NCBI GenBank assembly: GCA_964019695.1
Contig: OZ026516.1
Coordinates: 96,596,368-96,660,367 of the forward strand
DNA from: Loripinus fragilis
Taxonomy: Eukaryota > Mollusca > Bivalvia > Lucinida > Lucinidae
Direction of reading: 5' to 3'
DNA: 64,000 bases
The notes beneath the pieces are model-generated. The model had not been told where the DNA came from and did not search any database. It saw only the letters and a program-made list of their open reading frames with translations. This document shows, piece by piece, positions 1-64,000 of the stretch (the first letter of the stretch is position 1; every line of letters starts with the position of its first letter). Both the position numbers and the translations under genes were made by a program.

Positions 1-231
1 ACTTGAGAAAACCTGTCTTCGGGGGTTTGCGAACCACAAAGGCGCAGACCAACATGCGCATACGCGCAGTCTGATCAGCACCTTTGTTATTCCCTTTATG
101 GAAAGTATTATATCTAGAATTGCTACAAAAGAAATTTCAATTATCTAGCTAATCTCTGTAGCTGAGTAGGCTGGTTTCAATATTACTTTGTCGGAAACCC
201 TGAAGACAGGTTTTGTCGTGATGCGGCCCAT
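1..231. mobile_element. MITE family A (termini AAACCTGTCTTC)
   Basis: The left end reads AAACCTGTCTTCGGGGGTTT and the right end is its inverse, CCCTGAAGACAGGTTTT. The interior carries GCGCAGTCTGATCAGCACC. The same arrangement recurs near 9710, 59640, 61565 and 63180, which supports a ~200-240 bp non-autonomous element. No coding potential is seen. Confidence 0.75.
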
Positions 232-235
232 ATGA

Positions 236-350
236 GCATAGGTCAAGATAAACAAATATTTTTGACCGTAAAAATTGTTAATGTTTTCTTATCCATGGTT
301 TGGGTGCTTAAAGTCTCATTGAGACCGCTCTTTTGAGTACCCACAGCCCG
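236..350. mobile_element. Truncated foldback MITE (family B)
   Basis: It starts with GGTCAAGATAAACAAA and keeps the core 'TCATTGAGACCGCTCTTTTGAGTACCC', but the inverted partner arm is degraded and the right end is lost. The next ~800 bases (350-1150) hold AT-rich sequence with no gene. Confidence 0.5.
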
Positions 351-1155
351 TTTTTTTTTTCAATTTTGAGAAGGGGCCCTATTGTCTTTCAGATTGGGAA
401 AATTAGTGCGGCAACCCCCTTAATTTGGAAATTTGTAATAGTGCATAATAATGTCATTTTTGGTCAATAATAATAATAAAATAAAAAAAAGTTGCCATTA
501 AATTGAAGGAAAGTGACACTATGTAGCTTGTGTGTGTGTTAACTGAATGAAAATCCCAATCTTCCAAAAAAGATTTTGTTGGGATTTTTTTTTTCAAAAT
601 TGGGAAAAAATCTCCTAAATTCCATTGGGATTGAAAACAGCAAAGAAAAAATCTGTGACAACATATGTATTGTTTGAGAACTAAAGTGAATTTTTAATTA
701 CACACTCTTACCTTGGGTCCTGTCTATGAGTAAGCTTTCAGAAACTGCCATGGTGCCTTACTGTGAGAAAGCCTGATTTTTTAAGTTTAGTGCATGCTGA
801 CAACAAATTTACAGACCAGCCAGCACCTCACGTTGTCTGATCAGCTCCTTTGCTTTTTTCCTTAGCAGCTTTACTTGCAACATGCAAATTATCAAGATGA
901 AACTTGTGACGGTCAGTGAAGTTACCAGGCTGATTTGTGATTGACTGATCTCAAACCCGAGAAGAGAGATTTTTCATTGTAATCAAGTAAATTGGTATTG
1001 CCTAATGCTAAAGAAGTAAAAGCAGACAAAAACTTGACAAATAGAAGATACTTGATAATTAGATATCAGTGCTTTCAGCCAGGAGTCTACTAATTTACAA
1101 TCTTGAAGAAAAAAAGGGAGGTCTACCTACTTTCTTATTTTGATGTAGGGCCTAA

Positions 1156-1576
1156 AGCCCCAGTTACACATTCACGATTCTGGCTACGATTCACCACAAT
1201 TCGTCCCGATGTGACCTACACTGTTAAATCGGGATGGATTAAACAGATAATTCAGAAACCACTAAGGTGTCACACGATGTTCCTACGGTGTCTCTACGAA
1301 TCCACTACCACTCATGATGGTGCTCCTACTGTAGCGACAAACATAACCGTAGGGTAGTCGTGTTGGTATTCATGATGAATCAGGGTGAATCTTGGTGTCA
1401 ATTGCTACCCCGATTCACCCGGAACGCCCACAAATAATACCACAGTGCCACTAGGAATGATCCATGCCGATGTCCTTATGAGCTACTACGAAAACATGCC
1501 GATGCATCACAATTTGATAAATCAGAGTGAATCATAGCTCTAAAGTGGCCATCATCGTGAATGTGAAACTGGGGCT
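1156..1576. mobile_element. MITE with ~28-bp inverted ends and TAA target duplication
   Basis: The ends AGCCCCAGTTACACATTCAC and its near-perfect inverse at 1550-1576 are flanked by TAA (1153-1155, 1577-1579). A TAA/TTA duplication is typical of PIF/Harbinger. The 421-bp interior has several CGATTC-type motifs and no transposase. The ORF at 1103-1357 overlaps this element and is not a gene. Confidence 0.7.
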
Positions 1577-1956
1577 TAAAATGATTTAGAAAAGCGTGAG
1601 ATGTGAAAAACCAGTGTCACAGAATTTCTCAATGGAGATAAGCTGCAAGCTGTCTAATTTTACATGCTCTTTCTGTAGGCAGTCGATTCTTTTTAAAATT
1701 AAATTTTCAAATATTCTTTCAGGAATAACATCAGTGTAAAACAGTTTGGATGCAGATCAGGCCCCACTTAATGTGTCCAAACTGGTTGCAAAGGTTATTA
1801 GCAGATGATAAAAGTATTAACTACAGTAAAACTTAGAGGTGAAACGATTCATCGAAAACGCGGTGCATCGCGGTGCGGTCAGTTCGATTCACGATACTGT
1901 CTTCCTTCATTTTCGGTCTGGTTCGGTTCATCCAGTCCTTTTTAGTGCCGCTTAGG

Positions 1957-2057
1957 CAAAAAAAAAAAAAAAAGAAAAAGAAAAAAAAAAAAAAGAAAAA
2001 GAAAAAAAAAAAAAAGAAAAAGAAAAAAAAAAAAGAAGAAAAAAAGCGTAAAAAAAC
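1957..2057. repeat. A-rich microsatellite (poly-A interrupted by G)
   Basis: About 100 bases of A-runs broken by single G residues in a roughly regular pattern. It generates artefactual poly-Lys and poly-Phe reading frames on the two strands. Confidence 0.9.
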
Positions 2058-2197
2058 TTGATTTGCCACTTTTGTAAATTGCAAGATTACGGTTTTATTT
2101 GTTTCTTGAGTCTAGCTATCTGATAATCGTTTTTTCTCTCTTGCAATCAATTTATAATTTTTACTTTTATTAATACTTGAGCGGCGTGTTTACCAAA

Positions 2198-2515
2198 ATG
2201 GCTGACTGTGAAGTTGCGGATGCTCCCGTGAAGTTTAAATCAAGAGTTTGGCAGTCCTTAGGCTTTGAAAACATCATTGATAACAATGGAATTAGAATTT
2301 TAGATAAATCTAAAACTGTTTGCAATTTACAATGTCGGGCCCAAATTTCCTACGGAACTGGCAACACAACCAATATGTTCACTCATCTGCAGAGAAAACA
2401 CCCCCACCTTTACGAAGAAATTAATGCCATCAAAACAAAACCATCCCAGGTGTCCAGTTCAGTCAAAGGTGTTGCCCCATCAGGAGGACAGCAGACAATC
2501 AAGGGTGCTTTATAG
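2198..2515 (+). pseudogene. BED zinc-finger N-terminus of a hAT (ZBED-like) transposase
   Basis: A 105-codon ORF starts at the Kozak ATG in ACCAAAATGG and begins MADCEVADAPVKFKSRVWQS. It has the BED-finger pattern: the aromatic 'VWQSLGFE', CNLQC (C-x2-C) and HLQRKH (H-x4-H). A Ser/Gly-rich linker ending GGQQTIKGAL then stops. Full-length hAT transposases continue for about 500 residues with the RNase-H-like catalytic domain, which is wholly absent. The product could bind DNA but not transpose. MADCE recurs in the element at 32042-32833. Confidence 0.8.
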
Positions 2516-2770
2516 GCAAAATTGAATCCAAATAGCCCCATAGCCTTAGAGTGTACAAAATCACTGTTTAATCAAATGTTAAATCAAATATTAAAGATTT
2601 CTAATTTCATTGCTAAGTAAATTTTGCATAGTTTCTTGTATTTTCTTTATTCAAGATTTGTGTTCCTAGCAGAGCAAATAACTTGTAATGTATCGCGATA
2701 CGTATCGTATCGTGACCTCTGTATTGCGATATGTATCGTATTGTGAGGTGAGCGTATTGTTGCAGGCCTA

Positions 2771-2971
2771 GTAAAACTTGTGTAAAACGGCCACTCAAAA
2801 ATAAACAAAACAATGATCTTAATGACAAATGGTAGCTTAATGAAGGTCAAAGTATTGCAGAATGCTCCCCTTGGAGCATTCTGCAATACTTTTGACCTGC
2901 ATTAAGCCATAATTGGTCTTGAAAAACGATTTTCAGTCTTTTTAGAGTGGTTGTTTTACACAGGTTTTACT
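2771..2971. mobile_element. Palindromic MITE (family C), interrupted by the hAT element
   Basis: This is a near-complete palindrome. AGTAAAACTTGTGTAAAACG at the left is mirrored by GTTTTACACAGGTTTTACT at the right, and the centre is GCAGAATGCTCCCCTTGGAGCATTCTGC. The first bases (from 1825) sit left of the hAT insertion. A full copy is at 60000-60212 and a half copy at 62392-62500. Confidence 0.85.
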
Positions 2972-3061
2972 TTATATGGAAAAGAGATAATAAGCAAGAT
3001 GGATCAGTATCATTTCTCCAAAAGACTTTTTCATGAATATCTTCAGATGATTCATACTAAC

Positions 3062-3142
3062 CTTGTCCATGGCACCTGGGTGAGCTGCCGCTACAAAGCC
3101 AAACAAACCAGATTCGGTATAATTAACATTTAAACCTTGAAT
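3062..3142 (-). CDS. UQCRC2: UQCRC2 exon 10 (last one visible)
   Basis: An 81-nt, phase 0/0 exon between TTTATTTCAG and GTTAGT. It encodes IQGLNVNYTESGLFGFVAAA then HPGAMDK, matching 'FNASYSDSGLFGI' and its surroundings. No continuation (K.LKAG, 'EE.G.Q.L..GS' or the C-terminal helix) is recognisable between 1 and 3061, so later exons should lie outside the window. Confidence 0.9.
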
Positions 3143-6100
3143 CTGAAATAAACAAGGCAAATTTGTTGATGTGTATAGTCGCATGGGTGAAAGTTCAAAA
3201 TTTCCAATATCCTGAACTTTAGAAATTCAAGTTTTAAAACCTGCAGGATACCTACAAAAATGAATAATTTCATGTTTAAATGGTTAGTTGTGTTCAGATA
3301 ATCTTAAAATAAATCAGAGAAGCTACTGTAATCTCTCTAATTCAGCATTTTGAGGATGACTTTCTTTGGAAAGTCAGCCTCAAAATCCTGAATTCAGGAT
3401 TAATCCTGAAAACTTTCACCCATGTGCTCTTAATATGCATTTCAACTTTCAACAATATTCAGTCGGATCACCAGGGTCAGTTATTCAGGGCTGGCTTCTC
3501 ATTTTGATGGAATATCCTGTACACTTTGATACAATAAATACAGCATTTTCCATTTTATAGCTTACAGGCTTGCTGGCCCAATTTTTTATCAAATGATCCA
3601 TTTATGCCCAAAGTGATTGTTTTTTTATCTTTAACAGTAAACAGTACAGACCCTGATGAAATCTAGTCTTATGCAGCATTTCATCTGGGTCTTCGCTGTT
3701 CTGCAGATGAAATGCCACCTTATGCGGCATTTCATCTGGATCTTCACTGTTTCTGCTGATAAATTGCCACCTCATGCGACATTTCATCTGGGTCTTCGCT
3801 GTTCTGCAGATGAAATGCCACCTTATGCGACATTTCATCAGGATCTTTACTGTTTCTGCTGATGAAATGCCACCTTATGCGACATTTCATCAGGATCTTT
3901 ACTGTTTCTGCTGATAAAATGCCACCTTATGCGACATTTCATCAGGATCTTTACTGTTTCTGCTGATAAAATGCCACCTTATGCAACATTTCATCAGGAT
4001 CTTAACTGTTTCTGCTGATAAAATGCCACCTTATGCAACATTTCATCAGGATCTTTACTGTTTCTGCTGATAAAATGCCACCTTATGCAACATTTCATCA
4101 GGATCTTTACTGTTTCTGCTGATAAAATGCCACCTTATGCAACATTTCATCAGGATCTTTACTGTTTCTGCTGATAAAATGCCACCTTATGCGACTTTTC
4201 ATCAGGATCTTTACTGTTTCTGCTGATAAAATGCCACCTTATGCGACATTTCATCAGGATCTTTACTGTTTCTGCTGATAAAATGCCACCTTATGCGACG
4301 TTTCATCAGGATCTTTACTGTTTCTGCTGATAAAATGCCACCTTATGCGACATTTCATCAGGATCTTTACTGTTTCTGCTGATAAAATGCCACCTTATGC
4401 GACATTTCATCAGGATCTTTACTGTTTCTGCTGATAAAATGCCACCTTATGCGACGTTTCATCAGGATCTTTACTGTTTCTGCTGATAAAATGCCACCTT
4501 ATGCGACGTTTCATCAGGATCTTTACTGTTTCTGCTGATGAAATGCCACCTTATGCGACATTTCATCAGGATCTTTACTGTTTCTGCTGATGAAATGCCA
4601 CCTTATGCGACATTTCATCAGGATCTTTACTGTTTCTGCTGATGAAATGCCACCTTATGCAACATTTCATCAGGATCTTTACTGTTTCTGCTGATAAAAT
4701 GCCACCTTATGCGACATTTCATCAGGATCTTTACTGTTTCTGCTGATAAAATGCCACCTTATGCGACATTTCATCAGGATCTTTACTGTTTCTGCTGATA
4801 AAATGCCACCTTATGCAACATTTCATCAGGATCTTTACTGTTTCTGCTGATAAAATGCCACCTTATGCGACGTTTCATCAGGATCTTTACTGTTTCTGCT
4901 GATGAAATGCCACCTTATGCGACATTTCATCAGGATCTTTACTGTTTCTGCTGATAAAATGCCACCTTATGCGACATTTCATCAGGATCTTTACTGTTTC
5001 TGCTGATAAAATGCCACCTTATGCAACATTTCATCAGGATCTTTACTGTTTCTGCTGATAAAATGCCACCTTATGCGACATTTCATCAGGATCTTTACTG
5101 TTTCTGCTGATAAAATGCCACCTTATGCAACATTTCATCAGGATCTTTACTGTTTCTGCTGATAAAATGCCACCTTATGCGACGTTTCATCAGGATCTTT
5201 ACTGTTTCTGCTGATGAAATGCCACCTTATGCGACATTTCATCAGGATCTTTACTGTTTCTGCTGATAAAATGCCACCTTATGCGACATTTCATCAGGAT
5301 CTTTACTGTTTCTGCTGATGAAATGCCACCTTATGCGACATTTCATCAGGATCTTTACTGTTTCTGCTGATAAAATGCCACCTTATGCGACGTTTCATCA
5401 GGATCTTTACTGTTTCTGCTGATAAAATGCCACCTTATGCAACATTTCATCAGGATCTTCACTTTCTGCTGATAAAATGCCACCTTATGCGGCATTTCAT
5501 CTGGGCCTTCACTGTTTGCTAAAACACCTGCTTAGTGGTATCCAGAATGAAAAGGGTTAACCACTTTAACAGTGGGTCGTGTATGCATACTTCTATCTGA
5601 TCCTCAAAACTGCCCTACTTGAATTGCAGGTAGGGAGAGAATAATATCCATGAAACTATACATGTGAGAGGACTGGGGTTCAAACTCCTGATAGGTGGCA
5701 GTGGCTCAGTGGTAGAGTGCTTGTCTCGAGACCAAAGGACCGCCGGTTCGAGTCTCACAGGCGTCACTGCATTGTGGTCCTTGAGCAAGACACATTTATC
5801 CTAGTTAGGTACTGGTTCAACCCATGAAGACCCGTTCCTATATAAATGAAAGATTGTTGATGGGACGTAAAGACTCAAATCAAACAAACAAATCAAACTC
5901 TTGACCCCCCTCCCTATATTGCAATCCATAGAAGTCAAATTATCATTCAGACTTGCTACCAACTACAGTAGATACATATGTCTTGATGAATAGGTTCTTA
6001 GAGTTATTGCACATTTAAGTTGTACTGGAAAAATGGGTTTCTCTAAAAAAGTTGCCCAAAAATGTATAACATTGGGACAATGTCAAGTTTAAGCAAGCAT

Positions 6101-9100
6101 CCAGAGAATCTGCATATATATATATATATATATTTATTTATTTTTGGTTTGATTCTTTATGTCCCAGTCAACAGCTATGGTCATGTCGGGAAGGTCAGAT
6201 CACCTAACCACACTATTTTCCTGGGCACACTTGACTAAGCAGTTAACCAGTACAGTACATGCACATACTTTGGCTTGTAACTGATAACAATCCTTCTTGA
6301 ATCAACCGAAGGGAAGAGAATGGTTGTAGAAATGATTTAATGATCAATCTCCATGAAAGTATGGGACCGGGCCAGGATCCAACTTGCTACTCCTAGCTCT
6401 GCAGTCGGGCATGTTACAAACTGCGCTATGCAGCCCAGTAGATTTTAAGTCTATTCATTGGTGACATTTAAATATCAATATGGGATCATTACTTTGATGA
6501 ACTGTGTGGATCCTGATTTGGATCTACATATTTTTAAATGACGGTATAGAATTTGGAAAAAATATGGACAAAATGCATTTATTAGATTTAATATGGTGAA
6601 AGTGTTTTTTTTCACTTTCTGAGATAAACACAAATTTTTAGTGTAAAATTGAGATTATTTCCTTATTTCCTTATCCATCTGTTAACCCTTTACTCAATGA
6701 TAACACCTTTTTACGCCTTTGAAATATCATGCATTTGAAAATATTATGGAAAATGGAGCATTTGCTCTTTTGGAGCAAATGCTACATTTCCCATAATATT
6801 TTCAAAAGAATTCAAAACTTGACTTAAATTTTTCCAATGTTTTCTAAAAATAGAAATCAGGTCCATGACCTAAAAATAGCCAATGGAGTAGCTCTGATTA
6901 TAAAATGTATTTATTGTTTTCAAAAGAACTGTCACCTAGACAGTTCTTTTGAGTACCCACAACATATGTTTTCCCTGAGAAAGAAGAAAATTAAAGGACC
7001 TCTGACAGTGGTAATGGGAATCACAATGTATCGCTGCCTATAATTTTGATAAAAACTAAAGTCATTCAAATGCTTCCATCTTTATATCTTTTTAGCTCGC
7101 TGTTGGTCTCTATTTTATGATTTTGCATTTGATTTGCTATTTCCATGAATGTACGGCTTTATTTTGGGGCTAAAATGGTCACTTTTTGTATTATACATAT
7201 AGGAAATAGAAAAATATTTTTAAAACATCTTTTCTTCTGCTTTGTCGAACGGATCTGCCTGTCTAATTATAACCTTAATTCGTTCCTAATACATCAAGCA
7301 TCCTATTCAAAAGAATACCAGCGATATAACCTTAATTCGTTCCTAATAATCAAGCATCCTATTCAAAAGAATACCAGCGATATCTTATGCATAGGGAAAA
7401 TTCGGGAAGCATCTGAAAAATAGGCAGATACCCTATCAAAGTGTCAGAGGTCCTTTGATTACGACTCTGATCTGGTGGGATATCAAGTATGATGAAACTT
7501 TTGTAAAGAATGAGAAGAGTAAAATTTACATACTGAAAAAGGACTATCGACTGCTTTAGCAACTGCCTGTGAAAGCCGGGAACTGGATAATCCCTGACTG
7601 TATTTCATATGTGAACCGGTTCCCATAATCATCTGCAGGACACCAGCAGCAAGAACATCTTTACTGGCCATGCTGAAATAAGACATCAGTATATACCACA
7701 GGTTTAGATAAACAAAATTTTTGATCGTAAAATGGTAAATAATTTCTTACGCCTCAGTTTTAACATATGTTTTGGGTGCTCAAACGAACCATCTCATTGA
7801 GACGGTTCTTTTGAGTACCCACAACATATGTTTTAGTTGAGAAATAAGAAAAATATTTTCTTGGTCGCACTCTTAACTTAAGGCCAGATATACTATATAG
7901 TCTATAGAGTATAGTCTATAGTATACAAAGGCAACCTTTTATAACAAGGTCAAACAATCAGATAATTTAGAGATCATTAAAGACAGAAAATCCAGTTGTT
8001 CCTGTTTTTTTCTTCAAAGCAATGCTTTTTATTCTTAGTTCTACCATATCCATCCTATTAAGCACAATGTGACATGTACGAAATTTAAAAAAACTAGAAA
8101 TGTGTCCATGGGACACGGATGCCCCCGCTATTGCCAATTCGCATAAATAGGGCATTGTCAATCAACAAAGGGCCATAACTCTGATAATAATTGGTGGATT
8201 TTATTAATAATCGAACTTGACCTGTATTTTATGATTATATACCTGTGTATGAAATATGAATCCAATACACCAATGTATTCAAAAGATATCGCCCAGAAAC
8301 CATTTTTCATACGGAGATCAAGGGCCATAACTCTGATAATAATTGGTGGATTTTATCCGTAATCGAACTTGACCTGTATTTTATGGTTATATACCTTTGT
8401 ATGAAATATGAATCCAATGCACCGATGTATTCAAAAGATATCGCCGGGAAACCATTTTTCGTACCGAGACCAAGGGCCATAACTCTGATAATAATCGGTT
8501 GATTTTGTCCGTAATCGAACTTGACCTGTATTTAATGATTATATACCTGTGTATGAAATATAAATCCAATACATCAATGTATTCAAAAGATATTGCCCGG
8601 AAACCATTTTTCGTACATACGGGACAGGACGTACGGGACGTACGTATGTAGGGACGTTCGGACAAGGGTGATGCTATATGCACCCCCCCCCCATTATAAA
8701 TGGCGGGGGCATAAAAAAAATCACATCAGCTTTTTAAAAAGACCAGATGGTCAATTTTGGTTGAAAAAGACATTTTCTCTCTGCATGATATTCTGAGCCA
8801 AGTGGGATTTTTCTTTTGATAAATGCATCTGGCTGAAATATTTTACAACCAGTTTTTAAAAATAATCAGCCGAGCCCTCGACTAGAAGAAAAACAAGCCG
8901 TTTATAATCTTTCATTTGGAGGAAGGAAAACACAAACTAAACAACATATCTGTTTGTTTGTTTTACGTCCCAAGTCAACAACTATGGTCATGGCGGGATG
9001 GTCAGTTCACCTAACCACACTTTTTTCTCTGAACAAGCAGTTAACCAGTACTTCGTGCCCATACTTTTGCTTGTAACTGACAACAATCCTTCTTGAATAA

Positions 9101-12100
9101 TACAGCCGAAGGGAGGAGAATGACCTTATAAATTATTTCATAATCAATCTCCACGAAAGTATGGGACCGGGCCAGGATTGACTCGCGACCCCTGGATCTG
9201 CAGTCAGATTTGCATCTGTTGCCAGACAGGTTACCGACTGCGCTACACGGCCCGGTATATCTGTTTGTTTGTTTTATGTTCTTGAGGGACTGTATGATGC
9301 TGTATCGTTAAAGGGGAGGCTATTGAATAAAAAAAGTTGGCATTAATTCAATCAGACAGGCCAGGGGACAAAAATTACACCCGTCCGCTGGTAATTACGA
9401 GTGAAATCTAGAAAGGATGAGTAATTCTTCACAAAGCACTCGTCCTGTAAGTCGAGTGCTTTAGGAAGAATTCATATTGCATATTACTCCCTTATGTTCT
9501 TTATTGCAATCACTTTTAAAGGACAAGTGCATGTGTTTGCAGGATGAGTGAAAATTGTAAGTCACTCGTCCTGCAGGACAAGTGTAATATTGAAATATTT
9601 TTGTCCCCTGCAGTCATATTGTGAAAGACAGAAATATTTTAGGAACATTTCTACAGGATAAAATATAACATCTTGATGTGATGCTGACAATATGGGCAGA
9701 GACACAAAAAAAACCTGTCTTCAGGATTTCAGATCAGGTCATACAAAAACCGGCCTGCTCAGCTTGTAGCAAGTTTTTGATATGATACTTTCCAACAAGC
9801 CAATAACAAAGGCGCTAACCAGACTGCACAGATGCACAGGCTGGACTGCACCTTTGTTGTTCGCTAACCCCCAAAGACAGGCCCATTATGGCATATTGCA
9901 CACAAATAGTTAGGTGGACTGTCAGAATGTAATTTTGTACATTGCAAGTTTAATTAGGGATTGTTTTTCTTGATCAAGGCATCTGGCTAAAATATTTTAC
10001 AAGACTTATTAAAAAGATAGTGTCAGAGGTATCACATACATTTTAATATAACCCCAGCTCTAATTTGAGGCCTCAAAATATACGATGGATCAACTAAGCT
10101 CTTCTTTATCAAGCTGAACGGGAGATTTTAACAGAAAGTTCCAAGGCGGTGCCTTTTTTATTATTTATGTTTCATGTTTGACTTTGTTATGCTGTCTTGT
10201 CTGTATCTTGTAACCTTGTGATCACCTACTGGGAAAGGCCTGACCTCTTGTGTGTTGAGTTTTCCCATATGGTGTCCTGAATCAGGTGTGGTATTTGATT
10301 GTATCAATTCCTTCCTCTTTTCTTTAACAGGGTTCATACAGGCAAGTTGATTAAAATTCAAGGACTTTTCAAGGACATCTAAAGACTATCCTACAAATTT
10401 CAAGGACTAAAAGATTATGAAAAATCCTGTTTTAAGTGTTAACATTTTACTTCAAAAATGCTAGATTGAGATAATGGAGAAATTAGTACTAGAAAATTAG
10501 TAAAAAATGGCTGTGCCTTTATTTGGTGCAGCATTTGCTGCACCAAAAAAAGGCACAACAATTCCATACTGATTTAGATATCTGTCAACACTGTTAAGTC
10601 CTGCAAAAAATATAACTCAAGGACTTTTCAAGGCCTTTGAGTGATTTTCCAGTACTTTTTAAGTCATATTTAATTTTCAAGGACTTTTCAAGAAAGCCCT
10701 CTAAATTAAAGTACTTTTTCAAGCCTGTGCCAACCCTGTTTAAACCTTACCTTGGGCCTTCTGTTGCAACGGCAGCATATGTAATAGGTCCAGGTGCAAT
10801 CAGTCGATTTTGACCTGTGAAGAACAATAACAGGCAAGCATGGGTGAAAGCATACGGTAAATGTTTCCCAATTTTGAACACTTTCTCTTTCTTTTCTCAA
10901 CTAGCATTGCAGTCCTTGTCTAAAAAGTATATATATGCCAACTTTTTTTTCAATTCTAATAGTTTGTGATTAGCTGCTTCAAATATAACCATGGTTGAAA
11001 GCCAACATTTCTAAATCCTGAACTTAAAAATTCAAAACTTTAAAACTTGCAGCATACCCTCAATGGTTACCTGAATTAAGGTCTAAAATTACAGTCAAAC
11101 CTGCTCTTGCAGTCACCTCTATTAAGTGTGACCCTCCTGTAAGCAGCCAGTTCAGAGATCCCCTGAATCATTTCTAATGCAAATGCAATGTTTGTAGCGT
11201 GCAGTTATCAAACAAGGCAAGTGTTTGGCTAAATTTGCCCCAAATAGCTGATTTTCTGTCCTTCAGCGGCCATTGTTGTTTGGTATCCACCAATGATTGG
11301 GCCAGTCTGATTGGATTCTTTGATGCATACATTTTGTGCACCCGTCATATACTTGGTGCAATGCTTGGGATGCAATCGAGCTGAAATAAACTAAGTTTGA
11401 GCTGATGGAACAGGGCAACAGAAGTAAACTGGTTCAGGTAAAAGGGAAATAAGCACATGTGTGTTAAAGACAGTACAGACTGTAACCTGTAGACCTGAGA
11501 GCACTAATAGTGATACCTTGCAGCATTTAGTATGACCCCACTAATCGAAAGCCATAATGGAACACTACTTGTTTATTGTTGTAAATGGGTAAACATTATA
11601 TATCTGTCTAATTCAGAACTTTGGGGCTGACTTTCTATAGTTGTCATCCTGAAAACATTTGAGCCGTGACATAATTTCCAACAATGTGGCATTTTGACAA
11701 GTGTAGACTCAGACGGGCCTGTGCAGCCTCCTTTTAAGCTTAGAAACTCCAAATGATGTTTGGTCAGTAGCTTAACACTCATAGAATATTCAAGCAACTA
11801 GCACCGGCCCTGATCGGACTGCGCGTATGCGCAGCCTGTTCTGAGGCTTTGCTGGTTGCACATATCACATTGATGGAAATTTCATGTCGCAGCTAATTTA
11901 TCCATGTACAACTCCACTGTAGTCATACCACTACGGCATTCTCTTCACTTATTCCGGTGTTAAGGTAACTTTCTCATCATGTTCAATTTCTTCATTTAAT
12001 CACAGATACACGCCCCAAAATGCTTGGGTTCCGATTGATTTTTGTTCATCAAATTCACATTGTATCTTTTAGCTTTAAAATTATATGAAAACTTTAACGT

Positions 12101-15100
12101 TTAATGTCTAGGCATGAAATAACTAATTACGGTTTTGTCATCGTAGATAATTAATCAATGACAAAACCGTATAATTATGACTAAACCATAATTGACATTT
12201 TTTTAATATAACTGTAAAAAAAAAACACATTTAAAATCTGATTTTATCTCCGTTTTGGCAAAACAACACAGAGGTTGTTAACTAGACGATACAATCTCGG
12301 AGCAAACATATTCGAAAGTTCTCGTTTTTGTCAGCCTTTATTTGAAGGTAATTTTACTATAACACCGGAATATGTGACAAGATCCAAATTGTCATAGCGG
12401 TATGACTACAGTGAACTCACCTCCCCGATAATGTACTGGTTTTGGGCCTGCTGGAGCAGTATTGCTACCTACAAGTCCTGCCAGTTCTTCAGCCTCGCCA
12501 GTGACCAGAAAATGATCACACCCCATACCAACAATGCCAATATTACTGGCAGCATAGTGCTTCGCCATGTAGTCGTTCACTTGTTTAGGACCATACTGAG
12601 AGACGTTGTTGACTGGACAATACAAGGACTGACCTAGGGTGTCTCCATAAGCTGCTTCGTGGAGTAGTTCTATCACCTCTGAGAAAATAAGGAAACAATC
12701 CATACAGCAAGACAGGCTTTCAAGTGCTCTTCAACAAAAAAGTTGGGAAAGAGTAGGGATGCAATTTTTTTTGGAAAAAGTAGGGATTATTGGTGTAAAA
12801 AAGTAGGGATAGCAGGGCTTTTCCAAGTACAGAATTCATTACGAGTTATCAGAAAAACATAACATAAGAAATTTTTCACTAAATATAGCAAGAAGTGAGC
12901 AAAGCTCACATACCCCCGGCTGTAGCCATCAGAGGTTCTAACACCTTCAGAGAAAAGACAAAATTGTCAAAGATTTTATAATCCTAAATCAAGTAGTTTC
13001 TGAGAAAACTTTGATGAAATATGTCCATATGTGTTAGATAAGAGTGACAGAAGGAAAATTGAAAATTTGAAAAAAGGAGGCAAAAAGAGGATAAGCACCT
13101 TAATTTTCATTTACACAATACACTTTGCCTACCTGAAGGTGTACACAAAATTTTAAAACACTGTCTCCAATAGGAACAGAGAAATCTGCGACAGAAATTT
13201 TCATTGGAGAGAAAGAAAAATGAATAAAGGGACAGATAAGCAATAGGTAGCTGTTCTTTTGTTACACAATACAACTTATCACTATCAAGCTTTGTACCAA
13301 CTTTCAGAATTCTAACTCAAGTAGTTGCTGAGAAATCTTTGACAAACAAGAAATGTCACAAACATGTGACGAATGCCCCCAAAGGAATTGGTCTAGCATA
13401 AGACACATTTGAGGAAAGTTAGCTGTAATATAGGAGATATGCTCCAGACAGGAAAAACCTAGAAATGAGGTCAGAAGTCAATGTCAAGGTCAAAGTGACC
13501 CAAAATGGTATGCACCACTCTGCCATCCCAAGAGGAATCAACACCCCAAATTTAGGATTCCTACATCAAATAATATAGGAGATATGCACCAGACTCAATG
13601 CAGTTTCTAAAAACTAATTCAGAGGTCAAGTTCAAAGTCACGGTGACCCAATTATGGTACATGGCACTTCGTCATCCCAAGATGCATCCACATACCAAAT
13701 TTGAGATTCCTACCTCAAATAACATAAGAGGTATGTTCTAGACATGATTATTCTAAAAACTATGTTAGGTCAAGGTCACAGTGACCCGAAAATGGTAAGC
13801 AATACTCCGCCATCCCAAGATGCATCCGGACACCAAATTTGGAATTCCTACCTCAAAGAATATAAGATATATGCTCCGGACACAATAATTCTTAAAACTA
13901 GGTCAAGGTCACAGTGACCCAAAAATGGTATGTGACACTTTGTCATCCAAAGATGCATTTACACACCAAATTTGAAATTCCTATCTCTAAGAATATAGGA
14001 GATATGCACCAGACTCAATGCAGTTTCAAGAAACTACGTCAGAGGTCAAGTTCAAGGTCACAGTGACCCAATTATGGTACGCAACACTTTGTCATCACAA
14101 GATGCATTCACATACCAAATTTGAGATTCCTACCTCAAATAATATGATATGCTCTGGGCACGATTATTCTAAAAACTAGGTCTAAGGTCAAGGTCACAGT
14201 GACCCAAAAATGGTACGCAACACTCCGCCATCCCAAGATGTATCCACACACCAATTTGGAATTCCAACCTCAAAGAATATAGGAGATAGGCTCCGGCCGC
14301 AATAATTCTTAAAACTAGGTCACAGGTCAAGGTCACAGTGACCCGAAAATGATATGTGACACTCTGTCATCCCAAGATACATTTACATATCGAATCTTAA
14401 ATTCCTATCTCTAAGAATATAGGAGATATGCATCAAACTCATTGCAATTTATAGAAACTAGGTCAGAGGTCAAGTTCAAGGTCACAGTGACCCAATTATG
14501 TTACGCGACACTTTGTCATCCCAAGATGCATCCACACACTACATTTGAGATTCCTGCCTCAAATAATATAAGAGATATGCTCCAGACACGATTATTCCAA
14601 AAACTAGGTCAGAGGTCAAGATCAAGGTTACAGTGACCCGAAAATGGTACCCGACACTCCACAATCCCAAGATGTATCCACATACCAAATTTGGAATTCC
14701 TACCTCAAAGAATGTAGGAGATAGGCTCCGGACACAATAATTCTTAAAACTAGGTCAGAGGTCAAGGTCATAGTGACCTGAAAATGATATGTGACACTCT
14801 GTCATCCTAAGATGCATTTACACACCAAAATTGGAATTCCTATCTAAAAGAATATAGGAGATATGCATCAGACTCAATGCAGTTTCTAGAAAGTAGGTCA
14901 GAGGTCAAGTTCAAGGTCACAGTGACCCAATTATGGTAGGCGACACTTCTTTATCCCAAGATGCATCCACACACCAAGTTTGAGATTCCTACCTCAAATA
15001 ATATAAGAGATATGCTCCGGACACGATTATTCTAAAAACTAGGTTAGAGGTCAAGGACAAGGTCACAGTGACCCGAAAATGGTACACCATCCCAAGATGT

Positions 15101-15261
15101 ATCCACATACCAAATTTGGAATCCCTACCTCAAAGAATCTAGAAGATATGCATCAGACACGAAGCGGGACGGACTGACGGACAGTGCAATTGCTATTTGC
15201 CTCCCAAAGTTCTTTGGGGGCATAAAAAAAATGTCCCTATGTATTATATGAGAGTGAAAGT

Positions 15262-15297
<36 letters not shown>

Positions 15298-18200
15298 ATA
15301 AATATATAAATATAAGCAGGATAATAGCTGTGACAATAATACTAGCAAAACAGACTTTTTGGTTAAAAATTTAAAATTGAGATGATAAGCTGTCTGCTCC
15401 CTGAAAAAAATTATTTGCAAATTTATAAAATATGAATGAGTGAAGGGAGCGAGGAAAAATTTCTGGATTTTTATCTCGTAAACGATATTTTAGAGATAAA
15501 AAGTAGAGATAGTATTTATATACTTATATATTTTCGTATATTTTTTACCCTACAGGGTAAAGGTCTCCTCTGATCTGTTATCGATAGTTTTTGCCGAATT
15601 AAATTGTTGGCATTTTAACATTTATTAGCATGATTAATACAACATCTCACAGTTTGAAAGGAAGAAAAGTAATTTATTTTTTCAGTATTTTAAACTTTAT
15701 GAGCAGTTTAAATTTCAAGCTCAATTCTGTTGAACATGAAAAAAGTTTTATAACCTCGGGTCCTGGTTTTCCAATCCTAGAACAAACCCTGAAGCATACT
15801 TACTGATATTTGGTTGTACACTCAGGATAGCATGGTCCATGTTCAATTTCTGACTCACTTCTGCGTATTCCCAGGGACGAATGTCTGGCCTTCCTACTAT
15901 ATCCACCAGATAGCTTATACATTTATCTCTGGATTCAAGAAAAAAAGATCATTAAGGCTTCGTCTGCTGGGTAATTTTTCGTGCTTTTTGTTGTCTGCTG
16001 CTTTTTTTCAAAATCAACTTGTTCGAAAAATTCTTTCAGGAATTATAACATAAGAGTGGCAAATAGTTTGGATCCAGATCCATTTTGTTAGACCTGATCT
16101 GGTTCCAAACTGTTTGCAAAAGTTATAAGCCTGGTGACACTTAGGCCAAATAATACCTGTGTTTAGGGTAACCTAACCCTACCTAAATTTACTGGTGAAA
16201 GATAGAAATTTTTTCAGGTTTTCTGAAAAAAATATAATTTTATGCATTTTGAAAAACGCATAAAAAAAATTTTCCAGAAAAAAAAATAATTTAAAAAAAA
16301 AGTGTACCTACCCTACCTGAACTTTTCAGACCCGCTATCCGAAACACACTCATTTTTTTATTTGGCCGTGTTAATAAGGCCTAAATGGAACACATGTACG
16401 TTCCTGTTGCATACCAACATAATTTAGGGTAGGTAGGTAGGTAGGTAGGGAAACTATTAAATTTTGTTATAACATGTAACAAAGAAAATAGTGACAAAAT
16501 CTGAAAAAGTGCCCATTTTAGGTATTTTTTCTCCAAAGACCATTTTAATGTTTAGGGTAGGGTTAAAAAAATTAGGGTAGGTAGGCAACAGGAACCACAC
16601 ATATATTTCATTTAAGCCTAAGAAAATTAATCTAGAGGCTTGGAACATTGTTTTCAGAAGAACAATATGTCCCCATCAGTGTGTGATATGGTAAAGCTAA
16701 CAATTTTTCGTTTCTGTTCTAATGGTACATGGATAAAATCTGTTTGTTTTTGTTTGGTTTGTTTTTTTGCGTCCAAGTCAACAGCTATGGTCATGTCCAG
16801 AAGGTCAGTTCACCTACCCAATTTTTTTCCTGGCCAAGCTTGACTAAGAGGTTAACCAGTACTTCCTACACATACTTACCCTTGTAACTGACAACAACCA
16901 TTCTTGAATCAGCAGAAGGTGAATGACCAACTATTTCACTGTCGATCTCCATGAAAGTTGGGGTCCATGCTGCGGTCGAACTTGCGACCCCTTGATCTGC
17001 AGTCAAACTCTCTACCAACTGCGCTAAGGCATATGTTAAGAGGAAGTTTTGTTCTGAGCTTTCCCCTACTTTTATATACTTTTGCAGGGCTTTAGATTTT
17101 TTTTCAATATTGGTGGGCCGAAGTGACCCATGGAGCAAAAAATGATGGGCCCAAGCATATCAAACTAACCACAGTTTACCTTCACACTCACACAGACACT
17201 TGTATATAAGTTGGGGCTAGGAGCCTGTTGAATTTGGGAAAGAAGCATTTGGACCCATCAAAATTGAGAAAACTTGATGCAGTCTCAAAGAACTGGACCG
17301 CCATTTTAAATGAATTAAAACCCACATTAGAAATTAGCAGTGTTAAGATTTAACATGTTTGTTGTTTTAATTGCCCACGGTAATAACTCTGGAAAAATTG
17401 CATAAAAATGTAAATGAAAACATGCATCTGTAACTTTGGTATTTTTTTGTTTGGATTTTCATGAAATTTTCACCAAAATGTAGAACTAAGAAATTGGGAA
17501 TGATATACACCATTTTGGGAAGTTTTTGCTCGTTTTTGAATTGGAAATGGTAATTTTCTGCCCCAAAACAGGCCAAGGAAAAGCTCTGCTTATTTGCTGG
17601 CCCAGCTTTGATGCTCTTTGTAAAACAAATCAAATATATACTTACACATTTTGTCTTGTGGCTTCACAGATATAATACATGTATTCTCTTGAGGACGAGA
17701 TACTGAAACACAAAATCAATCAGAGGTCAAGATAAACAAAAATTTAAAGTGTAAATACCAATACTAAGTGTAAATATTATCAAGTGTAAAAATCAATATT
17801 AATACCAATCATTTTTAACATTTGTTTTGGGTGCTCAAAAGGAGACGGTCCTTTTTGAGTACCCACAACATGTTTTGGTGAGAAATAAGAAAAAACAAAT
17901 TAAATCACACTCTTACCTATAAATGAAAGAGCTACATAAATTAAGGGGTTAATTTGGCCCCCTCTGGAGCCAAAACTGAACTACTTTTGCCAAATTGATC
18001 TGATTGGTTTATTAGAAGAATAACCCAAATCACAAGTCCAGATATGCAAAGTCTTTGAGCATAAAATTGTTATTATTTTCTCACCCATCAGTTGAAACAA
18101 ATGTTTTGGGTGCTCAAAAGAACCATCTCATTGAGAAAATTTTACTTGTCCCAAAAAATAGATAAAGCCTGAAAAGCATAGTTTAAAACAGTATGAAACC

Positions 18201-21200
18201 AGGCATAAACTATTAAAAACATCCAGATCAGCTCAAAAGCCAGCTGATCAGGATCCACACTGTTTTCCACACAACAAGCCAGCTCATAACAATTATTGAT
18301 TTATGAAATAAAGAATTGTCTTAACTTTCTTTAAACTTGTCCCAGGGCAAGTAATTAGAAGTTTCCAAGTTGTGCTGAATGAAATGGGACCTGATCGAAC
18401 AAGTCAGGCACATGGTATTTCCACACCCCTGGTCAATAAATCCCAATACGTTGGGTTTTCAGTGAATTGTTAATTTGCTACAGCTCTTAATCAGGACTTT
18501 GGTTAATAGTGCGTAAGGGAAATTTAATTTTCTTATTTCTCAACCAAAACATATGTTGTGGGTACTCAAAAGAACCGTCTCAATGAGACGGTTCTTTGAG
18601 TACCCAAAATATACGTAAAAACTGATGGGTAAGAAAATATTTACAATTTTACACTGAAAGGTTTTGTTAATCTAAACCTGTGTCTTAATACTTACGAGAG
18701 GTTGCCGCCTGTCTGGTGTATCAGCTTTGTTAACTTGAATGCTGTCATGCTTTTATTGCTCTGTAAATATAAAAATGATATGAGCCGCGGCATGAGATTT
18801 CCAACAATGTGGTATGTGCAACCAGCAAGGCCTCAGATCAGCCTGCCCATAAGCGCGGTCTGATCAGAGGCTTTTCTATATATGAACATTTGGTACTTGC
18901 CTCATCAGGCCAGCCTGCAAATGTGCAGACTCGCCAGAACCTTCGCAGATCGCATACACAAAGTAGAGTTATAAAACAAGACTCAGACTTGTTTGTTTTG
19001 GTTTGAGGGGTTACGTCCCAGTCAGCAGCTATGGTCATGTCGAGACTCAGTTCACAGAGGAGAATGACGTATTATTTTATGATCGACAAAAGTATGAGAT
19101 CGGCCGGGATCAAACTCTAAACCCCTGGATCTGCATTTAGACTTGCTACCGACTTGACTCCCTATTGAAACAAATCCAGACAATCAATAGAGCCCCTACT
19201 GTAACTAAAGCCGTGGCATGAGATTTCCAACAATTTGGTATGTGCGACCAGCAAAGGCTCAGACCAGGCTGCGCATACCTGCAGACTGATCAGAGCCTTT
19301 GCTGGTCGCTTAAATATTCTATGACTGTTAAACTACTGACCGAACTCAGGGCTCCAGATAAGAGGGGGTAAAGGGTATTTCAGCATTGATTTTTTGGAAT
19401 TCAGCATTGAAAATTAAATTGAAGTGTAAAAATACCCTTTGCAGTTTGAGGTTTCAGTGCTGATATTCAATTTATGTGGTGAAATATTTTATTCTTAGTA
19501 ATAGTTAGAATAAACTAATTAATATACACCGATTGTATAAATCTTGGAAGTTTTCCTAAAAGCACAACATGTATTTGCAGGGTTTTACACCAAGTTGAAT
19601 GTTTGGGGGTCCCTGGGACTCAACTTTGATTATGATGGGGGTCCCGTCATTGAAAATGGGGGTCCCATCTTTTTATGTAGGCGTAGAATTTTGGGAGGTA
19701 GTAAATCCTTCCGTGAAGGGATTCGAACAGGCCTTAGCTGTCAAACAGGTGTACCAAAACATCAGGTCATTTTCGCATTTCAACCATTTGTAGCGACCTA
19801 GCCAGCCAGATAGGAATTTTCGATCTTTATTGGGGGGCTGGTTTTTTTAGAAGATTTGGACTGATCTCACTCTGAACAGCCGCTAGAGGATGGTTCTTGG
19901 TCCGTTTCTGCATTTCTTTTGCCAAAAAAGTTTCTCAGATCGCTCTGTTTCCACATTTTAGCAGCCGTTTTTTCTAGTCATTTACACGCTTGACCGTAAG
20001 AAAATCCAATAGGTTGACAAGCGTCTATGTTGATCGATAAATCAGAGCGGGTGCGAGACATGATGAGATTTCAAAGCGCCATAGCAACGCGAATTTGATT
20101 GGACTGTTTTGACACACCTTCCGATATTATTGGTTAAACGACAGCACCTGTCCTATTTATTTATAGATAGGCTGTAAATATGGGAAAAACCGAATCGTTA
20201 CGAAATAACTTTGGAATTTGGGATTTTAATGAAAGGCACAACAAACACGTCTGCGTCCCAGCGGACGCAGGTAAGGTAAATTGAGGGGTCCTACCTAATG
20301 ATTTATGCGTATAAGACGCAGGATATTGCGTCCTGTAAAACCCTGTATTTGATACAAGCAACTTTTCTTAAAAACATGTTAAGCAAATATTGGGTCTTTT
20401 TACAAGGCTTTGCATTTTCTGCAACTTGATATTTTAAATATGGAGTGAAATACTCATTAAATTAAACAGTAGGGGGTGAAATACCCATTGGTCCAGATCT
20501 TTATCTAGACCACTGCGAACTTCATTTGAGGTTTCTAAGCTTCAAAGGAGGCTGCACAGGCTCGTCTGAACCTACCCTTGTCAAAATACCACATTGTTTG
20601 AAATCACGCGTCACAACTCACTTACCAGCATGCCACTATGCCTCAGACAGTGTGATACTCCTTGATCTTCTGGTGCTTCATATCTTGGTCCTGCTCGTAC
20701 AACAATCCCTACCCTGCTGAGTGGAGAGTATGTTTCTACTGAAACACACTTAATATTCTTCACCTTGCTTACCTAAAAGTATAAAATGATCGTAGGTTTG
20801 GAAATGAAAAAGTTTCTAGAGTAAAATTATAATTTCTTATCTAACAGCTGTTTTGGGTGCTCATTGATTTGTTTAATTTGATTCTCTACGTCCCATCAAC
20901 AATCTTTCAGTAATGTAGGGACGGGTCTTCCTGGGTTGAACTAGTACTAAGCTATGATTAATCTGTCTTGCTCAAGGACACAACGCAGTGACGCTGGTGA
21001 GGCTGGAACCCGCGGCCACTCGGTCTCAAGTCAAGCACTCTACCACTGAGCCACTGCGCTCTCAAATATTGCTCTTATCTTGCAGGAAAAGTGACTTTCA
21101 ATTTTCACTGGTCCTGCAAACACATGCACTTGTCCTTTAAAAGCGCATGCAATAAAGAACATAAGGAAGTAATATGTAATATGACTTAAAAGTTTCACAC

Positions 21201-24200
21201 TCAACCCTCGAGCGATTCTTTCCAAAGCACTGGTCTTACAGGTTGAGTGCTTTGGGAATAATTACTCGTCCTTTCTAGATTTCACTCGTAATCACTAGTG
21301 GACGAGTGCAGTTTTTGTCCTCTGGCCTGAGCATCCACCAGTCAGATCAGTCTCCACTATGTGCTCAATGGATTATATTAAGGAACCAACCATTCTTCCT
21401 ACGCCCAGTGGAGAAGCTAATCAGGCTAAGCCCTAGTGTACCCGTTTGTTGGAGTGTTATGATGCTATATATCACAGTCACCAATATTTCAGACAGTCAG
21501 GAAAATTTCCTGAGTCAAACCAATATAAAGAGATGGATGTAATCCTGTCTTTCAGTTAGGGTAACCTGCACTACTATTATTTTAAATACTAGAAAAACAT
21601 AACACTCTAGACATTTTGGTGTGTTTTCAATTCATGTCAGTATATATGATTTGAGAACCTATTTGAGAAACAGTTACTGCACAAATTATATAGAAGTGCA
21701 GGCCTTTAGTTAAGACTAAGAGTGTGTAAAAGAAAAATAATTTTCTTATTTCTCAACCAAAACATGTTGTGGGTACTCAAAAGAACCGTCTCAATGAGAT
21801 GGTTCTTTTGAGCACTCAAAACTGAGTTAAAAATTATGGGTTAGAAAATATTTACAATTTTACACTGAAAAGTTTTGTTTATCTTAACCTGTGGTAGCAG
21901 GACTTGTCCGCTCGTAATTACGAGTGAAATCTAGAAAGGGTAGTAATTCTTCCCAAAGCACTCGTCCTGTAGGACGAGTGGTTTGGGAAGAATTACTCAA
22001 GGAAGTCATATTACATATTACTCCCTTATGCTCTTTATTGCATATGCTTTTAAAGGACAAGTGCATGCGTTTGCAGGACGAGTGAAAATAGTAAGTCACT
22101 CGTCCTGCAGGACAAGTGAAATATTGAAATATTTTTGTCACCTGGGAAGTGTTTGAAATTTTAGAATATTTATGGTATCTGTAAAATTAACTTACTGCAG
22201 GAGCTTCAGGTGGGATATATGAAGTCACCGACTCTTGTTGTGTTGCTGCTTGGGCGGAGTAAAGGCGTACCTGAAAAGAGGAGGACAAGTTAATATATGT
22301 CTTTACTGTTTACTTAAAACAGCCAGCCAATCTTACAATTGATTTGCTTTTAAATCTGACATCTGGGATGGTTAGCTGTCAGTATATAAAAGCCTGCTGA
22401 ATGGCACATCTGACAGCAACCTAATGTGACGTTATGGAAAAAGTAACATGGAGAGAAAACTGACTGGAAGGAGGGAAAAATGACAGTTCAAAATTCAAAA
22501 TTTTTTACAATCATCTCAGATAATGATCATATCTCTAGGCTTCTTGTAATTTTGCTGATGTATAAAAAGGTCGGCATGTTGCTTCAAAATGCGACAAATA
22601 CCAATTTTCCCCAATTTTTTTCTCTCTGTTAATGTGCGCAAAGAAAGCTCAGGCGAGACTGTGCATATGCATAAACTCGACTGAGCTTTCTTTGCTTGAA
22701 AATGTGATAAGTAACAAATTTCCCGTTTTCGTCTCCCTTCTCAATTATGCAAGAGACAAGTCTATACATTATTACAGGCTTGGCTAAAATGTCGAAGTTG
22801 CTATCTGCTGACAGAAGGCACTGGCATGGCTGAACATTTGCGCAGGCTCGTCTGATCCATCGTTGCTTGACTGTGGTTAAGTTTGCCAAGTTTGGCCAAG
22901 GGCAGATTCTCACTTAGAAATGGAAATTTACAGAAAGGGTATTTCTAAACTACTTTTCAAATTTAACAAGCAATGACACACTGCCCCCAAAGGAATTGGT
23001 CTAGCAAAAGATACAGTTGAGGAAAGTGAGCTGTAATATAGGAGATATGCTCCAGACACAAAGATCCTAGAAATGAGGACAGAAGTCAATGTGAAGGTCA
23101 AAGTGACCCAAAATGGTATGCACCACTCCACCATCCCAAAAGGAATCAACACACCAAATTTGGGATTCCTAAATCAAATAATATAGAAGATATGCTCAAG
23201 ACACAATTATTCTAGAAACTAGGTCTTAGGTCAAGATCACAGTGACCTAAATATGGTATGCAACACATCAGCACCCAAAGATGTATCCATACATCAAATT
23301 TGGGATTCCTCCCTCAAATAATATATGAGATATGCTCCTGACACCACTATTTTAGAAATTAGGTCAAGGTCACAAAACTGATACATGACAAACTCCCATC
23401 CCAAGATGCAACCACACACCAAATTTGGGATTCCTAGCTCAAATAAATATAGAAAAATGCTCTGAACATGATTATTCTAAAAACTAGGTCAGAGGTCAAG
23501 GTCACAGTGTCCCGAAAATGATATGCCACACTTGGCCATCCCAAGATGCATCCACAAACCAAATTTGGAATTCCTACCTCAAAGTATATAGAAGTTATGC
23601 ACCAGACTTGATGCCTATTCTAGAAAATAGGTCAGAGGTCAAGGTCACAGTGACCGGAAAATGGAATGGGACAATCCGCCATTCCAAGATGCATCCACAC
23701 ACCAAATTTGGAATTCCTACCTCAAAGAATATAAGAGATATGCTCTGGACACAATAATTCTTAAAACTAGGTCAGAGGTTACAGTGACCCCAAAATGGAA
23801 TGTGGTGCTCCATTATCCCAAGATGCATTTGCACACCAAATGTGGAATTTCTACCTCAAAGAATATAGGAGATATGCACCAGACTCAATGCAGTTTCTAG
23901 ATACTAGGTCAGAGGTCAAGTTCAAGGTCACATTGACCTAATTATGGCATGTGACTCTTTGTCATCCTAAGACGCATCTACACACCAATTGTGAGATTCC
24001 TCCCTCAAATAATTTAAGAGATAAGCTCTGGACACGACTCTTCTAAAAACTAGGTCAGAGGTCAAGGTCACAGTGACCGGAAAATGGTATGCGACACTAC
24101 AACATCCCAAGATGCATTTACACACCAAATTTGGAATTCCTACCTCAAAGAAAATAGGAGATATGCACGGCACACGAAGCGGGACGGACGGACAGTGTGA

Positions 24201-27200
24201 TTACTAATGCCTCCCAAAGTTCCTTTGGGGGCATAAAAATCCAGTAGTCTATACAGGAAAAAACGAAGATTAAGGTCCCGGGCAGTAATATGTAATCAGT
24301 AAGATTTGTGATTATTTCCATATCCATGCCCCTTGGATGAAATTATGTTGAAGATTGATACCTGAAACATTTCTGTAGGCTAAAAATTTAAATTCCCTTG
24401 AAATTGTCAATAGAAAAATTAATGGTGATTTTCAATCCGGGCTAATTATCTCTTAAAATATTAGGTCAATTCAAATGCTTTATTTTATTTTTATACTCTT
24501 TGGGATCTTTGTAGATGACAAGATGATAAAAAAAGATGGGATCAAAAAGGTTTCTCTAGTGAAAATTATAAGTATACTTGACCTCGTCAATACCGCAAAA
24601 ACTGGTACCGGGTCTAAACTAGTTAACGGACCGGTATTTTGGCTGTTAATTAAAACTAACCAAGAGTCATAAAAATCTATATATGCATTTATTAGAAGAC
24701 CCTATTATGGACATGTGTTCCAATTTTCATGCTGATATTTGCATGTTAAATATCTGTTTTATGCTTGTTAATTTTGGTCCTGAGAATTGGTCCCGGGTTC
24801 TTGATGTTGGTGCGGACTTTTATTCTGTCCCCTTCAGGTCGATCTTTTTCGATGTGCTAATCTATACGCATATAGATCTAAACTGCTGGCAAATATGATG
24901 TCCACTCAGATGCACAACTCAAATCAACAGAATTAAACAAAAAAAGAAAGAAAAACGATATTCACGCTTGAATAAAACAATATTGGCTTTTCTGAATCAC
25001 CGTAAGCGACGTCTGCCATTTTTTTTCATGTATAAACATCCAAGAAGAGTCAATGGTGTTGAAATCGGAGTTGAAATGCACTCCGATTGTGTCCAAATAA
25101 GCATTATAATATTCGGGATTTTTAGCAAATTCTCTATTTTATAGATAAAAAAACCACGATATTACACAAAAGTGCCGCAGTAAAATTGGTATGATGGTAC
25201 ATCCTAATTTCGGCGTAGTTAATGTTTAGCCTTTAAATACAACCCCTTTTAGTAGTTCAAAATTAAAATTTATGCTGTTTAATGAGCAACAACATCTGTA
25301 CTGCCAATGTAAAAAATGAAAATGAACCAAGACTTGCCTAGTGGTGGGACATCGGTTGGAAATCATAATCGATCATCGGTTGGAATCGGTTGCTGCTGTT
25401 GATGCGATTTTCTGATTATAATCGGTTCCTAATGAGTTTGCGTTTGCTTGCATGCTTCACTGTTAATCATTGAAAAATCCAAGTATCCATGATAATCATG
25501 GACTAAAAATGGCTGCTTTTTTATTATGGCACTCCCAGTGCCTACCATATAATTATTTTGTAGCGTAGTGTCTTAATATGTAGTTTGGCAACTTTCTTAA
25601 GTTTTATCAAAGTACCTTTTACAATCTTGTTTGGAAATGCTGACAATAATTTTATAGTCTCCATGGTATTCTAAAGCATTTCACAGGCCTTTCTCAAAAA
25701 ATGTTAACAGCTTTCCAGTTATTAACTGTAATTTATTTCTGTTTAAAAACTAAATGTGTCGAGACACATACAAGAGAAGAAACATCAACAAACAGTGCTT
25801 GTCCCTGATAGAAAAATTTATGTCTCACATGTATCAAAGCTACATGAGAAAGATTTTCACAGTTGAACTCAGAAACAACCTAGATGTCATTCTATGACTA
25901 AAGAATATGAGAAATAAGTATAAATCTTAGCTGAACTTAACCTATATTTTAACCGATCATTGATTATGACAAAACATACGGTAAATCTTGTATTAGTTCG
26001 TACACTCGAATAGTTCGTACACCATAAATTATTCACGGCCGGTCAGCTCAAAATGTCATGTATTAGTTCGTACAGTGATCATTTTTCTAATATGTAATTT
26101 TAATAGTTTGTGTACATATCGTTTTTTCCTTCATTGGTGCTTGTTTTTTAATCAGCGTAGCTGTCTGTTAACTTTCGCGTGTACATTCACCAAACAGATC
26201 TTTTCACCTGTCAATTTAATGGCTTAGGTTGCTAACGTAAATGCAGCATTGACGCCACATGTTAATATCATTAAGATTTGTTTTCTGAAAACGCTAGGTT
26301 CAATGAACGTCGAGATGCAAATTTACACGCCCATGTCGCCGATGCGTACGGTCATTTCAAAAGTTACACTTGTGTTTTGTTTCTGTGTCATAATATCTTC
26401 TCGAATTGGACACCCAAGCTGCATGCGACACGGAGGGCACTTCTGTGCTTGTGCAGCTCGGACCCGAACATGAAATCAATTTGCGCGGTGCCCCATATGA
26501 ACTGGAACCAGGGTATTTCGTAAATAGCCTGCTGGTACTTGACAGTTGTGATCAGCGAAGGCTCAGGAGAGCATGTGCGTTTGCGCAATCTCATCAGCGT
26601 CTCGCTGCTCACTAACATAAAGTTTGAAGTGGATGAAGACTCAGACCAAATAAAATTCTAGACTGTTTTAAATACTTGAATACCAATTTCATACGAATTC
26701 AGTGGTTTTCTAGCAAGGTTGGCAATCGACCGGTCAATATGCATATTGACCAGACCAGTGGTCAATACTGGTTTTAACCGGTCATTACTGGTCGATTGGT
26801 GGTCAATTGGTCGATTGAAAAAAACATGGTCGATGCGAAGATACTTAGCATTTGTTATCCCAGTTTAATGGACTCCATAAACAGACTTAAAATTGTTTCA
26901 ATATAAGATAATACAGGCTTAATTGAAAATGTGTTTCATGCCTTGCTATTGCTTTAAAAATGTATGAATAGGCCGTAAAACAAAAAAAAATGAAATGTCA
27001 ATTTTTTAAAGATCTTCAGTCTCAATCAAACTGAATCATTACCACAACTTTCAGTTTAGAGTTACCATTAATAAAAAAAAAGTAAAGCAAATGCAAGTAA
27101 TGAAATTAACTAAATTTAAAAAAAAGTTCTAGCTCTTTCAGTCCTAAAAAATATTTAAATCAGTGACTAATTGAATGAAAGAAAGTACAAAAAATCAATC

Positions 27201-30200
27201 AATACTTCAAATTGATCATCAAAGAGGTCATTATGTAGGAATTAGTCATTGCTCTATTAGTTAAAATGCAAATTGATTTTAGTTCTCACATGAAAAGCAA
27301 AGGTGTGAAAATGGTAAAGAAAACACTAACTGTTGAGCAATATATCAAGGAGTTAGTTTTAACTTTAATTACCCCAGAACAAACAAAGCTTTCAAAATAC
27401 TGGACATGTCTCTCAGACTGAAGAAGGTGTGTCCAGTTTATAAGACCTATCCAATCACTGAGCTTAAAATGCATTGGCTAATTCACTGGCACCTGTGTTA
27501 ATACAGAGGTGTGAAACTGTGGTCATTTTGTTATCTGCTGTTATCAGTTAAGTTAATAATTTCACCAGTGTCATAAATTAAATTGTTATTGTCTCAAAAT
27601 GATGGAAAAATACCTGTTAGGCTGTATGGTTATTCTATTATGCCCTTGATGATTAAAAAATAATATAAAGTGTTAGGTGCCTGGACTGTAATACAGAAGT
27701 CAGTGCTCAGGGGAAAAGTGCCCTTGACAAGGACGAAACAGTACTTTTTTTTCTTTTTTCAATATAAATTCTGACCTTGTATCTCAATCTACCTCTAAAA
27801 CGGCCACTTAAAATTTTCAATCGACCACTCAGATTCATATTGACCAGTATTGACCACTTTTTGGCATATTGACCGGGGCGGTTTTAACCGGTTAAAACCG
27901 GGGGTGGTTTCGACCGCCCAACCTTGTTTTCTAGGCGTAAATAACACGATTCATGTAATAACGGCTCCTATAGAAACATCAAATTCCTCTAACAAACTGT
28001 TGAGCCGATCGGGGCGCATCTTGCTGTCCACGGAAGGTCCTAAGAGTGTATTACCGAGATAGTGTATGCACAGACGCACATACAAAGAAATTATTTGATT
28101 GTAGCATGATTCTAGGTCTTGATGAATTTAATATTTACATTGGTATTTTCATGAAATAAGCCAGCTAATGTGCTTATTGTACCTATCGCATATGCGAGCA
28201 GCGAAGGCTCAGAGGAGCCTGCGCACCCGCGGAAAATCGTCAGCAACTGCCGACATACACATAGAAGGTATATTCCTTAATTTAGGGTAATAGCCCCACT
28301 ACAGGTAGGTGGCTATGAATTTGAAAACAGGCAAGACCTTGAGATGATCGTGACATCTCTGAATTCACTTTATTTACCGTATGCATCCCGACTTTCCATT
28401 TTCTCTGTATGTCTTTCTTCCAACCAGGGTCTTATTTGTATAGAGAGTCCCTGTTCCAGCTTAACAATTTCAATATGGCCATGAAAATTGGAAATGAAAA
28501 CAGTGATCGCGACATATCAGAATGTGCTTTCGTTACCACACGTCTAAAGATGTATGTACCCCGACTTTGTTGCATGAGACCAACAAAGTTGCAGATCGGC
28601 CTGCGCACTGCATAGTCTTAACATCGTCTTTGTTATGAATAAAAACATTAAACATTTTGTCAGGCCAGATCTGGGCCCAAACTGTCAGTTAATATTGTCA
28701 GCCGCAGACAATTGGATAGAGTCGAAGTCTCAAGGACAGCATGATGTCTAAGATCAAAGCCGCTGATATCTGAACATGTGCTATTATAGGGATCACACAT
28801 GTTTTTTCATGCATTAACATTTGCCGGGTCCCGAGGATGCTGTTTGAACACGAGGCCGATAGGCCGAGTGTTCAACATCATCCGAGGGACCCGGCAAGTG
28901 TTAATGCAATGAAACAAACATGTGTGATCGTTATTCTTGCATATTTTACCTTATTCAAGCCCAATTCGCGCTGAAAACGCCGCTAAAACATTAAATTGTC
29001 CATTTTCGTACACTGGATTTCTCTAAACAAAATGGCGTCGGCTGTGTACTTTCGAACGTCACAACGTCATAACCGTGCGCAACGTTTTCGCGAACAAAAA
29101 CATCGGCGAAATGATCAGTCTGGTCCGCAACGCTTTCCGTATGTAACGTCATGAAAATAATGCAGGGCTTATTTTAAGTATTTTCAAGTTCAGACCCATG
29201 TTCAAACAGCGCGTGAATCTCCTGATTTGAACATGGATTTTCGTTCATTTGACAATGGGTGTAAACAGCTGTACGAATAGATTTCTATGCAAGAATGTTG
29301 TTTTAAGAATTGGGTAGCATGTGGTGGCCTTGGCGCATGAAAGCGGACTTCGCGCATAAAACATGATTACCCAGCTGCATGTGCGGATCCATAAAGTTTT
29401 GTCGGAGGTTGTTCCAACTTTGACAACTTTTTTTTTAGTTGATTCCAAACACCACTATAAGCGGGCCATCATTGGCCCGCCAGCGAAACACCATTTAAAT
29501 GGCGTTTCGCTGATGGCTCAACATCGAATGCTGGCTTGGTAGCTTTCTGATTTTAAAGGGAACCGGACCAGTATGCTTAGAAACCCTATTTTTGGTGATT
29601 TTTCAGGCTGGGGGGTCCGGACCCCCTGTCCCCCTCTGGAATCCCCCCATGAGCTGTCTCCTTTTCATGAAAAAACAATTTCTCGAAAACTCACCAGATT
29701 CACTCAGTTAGCATGTCAAATAAAATTGTTCTGAATCTCGGAAATCAACAACCAAGGCCCCGCCGTTGCGACAGCCAGAACTCCTTTTTAAAAGCCCCAG
29801 TGGGTGCATAAAACTGGGTGTACCGTGTGCGTTCTAAATGTTATGCAGGAGGCCTCGGTACACCGTCACAAAACCCAAATTCACTTTTTCAGAGCATCGG
29901 ATGATAGTAGGCAAAGATGAGCATGTGCATACAATACTGTTGGCTTTATGGTAGTATCATGCGCGGATCCAGGAATTTTCGCCAGTGGGGAAGGGGTTCC
30001 GAAAAAAACTCTGAATGTTTTTTAGGCACCAGCTTATTTTACAGTTTTATAGAGGTTTAAGGAAAGCTATATTTAAGGTTCCAGATGGGATCCAACATTT
30101 TCCAAGGGAGGGGTCCAAATCTTTCAGGGGGGGGGGGGGGGAGGGGGGGTCCAAATGCTAATTTCTATAGAAACCTATAGAACTTGTGATTTTCCAGGGG

Positions 30201-33200
30201 TGGGGGGTCCGGACCTCTGGATCTGCACATGTGTATGATAGATCCACTTGCTTCTTCAGTGAAGCCAATCCAAAGGACAGGTTTTCTCATGCAATGGTTC
30301 ATTTTCCATTGCTCGAGCGACTAGTGACACTTCGAAATATGATGAGGTACATGATTCTGGATATTTTATCTGGTTCTACATTGAACATACAGGGACTTTA
30401 AATGGAATAAGCATGCACTGAAACGTAAGTTGTGGGAAGCAGAAAAATGCTCCGATCTTGTACATATACTTCCTGTGACCTGCTTTTTCGAGGGCTCTAT
30501 TAGAACAGAATCTACATGCTCAAAATGATATAAACAGTTGTAGAGCTAGCCTAGAATAAGTTCGACCTGTGTATAAATTATTCAGGGGTGCATACATGTA
30601 TCGCATGTGGATGAGACACAGTGATTATCGCGACTTTAAGTCAACTATTCTTGGTTTCAGTCTTTCATCATGTATCAGACACATATAAGACTAGGCTTAA
30701 AATATACACCGAAATCCCTTCCTCTGGTCAAATTTCGCATGCTTTTAGTGATCATCCCGATTTCATTTTATTAGTTCGTACAGTGGCATTTTCACAGAAA
30801 ATAATTTTTAATAGTTCATACACAGAGAAAAATAATTATTTTTTTGCTGTACGAACTAATACAAGATTTACCGGAATCGATCATCACATCAGTTGACGTC
30901 TAACGATTAGTTAATCGATTATTGCCGATTATCGGTACATCACTACTAGTAGTGCAAGCAAACAGAAAGCACATCATTTGAACATAGCCATGGTACGTTT
31001 TTTAAACATGTGAAAACTCCATCATAAATTCGGTGTAATAATAACAAAGTTCAATTAAAAAAGGTCTGGTAGTGTTATTTGTCTGGAATTTCTAATGTTA
31101 GTAGTGCTGGGTATTACTAACTAACAGGTAAAAATAGATTTAATCTACATTCAGTTAAATGTGTTTTGTAAGGCTTTGTTGTTTGGTCCCTACTTTACTT
31201 TTGTTTGGCCGCCATGCATTTTGTTTCAGAAAATCCATGTCCTAACAGAAAATCTCCTGAGTCTACATAACAAACAACAGTAGAAATAGTTTTACTACAT
31301 AATTTTCACACCCAATCAAGTGACTATAAGCTACCTTGAATAAAACACTAAATGTTCCATACAGAGTGAGAAATAGTGAGGTGAAAAATTTACACCGAAA
31401 TTAGGATTGCCTTGAAATTAGGATGTCCCACCATAAAAAGAAGAACATTTCATGGGGTCAACGCAACACTGTCGTAACAATACAATAAATAATAAGGAGA
31501 TACAACAGTGTTGCTTTGATCCAACGATTTGTTCACCGTAGATAAGAGTCACTAGTTTTAGAAACCTGTCAGTTTGCAATTCAGGATGATATGGTTGTGA
31601 ACATGCAACTTTTTAGCATTTTTGCCCAGTTATAGAACCTCGAAGGAGTTTTTTTTGGTTTTTGTTTTTGTTGCATTACGTCCCAAGTCAACAGCTATGG
31701 TCATGGCGGGACAGTCAGTTTACCTAACCACATTTTTTCCTGGGCAAGCTTGAACAAGCAGTTAACTAGTACTTCGTGCACATACTTTCACTTGTAACTG
31801 ACAACAACCCTTCTTGAATGATTCAGCGGAAGGGAGGAGAATGACCGTAGAAATTATTTCATGATCAATCTCCACGAAAGTATGGGACTGGGCCGGGATC
31901 GAACTCGCGACAGGACTAAAACCTTGATGCAACGTCCTTTGGATCGGGACATAAACTTGGATGTCCCCTGTGTATGGAGTCACTGCCTGTACAGGTTAAA
32001 GAACCATACGGTAATTTAGATATGGTTACTTGTGGGCTTATTAGGGCTGGCTAATCAAAGCCACAATGCTAATCGATAATCGGTCCTTGCATTTCGATAT
32101 ATAACAGATTAGTAATCGCTCAAACTTGACAGAAGGTCTCGGAACGTTTTGAAAACTCTTGCATGGTCAATGACATTGATTCCCCCATCATTTTGCTAAA
32201 CAAAACTAAGTAGCATGTGTTAAGATAATAGGTTTTAAATAAAAAGTGGCACCTTTGCTCAAAACAAGTCGTCATCCACTCTGTTGGAAGAAAATTGACT
32301 TGCTAATTGGCAAAGTCGGTAATTAAACTCGCAGTCGGCCATAGTTGTTGCTAACTTCATGTTGCGTGATGTCATACAAAAGGAAGTCAAGTATGCATGA
32401 CACGAACACCTTTGTGTAAAGTAAGACCCGCTGTAAACGTCGGTAAAATTGTAAGCTTCTAAACCCGAATTTAACCGCGGAGAAAACAACTTTTATGCTA
32501 GTTTATTCATCTGATGAATATTTCGTGATTTTGTACTACTTTAAAACAGAGAAGCGCAAGTATCACTTTTTTATATAAACGATCCGTTGTTGAGTTAGCC
32601 TGCAGTGTAAAGCGTTTTACTACTTTGTTACAGAAATTTATACACATCTACTGTTTACGACAATGCACTTTAGGTCTAAAAAAATAACACCAGGCAATTG
32701 CCCTTGGATTTTAATTGAATAAATAGACAGAACATCCATTAAAAGTAACCGATTTTTTTAATTTTCATATCGATAATCGTTTTTCTTATGTATATCGACC
32801 GATATTTCGATTTATCTTGCCAGCCCTGGCCTAGGGCTTATATCCGGCAACCTGGAGTATACAAAGTATACCTGCCGGTAATACTCCAAAAAGGGTCTGG
32901 CATTATATAGAGAAAGAAAAAAATAAGAACCTAGGAATCTCACTTGTGCAGGATCTGGTCAAAAGCTGGTTGTGCCAAGATATTCAGTGCTAGAAATAAA
33001 TAATTGATACATAGATGTTCAAGTTCAGATTAAGAGGAGCAGGTCTAACATTGAGAGCGTTGTCATTTTTATGCACGACAGTCTGACAAAACTAAAATTG
33101 ACTGTGACCTTATGGGTCATTCCCCACCCACTTCAATTTCACTGACTTTATCGATCACGTTCGTTAGATCTGGTACATTTTCAAATAAACTGGGAATTCT

Positions 33201-33269
33201 TTGAAAATTCAAGGTTATTGGTTGGACCTTTGGCGTTCGCAGCAGTGATCTGGAGAGTCTTGATGCCAT
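3062..33269 (-). CDS. UQCRC2: Cytochrome b-c1 complex core protein 2, ten exons in window, 3' end missing
   Basis: This is the full minus-strand gene model, joining 33269-33228 (tentative), 22270-22196, 20772-20626, 18760-18696, 17702-17646, 15928-15804, 12678-12421, 10814-10751, 7672-7534 and 3142-3062. The pieces total 1053 nt (351 codons) with no internal stop, and every junction phase agrees. In family knowledge, core 2 is a matrix-side, non-catalytic M16-peptidase-like subunit of respiratory complex III. Visible hallmarks are a targeting-type N-terminus, ETYSPLSRVG, the degenerate zinc motif HCLRH (residues 80-84), YRGG, the VLAAGVLQMIMGTG stretch and NYTESGLFGF. All align in order with animal UQCRC2. 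The family is about 450 residues long, so about 100 C-terminal residues are missing and probably lie left of base 1. HCLRH lacks the catalytic Glu of HxxEH, which separates it from the active beta-MPP. The introns are 0.9-11 kb and full of repeats. Confidence 0.9.
3488..5560. mobile_element. MITE (family G) expanded by an internal satellite
   Basis: The flanks match the unexpanded copy at 62072-62318: the left flank 'TTGATACAATAAATACAGCATTTTCC' type segment at about 3530 and the right terminus CAGAATGAAAAGGGTTAA at 5543-5560. Between them the short hairpin of the ancestral MITE is replaced by a 52-bp tandem array. It lies within the intron between UQCRC2 exons 9 and 10. Confidence 0.75.
3650..5505. 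repeat. 52-bp tandem satellite, about 35 units
   Basis: The unit contains TCATCAGGATCTTTACTG, TTTCTGCTGATAAAATGCC and ACCTTATGCGACATT. The period is 52 bases, measured from successive GGATCTTT positions such as 3841 and 3893. Units vary mainly at GATAAAA/GATGAAA and GCGACA/GCAACA/GCGACG, and these variants are interspersed rather than clustered. Edge units are the most diverged and most like the MITE hairpin. Short ORFs at 3602-3862 are by-products. Confidence 0.95.
5693..5898 (+). mobile_element. tRNA-derived SINE, family 1
   Basis: The tRNA-like head has A box GTGGCTCAGTGG at 5701 and B box GGTTCGAGTC at 5745-5754. A unique body follows, ending in an AATCAAACAAACAAA-type tail. A second, minus-strand copy is at 20865-21060. 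The mismatched stems and long body make a functional tRNA gene unlikely. Confidence 0.8.
6146..6440 (-). mobile_element. tRNA-derived SINE, family 2
   Basis: A reverse-oriented copy. The 3' tail lies at the left (TTTATTTTTGGTTTG after a TA microsatellite at 6115-6134), followed by ATGTCCCAGTCAACAGCTAT. The tRNA-like head lies at the right (complement of TAGCGCAGT and the B-box area). Compare 8950-9256, 16745-17035, 18985-19165, 31645-31912 and 47085-47262. Confidence 0.75.
6730..6808. repeat. Palindromic hairpin (~35-bp arms)
   Basis: TTTGAAAATATTATGGAAAA is mirrored by TTCCCATAATATTTTCAAAA around GGAGCATTTGCTCTTTTGGAGCAAATGC. It is probably the core of a foldback MITE. The surrounding 6440-6730 and 6995-7530 hold no gene; 7260-7380 contains a short direct duplication of AACCTTAATTCGTTCCTAAT. 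Confidence 0.7.
6918..6998. mobile_element. Foldback MITE family B, partial
   Basis: AAAAGAACTGTCACCTAGACAGTTCTTTTGAGTACCC is the family-B hairpin, with right-flank text ACAACATATGTTTTCCCTGAGAAAG. The left half outside the hairpin is not typical. Confidence 0.6.
7534..7672 (-). CDS. UQCRC2: UQCRC2 exon 9
   Basis: A 139-nt exon between TTATTTCAG and GTATGT. It encodes MASKDVLAAGVLQMIMGTGS, then a linker and LSQAVAKAVDSPFS. This matches '[21 protein letters not shown]...LHQAVAKATQQPF' of animal UQCRC2. It ends in phase 0. Confidence 0.92.
7695..7882. mobile_element. Foldback MITE family B
   Basis: It runs from CACAGGTTTAGATAAACAAA through the hairpin GAACCATCTCATTGAGACGGTTCTTTTGAGTACCC to GAGAAATAAGAAAA and CACTCTTAA. 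It begins about 20 bases from the UQCRC2 exon 9 acceptor. Confidence 0.8.
8093..8720. mobile_element. Satellite-bearing element with GGGGGCAT termini (three ~148-bp units)
   Basis: The left end GGATGCCCCCGCTATTGCC is mirrored by ATGGCGGGGGCATAAAA at 8699-8714. Inside are three tandem copies of a unit with AAGGGCCATAACTCTGATAA and AATCGAACTTGACCTGTATT, then a GGGACGTACG-rich segment. The architecture equals that at 13347-15230 and 22970-24238, but the satellite is unrelated in sequence. Confidence 0.8.
8946..9276 (-). mobile_element. tRNA-derived SINE family 2 with perfect 20-bp target duplication
   Basis: A 20-bp direct repeat, ATATCTGTTTGTTTGTTTTA, occurs at 8946-8965 and 9257-9276 and flanks or overlaps the SINE. 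On the minus strand the head has A box TAGCGCAGTCGG and a degenerate B box GGTCGCGAGTC. The long target duplication is direct evidence of LINE-driven insertion, apparently fairly recent. Confidence 0.88.
9362..9610. mobile_element. MITE family D (CAGGGGACAAAAAT ends)
   Basis: CAGGGGACAAAAATTACAC is inverted at the right as ATATTTTTGTCCCCTG. The interior contains pairs of ACTCGTCCTG/CAGGACGAGT-type motifs. Further copies are at 21057-21322 (inverted) and 21893-22143. Confidence 0.8.
9708..9896. mobile_element. MITE family A
   Basis: AAACCTGTCTTCAGGATTTC at the left and CCCCCAAAGACAGGCCCAT at the right, with the family's GGCGCTAACCAGACTGCACAG interior. The stretch 9900-10320 holds no gene; 10150-10330 resembles a repeat also at 47660-47880 (TGTAACCTTGTGATCACC). 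Confidence 0.7.
10328..10738. mobile_element. TIR element (CAGGGTTCATACAGGC ends) six bases from a splice donor
   Basis: The left end CAGGGTTCATACAGGC is mirrored by GCCTGTGCCAACCCTG. TTTAA occurs on both sides (10323-10327, 10739-10743) as a candidate 5-bp duplication. The interior repeats CAAGGACTTTTCAAGG in both halves and has a GTGCAGCATTTGCTGCACC hairpin. The style is hAT-like and non-coding. Confidence 0.7.
10751..10814 (-). CDS. UQCRC2: UQCRC2 exon 8
   Basis: A 64-nt exon between CTTCACAG and GTAAGG. With split Gly and Ser codons at its ends it reads QNRLIAPGPITYAAVATEGP, matching the strand '...SLVHAAFVAE' of core 2. A TIR element begins only six bases beyond the donor hexamer. Confidence 0.88.
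11660..11893. mobile_element. MITE family E (GAGCCGTGACAT ends)
   Basis: GAGCCGTGACATAATTTCCAACAATGTGG starts the element, and its inverse at about 11872-11890 (GGAAATTTCATGTCGC) ends it. It has the TAAGCTTAGAAACTCCAAAT segment also seen at 20520 and 50620. The region 10815-11660 is intron without recognisable features. Confidence 0.7.
11915..12413. mobile_element. TIR element with 5-bp target duplication AACTC at a splice donor
   Basis: CACTGTAGTCATACCACTAC and its inverse TAGCGGTATGACTACAGTG bound 499 bp. Subterminal CCGGTGTTAAGGTAA also recurs inverted (TAACACCGGAATA). AACTC flanks both ends (11910-11914, 12414-12418). The right copy forms +3 to +7 of the UQCRC2 exon 7 donor. Confidence 0.82.
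12421..12678 (-). CDS. UQCRC2: UQCRC2 exon 7 (largest coding exon)
   Basis: A 258-nt exon with acceptor TTTTCTCAG and donor GTGAGT. It encodes VIELLHEAAYGDTLGQSLYC through HYAASNIGIVGMGCDHFLV to KPVHYRGG. This is the best-conserved segment: 'LHxAAYxxxLxxxLYCP' and the terminal 'YRGG' are core-2 hallmarks. The donor's +3 to +7 bases are one copy of a 5-bp target duplication made by the adjacent element at 11915-12413. Confidence 0.93.
12690..13346. other. Intronic region without a recognised gene
   Basis: It contains AAAAAAGTAGGGAT-type short repeats at 12740-12810 and a GAGCAAAGCTCACATACC segment at 12898, which looks like a degraded repeat end. No exon or RNA signature is seen. Confidence 0.5.
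13347..15230. mobile_element. Satellite-bearing element, about 11 units of ~147 bp, GGGGGCAT termini
   Basis: The left end AATGCCCCCAAAGGAATTGG is mirrored by CCAAAGTTCTTTGGGGGCAT. Internal units carry AGGTCAAGGTCACAGTGACC, CATCCCAAGATGCATCCACA and CAAATTTGGAATTCCTACC, spaced 140-150 bases. A GCGGGACGGACTGACGGACAG segment precedes the right end. The small ORF at 14442-14636 is array-derived. A related array is at 22970-24238. Confidence 0.88.
15263..15296. repeat. 34-base G homopolymer
   Basis: Thirty-four consecutive G on the plus strand right after a satellite element. The exact length may be an assembly artefact. The stretch 15300-15800 is AT-rich intron with no feature. Confidence 0.95.
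15804..15928 (-). CDS. UQCRC2: UQCRC2 exon 6
   Basis: A 125-nt exon preceded by a long pyrimidine tract and CCAG, and followed by GTAAGT. It encodes DKCISYLVDIVGRPDIRPWE and continues to SVQPNI. The pattern 'helix, then P-W-E, then a long helix' matches '[21 protein letters not shown]' of the family. The final base A completes a Lys codon with exon 7. Confidence 0.9.
16060..16620. other. Intronic repeat debris with (GGTA)n
   Basis: 16060-16140 is an imperfect palindrome around GATCTGGTTCCAAACTGTTTGCAAAA. 16426-16450 is GTAGG(TAGG)n. CTAACCCTACC/GGGTAGGGTT complementary segments at 16165 and 16550 suggest a degraded inverted-repeat element. No coding signal. Confidence 0.4.
16745..17035 (-). 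mobile_element. tRNA-derived SINE family 2
   Basis: A TTTGGTTTGTTTTTTTGCGTCC tail at the left, GTCAACAGCTATGGTCATG, and a degenerate tRNA-like head (CCCTTGATCTGCAGTC, AACTGCGCTAAGG) at the right. The ORF at 16866-17138 is this element read backward. Confidence 0.7.
17646..17702 (-). CDS. UQCRC2: UQCRC2 exon 5
   Basis: A 57-nt exon between TGTTTCAG and GTAAGT. In the frame set by exon 4 it reads ISSSREYMYYICEATRQN and then a split Val codon, matching 'VTATRENMAYTVECLR' of animal core 2. The other two frames also lack stops, so the assignment depends on the phase fit on both sides, which is exact. Confidence 0.88.
17720..17925. mobile_element. Foldback MITE family B
   Basis: GAGGTCAAGATAAACAAAAA begins it. 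The core reads GGTGCTCAAAAGGAGACGGTCCTTTTTGAGTACCC with a partly deleted left arm. It ends TCACACTCTTACC. It starts about 20 bases from the exon 5 acceptor. Confidence 0.75.
18040..18150. mobile_element. Foldback MITE family B, half copy
   Basis: The left half, with GTGCTCAAAAGAACCATCTCATTGAGA, then breaks off where the second arm should be. 18180-18340 is further palindromic debris (CCAGATCAGCTCAAAAGCCAGCTGATCAGG). Confidence 0.6.
18505..18682. mobile_element. Foldback MITE family B, good copy
   Basis: AATTTTCTTATTTCTCAACC, then the hairpin AAAGAACCGTCTCAATGAGACGGTTCTTTGAGTACCC, then GTTAATCTAAACCTGTG. The right end is about 12 bases from the exon 4 splice donor. Confidence 0.85.
18696..18760 (-). 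CDS. UQCRC2: UQCRC2 exon 4
   Basis: A 65-nt exon between TATTTACAG and GTAAGT. It encodes SNKSMTAFKLTKLIHQTGGNL plus two bases, matching the family's '[21 protein letters not shown]' helix and Gly-Gly turn. It ends in phase 2 and joins exon 5 to complete a Ser codon. Confidence 0.9.
18985..19165 (-). mobile_element. tRNA-derived SINE family 2, internally deleted
   Basis: TTTGTTTTGGTTTGAGGGGTTACGTCCCAGTCAGCAGCTATG at the left and the head region CTAAACCCCTGGATCTGCAT at the right, with the middle shortened. Just before it (18781-18965) are palindromic MITE E-like pieces with GCATGAGATTTCCAACAATG. Confidence 0.65.
19347..20515. mobile_element. TIR element nested in MITE E, 6-bp target duplication CGAACT
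   Basis: The left end CAGGGCTCCAGATAA and inverse right end TTATCTAGACCACTG are flanked by CGAACT at 19341-19346 and 20516-20521. It is itself interrupted by the element at 19578-20345. No transposase is seen. Confidence 0.75.
19578..20345. mobile_element. Third-level nested TIR element, 6-bp target duplication TATTTG
   Basis: CAGGGTTTTACACC and inverse TGTAAAACCCTG bound 768 bp, flanked by TATTTG at 19572-19577 and 20346-20351. The interior has GGGGGTCCC repeats and a 'gcgtcccagcggacgcagg' palindrome. The ORFs at 19544-19801 lack domain features. Confidence 0.75.
20626..20772 (-). CDS. UQCRC2: UQCRC2 exon 3, with degenerate HxxEH motif
   Basis: A 147-nt, phase 0/0 exon with acceptor TTTTAG and donor GTAAGT. 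It encodes 49 residues including VETYSPLSRVG and AGPRYEAPEDQGVSHCLRHSG, matching the first strands and the ancestral zinc-site helix of the M16 fold. Both His residues of HxxEH are kept (H80, H84), but the catalytic Glu is Arg83. This fits a non-catalytic core protein. The donor runs into a MITE terminus five bases later. Confidence 0.92.
20865..21060 (-). mobile_element. tRNA-derived SINE family 1, minus strand
   Basis: The reverse complement shows GTGGCTCAGTGGTAGAGTGC and the anticodon-arm area GACTTGAGACCGAGTGGCCG, then a B-box-like GGTTCCAGCC. The body and TTTGTTTAATTTGATTC tail match the copy at 5693-5898. Confidence 0.78.
21057..21322. mobile_element. MITE family D, inverted orientation
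   Basis: It contains TGCAGGAAAAGTGACTT, AAACACATGCACTTGTCC and TTTCACTCGTAATCACTAGTGG, and ends TTTTTGTCCTCTGG. This is family D in the opposite orientation to 9362-9610. Confidence 0.72.
21715..21893. mobile_element. Foldback MITE family B, good copy
   Basis: From AAGAGTGTGTAAAAGAAAAA through the AAAAGAACCGTCTCAATGAGATGGTTCTTTT hairpin to AGTTTTGTTTATCTTAACCTGTG. It directly abuts a family D MITE. Confidence 0.85.
21893..22143. mobile_element. MITE family D
   Basis: AGGACTTGTCCGCTCGTAATTACGAG at the left, GCACTCGTCCTGTAGGACGAGTGG in the centre and AATATTTTTGTCACCTGG at the right. It ends about 50 bases from the exon 2 donor. Confidence 0.75.
22196..22270 (-). CDS. UQCRC2: UQCRC2 exon 2
   Basis: A 75-nt, phase 0/0 exon flanked by TTTTCAG and GTAAGT encodes the region VRLYSAQAATQQ to PPEAPA. 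RLYSAQ followed by an Ala/Pro/Gln-rich linker fits the end of the presequence and the disordered start of mature core 2. A MITE ends about 50 bases beyond the donor. Confidence 0.85.
22639..22960. repeat. Palindromic MITE debris
   Basis: A hairpin GAAAGCTCAGGCGAGACTG / CTCGACTGAGCTTTC at 22640-22692, then a diverged second copy with TTGCGCAGGCTCGTCTGATCC. It resembles short 'gcgagactgcgcatatgc' palindromes at 26545, 28195 and 42600. Confidence 0.55.
22970..24238. mobile_element. Satellite-bearing element, about 8 units, GGGGGCAT termini
   Basis: CTGCCCCCAAAGGAATTGG at the left is mirrored by CCAAAGTTCCTTTGGGGGCAT at the right. The units carry AGGTCAAGGTCACAGTGACC and CATCCCAAGATGCATCCACA, and GCGGGACGGACGGACAGTG precedes the end. 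It is the same family as 13347-15230, with fewer units. Confidence 0.87.
24240..25978. other. Region without a recognised gene
   Basis: AT-rich. Short ORFs (24475-24672, 24683-24898) have no family features. 25338-25420 has repeated ATCGGTTGGAA motifs and a TAGTGGTGGGACATCGG end that resembles the inverse of 30920-30946, a possible outer TIR pair without a clear target duplication. Confidence 0.4.
26714..27926. mobile_element. hAT-type non-autonomous element, TSD TTTTCTAG
   Basis: CAAGGTTGGCAATCGACC and inverse GACCGCCCAACCTTG bound 1213 bp and are flanked by identical TTTTCTAG at 26706-26713 and 27927-27934. The subterminal regions repeat GGTCAATA and AACCGGT motifs in both orientations. 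The interior is AT-rich with no transposase. Confidence 0.88.
28815..28912. repeat. Long hairpin (~42-bp arms)
   Basis: TGCATTAACATTTGCCGGGT and its continuation GAGGATGCTGTTTGAACAC are mirrored by GTGTTCAACATCATCC and ACCCGGCAAGTGTTAATGCA around a GAGGCCGATAGGCC loop. Similar palindromes with TTAAC/GTTAA ends are at 35027-35130, 36452-36870 and 47985-48070. Confidence 0.8.
29955..30235. mobile_element. GGATCCAG-ended MITE with G-runs
   Basis: TGCGCGGATCCAGGAATTTTC at the left, the inverse-like CTCTGGATCTGCACA at the right, and internal G-runs and GGTCC motifs. It is related to the clean copy at 36520-36832. No convincing target duplication was found here. Confidence 0.6.
30874..31644. other. 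Region without a recognised gene
   Basis: TAATCGATTATTGCCGATTATCGG-type inverted motifs lie near 30905-30935; the rest is AT-rich and featureless. Confidence 0.4.
31645..31912 (-). mobile_element. tRNA-derived SINE family 2
   Basis: A TTTTTGTTTTTGTTGCATTACGTCCC tail and GTCAACAGCTATGGTCATGG at the left. At the right it breaks at the B-box region CGGGATCGAACTCGCGAC, so the A-box end is lost. Confidence 0.75.
32042..32833 (-). mobile_element. hAT deletion derivative, TSD GGGCTTAT
   Basis: It runs from TAGGGCTGGCTAATC to GCCAGCCCTGGCCTA and is flanked by GGGCTTAT at 32034-32041 and 32834-32841. The minus strand contains an ATG reading MADCEFNYRLCQLASQF, reminiscent of the MADCE start of the BED-finger transposase at 2198, and it ends after 27 codons. 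Subterminal ATCGATAATCG motifs are present at both ends. Confidence 0.85.
32842..33227. other. Region without a recognised gene
   Basis: No repeats or exon signals were seen, other than the 5' end of the proposed first UQCRC2 intron. Confidence 0.4.
33228..33269 (-). CDS. UQCRC2: Candidate first exon of UQCRC2 (mitochondrial targeting peptide)
   Basis: This short exon encodes MASRLSRSLLRTPK, an Arg/Ser/Leu-rich, acid-free stretch typical of a mitochondrial presequence. The ATG context is AAAATGG. Its phase-0 end at AAG|GT joins directly to the next exon to read TPK-VRLYSAQ. Weaknesses: the donor GTCCAA is poor and the following intron would be about 11 kb. A CACGTG box lies upstream. The call is inference, since no other Kozak ATG with a presequence was seen upstream of 22.27 kb. 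Confidence 0.45.
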
Positions 33270-33360
33270 TTTCACTCGGAATCACTGCAAACGACAGCTT
33301 TCTTCACGTATCCGAGGTAAAACTTTGCACAAAATGGCAGAGCCGTTGGTCACGTGACTA
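33270..33360 (-). promoter_or_regulatory. Putative TATA-less promoter with CACGTG box
   Basis: Upstream of the candidate UQCRC2 ATG lies a CpG-containing stretch with CACGTGAC at 33351-33358, an E-box/USF-type site, and no TATA box. This suits a housekeeping promoter, but it rests on the tentative first exon. Confidence 0.25.
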
Positions 33361-33439
33361 AACAGTTAGGTTATCTCCCCAGTTAACAAGTTGGCTTCTC
33401 GAAAACAATGGTCCCGTGCGGTCGGGTTACTTACTAAGC

Positions 33440-33879
33440 CTCGGGGGGGGGGGGGGGGGGAGGAGGGGGTAACTTGAGGGTAATTTTGGTACGGTTTTGC
33501 GGCCCAGTATTTTTTGAAAACCACCCCAATCATATACCTGGTCTTCGAAAAATGACCTATTCATATATTTGATTGAACAAAATGTTTACATATTCATATA
33601 CTGTTCTTTGATTTTTATATACCCTCTTTGAAATAAATATTACAATTTAGGTATCTGAGCTGAATATCTTAGCAAAAATATGAGTATTTTCAAACAGGGA
33701 TGTCAGAAATTTGGACCATTCATACAACAATTATGAAAAACTGGCCGTCAGTCATATACTTTTCCTTGGAAAAAGGGGGCTTATCGTATACCTGGCAGCG
33801 CTGAAAAATTCGCGCCGCACATCCGTGCTATGTCATATATAGATAGTAACCCCCCCCCTCCCCCCCCCCCCCCCCCGAG
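33440..33879. mobile_element. TIR element with poly-G termini, TSD TACTAAGC
   Basis: The left end is CTCG followed by a run of 18 G and AGGAGGGGGTAAC. The right end is the inverse, GTTAC then C-runs and CGAG. Identical 8-bp TACTAAGC lies at 33432-33439 and 33880-33887. The 440-bp interior has several 'TCATATA' motifs and no ORF. Confidence 0.88.
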
Positions 33880-33901
33880 TACTAAGCCCCAAAGCAAATA
33901 A

Positions 33902-35024
33902 ATGCTTGTCAAGGCCGTCGTCGGCGGTCCGGCTACTTTTTTTTTTGCCCGAAATGGTTTACTAAGTCAAGAAAGTATATTGAACAAAAGATTGAAGTTA
34001 CAGGACTTATCAAGTCTGGAATTTCATGCCAGAAGGCTGACTCATGTGCTACATACAAACAGATACAGACTCCTTAATCACCCCGATCAAATATTCCGTA
34101 TTCCGTATCAGGCCTTGTGGCACTATCTTCTCCAATGTAAACGTCTCACGATGTAGGTTGAGTGACTCAAATGTAAAGTTTCCACAAATGTAATTAAGGT
34201 AGTACCGGACTCACCGGCATATGTCCAAAAGTGTTTCATCTTTTAATATATCATAATATAGACTTATACTTATAATCTAAGACAAAAAAAACAATACCTC
34301 ACCGTTCTTTTTAAAAAGTTATTTGATGTCAAAAACTGCAAAATCGCAGGTTTTTGAAATAAACAAACACAGATTTTATTAACAAATTAACAAGAAACGC
34401 AATACAGTTTTTTTCAGAACAAATACTACTCACACCAGAGATATAAATAAAAACAAAAAATAGTGAAATAGCATGTATTTACACAATTTATTAAGCAAAA
34501 TCCTAATTAAGTCAAACGAATAAATGCCAAAAAACCATTAATATTCAAAATAAACATATTAGAGAATGTAACTGGAACAACAAAAAACTTATTTTTACAA
34601 AGATATTTTCACGAAGAATCTAATGATTGAAGAAAAAATATGTGTCACCGTGCTCGTTTTTTTGTTTTGCTGACTTTTCTGAAAAATCCTGAAAAAAATA
34701 AAGACTATAATAAGTGTTTCAACCAATTTTTTTTGTTTGTCTACGCCCTATTTATATCACTGGGCGGAGACATAGCTATTATTGATTAAGCACTGACAAA
34801 TGGGCGTAGAAAATGACAAAAAAGATTTAGACCTAGCACATTACATTATGATTCTCATTAAAGCATGGCTATAGCATGTCTTGATACTTTGATGCTTTCT
34901 TACACGTAGGATTTATGTAGATAAAAGCTAAAAGTTATAGCTTTATTCCTGATGCATAGATCTAAATGTCATTTAAAGAATAAACTTACAAATATGCAAT
35001 AAGAGGATAAAACATTTTTTTCCT
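33902..35024. other. Region without a recognised gene
   Basis: One 84-codon ORF (33902-34156, plus) starts right after the poly-G element and has no recognised motif; its tail (RRLTHVLHTNRYRLLNHPD) is not obviously low-complexity. The remainder to 35024 is AT-rich, with 34720-34840 containing a small inverted pair around CTACGCCC/GGGCGTAG. Confidence 0.35.
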
Positions 35025-35026
35025 TG

Positions 35027-35131
35027 TATTAATGTTTGGCAAGCCTGAATGTGATGTGTTGCAACCAGAACCACACAGCGGTGAGGCCTGCAACACATTA
35101 TCGCACAAGGGCTTGACAAACGTTAATATAC
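35027..35131. repeat. Palindromic foldback element
   Basis: TATTAATGTTTGGCAAGCC is mirrored by GGGCTTGACAAACGTTAATA. The inner arms GATGTGTTGCA / TGCAACACATTATCG enclose CAGAACCACACAGCGGTGAGG. A second copy spans 36450-36870 and is split by another element. Confidence 0.8.
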
Positions 35132-35691
35132 AGAAAGGAATGTTATATTGTCATTGTTATATATTTTAGGGCTTTTTGGGTACTGTAAAGGTGGCAACTT
35201 TAATTTTCATATCTGGGCGTGGTTCGCTTATTTCAACTGCTCAAGAATGGAAATCAGGTTCTATCCATTGGTTAAGCGTTTAAAAGTTGCTTGAGCCGCG
35301 CAGGTCTGCGTGCATTTCATGAAAGTCCTGTCCGTTAATGCACTGAACCCACATTTATCAACCCTTAAAGCGTATATTACAACACAATCGTATGTTTTTA
35401 TCGTCTATTGAAATATTATGAAGCCTCTTAAACAGTGTAGATCTAGAGCAGTCTGATCTGGGTCCACACTGTTTGCCTCTATACTAATGTTAAACAATAA
35501 ACAAACACTTCCGAATGTAGTTATAACGCCTCATTTTCAGATTTTACCTATGTCCAAAGTAGACTAATAAGGCAGTCATGAGGTGCCGCCTTTACAGTAT
35601 CCAAAAAGTTCTAGAATACTTTCCTTTCAAGCAAAAAGCATTTCCAAAAAAAATGTCCACTGTAACATCGTGAAGCATACAACAAAACCAC

Positions 35692-35882
35692 ACCTTATAG
35701 GCGCAATCGAAAACATCAATACTATCGACGATTATAGACCAAAAATAGTTAGAATCATAGTTTTTTTTATCACCATCACTCATCGAACAGGCGACACTTT
35801 GCAATCAAAACACTGTTTCTAGCGAGTTTTGATCCGCGTTCGTCGATGATTAAGAGCGTTTTCGATTGCTCACTATCCGGTG
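35692..35882. mobile_element. Palindromic MITE family F, copy 1
   Basis: ATAGGCGCAATCGAAAACATCAATACTATCG at the left and its diverged inverse CGTCGATGATTAAGAGCG then TTTTCGATTGCTCACTATCC at the right. The ORFs on both strands here are by-products of the palindrome. Confidence 0.75.
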
Positions 35883-35989
35883 TGGAAACAAACTTTTTTT
35901 TCAGCAGAAACATGACTGAAAAATGTAGATAACTCCTAGCTCTTGTTTCAGATTGTTTTGGTTACGTATTCATTGTATCAATACACATA

Positions 35990-36165
35990 CCGGATAGGTG
36001 GCAATCGAAAACGTAGATGCTATCGACGAACGTAGATCACAGACTTTTTGGATTGCAGTTTGTTTGCCTGACTGGCGACAAATGGTAAATTCTAGCGATT
36101 TGCGATCCACGTTCATCGATTGTTCAGAGCCTTCTCGATTGTCGCCTATCCGACTATCCGTATCT
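35990..36165. mobile_element. Palindromic MITE family F, copy 2
   Basis: CGGATAGGTGGCAATCGAAAACGTAGATGC with inverse CTTCTCGATTGTCGCCTATCCG. The centre contains GGCGACAAATGG. Confidence 0.8.
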
Positions 36166-36449
36166 TATGATAATTGAATATTTTGGTCATTTCTCAATAA
36201 AGCATAAGCGACGGTATCTTAACTCGCAGAGGATATCCGTGAGCAGGTTGAAATCGCAATTAAGCCCTCTGCAGTCATGTTTTATCGGAAATAAAGCCCG
36301 CGGTCAGTGATTGGTCAACGATCAACCAAAATATGACACATTATTAAATAAAATGTACAATTGTCAGCGATTGAAACACCTCAAGTTTCTATAGTAAACA
36401 CTTATTATAAGGTATATAACAATAAAAGGATGATACATTCTTCTGTCTA

Positions 36450-36870
36450 TTAACGTTTGCCAAGCCCAAATGAGATAATGTATTGTAGCCTTAACCATGA
36501 AGCTGTGAGGGCTGCACCAAGTGCGGATCCAGAGGGGGGGGGGGCAGGGGGTCCGGACCTCCTCTTGAAAATCACAAATTAAATGGGTTTCTATAGGGAA
36601 TAAGCAATTGGACACCCCCCCCCCCCCCCCCCAGGAAAAAGTTGGACTCCCTGGAAAAAATTGGACCCCATCTGGAGCCTTGAAAAACGATAGATTTCTT
36701 TGAAATTGACCATTTGACTTCTGTAAAATAAGCTGAGGCCTAAAAAAATCGTTGTCAGAGCTTTTTTGTCAGACTGACCTGGACCCTCTCCCCCCCCCCC
36801 CCCCCCCGATGAAAATTCCTGGATCCGCGCATCTGTACCATGCTTGCCAACCGTTAATATACAGAAAAGA
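36450..36870. repeat. Foldback element of the 35027 type, split by an insertion
   Basis: The left arm is TATTAACGTTTGCCAAGCCC (36450-36519). The right arm is ATGCTTGCCAACCGTTAATA (36841-36860) followed by TACAGAAAAGAATGTTATATTGTCAT, which also follows the copy at 35131. The insertion is 36520-36832. Confidence 0.8.
36520..36832. mobile_element. GGATCCAG-ended MITE, TSD CTG(C/T)ACCA
   Basis: AGTGCGGATCCAG and inverse CCTGGATCCGCGCAT bound 313 bp, with flanks CTGCACCA (36512-36519) and CTGTACCA (36833-36840), one mismatch. The interior has G/C runs and TTGGAC repeats. It is nested in a foldback element. Confidence 0.82.
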
Positions 36871-37067
36871 ATGTTATATTGTCATATATCTTCCTTTCAG
36901 GCACATGCAGTTCCAATTAATTTTATTAAAATGTATGCAGAAATGTCTATTTTATCATCATGAAACATGCAAGGAAACAAAATAATTTTTTCAACAGAAT
37001 CATGAAATAACTCCTAGCCATTGTATCAGATTGTTTTGGCTACGTCTTCAGTATATCAAAAACACAC

Positions 37068-37252
37068 TAGATAGGCGGCAATCGAAAACGTTAATGCTAT
37101 CGACGAACGTAGTTAAATATTGTAACAGAATTTTGGATTGTTGTTTGTAGTCCGATAGACAACAAATGGCAATCACAAACACTGTTTCTAGCAATTTGTT
37201 ATCAGCATTCATCGATTGTATAGACTGTTTTTTATTGCTGCCTATCCGGTGT
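37068..37252. mobile_element. Palindromic MITE family F, copy 3
   Basis: AGATAGGCGGCAATCGAAAACGTTAATGCTATCG with inverse ATCGATTGTATAGACTG then TTTTTTATTGCTGCCTATCC. Three copies in 1.6 kb suggest local hopping. The region 37253-37760 is otherwise featureless. Confidence 0.78.
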
Positions 37253-37761
37253 GATAAGGGAATTGAAATAGTTACGTCATTTCTCCATAAAACATTAGTG
37301 ACCATGTACCTCCATGGGACCTAAAACATGAGAATGTCACATACAAGGCATGTGCACGTCTACAACCCCCCCCCCTTTTGGGGGTGGGAGTGGGTCTTAG
37401 GTTAGTGGCAGCATGCAGAAATAGCAACCGAGACATGTATATAGTATGTATATTTATACGGTCCGCAACTTTTAACCATCAAAATACTGAATGACTTCAT
37501 ACTTTGGGTGATGTTTTTAAAAGCTAATACTTGCATTCCTTCTTTTTGTGAAAGCTAAATATTTACAGAATTACGTTTCAAGCATCAAAGAGTTGTCACG
37601 GGAGAATAATGTCTACTGTCTTACAAATAAGTATTCTCTTTTAAAAACAAGATTCAGGAACGATAACTCTTACACTCTTACTTTAAAGTAAAAGTAAGGT
37701 TATCTTTTGACATGGGTCCCGCACTACCTTAAGAGATTTTGTGTTTGATACGGTCAACGGA

Positions 37762-38226
37762 TTATTGTGGTACGTCCTCGTCAGCAACTCTGCTGAAAAG
37801 ACGACCAGTACTGGCAAGGTATTGTCCTAATTCGGTTAAGATAGACTCTCTCCAACCAGGAATATTATCATTCTCACTGTAACCAAGAAGTAGATCCATA
37901 TCTAGATAATTAATGCCAAGCCGAGAGAATAGGTTCTTCAGAAGTTGTTGACGTTTATCCTCATATAGAGGACATTCAAGTATAAAATGCTGAACAGTCT
38001 CTATTTCACCACAATCACATTCCGAACTTTCACACTGATTCAATTTACATCTGTATTCATTCAACTTGCAATATCCAGTCCGGAGATGAAGAATGAAAGG
38101 GAAGAGATCCTTAGAAGGTAAGTCTAAGTAGAGTTTTCCGTCAACTAGAGGCTTGAAGGTATAGAGAAATCTGCCTGTAGAGTAAACAGGTCCAGGGGAC
38201 AGCTGTGTATATATGTACCGTGTCAC
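37762..38226 (-). pseudogene. C-terminal fragment of a non-LTR retrotransposon ORF2
   Basis: A 154-codon open stretch contains LRTGYCKLNEYRCKL, then a Cys/His cluster C-x4-C-x-C with ETVQHFILECPLY, then DKRQQLL. This is the zinc-binding tail seen after the reverse transcriptase/RNase H in many I/Jockey/Outcast-type LINEs. The downstream end with ILTELGQYLASTGR is also typical. No RT palm motifs remain upstream of 38226, so it is 5'-truncated and dead. It begins with GTG, not a true start. Confidence 0.7.
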
Positions 38227-38689
38227 TGTAAATATCGGAGCACCAAATTATCCAGAGTGTGAACTTTTTATCGCCCTCTACCTTTTAATAATGTTTTTAA
38301 CAATGTTTAATAATGAACTTTTAACTCAAGAAGAAATACGTTATTCGCACAATATATGTGCTGTTCTCCATCCATGGAGGTTTAGATAGAGGAACAGAAC
38401 AGGAACCCCCGAAGACAGGTTTTCTCACGTCGAGGCGCAATTAAAGGATTATCCTTTGAAGGGAGTCTTTAATGATAGTCAATACGACCGATCTCTATGA
38501 TCGGTGATGGAACAGAAAAAATATTAATTATGTATTTCACAGTATAATATTTCAACAAAACATGTTTTCTTGTGTGCCCAATTAATGTTTTTGATTACAT
38601 AAAAATAACAACATGCCGACCATCCGTTTACGTATAAAGTTTTCGAAAACTGCTTTTCTTAATACTTTAAAATTCGCAATAAATCGTGC

Positions 38690-39070
38690 ATGTTTAATCC
38701 ATCTGTCCTGGATATACCACCGGTTCCCAATCAACCTAAGACTTTCCAATTTCCGCAGCGTTGCTTTGGCAAGACAAATCCTGTGAAAAATTGCTTTCAG
38801 GCTTCGTGGTTTTCAAACAGAACATGGCTGCATTATGATGAAGCAAATGACCTCGCGTTCTGCCACATATGCTCGGTTGCATACAAAGACGGAAAACTGA
38901 ACAATCACACCCTTGACAAAGCGTTTATTATCAATGGATTTTCTAACTGGAAAGATGCTAGTGTATCCTTAAAGAAACACGATTCCTCTAAGTGCACCGT
39001 GCCAAAGTGCAAGCGTGAAATTGTTAATATTTTCTCATCAATCAGTTTGAACATTCGTTTCGAGTGCGCA
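38690..39070 (+). pseudogene. TTF-type zinc finger of a hAT transposase, cut by a foldback MITE
   Basis: From ATG at 38690 the frame reads FQASWFSNRTWLHYDEANDL, AFCHICSVAYKDGKL and FSNWKDASVSLKKHDSSKC. This is the TTF finger found at the N-terminus of hAT transposases and domesticated ZMYM1/p52rIPK-like proteins: W-x3-W-L, C-x2-C, a GFSNWK block and a closing H/C pair. At about 39065 the frame runs into a family B foldback MITE, supplying the meaningless tail to 39136. The catalytic domain is absent. It is an inactive relic. Confidence 0.75.
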
Positions 39071-39256
39071 AAACAACCGTCTCATGGAGGCGGTTCTTTT
39101 GTGTGCCCTCAGCTTAACTTTCGGTTGATAATTTAGCATTTGTTTTGGATTCTCACAAAAAACGCCTTAATGAAACTGTATTTTTGATTACCCATGACAT
39201 ATGTTTTGGTTGAGAAATAGGGAAAAATATTTTTTTATTACACACTCTTATCTAGA
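39062..39256. mobile_element. Foldback MITE family B inserted in a hAT ORF
   Basis: CGCAAAACAACCGTCTCATGG and GGCGGTTCTTTTGTGTGCCC form the hairpin. GAGAAATAGGGAAAAATATT and ACACTCTTATCTAGAGG complete the right end. It interrupts the TTF-finger frame, so it is younger than the hAT relic. Confidence 0.75.
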
Positions 39257-39324
39257 GGCCTGAGAATGCTGTGCCCGGGTTAATATGTATATACTGTTAC
39301 ATGTACGTAAATTAATGAAAAGAA

Positions 39325-39480
39325 ACAAAAAAAAAAGACAAAAAAGACCAAAAAAAGACAAAAAAGACCAAAAAAAGACAAAAAAGGAAAAAAAAAGATA
39401 AAAAAGAAAAAAGAAAACAATAGATAAAAAATAAGATAAAAAGAAAATGAACGAAACAAATAAATAAATAAAAAAAACTA
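39325..39480. repeat. A-rich tandem repeat (AAAAAAGACAAAAAAGACC)n
   Basis: A short purine-rich array of a roughly 18-base unit that decays to (AAAT)n. The region 39480-40240 has no recognised gene. Confidence 0.85.
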
Positions 39481-40249
39481 TAGCGGGGATATCTGTATCA
39501 GATTTAACTGTTACTTTAAATTTTTAAGAATCAGTTAACTTTGATGCCACCACGTACCTGATGAGAGCCACCGAGGGGTCGAAATAGTTATTGATATTTT
39601 GGTGGTTGTGGGAGGGGGTGGCAGTCGAAAAAGGCTTTCGTAGGCATTTGAAAAATAGCTGTAAGGCCTGTAAAATAAGCGGAGGTTCACAAGCAAAAAT
39701 GGTCTCAAAGTGCAACAGAATCGCTTCTTTAATCATCTTGAATTACAAAATTTTCTTGGGGGAGCTCCCCAAACCCCCTTACGAGAGGGGGTTGTGGTAT
39801 ATCTATCTATCTACTTTTAGTCAGGCGATCATTCTGAGGTGAGTGTAAAAAATTGAATTTTGAAAAAAAAAACTTCTGGCTGAGTCATTTAAATGAGTGC
39901 CCTGTGAAAACTATGATTTGACACGTTTCTTTATCGCCATTTCAAAAACAATGGTCATTCACCTAATAATATTTTAATTCAACCAGTTGAAAAGATTATA
40001 TATGATCCAAACTCATCATCTATATTAACTGAACTAAAATGGTTAATTTTTTTGCAATCACCTTTTCCTTTAGTTTTTTTGGAAAATATATACCATGAAG
40101 GTAATATTTCTAAAATGTCCGATTTTGATGTATTTTTCTCTTTTGAAATGTAAAATACTCAAAAGTAGATCTAATGGTAAACGTAAAAATGGCAACATTA
40201 AGCGCAAATTTTGTACTGAAACCCCCATAATTTTTCCCTAAAGGATAAA

Positions 40250-42175
40250 TAATCATGGTCGGCATGGCTTACGTTCATTTTTAAGTTCCTTGCCTATCTC
40301 ATTTCTACGTAATTTAGAGTTAGAGGCTAATAAACTTTATGATAGAGCTAACAAATTATATAAAGCAGCACTTCTTACAAGGTGTTGTGTTCAACAGTTC
40401 CTTAGTCCTTGTATCGAATCTGAGGTCAACCATAAACGACATTTTATCAAAATTCCAATCATTAACAAAGGTATGGAGTTTATTGATTTACATAGTGCTT
40501 ATCTTTAAGGAATTTCAGTGATTTCATCTATTCCAAATTACTTTAATAATTCTGAGTCCAATCATTTGCTATAAATATAACAAACCAATTAGGTCTTCTT
40601 TATTTAAATTTAATAAAGTTGTTACTGATATAAATATAGATTCCAATATTCCTGACTCCTGAGATTGTCAAAATTCTAATTACTCATATCCTAGCTCCTG
40701 CAGGGCATGTGATTACAGGTAATCTTAATGTCATTCCTGACGTTAGAGTTCGCAATGTTACCTTTAAAGGCCCTAAAAACAGATATCCCTCTAATATTGA
40801 TTTCCCTAAATAGGGTAGAGAGATCGCTGCTTCTTTAAATGACTTTAGTTACCGTTGGTGTAAGCGAGAACATGCTGAACCTGATGCCTTGAAGGAATTA
40901 AAGATTAACATTTTTAAAATTATTGATACTCATATTTCATTTTACTCTCGTAATACACAATTTTACCCCCTTAACCTAAATCTTCTTTTTGTCTTCTTAA
41001 ACGAGGTTTCCAGGATTTTCATATGAATTACGTTTTGGTTCCAGCAGATAAAACTGCTGACAATGTTGTAGTTGTTTGACGATTGTATTATATTAATACT
41101 CTTAAACGTTAGCTTGTTGACACCAATGCCTATAAACTGCAGCCTCCTTTGAGTGAGAGGGTGGTTGTCGATGGGCATGGTTGTCATATAGCCCTACATT
41201 TTGGCGTCAAAGCTAAAGAAAACCAAGGCAGAGTTTCTACGTTGTACTGGTTATCTAAACTCCGTAAAAACCTATAAAGCAAGATTTACTGCTAATTATA
41301 GTTCTTTCTTATACGACAACAGAGCTTTCTTAATTGTTAACCTCATGCCATATGTACAGCTGTTAAAACATGTTATCAAGTACTGTGAAAAGGTATATTA
41401 GAGATCCAGTAAAAATCTCTTTTGGAGTATTAAAAATTTAGATGAAATTTTAGATAAATTTAAAGCTAGAGGTTTCAATTCGACCAGCTTGTCTGCTTAT
41501 GATTTTTCTACTCTTTACACTACTTTACCTCATATTGTAATTAAAGATAATTATTGATTTTATTGAAAGACCCTTCAATAGAGGAGGCTATCCTGACCTT
41601 GCACGTAACGACAGAAACGCATTTTTACTTCGGAAAAAAACCTAAAAAGTATCATGCTTGGTTTTGTCAAAATGTATGTGATGCGCTGACCTTTTTGTTG
41701 CACAACACTTTTATTCGATTTGGCACCAAGTTGTAAAGACAAGTAGTTGGGATTCTTATGGAAACTAATTGTGCTCCCCTGTCCCTGTTTTGTTATGAGA
41801 GGGAACTTTTGATGTCTCTTTCTGGTGATAAGCAGAATAATATTATTGATGCTCCAGATGTTTGGACGATATTTTAAACATTAATAATGTTTATTTTGAC
41901 AATATGGTCAGTCAAATATACCCTTCAGAGCTTAATAAAACTAAAACCTCTGTTACCGAAGCCGCATTTTCAGACGTGCGTTTGTCAATTTCTAATGATA
42001 ATGTTTCTACCAAAATTTATGATAAACGTGACGATTTTGATTTTGAAATTGTCAATTTCCCATTTTTAGATGGTGATGTTCCTCGCTCTACATCCTATGG
42101 AGTCTATATCTCTCAACTCATTCGTTTTTCTTGGACGCCGTGGGATCGTCATGAGAACGTTGCTCTAATGTGATC
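40250..42175 (+). pseudogene. Decayed reverse transcriptase ORF, probably Penelope-like
   Basis: Successive frames give recognisable pieces of one polypeptide in order: GPKNRYPSNIDFPK, SFYSRNTQF, a VPADKTADNVVVV-type block near 41040, YDFSTLYTTLPH near 41500, and KIYDKRDDFDFEIVNFPFLD near 42020. 'DFSTLYTTLP' matches the first conserved RT strand of Penelope-like elements ('D..SLYT.IP'). At least five frameshifts or stops break it, so it cannot be made. Assignment to Penelope-like rather than another RT is from motif memory. The ORFs at 40290, 41201, 41554 and 41862 are its fragments. Confidence 0.6.
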
Positions 42176-42904
42176 TTATAGCTTATGCATATCTGAGCTA
42201 TATAAATTTAAATTTCTTTGAGCTTTAATTCTGTGATACTTACACATTTGCTGTGGTCATTGTGTGTATTGTGAGCAGTCTAGTCAAATCATGATAATCT
42301 CATGTACTTTTGTACGTCAGTGTTGAAAATTTCGTATTATCTCCAATGTATGCGCCAAAATATGGAATGCTCCAATATTTCATTTTATGGGGACTGATCA
42401 GCCTCAGGACTTTCATGGGTTATCCATGGGCTATAACTTCACTAGGTTTATTCATTTAACATTTTAAACAGTGCTACAAAATTATGTGATATATCACGGT
42501 TCAAAATTTAGCGTGTCTAAATGACTTTCTCCGTATTATATTTATGTGAATTTTAAATTGCATTATTGCTCTTGGAGCCGGTGCTCGAGTGAATAGCGAA
42601 TGCTTAAACGAGCCTGCACATTTGCAGAGTCTCGCCAGAGAGTTTGCTGCTCGCATATACAAATTTAAATTGCACATGCCATTTTGGTTCTATTTCTGTT
42701 AGGGCAATTTCATGAGGTTTTTTTTACTTATCCCATTTGCATTAATATACATGCATGCTCAGATAACTGTGGGGCTAGATGTGTAGATTTTGGCCCGAAA
42801 CTTCACATACAGTCTTCAAGACTAGAGTTTTTTGCTCTGTAAAAACAAGTGTAAATTTACATCATATTTTGTGGCAGCTGAACTGCCACTATATGCCTTG
42901 AGCT

Positions 42905-43465
42905 GGCTATAGACCCCCTCCCTCCCAGGGGGAATTTTGTACACTATGATTTTCTGAAACTACATTATATAATACACTAAAAATAGATGTTAGACCTCTG
43001 AGAGTGGCAGCTTTAACGTGTAACATCACGTCATATATGTTACCCACCGAAATAGCATTGAACGTCCCTGACAATGTCTCAACTATGGCATGTTCGTACA
43101 TATTTGCATGCTGACACAGGTTTATGAACTTCTTTTAACACAGTTACATATTTTTAGTATTAATTTTATAAATGTCTTGAATTATTACTGTTGTATACGT
43201 TACTTAGTGTTTCCTGTGTTATTTTCAAGTATCAGTATGGTAATTATTGACTATAATTATGTGTATTACATCTGTCACAGAATATAGCAAATCTATAAGG
43301 CTGCTACTTAAATGATATAAAATTCCTTATTATGGTCGATTACATTATTTTTCAGGCCCATGTTACGTATGTTACCCTCAAAATAGCATTAATAATTCAA
43401 GTCAATGTCTTTAACAAGCCCTGTTTATCTTTATTTGCATGCTGGCACAGGTTTATGTACTTCTT
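42905..43465. repeat. Left arm of a ~560-bp inverted repeat
   Basis: It starts TAGACCCCCTCCCTCC and contains TAACATCACGTCATATATGTTACCC and TGCATGCTGACACAGGTTTATG. It is the inverse of 46135-46690 with roughly 80% visible identity. Internally a ~390-base unit repeats (42980 and 43370 onward), each with a GTTAC(G/A)TATGTTACCC palindrome. Confidence 0.75.
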
Positions 43466-44229
43466 TTAACAAGGTTACATTTTTTAAGAATTCATTTAAT
43501 AAATGCATTGACCTTTAACTGTTATATGTGTTACCAAATGATACATACGTTATTTCGAATATCTGTATAGCAGTTGTTGACTATACATGTATTAAGTCTG
43601 TCAGTGAATTAAAAAAAATATAAGGCTGAAATAAATTGATGTTCCTTATTAATTTATGGTGATTTAAACTATTATTATAATGTGATCTATCAACCTTCGC
43701 TGTTTGCTCTCATAAACAGTAGATACCATGCATTCATATTGGAAGTTCTGAAAGACAGTCACTGTGAAACAGCTCAGTTCTGGCAAGGAATATGGATATA
43801 ATTCAGATGGTGTTGACACTGATTAGGGCTACAAGGAAAACAACTTTGAAATGCATGTCAGCTCTATCTGTATGCCTTGTTCCAGATGTTCATTGCAAAC
43901 GACCACAGCGACGACGCATCATATGTACCTGTGTAACTGATAACACTCATAAATTTGTCTGATACACATAAAAGATGAAAATAACTTCTGCAACAAAATG
44001 GGTTTAGTGTGTCACAATCATTGGTTCTTTGCTTGAGAAATGCTTTTGACATAACTATAAGACAAACAATTAACCCTGTGCCAAGTCAAAGGAGGTATTA
44101 TAGGCTCCAGCAGCTAAAATTACGTTTCGTACTACAGATGGAATGGTGTATTACTCATCACATCAGAGCTCAATATGTTGAAACAACTCTTCATTGCACT
44201 GAAATGAAATATCAAATCTGATCAGATGC
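43466..44229. other. Spacer inside the inverted-repeat locus
   Basis: A second diverged internal copy of the arm unit to about 43610, then unrelated sequence. ORFs at 43864-44221 have no recognised motif. Confidence 0.4.
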
Positions 44230-45060
44230 AATGTAGAACGAGTACTAGAGGCAGTTTCTGGCTTCACCAATCCTTTTAGTTCTAGTTTTGAAGACAACGA
44301 ACTGTACTTTTTGTCTTTCCTGCTAAGCCTGGCATAGCTAAGGATCTTATTGAGGCTGATGACATTGGCAGGAATGCTGTTGCAGACTTCATTGATTCAC
44401 TTTTAGTTGAAAATCTGTCTTTCACGACCCCATAAAATACTACGAGCTATTAAACTCTTGAGGCTTGCGAGGTCAAGAAGAAATTGTCCAATTTACAAAC
44501 GTAATCAGCCAGATGAGAGCTTAAAGGAGAGTCTTTGGTCAGCATGACCTTCTTTCTATTGGCCATAATGTTGACCTTGAGTTGACACTGCCGTTCCTTC
44601 TGGGACCTGTACCATGGTCACTGTCAACTCCTGATAGAATTCCCACCAAAACTGACAAGTCCAAACTTCCGCATGGCTTGTTATCACACATTGAACTAAC
44701 ATTAGATTGGCCATGTAGTGCTGCACATAACTTTGATGGTAATGCCATACTACAGAGCATATAGCTTTTCATGTCACCTTCAAGGATCTGACGGAACACG
44801 TATTCAACCAGGCACTAAAGGCAGGGCATGTAGGTGTTGTCACTGATACATATATACAATGTATAAGCAGCAGTCTATAAAGCCTTACAAGCATTCTCAC
44901 AGAGTTGTTCAACACTGGTGTATGCAACAAAAGGTGCTCCTTCTGAATGTCAACAACATTGGCCAGAATATGCAGTCATGCACTGTTTAACAGATTGTGA
45001 CACTCTCAATGTGCCAGTGTGTTAGTACCACGGAAAGGTTGTTCCTATCAAACTGATAGA
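44230..45060 (+). pseudogene. Decayed ORF of a multicopy invertebrate protein family of unknown function
   Basis: The plus-strand frames read SGFTNPF, KDLIEADDIGRNAVADFIDS and HDPIKYYELLNS, then LPFLLGPVPWSLSTPDRIPT and KTDKSKLPH, then AAHNFDGNAILQSI, and finally GHVGVVTDTY. The order 'TNPF... LG/IG..A...F...L... PLSWSL.TPD..P.KTDKSKL..... DGNA..' matches an uncharacterised protein type I recall from coral, fish and mollusc genomes. Several stops and frameshifts break it. It sits between inverted arms, so it may be cargo of an undescribed mobile element. Function is unknown. Confidence 0.5.
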
Positions 45061-45444
45061 GACCCCCTCCGTACTAATTCATCTACGTTCTAAGCAGGGT
45101 TGGAAACCAAAGAATTTATCTAGGCACTCATTAGTGACATGAAGCCCTAACATTTGCTATTTATATAAATGTGAACAAGTTGCAGTACCACATGTTTCTG
45201 AAAAAGTACCAAAGCCATAAACATATACTGACTTTTTCAAATGGCATGAACATGAGCTTACTTCCACTCTGCTTTTCCGTCCTTGAGATGTACACACAAA
45301 GTTTGAACTATCAAGTCTTTCCCATGAAAACAAGTAAGGCTTTCTAGATATGGACAAAATGTCTGGAAAACAAATGGGAAGGAAATCGAGTACCTCTGGG
45401 TGAAAAAAAACTTGATTGTACCCTAACAAAAGAGCCACAGAATT

Positions 45445-45790
45445 ATATTTCACATTTTGCTTGATATGGGGTTACCATGTTCAAAACTAAACAACTCAAA
45501 CCTTATAAAAGATAGAAACATAATATTTGCAGTTTCTAAAAGGTACATAAACATTCTTTAATACAAAATGAATTAGTAAGCACATTCACATTAAAAAATA
45601 TCAACCTATATTAGATTCATAAATCATTTATATAGGAATAATGAAAAAAATGTAACATACGTAACACTTGGGGTGCATATTTGTTTTCAAAGGTCCATAT
45701 ATGTGATGCAAAAGTAGCTTACTTAGATGATATAGCAAATTTGGAAATCTTACCTTACTGTATGCACTTTCAGAAGTCATGTCATTTACT
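45445..45790. repeat. Direct repeat, copy 1 (~345 bp)
   Basis: TATATAAGATAGAAACATAA-type and CTTACTTAGATGATATAGCAAATTTGG segments match 46715-47065 in the same orientation. Both copies contain TAACATACGTAACA/TAACATACACTAG near the middle. Confidence 0.75.
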
Positions 45791-46134
45791 AAAATTATCA
45801 AAGATGTTGGCTGTTACAAGGTAATGGTGCCATTACCAGAGTGCGAGCATATTGCAAAATCCCTGCAAGATGAATCTGATAGAGGATTAATAAACTGTAT
45901 TGTAAAAGTCTTTAAACTTTTGGATAATATATGAAGAATTGTTATCTTGGCAAGAAACAGCTCTATAACTTCTACCTGGTGGGTTTTCTTTGATCTTTTA
46001 AGTTGTTACTCACATATTGCACTGCATGCTACAAACTTTCCCTGAGTATAATGTTAACTATATTTGATGTCTCTAAAGAAAAGAGGGTTTATGGTAGTTT
46101 ATGTTTTGAGTTACTTCCTCAGCAAATGAGCCAG

Positions 46135-46690
46135 GGTAAAAAGAAGTACATAGACCTGTGCCAGCATGCAAATAAGTACAAGCAGGTCGTGTTTGAGACA
46201 TTATCTTGAACGTTCAATGGTATTTGGAGGGTAACGTAAGTAACCTGGACTGTTAACATAGTGTACGACACCATAATAAGGAGCTTCAATTCATTTGAAT
46301 AGCAGCCTTTTAGATTTGCTATATTAATGTAATACATGTATAGTCAATAACTGCCATACTGATACTTGGAAATAACATATAAAACACTAAGTAACATATA
46401 CAACGGCAAAAACTCAAGACATTTATAAAATGAATGCTAAAATATGCAACTGTGTTATAAGAATGTCTTAAACCTCTTCCAAATTTCAAAAAGTGTGAAA
46501 ATGTCATGTTGGAGACATTATCAGGAAAATTTAATATTATTTTGCGGGTAACGTACGTAACGTGATGTTACATGCTAACGCTGCCACTCTTAGAGAGCTA
46601 ACATATTTCATTTCGTGACTTAAGTTATGTAGTATTAGGATATTGTAGTGTACAAATTCTCCCTGGAGGAAGGGGGGTCTATAGCCAGTG
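46135..46690. repeat. Right arm of the ~560-bp inverted repeat
   Basis: The reverse complement starts TAGACCCCCCTTCCTCC and matches 42905-43465 along its length, including GTTACGTACGTTACCCGC and GCATGCTGGCACAGG. The short minus-strand ORFs here are shadows. Confidence 0.75.
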
Positions 46691-46714
46691 CAAGGCCTAG
46701 AGAATAACATTTGA

Positions 46715-47065
46715 CATTTTTGTGTGATATGGGGCTATCATGCTCAACATCTAATAACTCAAAAAGTATATAAGATAGAAACGTAATGCTTGCAGTTTTG
46801 AAAAGGTAAATAAAATTTCTTTAATATAATACCAAATTAATGAACATAAACAGGTTTCAATAAAATCAAAGACAAACTATATTAGATTCATTATTATTTA
46901 AAAGGTGGTTCAATGAAAAAATGTAACATACACTAGATCGGATGTGACTATATTTGTTTCCAACGGTCTATATCTGTAGCCCAGTAATAGCTTACTTAGA
47001 AGATATAACCAATTTGGAAATCTTACCTTATCTTTTGCACTTTTCTGAAGTAGGGTAACATATGT
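46715..47065. repeat. Direct repeat, copy 2
   Basis: The same orientation and content as 45445-45790, ending TTGCACTTTTCTGAAGTAGGGTAACATATGTAACAGG. It forms the outer right part of the locus. Confidence 0.75.
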
Positions 47066-47084
47066 AACAGGTTGTTGATTGTAT

Positions 47085-47262
47085 CGACTCCTGATCTTTG
47101 CACCCTTACTTACTTTGTTGTCAGTCAAGCGAAAGTATGTGCACAAAGTACTGGTAGACCGCTTAGTCAAGCTTGTCCAGGAAAAAGTGTGTTAGATAAA
47201 CTGACAGTCTCGACATGATCATAGCTGTTGACTGCGACGTAAAGCATGAAACCAAACCACAA
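47085..47262 (+). mobile_element. tRNA-derived SINE family 2, 5'-truncated, plus strand
   Basis: TCAGTCAAGCGAAAGTATGTGC through GACATGATCATAGCTGTTGAC to GACGTAAAGCATGAAACCAAACC. It is the opposite orientation to the other copies, and the tRNA-like head is missing. Confidence 0.7.
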
Positions 47263-47659
47263 AATGAAGGCGCAGATTATCAGATGCGCCTTTTGATTAG
47301 CATGATAACTTCAGTGACATATTTTCACACAACCTGAAGCTTGAAGACTGCGAACGTTAAGACTAAAAACTTGTCACCAGGCCCCTAGGTTATAAAAGTG
47401 TTCACGCTCAACTCAACTAAGCATGCTATTTATCCTGCAACAATTGTTTGGAAAATTAACATTTATTAGCAGGATAAATACATCATTTGAGAGTTCAAAG
47501 GCAAGAAAATCTTTATTGCTCTCAGCATTTAAGTTTTTATGAGCAGTTGAAATTTCATGCTCAGTTGGGTTGAAAGTGAACAAGAAACTTCTTTAAAAAG
47601 ATAATTGGGCCCAGATAAAATGGAAATGGTTTTACTGACCATTCCAGGCAGTGACCATT

Positions 47660-47880
47660 CCAGGGCAGTGCTTCTGTGTTTCACGTTTGCCTTTGCTATA
47701 CTGTCTTGATGTTCCTTACAGCCTTGTGGTCACCGGCCGGGTAAGGGTTGACCTCTCTGCTCTCTTATGAGTGATGTTTCCTTGTGTGTTTTGTCACTTT
47801 CCCATACGGTGTCCCTTGTCAGAAGTAATACTTAATTGTATCGATTCCTGATTTTTGCTGTCTGCTGTACAATCGTTAAG
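47660..47880. repeat. Interspersed repeat shared with 10150-10330
   Basis: Both contain a GTGTTTCACGTTTG-type start, CTTACAGCCTTGTGGTCACC and a CCCATACGGTGTCC segment. A reverse-oriented fragment is at 58140-58260. No ORF or termini were resolved. Confidence 0.55.
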
Positions 47881-47984
47881 TTTGTCTTTGGATAAGAAGT
47901 TGTTCCTTATTTTACATGTTATAACCAAAGAAATTAGTATAACATTATACAATTGATGCATTCTTTTGAGGTTAACACAAGGAT

Positions 47985-48072
47985 TTGTCAACCCGAGAAC
48001 AATGATGTTCACCGAGGCTTCGCCTCAGTGAACATCACTTTCGAGTGTTGACTAATCCTGATGTTAACCGAA
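47985..48072. repeat. Hairpin (~42-bp arms)
   Basis: GGTTAACACAAGGATTTGTC and TGATGTTCACCGAGGC are mirrored by GCCTCAGTGAACATCA and GACTAATCCTGATGTTAACC with a three-base loop TTC. It is a foldback element of the TTAAC type. Confidence 0.8.
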
Positions 48073-48242
48073 CCACACTAATTGTTTTGTTATATGACAC
48101 TGTCTCTGTTCCTAGTTTTCTAGTTATAAATTTACTCAAGTCAGATGTTTTAGTGCACTTTCACTAGGATGATTATTTCAACAATCTACTCCCCAAATTT
48201 CTGGAACTCTTTTAATGAGATAGCAAAATAATTGCATTTTTA

Positions 48243-48472
48243 ACCCATATATGCCTAGCGTCCCTTTTGTGGGACAAAGGCAAACAGTTCCACCCAGATC
48301 AGACGCCACAGAATGGGGTGTCTGATCAGGGACTCCAATATTTCCTTGCATAATTTTCTATTTAAACTTGAATAGAAATGAAAAATACCACCTAACATCC
48401 CTTAAAACCGAAATGGACTGCTCCAATTGATAATGGTGGGAAATTCCATTTGGCATAAATGGGTTAAATTCT
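48243..48472. mobile_element. MITE family G relative (TTAACCCAT ends)
   Basis: TTAACCCATATATGCC and inverse GGCATAAATGGGTTAA. The interior has GGCAAACAGTTCCACCCAGATCAGACG, the 'CAAACAGT...CAGAT' signature shared with 58640, 61205, 62072 and the satellite ancestor. The stretch 48480-49590 has no gene. Confidence 0.78.
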
Positions 48473-49594
48473 GTTCACATCAAACGAGCAAAAAATTTAC
48501 CTGTGAAATATACATAAGAAACAAGCCAGTGTTATAATGTCTATTTTTAGCTGTCAGGTAACAGTGAAAAAAGTCATGTCACCTGGGCTAGATTTAGGAC
48601 AATCAATTTTAGCTGTCCGTCCGCACTGACATAAAGTCCTAAGCTCATCACTGTTTAAAATCATGATTTGTCACAACCAGTGCAAGCTAGTTCCAGCCAG
48701 TCAGAGGTCTTTAATAGGAGTCATATAACAATTAACATTTTCATATATTTCTTGTTGCGAAAATGGTTTGTCTTTGGAAATCTCATAACTTAAAATAAGA
48801 GTTGGCACTTACACGAGGGTGACTGTTAATAAGGGTATAGACAAATGTACCTTTACCCTAAGCCAAGCTATGAATTTTGATTCATAGACAGTTGGTGAGG
48901 TCAAAGTCCCAGGGGGGCGGGGTACTCTTAATTTTTCTTCATACTTAGGCTAGGGCCCAGCATCTACCCTTCACCCCCAAAAAATATCAGGAATTTCAAG
49001 CACCCCAAAAAATATTTGACATTTTAGCAACCCAAATAAATATCCCTATTCTGTATAACGACCTTAAGAAAAGACCCTAAAATGCATAGAAATAACACTT
49101 AATATATACCAATTTTGTGATGAGGTAGGTACAGCCCTTTTAGTGCTCATACGAAGTCTATGCCCAAAAGCATTTATTGCTACCTCGTATTTATTTCCGG
49201 TGTTACAAAACTGTGTAGATTTATCGCTCAAACACAACATAGATCTTGTACGTACTGAATATCCCAGACCTCAAAACAGTATTTGGATTGAAAAGGTGAA
49301 AAAGAATACTTAAAATAGTGGAAAATAAAGTGTTTGCACTTTTTAAAACTTAATGATTGTTTATTCGACATATCATACCTGACCCTGGCCATCAAGGTCG
49401 CTAGAAATTAAGAGTGACGTGAATGCCGTCAAAATTTAAATATATGCATATGCAAATTATTAATCCAATGAAATGGCAAGATTTATATATTAACCAATAG
49501 AATTTTTACATAAATAGGTTCTAAGTTGCTATAAATGGGGCTTTGGTCCAAAAAAGGTTTTGTTACCTGTGGGTCTGGTCCTGATGTACCAATA

Positions 49595-50452
49595 AACTCA
49601 AGGCCACAGCTAACGTAACACTAATTATATGTTAGATGATTTGAGAATGTATGGACGGATTGCATAGAAATTTGGCATAATAATAAATCAACACAAAATA
49701 CATACCTGGCAGAAATTTCTTTTCAATCTATTGACTATTAAATTCAAAATCATAACAAATAAAATATCACATCATAAGTAAAAGTCACAAAATTACGTAT
49801 TTGCGCAATTTTTCATAAAATATCACAGCAGAGCATCCCAGGCACAGATACAGCTGCAGAGTATCTGACAGCTACATGTACCATGGCCTTCAAAGCCTCC
49901 CCCCCCCGGAACTTAATGTCATTGTACATTTATGGGTCATTGTACATTTATGGGTTGAGCTTAACTGACGTGTGAGAATGCAGCCAACAGTTCCGCATAA
50001 CCTTCAAGAACTGGAGCAGTCCCTGGTTCAGGAATGGAGAAACACCCCACAGGTATTCATACCGAACTACGTTTTTTCAATGACACAGAGGTGTCTGAGC
50101 AAGTCATTGGAGCTGGAGGTGGTCACACCTGGGGTATTAGTTGGGCAAGTTGTGTCCTAAAGCTGGACCAATGTATGCTAAAGTTACATATGATAAAAAT
50201 TCGGCATCATGTGATTTTCTTTTTTGTTTTGCTGTGATATTTGCTATTACTTGGTTTTAGGACTTTTGCTTATGGCGTGACATTTTTATTTGTTATGATT
50301 TTGAATTTATTAGTCGATATATTGAAAAGAATTTCCTACCAGGTACGTATCATGTGCTGAATTATCTAATGCACAGTTTTAATGCAATCCGTCCACACAT
50401 TTTCAAATTATCTAACATATAGTAATTGTTGCGTTAGCTGTGGCCTTGAGTG
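49595..50452 (+). mobile_element. Tc1/mariner deletion derivative with ~180-bp inverted repeats, TA-flanked
   Basis: ACTCAAGGCCACAGCTAACG and its inverse CGTTAGCTGTGGCCTTGAGT bound the element. TA flanks it at 49593-49594 and 50453-50454. The inverted homology extends about 180 bp on each side (ACGGATTGCATAGAAATTTG / CAATCCGTCCACACATTTTC). The centre retains the 3' end of a transposase gene. Confidence 0.85.
49960..50160 (+). pseudogene. C-terminal remnant of a Tc1-like transposase
   Basis: The frame reads PHNLQELEQSLVQEWRNTPQ and then SMTQRC. This matches the conserved end of Tc1-family transposases ('P.NL.ELE..L..EW..IPQ..I..L..SM.RRC'), and the next frame gives VIGAGGGHTWG, the 'A.GGHT.Y' tail, so a frameshift lies near 50095. 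The DDE catalytic part is deleted. Confidence 0.75.
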
Positions 50453-50470
50453 TAGTACTCTCTTGACAAA

Positions 50471-50707
50471 TGAGCCGCGACATGATTTATCCAACAATGT
50501 GTTGTGTGCAACCAGTAAATGCTCAGATCAACCTTTGAATAGCGCAGTCTGATCAGAGCCTTTGCTAGTCGTTTGAATATTCTATGACTGTTAAGCTACT
50601 GACTGAACATCATTTGCCGTTTCTAAGCTATAAGGAGGCTGCATAGGCTCGTCTGAATCTACACTTGTCAAAATGCCACATTACTGGAAATCACATGTCG
50701 TGACTCA
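50471..50707. mobile_element. MITE family E supplying the TRIM-like gene's stop codon
   Basis: TGAGCCGCGACATGATTTAT at the left and inverse ATCACATGTCGTGACTCA at the right. The last three bases, 50705-50707, read TGA on the minus strand and end the 562-codon ORF. The whole predicted 3' UTR start is therefore transposon. Confidence 0.85.
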
Positions 50708-52393
50708 ATTATGTTTACTGTGTGTTGTCTCATACAACTGATATACATGTACATATTTTGAACCAGCAAGTGTAACAGTCAATTTTGAAAATATATTGTC
50801 AAAATATACAGTCAATGGTTCCTTCAGTCCAGTTTTGTTTGTCAGAATAGTTGCGACCTTAGATCCATCCTGTCCAAAATGTACTATTTTATCAGTTTTA
50901 AATCCTGCAACAAAAATGCCACCGTCTCCATCAGGCGACAGTCCCGTTGGCTGAAGAATATCTTTGTCTTGAATGACGTTTAACATATTACCTTTCTTGT
51001 CTAATACAATCACTCCTTTCTTAGTATCTGTGACGTATAGTTTTGCGCCGTATGGGCAATAAATAATCTGATTAATGCTTGAGAAAAGTTTCTTTCCATT
51101 GTAGTCTTCAATTATACGTTGCAACGATCCTGATGGCAAATATACTCGAATATGATTAACTGAGTCGGATGTTGCAGTTATGAACAATTGATTTCCATCA
51201 AAAGCAATTCCCTGGCATTTCAACTCGGTTTTAAACGACCTTATTGGTTTAACTGTGGGCTCCAAACTGATAAACTGTACAAGACATTTATTGTAAATAC
51301 ATACAGCAGCTTCCCTCTCTCCTACTTCACATACACCACATGGACTGCCGGCAAGCTCAACATGGAATACAGTATTACATTCTCTGTTTAGGATCTTCAT
51401 TCTGTTATTGCTGAAATCAGTAACAACCACCCTTCCATCTGTTAAAACAGCACACCCAAACATCATAACATCTGATTTTTCTTTGTCTGAAACGATGCTA
51501 GTGTCATTTTTCTCAATATGCTTAGCTTTATATATTCGCAGAACAGTATTTATTTGACCAAACGTTTTTATGTCGTCAAATATGTGTTCAACTCGATGAT
51601 CAGGAGTGTAAGTCAGTTGTTCTCTTCCAACCTTGTATGAAATTTGGTCTAAAAGTTTTATTCCTGCGGAAACGTTTCTTTTAGCTTTTAGCGTATGCAA
51701 AAATAAAAGAGTTTCCTTCGACGTTGAGGTAATCATGTCATACAGCCTACCAAGTGTATGCGACAAATCGTTGCAAGCAGACATATCACACTTGATATTA
51801 TTTACAGCGTCTGTGTATTTATCCTGGCATGTCCTTTCTGAAATGTTTTCAATTTCACGCAATTGGTTAAAAAGCCTTTGTTTAATTGCGTTTAAAGATG
51901 TCATAATCGAATCTCGCTGGGTTCCCAATCTGTCGAGGTCATCTTGACGAGCCAGTCTAAAAGCATCAAGTCTGTCTCTTGTATTTTGTATGTCTTCTTT
52001 GACCCTTTGAATGTCAGTGCTTCTTGCTTTAGCTTTAGCGTGGTCAGGAATATAAATTATCTCACCACAATGCTCATGACTCTCAGACATGCATTCATGA
52101 CATCCTACTTCTTCGTGAACGGAGCAGAACATGCTAATGACTTTACCACTGTGCTTAAGACAGCGCTCTTCAGCTTCCTCGAATTGGACTGCAGTATCCA
52201 CCACTCTGTCTGTTATTGCGACTAGTTCATGAGCTTTAGTAATACCGAGTTTCATGTGGTGCTTCACACAGGAAGTACAAAGATATTCTTGGCAATTGAC
52301 ACAGAAATTTGAAGCAATAACAGGTTGATTCTCTGTTGCACATGGTGTACATATGATTTCATTATCATTCTGAATGAAATCACTTTGTGCCAT
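50705..52393 (-). CDS. Intronless TRIM-like protein: two B-boxes, coiled coil, NHL-type propeller, no RING
   Basis: This is an intact 562-codon ORF with ATG at 52393. B-box 1 is formed by C15, C18, C31, C34, C39, C42 and His residues near 45-55. B-box 2 is formed by C78, H81, C90, H93, C98, C101 and H106/H108. Residues about 120-260 are charged and Leu-rich, fitting a coiled coil. From about 305 to 555 there are repeated 'DGRVVVTDFSNNRMKIL', 'GAKLYVTDTKKGVIVLD' and 'GGIFVAGFKTDKIVHFG' blades of an NHL/six-bladed propeller. A RING is absent, so E3 ligase activity cannot be assumed; the propeller may bind RNA or protein, as in TRIM2/3/71 relatives (family knowledge). The tandem paralogue is at 55266-56936. 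The tail after VYQL, eight residues plus the stop, is unlike the paralogue, and the TGA is the end of a MITE. Confidence 0.93.
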   Translation of the reverse strand: MAQSDFIQNDNEIICTPCATENQPVIASNFCVNCQEYLCTSCVKHHMKLGITKAHELVAITDRVVDTAVQFEEAEERCLKHSGKVISMFCSVHEEVGCHECMSESHEHCGEIIYIPDHAKAKARSTDIQRVKEDIQNTRDRLDAFRLARQDDLDRLGTQRDSIMTSLNAIKQRLFNQLREIENISERTCQDKYTDAVNNIKCDMSACNDLSHTLGRLYDMITSTSKETLLFLHTLKAKRNVSAGIKLLDQISYKVGREQLTYTPDHRVEHIFDDIKTFGQINTVLRIYKAKHIEKNDTSIVSDKEKSDVMMFGCAVLTDGRVVVTDFSNNRMKILNRECNTVFHVELAGSPCGVCEVGEREAAVCIYNKCLVQFISLEPTVKPIRSFKTELKCQGIAFDGNQLFITATSDSVNHIRVYLPSGSLQRIIEDYNGKKLFSSINQIIYCPYGAKLYVTDTKKGVIVLDKKGNMLNVIQDKDILQPTGLSPDGDGGIFVAGFKTDKIVHFGQDGSKVATILTNKTGLKEPLTVYFDNIFSKLTVTLAGSKYVHVYQLYETTHSKHN

Positions 52394-52544
52394 TTTTGTT
52401 TTCTTTACTCACATATGACAGAAATAAGTGTTAATTGGAATCTATCCTAATATAATGTAACTATTAAACATGTAAACTTGTATTACAAATCAAACTGTTT
52501 GTCTAATGTTCCATAATGTTAAACTTTAAAATTATCAGGTCTTA

Positions 52545-52728
52545 ATTAAGAGTGAGTAACAGAAAAATAATTTTCTTATTTCTAAACCAAAGCACATGTT
52601 GTGGGTATCCAAAAGAACCGTCTCAACGAGACGGTTCTTTTGAATACCCAAAACATATGCCAAAGTTATGGGTAAGAAAATATTGACAATTTTATGCTGA
52701 TTTTTTTTGTTTATCTAAACATGTGTAA
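52545..52728. mobile_element. Foldback MITE family B upstream of the first TRIM-like gene
   Basis: AAGAGTGAGTAACAGAAAAATAATTTTCTT, the hairpin AAAAGAACCGTCTCAACGAGACGGTTCTTTTGAATACCC, and TTGTTTATCTAAACATGTG. It lies about 150 bases 5' of the ATG, so it could overlap the promoter. Confidence 0.85.
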
Positions 52729-52959
52729 AAAACAATGTAACCTTAGACAATCAGTTTAATTTATAAACAAACAAAGCGCTTTAAAGACACTATATCCATT
52801 TAAATTGTGTAGCATCGAGCACAAATAATCAACTATTTATTAAACAGTTAATATTTCCAAGCTAAAGCCAATATAGTGTAGTATTCATATACTTTTAATA
52901 TTGTTCATTAAGAAAATTGATAGTACGTACATAACTAAACGTCTTTCTAAAACCGAAAT

Positions 52960-53060
52960 GAACATTAGTTGTATTTTGTAAAATCGCCCTCCAAAACAGG
53001 CGATTTTTAACAAAATACGAGTAAATATCTTAAATTTTCGGTGATAAAATGAATTTCATT
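52960..53060. repeat. Hairpin around AAATCGCCC
   Basis: TATTTTGTAAAATCGCCCTCC and CAGGCGATTTTTAACAAAATA are inverse, with further weaker pairing (ACCGAAAT / AATTTTCGGT). The surroundings from 53060 to 54890 have no gene; the ORF at 54449-54808 is Cys/His/Trp-rich but lacks a recognisable family. Confidence 0.6.
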
Positions 53061-54892
53061 TTGTAAAATCAATACTATTATAATGATATTAATAATAGAA
53101 AATGTTTATTTTACTATTTGTGTCGGTTGAAAAATTCTCACTTTAACTATCTAGTTACATGCATAAAGTGCCTCTAGAATAACAAAACACTTTAGATACC
53201 GTTTAATGTAGTTAAACAATTATGCCACAGAAATGTCAAAGCCAGAGTATATTTAACATCAAACACACACTGTCTGTGACTTGTAACAATAACGTTTATA
53301 ACACGTTTGTATATTGATACTTTCATTTGGTATAAACAGTATGGCATTTAAATTTTTGTCTTTATGCGATTACAAGATTCGTTTAGGTTTTATTCTATAC
53401 GTATCGGGTGACTTATTCATTGTTTTAAAGCCTAATCCAGTGTATGCATGGCCGCCTTTTCATTTTCTATAACCTATTCTAATGAAAATATGAAATCAAG
53501 AATTACAATGCTGTTGTAGTGTCCATGCGTGGTGTAAATTTGAAATAAAATGGTATTACTGCTTTATAAATTAATGTTTTAGAAAAATGTTGTATAAAGT
53601 AAAGTTTATTTAGGAAACAATTTTGCACAAAGAATCAAATGTGGATATGGATACATATGGAAACTTTCAATAAGTATCCAGTAAGACAAAACATATATAT
53701 AAAGCCTCATTGGGTGTGCAGATAAAACACACAATATGAATACCACTCGATTTTCAGTTAAAAACTCATAAAGCCTCACTGGATGGTTAGACAAAGCACT
53801 CTAACAAAACATATATCCCCTCTTTTAATGACAATTGTATAGTAAACTCACTGACGAGTCTGATAGTTTGCTTTTGATACAAAGTACATGGAACTGGTAT
53901 AAAGTATTACATAAAAAAGCAATGCCAGTATTTGAGCAATTTTGGTAAAAAGTTGTATCTATCACACATGAGGCTACCAGTGAAAGTTGAGTCCAAAGGA
54001 TGAACGTAGATGACGGCTGAAACTAAAACTAGTCATCTAGTTGCCTTCTAGACAGCTGTGCATGCTTAATTAATCTATTAGTGCCTAGCACCTCATGAAT
54101 TTCATTCTACAATCATCGAAGATCTTGATGAAATACCATACCTGGAGGCATCCCGTCGGGGCCTGCACTGTTGCATTGGTGAAACGTCGTATTTAGCAGT
54201 TGAAATAATTTGAAAATTTCGATCGTAATTATTTACCCGTGAATGCCATAAGTGAAGGGGAGGGAAACAAGTGCCAGTATCTCATTATATGACTCATCCT
54301 GGTAAATATACTAGAAAATTGTAACAGGCCAGTCTGTGCTATATTGATACCTATTGCATATTCTTCAAACGTGTCCAGAAAGGCTTGAGGTTCAATGGTT
54401 GGCCTGGGTCATCATCAACTTTCTTCTATGTGTTCGAGAAGTGAAGGCTCATGAAACACTGCGCATCTGCACCGGTTCGCCATGAGCTTTCGATTCTAGC
54501 ATATGCGATAATAAAGTACCAAACAAGGTGAGTATATGACCAGGAAATACCACAATCACAGACCACAGACCAACCCACAGCACTGCTTGGAATAACCACA
54601 GAACACTAACAGCCGTATGACAGCAAGGACACATACATGTATATATTATGGTGCAGGATATGGCAGTAAGCCAGTGTTTATGTTTAGAGTCGTGAAACCA
54701 GTGAGCATGACCAGGAAATATCACAATGACACCCATGGCCCCATGAGAAAGAAACACTAGAACACAAAGACACACACATAAAAGCAAAAATACAATTATG
54801 TAAAGCAACCAACCCTCTCACCCTGAGCGAAATGTTTGCACAATCAGAAAACAGACACTAAATATTACATTACAAAAAGGAATCACACAACA

Positions 54893-54940
54893 CGCACGTA
54901 CGCACGCACGTGCGCGCGTGCACACACACGCACACATATA
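54893..54940. repeat. ACGC/CG-CA alternating purine-pyrimidine microsatellite
   Basis: CACGCACGTACGCACGCACGTGCGCGCGTGCACACACACGCACACA-type alternation, with potential for Z-DNA. Confidence 0.9.
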
Positions 54941-55109
54941 GTTGGTACAACAAAAACAATTAATCAGCACATGTCACAACAGAAACACCTTATGTACTGA
55001 CACAAATATCGAATGGACGTTGGCACTTGCTGTACAGCAACGTCAGAACAGTGTTACAATTATCTCGCTGATGAAGAGAGAGCTGGTGGTTTTGCTTAAA
55101 TTTTATCCT

Positions 55110-55150
55110 TCCGCGCGCGTGCGCGCGTTTGTGTGTGTGTGTGTGTGCGT
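55110..55150. repeat. CG/TG microsatellite
   Basis: CGCGCGCGTGCGCGCGTTTG followed by (TG)n. It is near-complementary to the one at 54893 and lies 3' of the second TRIM-like gene. Confidence 0.9.
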
Positions 55151-55265
55151 TTTTATGCCTCTCCTTTATGGTGCAATTGATTGGTCTGTGATCTGTGATT
55201 CTGACATTTTCTGGTCATACTCCCACGTTTTTCATTACTGTATGTATGCTTTTCGTAAAACCAAT

Positions 55266-56936
55266 CTAATACAATTTGTCTTTTAATTGGTACACCTGAA
55301 TGTATTTAGATTCAGCTGAGGTTATCACCATGAATCTGTCATCCACCAGACACAAGGAAACAGGGGACATAAGTCCATCCCTTTCTTGTATGACAATTCC
55401 AATTTTCTTCCCATCTGCACCAAAGTGTACCACATTATTTGACGAAAATCCTGTTATGAAGAAGTCGCCATCTTTCTTGAAAGCAATACCATTTGGTTTT
55501 ATGATATCACCACTTGTTACCACAGAAATAAGTTCACCATTCATGCTAAATGATGCAATTCCTTTCACTGGGTCTGTGATCATGAGTTTGCTTCCATCTG
55601 GGCTGACAGCAATTTGATTGATATTAGAAAATATTGGATTTCCATATTTGTCGTCATGGATAGAACGAAGTAGTTTACCCGATTTTGTTATGATCTTAAG
55701 TTCATTTCTGCTGTTATCTTGACAAGTGACAAACAATTTGTTTTCATATGCAGCAACTCCACGACATCTTAGTCCTGTTTTTATTTGGCGAATACGTTTG
55801 ATTGGTGTTTCTATACCGAGCAGTTGAATTATGCACTTGTCATAGATACACACTGCTATTTCCATATCTCCTGATACGCAAACACCACAAGGAGTTCCAA
55901 TCAGTTGAACGTGTGACATTAATCTATATGAGGAGTTAAGGATCTTGAGTTTCCCGTTGCTTACGTCAGAAACAACGATCCGCCCATCTTGTAAAACAGC
56001 AGTTCCGTACAACATGACATTGATTTTTTCATAATCAGTTGTCATACTGACGTCATGCGTTCCAGTCAACACAGCGGTGTACTTTCCTTCATTGATATGA
56101 CCAAACGTTTTGATGTTACCAAGCAGTTGTTCAACAGTTGGATCAACTGTAAATGTTAAACGTTCAGTTCCAACGTTATGCACAATATTATTTAACAAAG
56201 TCACTCCCATTGCAATTGCTTGTTTAGCTTTTTTCATCTCCAAAAAAAGTAAAGTATTTTCCTGTTCTTCGTCTATCGACTTTGACATAATTTCTATAAC
56301 TTTCAATAATTCACCACACGTATGTAAATCGGCATCTACCTTTTTCACGCAGTCATTGTAATTGTTCTCACAAATTTGTTTCGAAGTTGATTCTACACTT
56401 TCCACAATCTGAGTTACTCTTTGCTTTAAGTCTTCAATGGTTGAAAGTATGTTTTGTCTTTCAGAATCTAGTCGCAATTTGTCATCTCTCCTTCTGCTTC
56501 TTATGGCTTCTAGGGTTTTCTTAATTGTTTTCATGTCGTCTTTAACACGCGTCATCTCCTTTGTTGTGGCTATCTCCTCTGCAGTTTTCGGTATTTGTAC
56601 TATTCTTTTGCAGCCCTTGTGAGTTTGTTCCATACATTTATGGCATCCAATGTCCTCATGCCTCGGACAATATCTATCAATATCTTTGCCAGCGTGATGT
56701 TGGCATCCCAAACTGGGGTAACCAGGCGCATCCTGTCCCATCTCGTCTTCAAGTTTATCTACGAGCTTATGGGATTTTGTTAAATCTAATTGTTTGTGGT
56801 AATCTGTGCAACTGACACATAGTAGAGCCTGACACTCGATGCAGAATGCAGAAGCTTCTGTATCCGTCTGTTGTATCATACATAGCGTGCATTTATGCTT
56901 AGCCGTCTCGTGTGTGTTCACTGGTACATTACCCAT
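55266..56936 (-). CDS. Intronless TRIM-like protein, tandem paralogue of the 50.7 kb gene
   Basis: This is an intact 556-codon ORF with ATG at 56936 and a TAG stop. B-box 1 is C16, C19, C32, C35, C40, C43, H47 and H56. B-box 2 is C78, H81, C90, H93, C98, C101, H106 and C109, with its first seven ligands at the same positions as in the neighbouring gene. A coiled coil runs from about 115 to 255, followed by propeller blades such as DGRIVVSDVSNGKLKIL, GSKLMITDPVKGIASFS and DGDFFITGFSSNNVVHFG. There is no RING. The gene lies 2.9 kb upstream of its paralogue in the same orientation. The two share KTFG.IN and the G.PCGVC block but are clearly diverged, so the duplication is not recent. Bivalves have expanded this B-box/NHL class, often discussed in innate immunity; function here is unproven. 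Confidence 0.93.
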   Translation of the reverse strand: MGNVPVNTHETAKHKCTLCMIQQTDTEASAFCIECQALLCVSCTDYHKQLDLTKSHKLVDKLEDEMGQDAPGYPSLGCQHHAGKDIDRYCPRHEDIGCHKCMEQTHKGCKRIVQIPKTAEEIATTKEMTRVKDDMKTIKKTLEAIRSRRRDDKLRLDSERQNILSTIEDLKQRVTQIVESVESTSKQICENNYNDCVKKVDADLHTCGELLKVIEIMSKSIDEEQENTLLFLEMKKAKQAIAMGVTLLNNIVHNVGTERLTFTVDPTVEQLLGNIKTFGHINEGKYTAVLTGTHDVSMTTDYEKINVMLYGTAVLQDGRIVVSDVSNGKLKILNSSYRLMSHVQLIGTPCGVCVSGDMEIAVCIYDKCIIQLLGIETPIKRIRQIKTGLRCRGVAAYENKLFVTCQDNSRNELKIITKSGKLLRSIHDDKYGNPIFSNINQIAVSPDGSKLMITDPVKGIASFSMNGELISVVTSGDIIKPNGIAFKKDGDFFITGFSSNNVVHFGADGKKIGIVIQERDGLMSPVSLCLVDDRFMVITSAESKYIQVYQLKDKLY

Positions 56937-58635
56937 TTGTCTCTTATACTTAGTTCGAAAATCGCAGACTCGCTTTAATTGCGTCTGTTCTTGACAGTTA
57001 ATGGAAAGTGCAACATCTCCTACGCGTCACAGGCATCTGCTTAAGTCGTATACTACTCTCTATCTGAACCCAATAGTTTCCAAAGGATCAGAATATGAAG
57101 GGGGAAAATCAACATATATCCTGGCTCAGTCTTGAAATAGTAATGGTAATTGTATTTTTTTTTTATATTTTCTAAGCCTTGAAAGATTAGTATAAATAGT
57201 TGATTGAACAACAGTATCGTGTGACAAGACAATCAAGCGTATAATGAATAACAAATAAGCCAAGTCAAATTGACACTTAATCCATTTAGCATAACGCCCC
57301 ACTAATTATTGTAAAAGCAAATAATGTAGACCACCGCGGTCTGCACTGTTTTGCTATCAGAAAGCCATCTACGGCAATAGTATTTTCTTTCGAGTTATCG
57401 GGTGTTTTCCTGTTAAACATATGCTTAAGGTGTCTCAGGGACTTTTCAGGGAGACGTTTCTTTTAAAGGTCTTGTGAATATTCCATTTTTTTTTAAAAAA
57501 CTCCTTTTGATTGTCGAAAGCCCCAATAGTTACCAAAGTATGAAGGTTTAAAAATTTAATTTGATGAAAATATGCGAGAGGCTCATATGACGTCATTTGA
57601 GCTTTTTGAAATATTAAATTTAATATATTTCATTATTTAACATTTTTAAATATTTCATTTGCTGAAAATGATTTAATATGATATAAATACAACATTTGCA
57701 TATAAAGCTTTTTGAAAACAAAATTTAAGATTGGAAGCTAGCTGTTCAGAATACCGAAAGAAAATAGTATAACAAAATTAAGAGATAAGCTGGCAGATTG
57801 ATATTTTATTTATTTAGTATAAACCAAGCTTTAACCAGTTGTTGTGAAAAAACGACGCATCGGCGAGCAACGACGGCCCATAAGCGCAGTCTCGCCAGAG
57901 CCTTCCCTTCTTGCTTAAAAGTATGGTTCAGACCAAAAATTAGACCTCTAGCCGCGCTAGTATCGTCAGCATTAGCGTTTAAAGGGTGCGTTTTGCGTAT
58001 ATGTGACAAATACCAAAATATGATGTGCTGGCTAATATGTTGTACATACATAAAACGACCATGTCGCTGAGGCAGTTCTATTTACAATGTTGTAGAAAAC
58101 TTAGAATTGCTTATGGTATTTTCGAGCTATCAACATTGGACCTATTGAAAGTAAGTAAGGTTGCAAAGATCAGGAATCGATACAATCAAGTACCACACCT
58201 GACCCAGGATACCAATGGGAAAGTGACAAACTCACAGAAGACACTGTATGAACCGGTGTCCAGCAAAAGGTACAAGTTGGCATGTGCGCCAATAGAAGAC
58301 TCAGATCAGCGCATACTGTTCAGTCCCCAATGGTAGCCAAAGGTCCGTTTCTCCAGGCAAAAAATTAAGACTGATCAACTGTGCGAATGCACAGAGTGAT
58401 GCATGTACCTTATTCTGGAGGCTCAATACAGTTCTGACTGCTGGCGCTTGGTAGAATAGGCAATTAGGCTTTATAGAATGTAGTGTGTGTTATTATATCG
58501 GCAGGACTGAGCAATATTTGGCTTGTGTTTCTCACAGACAGGACGGTGAAACATAATGTGCGTCAGACATTTTGCATTTTACATGATCGCTCATCAATCG
58601 AACCAGTAATCATTTTCCACCTTTGCAGGTTATCT
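56937..58635. other. Upstream flank of the TRIM-like pair, no gene recognised
   Basis: AT-rich. 57860-57910 is a palindromic GCGAGCAACGACGGCCC/GTCTCGCCAGAGCC scrap, and 58140-58260 is a reverse fragment of the 47660 repeat. A TATA-like TATAAATA occurs at 57191, but promoter function is unproven. Confidence 0.4.
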
Positions 58636-58639
58636 ATAC

Positions 58640-58872
58640 TAACGCCTGGCAACTATTTCTTGGTTTCACCAATATGTCTAGTGTATTTATTATGGGGCAT
58701 AGGCAAACAGTGTAGATCATGATCAGACGTCTGATCAGTGTCTTTACTGTTCGCTTATATTAAAATTTTAACAAAAATGATAAATACCACCCAACTACCC
58801 TTAAACTGGAAATAGACTCGTCCTATTGATTAGGATTGAAAAGTCCATTTGGCTTAACTTAATAGTTAAAAA
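58640..58872. mobile_element. MITE family G relative
   Basis: GCATAGGCAAACAGTGTAGATCATGATCAGACG in the interior, and the ACCACCCAAC...CCTTAAACTGGAAATAGACT right part matches 48370-48430. The ends are worn. Confidence 0.65.
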
Positions 58873-59074
58873 CTTGACTTACCTTACATATTGAAGCACC
58901 CAACAAGAATGTATAGGGTTTCCACAGATACTGTAGCTTGTACCATGCATGTTTTTGTTGATTTTATTGCTAGTTTTTTTTTTCTTAAAAAACAGAAATT
59001 AACTTCGACCTGACATCACTTTATTGGACTTCTATTTGTATTTCCAAAGGTTTACATGTCTTAATATACCAGTG

Positions 59075-59250
59075 TTAATATAAAAACCATTTTCTTGTTT
59101 CTCAATCAAAACAAATGTTTGGGTAGTCAAAATAACCTTCTCAATGAGTCTGTTCTTTTGAGGGACAAAACAAATAATAAAACTGATGGATAAGAAAAAA
59201 TTCAAAATTTCACGTTCAATAGTTTTGTTTATATGAACCAACAAGATGGA
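59075..59250. mobile_element. Foldback MITE family B, diverged
   Basis: TTTTCTTGTTTCTCAATCAAAAC, the hairpin AATAACCTTCTCAATGAGTCTGTTCTTTTGAG with several mismatches, and AGTTTTGTTTATATGAACC. Confidence 0.7.
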
Positions 59251-59639
59251 GCATAAATTAAGCATGTGATCTCAGTATCTGCTTAGACCTAGAAACAGTA
59301 ATAATATCTTATACCCCTAAAAGGAGCTGCCATGGTGTGGTGGATAAACCACTCACCTTGTGCAGTTGTACCCAGAGTTCCCTAGTTTGTTCCAAAGCTG
59401 ATGAAACTCTAAGCCATGGCCCCATCTCCATATGACCTACATGTAAACTGTTGGCAGTAGGTTAAACACAAGCCCTTTAAAACTCTATCACCTGATATGT
59501 TTAACATATTGCAATTTTGGATGGCTTTACCACAAATGATTTAATTGGAGGTAATTAATAAAAGAATAAAAATCTCGAAATAAATACTTTCACAATGTTT
59601 ATTTCATAAGGTTCATCATACTAGAATGGTATGATATGT

Positions 59640-59880
59640 ACCGCGACGTGAGAAAACCTGTCTTCAGGGTTTCCGACAAAGTGAGATTCAAACCAGTCTC
59701 CTCAGCTACAGAGACTAGCTAGAAAATTGAAATTTTGCTTGTAGCAAGCTTTGATATGGTACTTTCCAAAAAGGGAATAACAAAGGTGCTGATCAGACTG
59801 CGCAGACGCGCAGGCTGGTCTGCGCCTGTGTTGTTCGCAAACCCCTGGAGACAGGTTTACTCGTGTCGAAGCCCATATAA
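59640..59880. mobile_element. MITE family A, good copy
   Basis: CGCGACGTGAGAAAACCTGTCTTCAGGGTTTCC at the left and inverse CCCCTGGAGACAGGTTTACTCGTGTCGAAGCCC at the right; GCTGATCAGACTGCGCAGAC lies inside. The ORFs on both strands here are shadows. Confidence 0.82.
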
Positions 59881-59999
59881 AATACATATCACATCTCCAT
59901 ATAAACTTATATTATCACAGAGACAATAAACAAGAGCTGACAGCAGTTAAACACTGAACCATGTATTTGTCTAAATTGGGAAACTGACTTTAGTTATAC

Positions 60000-60212
60000 A
60001 CTAAAACCTGTTTAAAACGGTCACTCTCAAAAAGGCCAATAATTGGTTTCTAGGACCAAATATCAATCCCTTAATGCAGGTCAAAAGTATTACAGAATGC
60101 TCCAAGGTGGAGCATTCTGCAATACTTTTGACCTTCATTAAGCTACCATTTGTCATTAAAGATCTTTGTTTTGTCCATTTTTGACTGGTTGCTTAAGATA
60201 GGTTTACTGTAG
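60000..60212. mobile_element. Palindromic MITE family C, full copy
   Basis: ACTAAAACCTGTTTAAAACGG at the left and GATAGGTTTACTGTAGG at the right, with the centre AGAATGCTCCAAGGTGGAGCATTCTGC. It confirms the structure interrupted by hAT at 1834. The region 60215-61200 has no recognised feature. Confidence 0.82.
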
Positions 60213-61204
60213 GTGGTTGTTTGCATACAGAGCAAATCATTAATACTGTTATTTCAGTTGCATATAGAAACAAATTAAATTACAAAATATTTTGATTTAA
60301 ATTGAACATTTATACTAGTGTATTTAATGCATGTTTATTGCAAAATACTGTTTAAGTATGAAATATTCCTGGATATAATACTATAGATGCCATTTTGGGT
60401 GATGGGTCAATATTACCAGGAGAAGGACCTAAACACTACATAATAATGAGCCCATTCATGACAAAACTATTAGACCATTAAATCAGTAGAACCAGTCTTC
60501 AAAGTTACTGATTGCAGGCATGAGACTGAGTACAAAAGGAAAAAAACCCTGTAAATTGAAGGGGACCTGGCTGTTTAGGGGATAAAGCCCCTAACAGGCA
60601 AATGAAAATAGCATTTTTAAGAGGTCCTTAATGGAAGATTAGCAAATATACATGTACTTATTTATGTATGTGCTAAAAATATATAGGCTTTATTTACTTA
60701 CATGTACTTATACATTTTTCACAAGGATGGCAGTCTCGATATTTACAAAAGCCTCGACTCAATAATATACTGATAAGTATTGGTCTCATCTCAAATATTC
60801 AGATACAGTTCTTTGCAACAGTGTAAACATAGATCTAACTGCTCCTAAAGGACTATTATCTTGATTCGTAAACCAAGATCAGAGTCTACACTATTTGTCA
60901 TTTGATTACCACATTTTATTCAGGTAGTAAAAATGGACTTGTTGAAATTTAGGATTAGTATGGGGAGTATAGCTCAAGTGTCTGAATATCTATAGTATAT
61001 ACTGTAAAACAACACTATTGCAATTGTAAGGAATGTGAGTTTCTACAGTTTAATGTTTGATTTGTGATTGAAATGCAGGAGAACTTTCTATAAACAATGC
61101 TTAGAAGTAATAGTACTGCTTGCTTCAAAATACTGACTTAATAATAATTACAATAAAAAATACCCTTTTTTTACTGAAAAATGGTTATAACTATTTTTTC
61201 ATTT

Positions 61205-61396
61205 CTATCTAACCCATTGTAGACCGAAAATCCCTAAACAGGTACTTTGGCAAACAGTGAAGACCCAGATTTCATCAGCATCTGCACTGTTTGCTATAGT
61301 TTTTGGAAATTATAACCATAATGTAATGGACCATCCTGACAGAAATGTATCAAACTTTATGAAAAATTCCAATGGTCTAAACAGGGTTAAATAATT
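61205..61396. mobile_element. MITE family G relative
   Basis: TAACCCATTGTAGACC and inverse GGTCTAAACAGGGTTAA, with the interior GGCAAACAGTGAAGACCCAGATTTCATCAGCATCTGCACTGTTTGC hairpin. This is close to the satellite's founder hairpin. Confidence 0.75.
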
Positions 61397-61564
61397 AAAT
61401 TATATGTTGCCATGCTCATTGTAAAAGATTCAGCAAGATACTTTTAATGAGCACTTTCAATATATGTTTTTAAGAGAAGTGACATAAAACAACCCCAAAA
61501 ACAATATGAACGACACTCTTGTCAATGGCTATGAGATTGCATAAAATACTGTTCTAAAATTGGC

Positions 61565-61802
61565 CAAGACGTGTGAAAACCTGTCCTCGAGGTTTCTGAC
61601 CAGTTCATACACAAACCAGCCTGCTCAGCTACAGAGACTGCCTAGAAATTTGAATATTCCATGGTAGCAATTTTTGATACAATACTTTCCAATAAGCAAA
61701 TAATAAAGGTGTTGATCAGACTGCGCAGATGCGCAGGCTGGTCCGCACCTTTGTTCTTTGCAAATCCTGAAGACAGGTTTTCTTGTGTTTAGGCCCATAT
61801 AT
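61565..61802. mobile_element. MITE family A
   Basis: ACGTGTGAAAACCTGTCCTCGAGG at the left, CTGAAGACAGGTTTTCTTGTGT at the right and ATCAGACTGCGCAGATGCGCAGGCTGG inside. The 136-codon minus ORF at 61625-62035 reads through it and is not a gene. Confidence 0.8.
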
Positions 61803-62071
61803 GATAAAATGATTTTTATTCCAATGAAAGAATAAATCCAGATCAAATAACTGATTTTGGGGGAAAGGGAAACAAGCCAATTTATTTCGAGGGACCAGGT
61901 AGCCCTCCAAGATGCCTCATGCATACCTATTATTCTTTCTAGACTGTATACAACAAAGGTGATGATCAGACTGTACATTTGTTGTTCACATATGCCATAA
62001 ACAGGCATTCTCATGCCATAAACAGGCATTCCCATAATGTCCTTAATATGGGCTAAGTTTGATGAAATTTG

Positions 62072-62318
62072 TTAACCCTTTTCATTCTGAGGAAATATTC
62101 CATACATATTGATACAATAAGTATGGAATTGTCCATTTTTTATTTTACAGTCAAAATTTCTATAAAATGATGTATTTCTGTCCCTGAAGATTGTTTTAAT
62201 CATAGCAAACATTGCAGCCTCTAGCTGATATAATGCTGCATAATGCGGCATTGTATCTGGGTCATCACTGTTTGCCAAAGAAACTGTCCACCACTTTCCG
62301 GAATGAAAAGGGTTTAAA
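62072..62318. mobile_element. MITE family G, unexpanded reference copy
   Basis: GTTAACCCTTTTCATTCTGAGG and inverse CCGGAATGAAAAGGGTTTAAA, with the internal hairpin GATATAATGCTGCATAATGCGGCATTGTATCTGG. The flanking segments match both sides of the 52-bp satellite at 3650-5505. Confidence 0.82.
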
Positions 62319-62391
62319 CTACTTTAACAAAATTATTAAGGTCAGCTCATGAGATTTTGGTACTTATGGCATTATGTGCAAATTACATACA

Positions 62392-62500
62392 GTAAACCTG
62401 TCTAAAACGGCCACTCAAAAATAGACAAAGCAAAGATCTTAATGCCAAATGGTCGCTTAATGAAGGTCGAAAGTATAGCAGAATGCTCCCCTAATTTTTG
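62392..62500. mobile_element. Palindromic MITE family C, left half only
   Basis: ACAGTAAACCTGTCTAAAACGG to GCAGAATGCTCCCC, ending at the palindrome centre. The second arm is replaced by unrelated sequence. Confidence 0.75.
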
Positions 62501-62984
62501 GCTGAAGCCTTCATCCACTTCCAAACTTTGTGTGTGCCAGCTGTGAATGCTCTGGCAAGATTGTGTGGATGTGCAGACTTGTCGGAGTCTCCCCTGTCTG
62601 CAATATGTTCCAAAATCTCATGCTATGGCCTATTTGCAGATCAGATCTATAATTCCTATAATGAAAAAATCTTGTACAAAAATGCAAAACTTGTTTCAAC
62701 AATAAATAAACTGTTATCTGTATAATATGTTTTTTTGATTTTAGTGTAAAATAATGCTTCAACAATACGATAATACTAACAAACATTAAGGAAATATTAA
62801 GCATAACATTAAGATAATATTAACCATCAAAATTAGTTTAAAAGTTTACTCTTTGAAAAAATTTGATTCTCAATTTGTATGATTGTTTCAGCTAATTTTC
62901 GAAATACTGCCATGTATACTAAACATGTTATATTATTTGTTTGTAAACATTGTGCCATGGTTTCGTGAAGATAGGATTGAGATA

Positions 62985-63110
62985 ACTTTCTGTTTCCTCA
63001 ATCATGACAAATATTTTTGAGTACTCAAAAGAACTGTCTCACTGAGACAGTTCTTTTGTGTACCCAAAATATGTTTTTTGGTAAAGAAATGAGAAAATTA
63101 TGATTTTAGT
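62985..63110. mobile_element. Foldback MITE family B
   Basis: TTCTGTTTCCTCAATCATGAC, the hairpin AAAAGAACTGTCTCACTGAGACAGTTCTTTTGTGTACCC and GGTAAAGAAATGAGAAAATTATG. Confidence 0.78.
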
Positions 63111-63179
63111 GTAAAATAATGCTTCAACAATAGAATAATACTAACAAATATTAAGGAAAAATAAAAGTATTCAGACATG

Positions 63180-63652
63180 GGCCTCTTCTCAAGAAAAACC
63201 TGTCTTTGGTGTTTGGGACCAGGTAAGGCTTAATCTGGCCTGTCTCACCCCTTGTATACTAATGGATTCTTCCTTCTGATTTGATACAATATACTTGGGA
63301 CATTCCATTGTACATATCTGGGGGTGTCAGGTTATAATTTTAAAAAAATTGTCTTCTTTTGTCTGTAGATCTTTTTTACCTTTTCAAACAGTGCAGACCC
63401 TGATGAAATGCAGCATTATGCTGCATTTCATCTGGGTCATCACTGTTTGCAAAAGTGCTTTTTTAGGGGTTTCCAAAATACAAAGCATTAAACTAGCTAG
63501 AATATTCATGTGAAGCAAGTTTTAGCTTTTTTACTTTCCAGAGAGCAGATAACAAAGGCACTGATTAGACTGCGAGGATGTGCAGGCTGGCCTCCACATT
63601 TTTGCTAGCATGCAACAAAATAATGTTTTCTCTTGATAAGGCCCATATTATT
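63180..63652. mobile_element. MITE family A enlarged by a family G hairpin
   Basis: AAACCTGTCTTTGGTGTTTGG opens and the AATGTTTTCTCTTGATAAGGCCCATAT family end closes. Between lies a family G part with CAGACCCTGATGAAATGCAGCA / TGCTGCATTTCATCTGGGTCA (63392-63440), a nearly perfect hairpin. Confidence 0.65.
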
Positions 63653-63829
63653 AACCATTAAAATATAATTTTAAAAAATATTTCATTTAAAACTTTTGAT
63701 TCTCAATTTGTATGATTGTTGCAGCTAATTCTCTAAATACTGCCAATGTATATTAAACATATAAAGCATCATTTATAACACGCAGCAGAGAACATGTTAT
63801 GTTTTTTTTCCCAAAGAATCTGCACTAGA

Positions 63830-63935
63830 TTAGAGTAAGAAATTTCTGTTTCCTCAGTAATAACATATATATCTCATTGAGACATTTCTTTTGAGTACCA
63901 AAGATACAGTTTTGGTAAAATGTTGAGAAAATTAT
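63830..63935. mobile_element. Foldback MITE family B, degraded
   Basis: GAAATTTCTGTTTCCTCAGTAATAACATAT, only one arm (CTCATTGAGACATTTCTTTTGAGTACC) and TTTTGGTAAAATGTTGAGAAAATTATG. Confidence 0.6.
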
Positions 63936-64000
63936 GTCAAAGTTACCTTCCACCTCCTATTGAGTCCTGACACTGTCAGATCTAAGGAATAAATAGATTT

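Follow-up and report, generated by a model that had tools for sequence, protein, structure and literature searches.

A decayed, non-autonomous DNA transposon, most likely of the Academ superfamily, with an inverted copy of its left end inside its right end in the bivalve Loripinus fragilis

We analysed a window of 64,000 bp from Loripinus fragilis (contig OZ026516.1, positions 96,596,368 to 96,660,367 of the forward strand), set within a 1.99-Gb assembly of 685 contigs (GCA_964019695.1). The features found between 42892 and 47074 of the window are listed in Table 1; together they very probably make up one decayed copy, truncated on the right, from a family of non-autonomous cut-and-paste DNA transposons that most likely belongs to the AcademX lineage of superfamily Academ. 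The original prediction had proposed a mobile unit in which long inverted arms, direct repeats and palindromes accompany an uncharacterised open reading frame (ORF). Both kinds of repeat were recovered by self-comparison, the inverted arms aligning at 76.9% over 584 columns (E 4e-119) and the direct repeats (45439–45777 and 46701–47051) at 73.7% over 353 columns. The left end reads TATGCC in the window and TAGGCC in most genomic copies; the right terminus of this copy was not found within the window.

Table 1. Features of the transposon remnant, in window coordinates
Feature	Positions	Strand	Basis
Non-autonomous DNA transposon remnant	42892..47074	+	Colinear with 20 loci of the same genome, mostly 85–90% by segment
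Left terminal inverted repeat	42892..42941	+	Left motif in 19/20 loci and L030; partner repeat at right ends
Left inverted arm	42889..43470	+	Inverse copy of 46136–46702
First tandem module, left arm	43036..43303	+	73% to 43368–43628
Second tandem module, left arm	43368..43628	+	73% to 43036–43303
Decayed, internally deleted transposase ORF	43721..45094	+	tblastn, P0123 residues 665–1057 and 1235–1272
Right-end module, internal copy	45439..45870	+	Self-match; extent to 45870 set by genome copies
Left end, internal inverted copy (no terminus)	46136..46702	-	Constant distance to right terminus in complete copies
Right-end module, truncated	46701..47074	+	Self-match; right termini of genome copies
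Degenerate palindromic site	43030..43043	+	138 bp from left end; 2 mismatches to stricter pattern
Palindromic site	43362..43375	+	GTWACRTAYGTWAC, ≤1 mismatch
Palindromic site	45652..45665	+	GTWACRTAYGTWAC, ≤1 mismatch
Palindromic site	46231..46244	+	GTWACRTAYGTWAC, ≤1 mismatch
Palindromic site	46548..46561	+	GTWACRTAYGTWAC, ≤1 mismatch
Palindromic site	47055..47068	+	GTWACRTAYGTWAC; counterpart of the site that complete copies carry 141 bp inside the right terminus

Broken frames at 41000–42175, adjoining the transposon, looked by eye like a decayed reverse transcriptase, and the piece 41850–42170 gave no Pfam match. Just beyond the truncated right end lay a repeat of about 140 bp (47115–47256), with four more copies near 6143, 8959, 16752 and 31672. 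Sequence resembling a small inverted-repeat element, with a CACCGAGGCTTCGCCTCAGTGAAC hairpin, lies at 48010–48075, and a tRNA-like Rfam match on the minus strand at 20989–21060 (34.9 bits, above the gathering score) is possibly part of a SINE.

A genome search with the left arm turned up 3,645 first-look candidates, 40 of which were scored (89–100% identity), and 10 kb was fetched around the best 20 of the 39 scored loci besides the window, a sample that leans toward window-like copies since the best matches were chosen. The left arm was joined to DNA matching part of the window ORF region at all 20 loci, and the inner inverted arm followed in 18 (L011 leaves the fetched stretch and L019 has a deletion), so that the predicted association of arms and ORF in a mobile unit was borne out. 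The copies start at the equivalent of 42892 (TAGGCC...) with unrelated flanks to the left; their first letters are TAGGCCTTGAGC and their last ...CCAGTGGCCTA (GGCCTA end), the right terminus falling about 135 bp past the window break near 47074. The terminal inverted repeats are imperfect and about 50 bp long. Of the 20 loci, 17 showed both ends, as did the relative L030, and in 15 of these 18 end pairs identical 3 bp stood directly outside both ends; random re-pairing of the flanks gave a mean of 1.5 matches and a maximum of 7 (2,000 trials). The sharp ends and target duplications anticipated for genomic copies were thus present, and terminal inverted repeats with a duplication of fixed length are what define a cut-and-paste DNA transposon. 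Three pairs (L010, L013 and L020) did not fit a 3-bp duplication. In L013 the two flanks resemble inverted copies of one another (gtgaagcccc / ggggttcac).

The family has many dispersed copies, as cut-and-paste DNA transposons do. At ≤2 mismatches the right terminus occurred 1,960 times in the genome and the left-end sequence 2,731 times, the latter count including some inner copies because the left pattern also matches the inner arm in 3 of 18 elements and in the window; reversed control patterns gave 0 occurrences. Contig C1 provided a sample independent of likeness to the window: a perfect right end lay downstream of 66 of its 88 perfect left ends, in the right orientation and within 20 kb, and 45 of the 66 pairs spanned 4.2–4.6 kb, with a median of 4,395 bp. 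Only once did the two ends occur in reverse order. Two of the 66 pairs are short, at 1,850 and 2,815 bp, and are possibly shorter family derivatives.

The ORF had been placed at 44230–45060, and the peptide quoted for it is encoded there, in frames broken up by stops and changes of frame, but the remnant is larger (Table 1); at the DNA level it matched L030 at 74.5% over 1240 columns. A 73-residue piece had 235 relatives at E ≤ 1, of which 120 were listed, and since this query admits only proteins of up to 128 residues (1.75 x query), their shortness is uninformative; the 25 inspected were fragments running into different frames at various places. A longer read-through query led to proteins P0121 and P0122, and P0122 in turn, out of 7,998 scored candidates, to 90 proteins at E ≤ 1e-5, one of them P0122 itself. 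The named relatives, from Pinctada imbricata, Nucella lapillus, Elysia crispata and an Actinostola anemone, are all annotated as hypothetical or uncharacterised. Pfam led nowhere on the window pieces and on P0121/P0122, and in the proteins scanned no family reached cut-off over the catalytic parts; DUF6589 (PF20231) was pre-assigned to 4 of the 90 (P0145, P0147, P0155 and P0191), scored below cut-off in the three that were rescored, and had no literature match linking it with a transposon. Among viral contigs, 11 pattern matches yielded 0 confirmed relatives, and a promoter/terminator scan of a 100-bp stretch was uninformative in an animal genome.

Structure prediction gave the relatives an identity. 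Their protein, of roughly 1,500 residues, is predicted to combine an RNase H/DDE domain with a FEN/XPG-type nuclease domain. The nearest solved folds to the modelled DDE half were P element transposase (best), ISCth4, Hermes, RAG1 and Transib; Foldseek alone returned no useful result for this half. Residues D180, D346 and E597 are conserved in the relatives, and the window copy is without this part. A sequence search of solved structures gave no match for one alignment and, for the other, 4 weak matches to Exonuclease 1 (E 0.22–0.94). The ORF, taken originally for uncharacterised cargo, is thus the remnant of the transposase itself, and the transposase motif reported as missing is missing because the catalytic parts of this copy are deleted or decayed.

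The loss is common to the family. Residues 1–649 and 1088–1202 of P0123 had no tblastn match (E ≤ 0.01) in any of the 17 complete copies or in the window, and the DDE residues D362 and D528 fall within these stretches, as do the nuclease residues at 1153–1187. As judged from the sequence, all 17 complete copies have lost both catalytic centres by deletion, making this a non-autonomous family. Since the deletion is shared, multiplication probably came after the loss, with enzyme supplied from elsewhere; with the catalytic parts gone, the ends kept and the copies multiplied, the family was presumably mobilised in trans. Thirteen deletion copies and the window had a mean pairwise identity of 91%, and the distance from the column majority was 2.5–5% in 12 of the 13, 18% in L019 and 7.2% in the window. 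Of 11,594 candidates 36 were scored, and none of these was an unbroken transposase of the window sub-family.

Unbroken frames were found in relatives within the same genome. Stop-free frames of 1,569 codons at C9:5274270 and C2:77751027 were 60% and 59% identical to P0123. The C9 element (L029) is 7,801 bp long with the target duplication TTA, and its C2 twin, of which both ends and one inner piece were sampled, has CAA; their identity was 100% over 167 bp, 98.9% over 187 bp and 99.75% over 1,201 bp, and the lineage has moved recently. L030 has the termini of the window family, the duplication CTA and most of the transposase, in which residues 444–616 are missing and one stop occurs. Two more distant families have TAG ends and 3-bp duplications read by eye: L034, with inverted ends at 1395–1980 and 7309–7887 (588 bp, 92.9%) and the duplication ATT, and L035 (2796–7682), with an unbroken transposase-like frame of 1,629 codons and a cysteine-rich C-terminus (no Pfam match) between inverted ends of about 145 bp flanked by TAT.

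These elements and the layout of the copies decide between the reading given above and two others. The arms had been taken for the borders of the element, and the left arm does start it; if the inner arm ended it, the true transposon would be 42892–46699 with inverted arms of about 570 bp, and 46702–47074 a neighbouring insertion. The inner arm indeed bears a copy of the terminal sequence (GGCCTA at 46694–46699), but in 15 of the 17 complete copies it stops 541–548 bp short of the right terminus, followed in each by nearly identical sequence, GAGAATTACATT or a near variant; in L014 the distance is 501 bp, and L019 yielded no inner arm. The outer ends, moreover, are those paired by target duplications, and the span prevailing on contig C1 is the length with the outer piece. 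L030 has the same layout, a reversed left-end copy between two direct right-end modules. The distance to the right terminus and the end-pair lengths rule out the two arms as true termini, and we regard the shorter transposon as very improbable. A host gene family captured by, or lying between, unrelated inverted repeats would be consistent with annotations such as those of the Pinctada and Nucella relatives, which are only hypothetical or uncharacterised. However, homologues with unbroken frames (L029, its C2 twin and L035) sit within elements that have inverted ends and 3-bp duplications, as does L034 with its frame in two pieces, and the predicted fold of the homologues is that of a transposase; a captured host gene is therefore rejected, its likelihood being next to nil. 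The inner arm is best read as an internal copy of the left end and the ORF as part of the transposon's own enzyme.

We also examined the palindromes. At ≤1 mismatch GTWACRTAYGTWAC occurred 5 times in the window, at 43362, 45652, 46231, 46548 and 47055, all within the unit as had been claimed, against 0.2 expected from resampled sequence, and 107 times in 20 elements (18 two-ended, L029 and the window), again against 0.2 expected, ruling out chance palindromes. Of 19 two-ended elements, 16 carry a palindrome 135–148 bp from the left end and 17 carry one 135–150 bp from the right end. Since the window family agrees in this with L029, whose transposase is about 60% identical to the P0123 type, position and sequence are presumably held by selection. 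L034 and L035 have no such palindrome at ≤1 mismatch, so it is not superfamily-wide; the L034 ends have their own perfect palindromes, AACCTATATAGGTT and TTTAAGATCTTAAA, at mirrored positions. The idea that the palindromes are the element's own recognition sites fits their position and recurrence, and the 14-bp palindrome about 141 bp from the ends is probably a transposase binding site.

The Academ superfamily and its AcademX lineage are reportedly due to Kapitonov and Jurka in 2010 and Kojima in 2020. The Academ nuclease is of the XPG type, and Academ has a Cys8 finger. Zisupton, hAT, P and Novosib make 8-bp target duplications, and these were rejected, no 8-bp duplication being present in the 18 end pairs. 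The predicted DDE half shares with the P element and hAT (Hermes) an RNase H fold interrupted by a large helical insertion ahead of the catalytic glutamate, the P element being the best solved fold and Hermes among the best, at only 5–8% identity in the fold alignments; the P element and hAT make an 8-bp duplication and are not known to carry a FEN/XPG domain. Kolobok duplicates TTAA. According to parts of PMC9587614, KolobokP likewise joins a DDE transposase to an accessory nuclease and repeats its end modules over several hundred bp, whereas its nuclease is a His-Me finger and its ends, repeated directly, contain short inverted repeats of their own.

A 3-bp duplication was found in the window family, L029, its C2 twin, L034 and L035; a DDE transposase is predicted from the folds of relatives, with an XPG-type nuclease in the same protein. 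Since AcademX fits this combination, it is the most likely assignment, made by comparison with published descriptions, and the kind of element, thought undescribed, would then belong to a known superfamily. Passages of PMC10045372 give AcademX target duplications of 3 or 4 bp and attribute a helicase and a nuclease to the two Academ lineages; a mean Academ size of 5,565 bp is given for bivalves in part of PMC10294476. The window family resembles AcademX in its DDE transposase and nuclease, its 3-bp duplication and its element size, and sets beside these an inverted left-end copy inside the right end and palindromes at fixed distance; the titles and abstract openings returned by a literature search named no Academ palindromes. 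It is improbable, though less so than the two readings rejected above, that a DNA transposon of another superfamily, perhaps undescribed, independently joined a DDE and a FEN/XPG nuclease: the lack of a Pfam family over the catalytic parts and the P element as nearest DDE fold agree with this, as does an assignment that draws on descriptions of Academ. Against it, the nuclease-encoding lineage with such short duplications is AcademX in the part of PMC10045372 cited. The CXC domain (PF03638) exceeded cut-off in only two of 8 proteins scanned (P0191 and P0209), and L029 and L035 gave no match to it. In those two relatives this Cys-rich domain agrees with the Cys8 finger of Academ and may favour AcademX.

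Starting from what is documented for the window family (its ends, 3-bp duplication, copy number, shared deletions and site positions) and for its relatives (predicted folds and conserved acidic residues), we outline how such an element might move. A single transposase, as predicted in the relatives, would bind as dimers to the 14-bp palindromes inside each end and to the extra module copies, and the bound dimers would synapse the ends. The DDE domain would cut at the terminal TAG and join the element to target DNA with a 3-bp stagger, the nuclease domain perhaps processing flaps or hairpins. The window family, having lost the first DDE half and the nuclease core by internal deletion and kept both ends, would have multiplied on enzyme acting in trans. 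Tentatively, and with rather less than even likelihood, the ends of this clade may be modular arrays, in which a 14-bp palindrome at a fixed distance of about 141 bp from both termini recurs in duplicated end modules, among them an inverted left end inside the right end, and binds a two-centre transposase that performs DDE joining and FEN/XPG opening or trimming in one polypeptide.

As a genome feature this is an ordinary high-copy transposon; the window element is ordinary in kind, and it is the architecture of its ends that is interesting. A protein family whose named members, from molluscs and a sea anemone, had been labelled only hypothetical or uncharacterised gains an identity, that of a transposase with predicted DDE and FEN/XPG folds, and the candidate recognition sites and recently moved copies offer a means to test the second nuclease in an Academ-like transposase.
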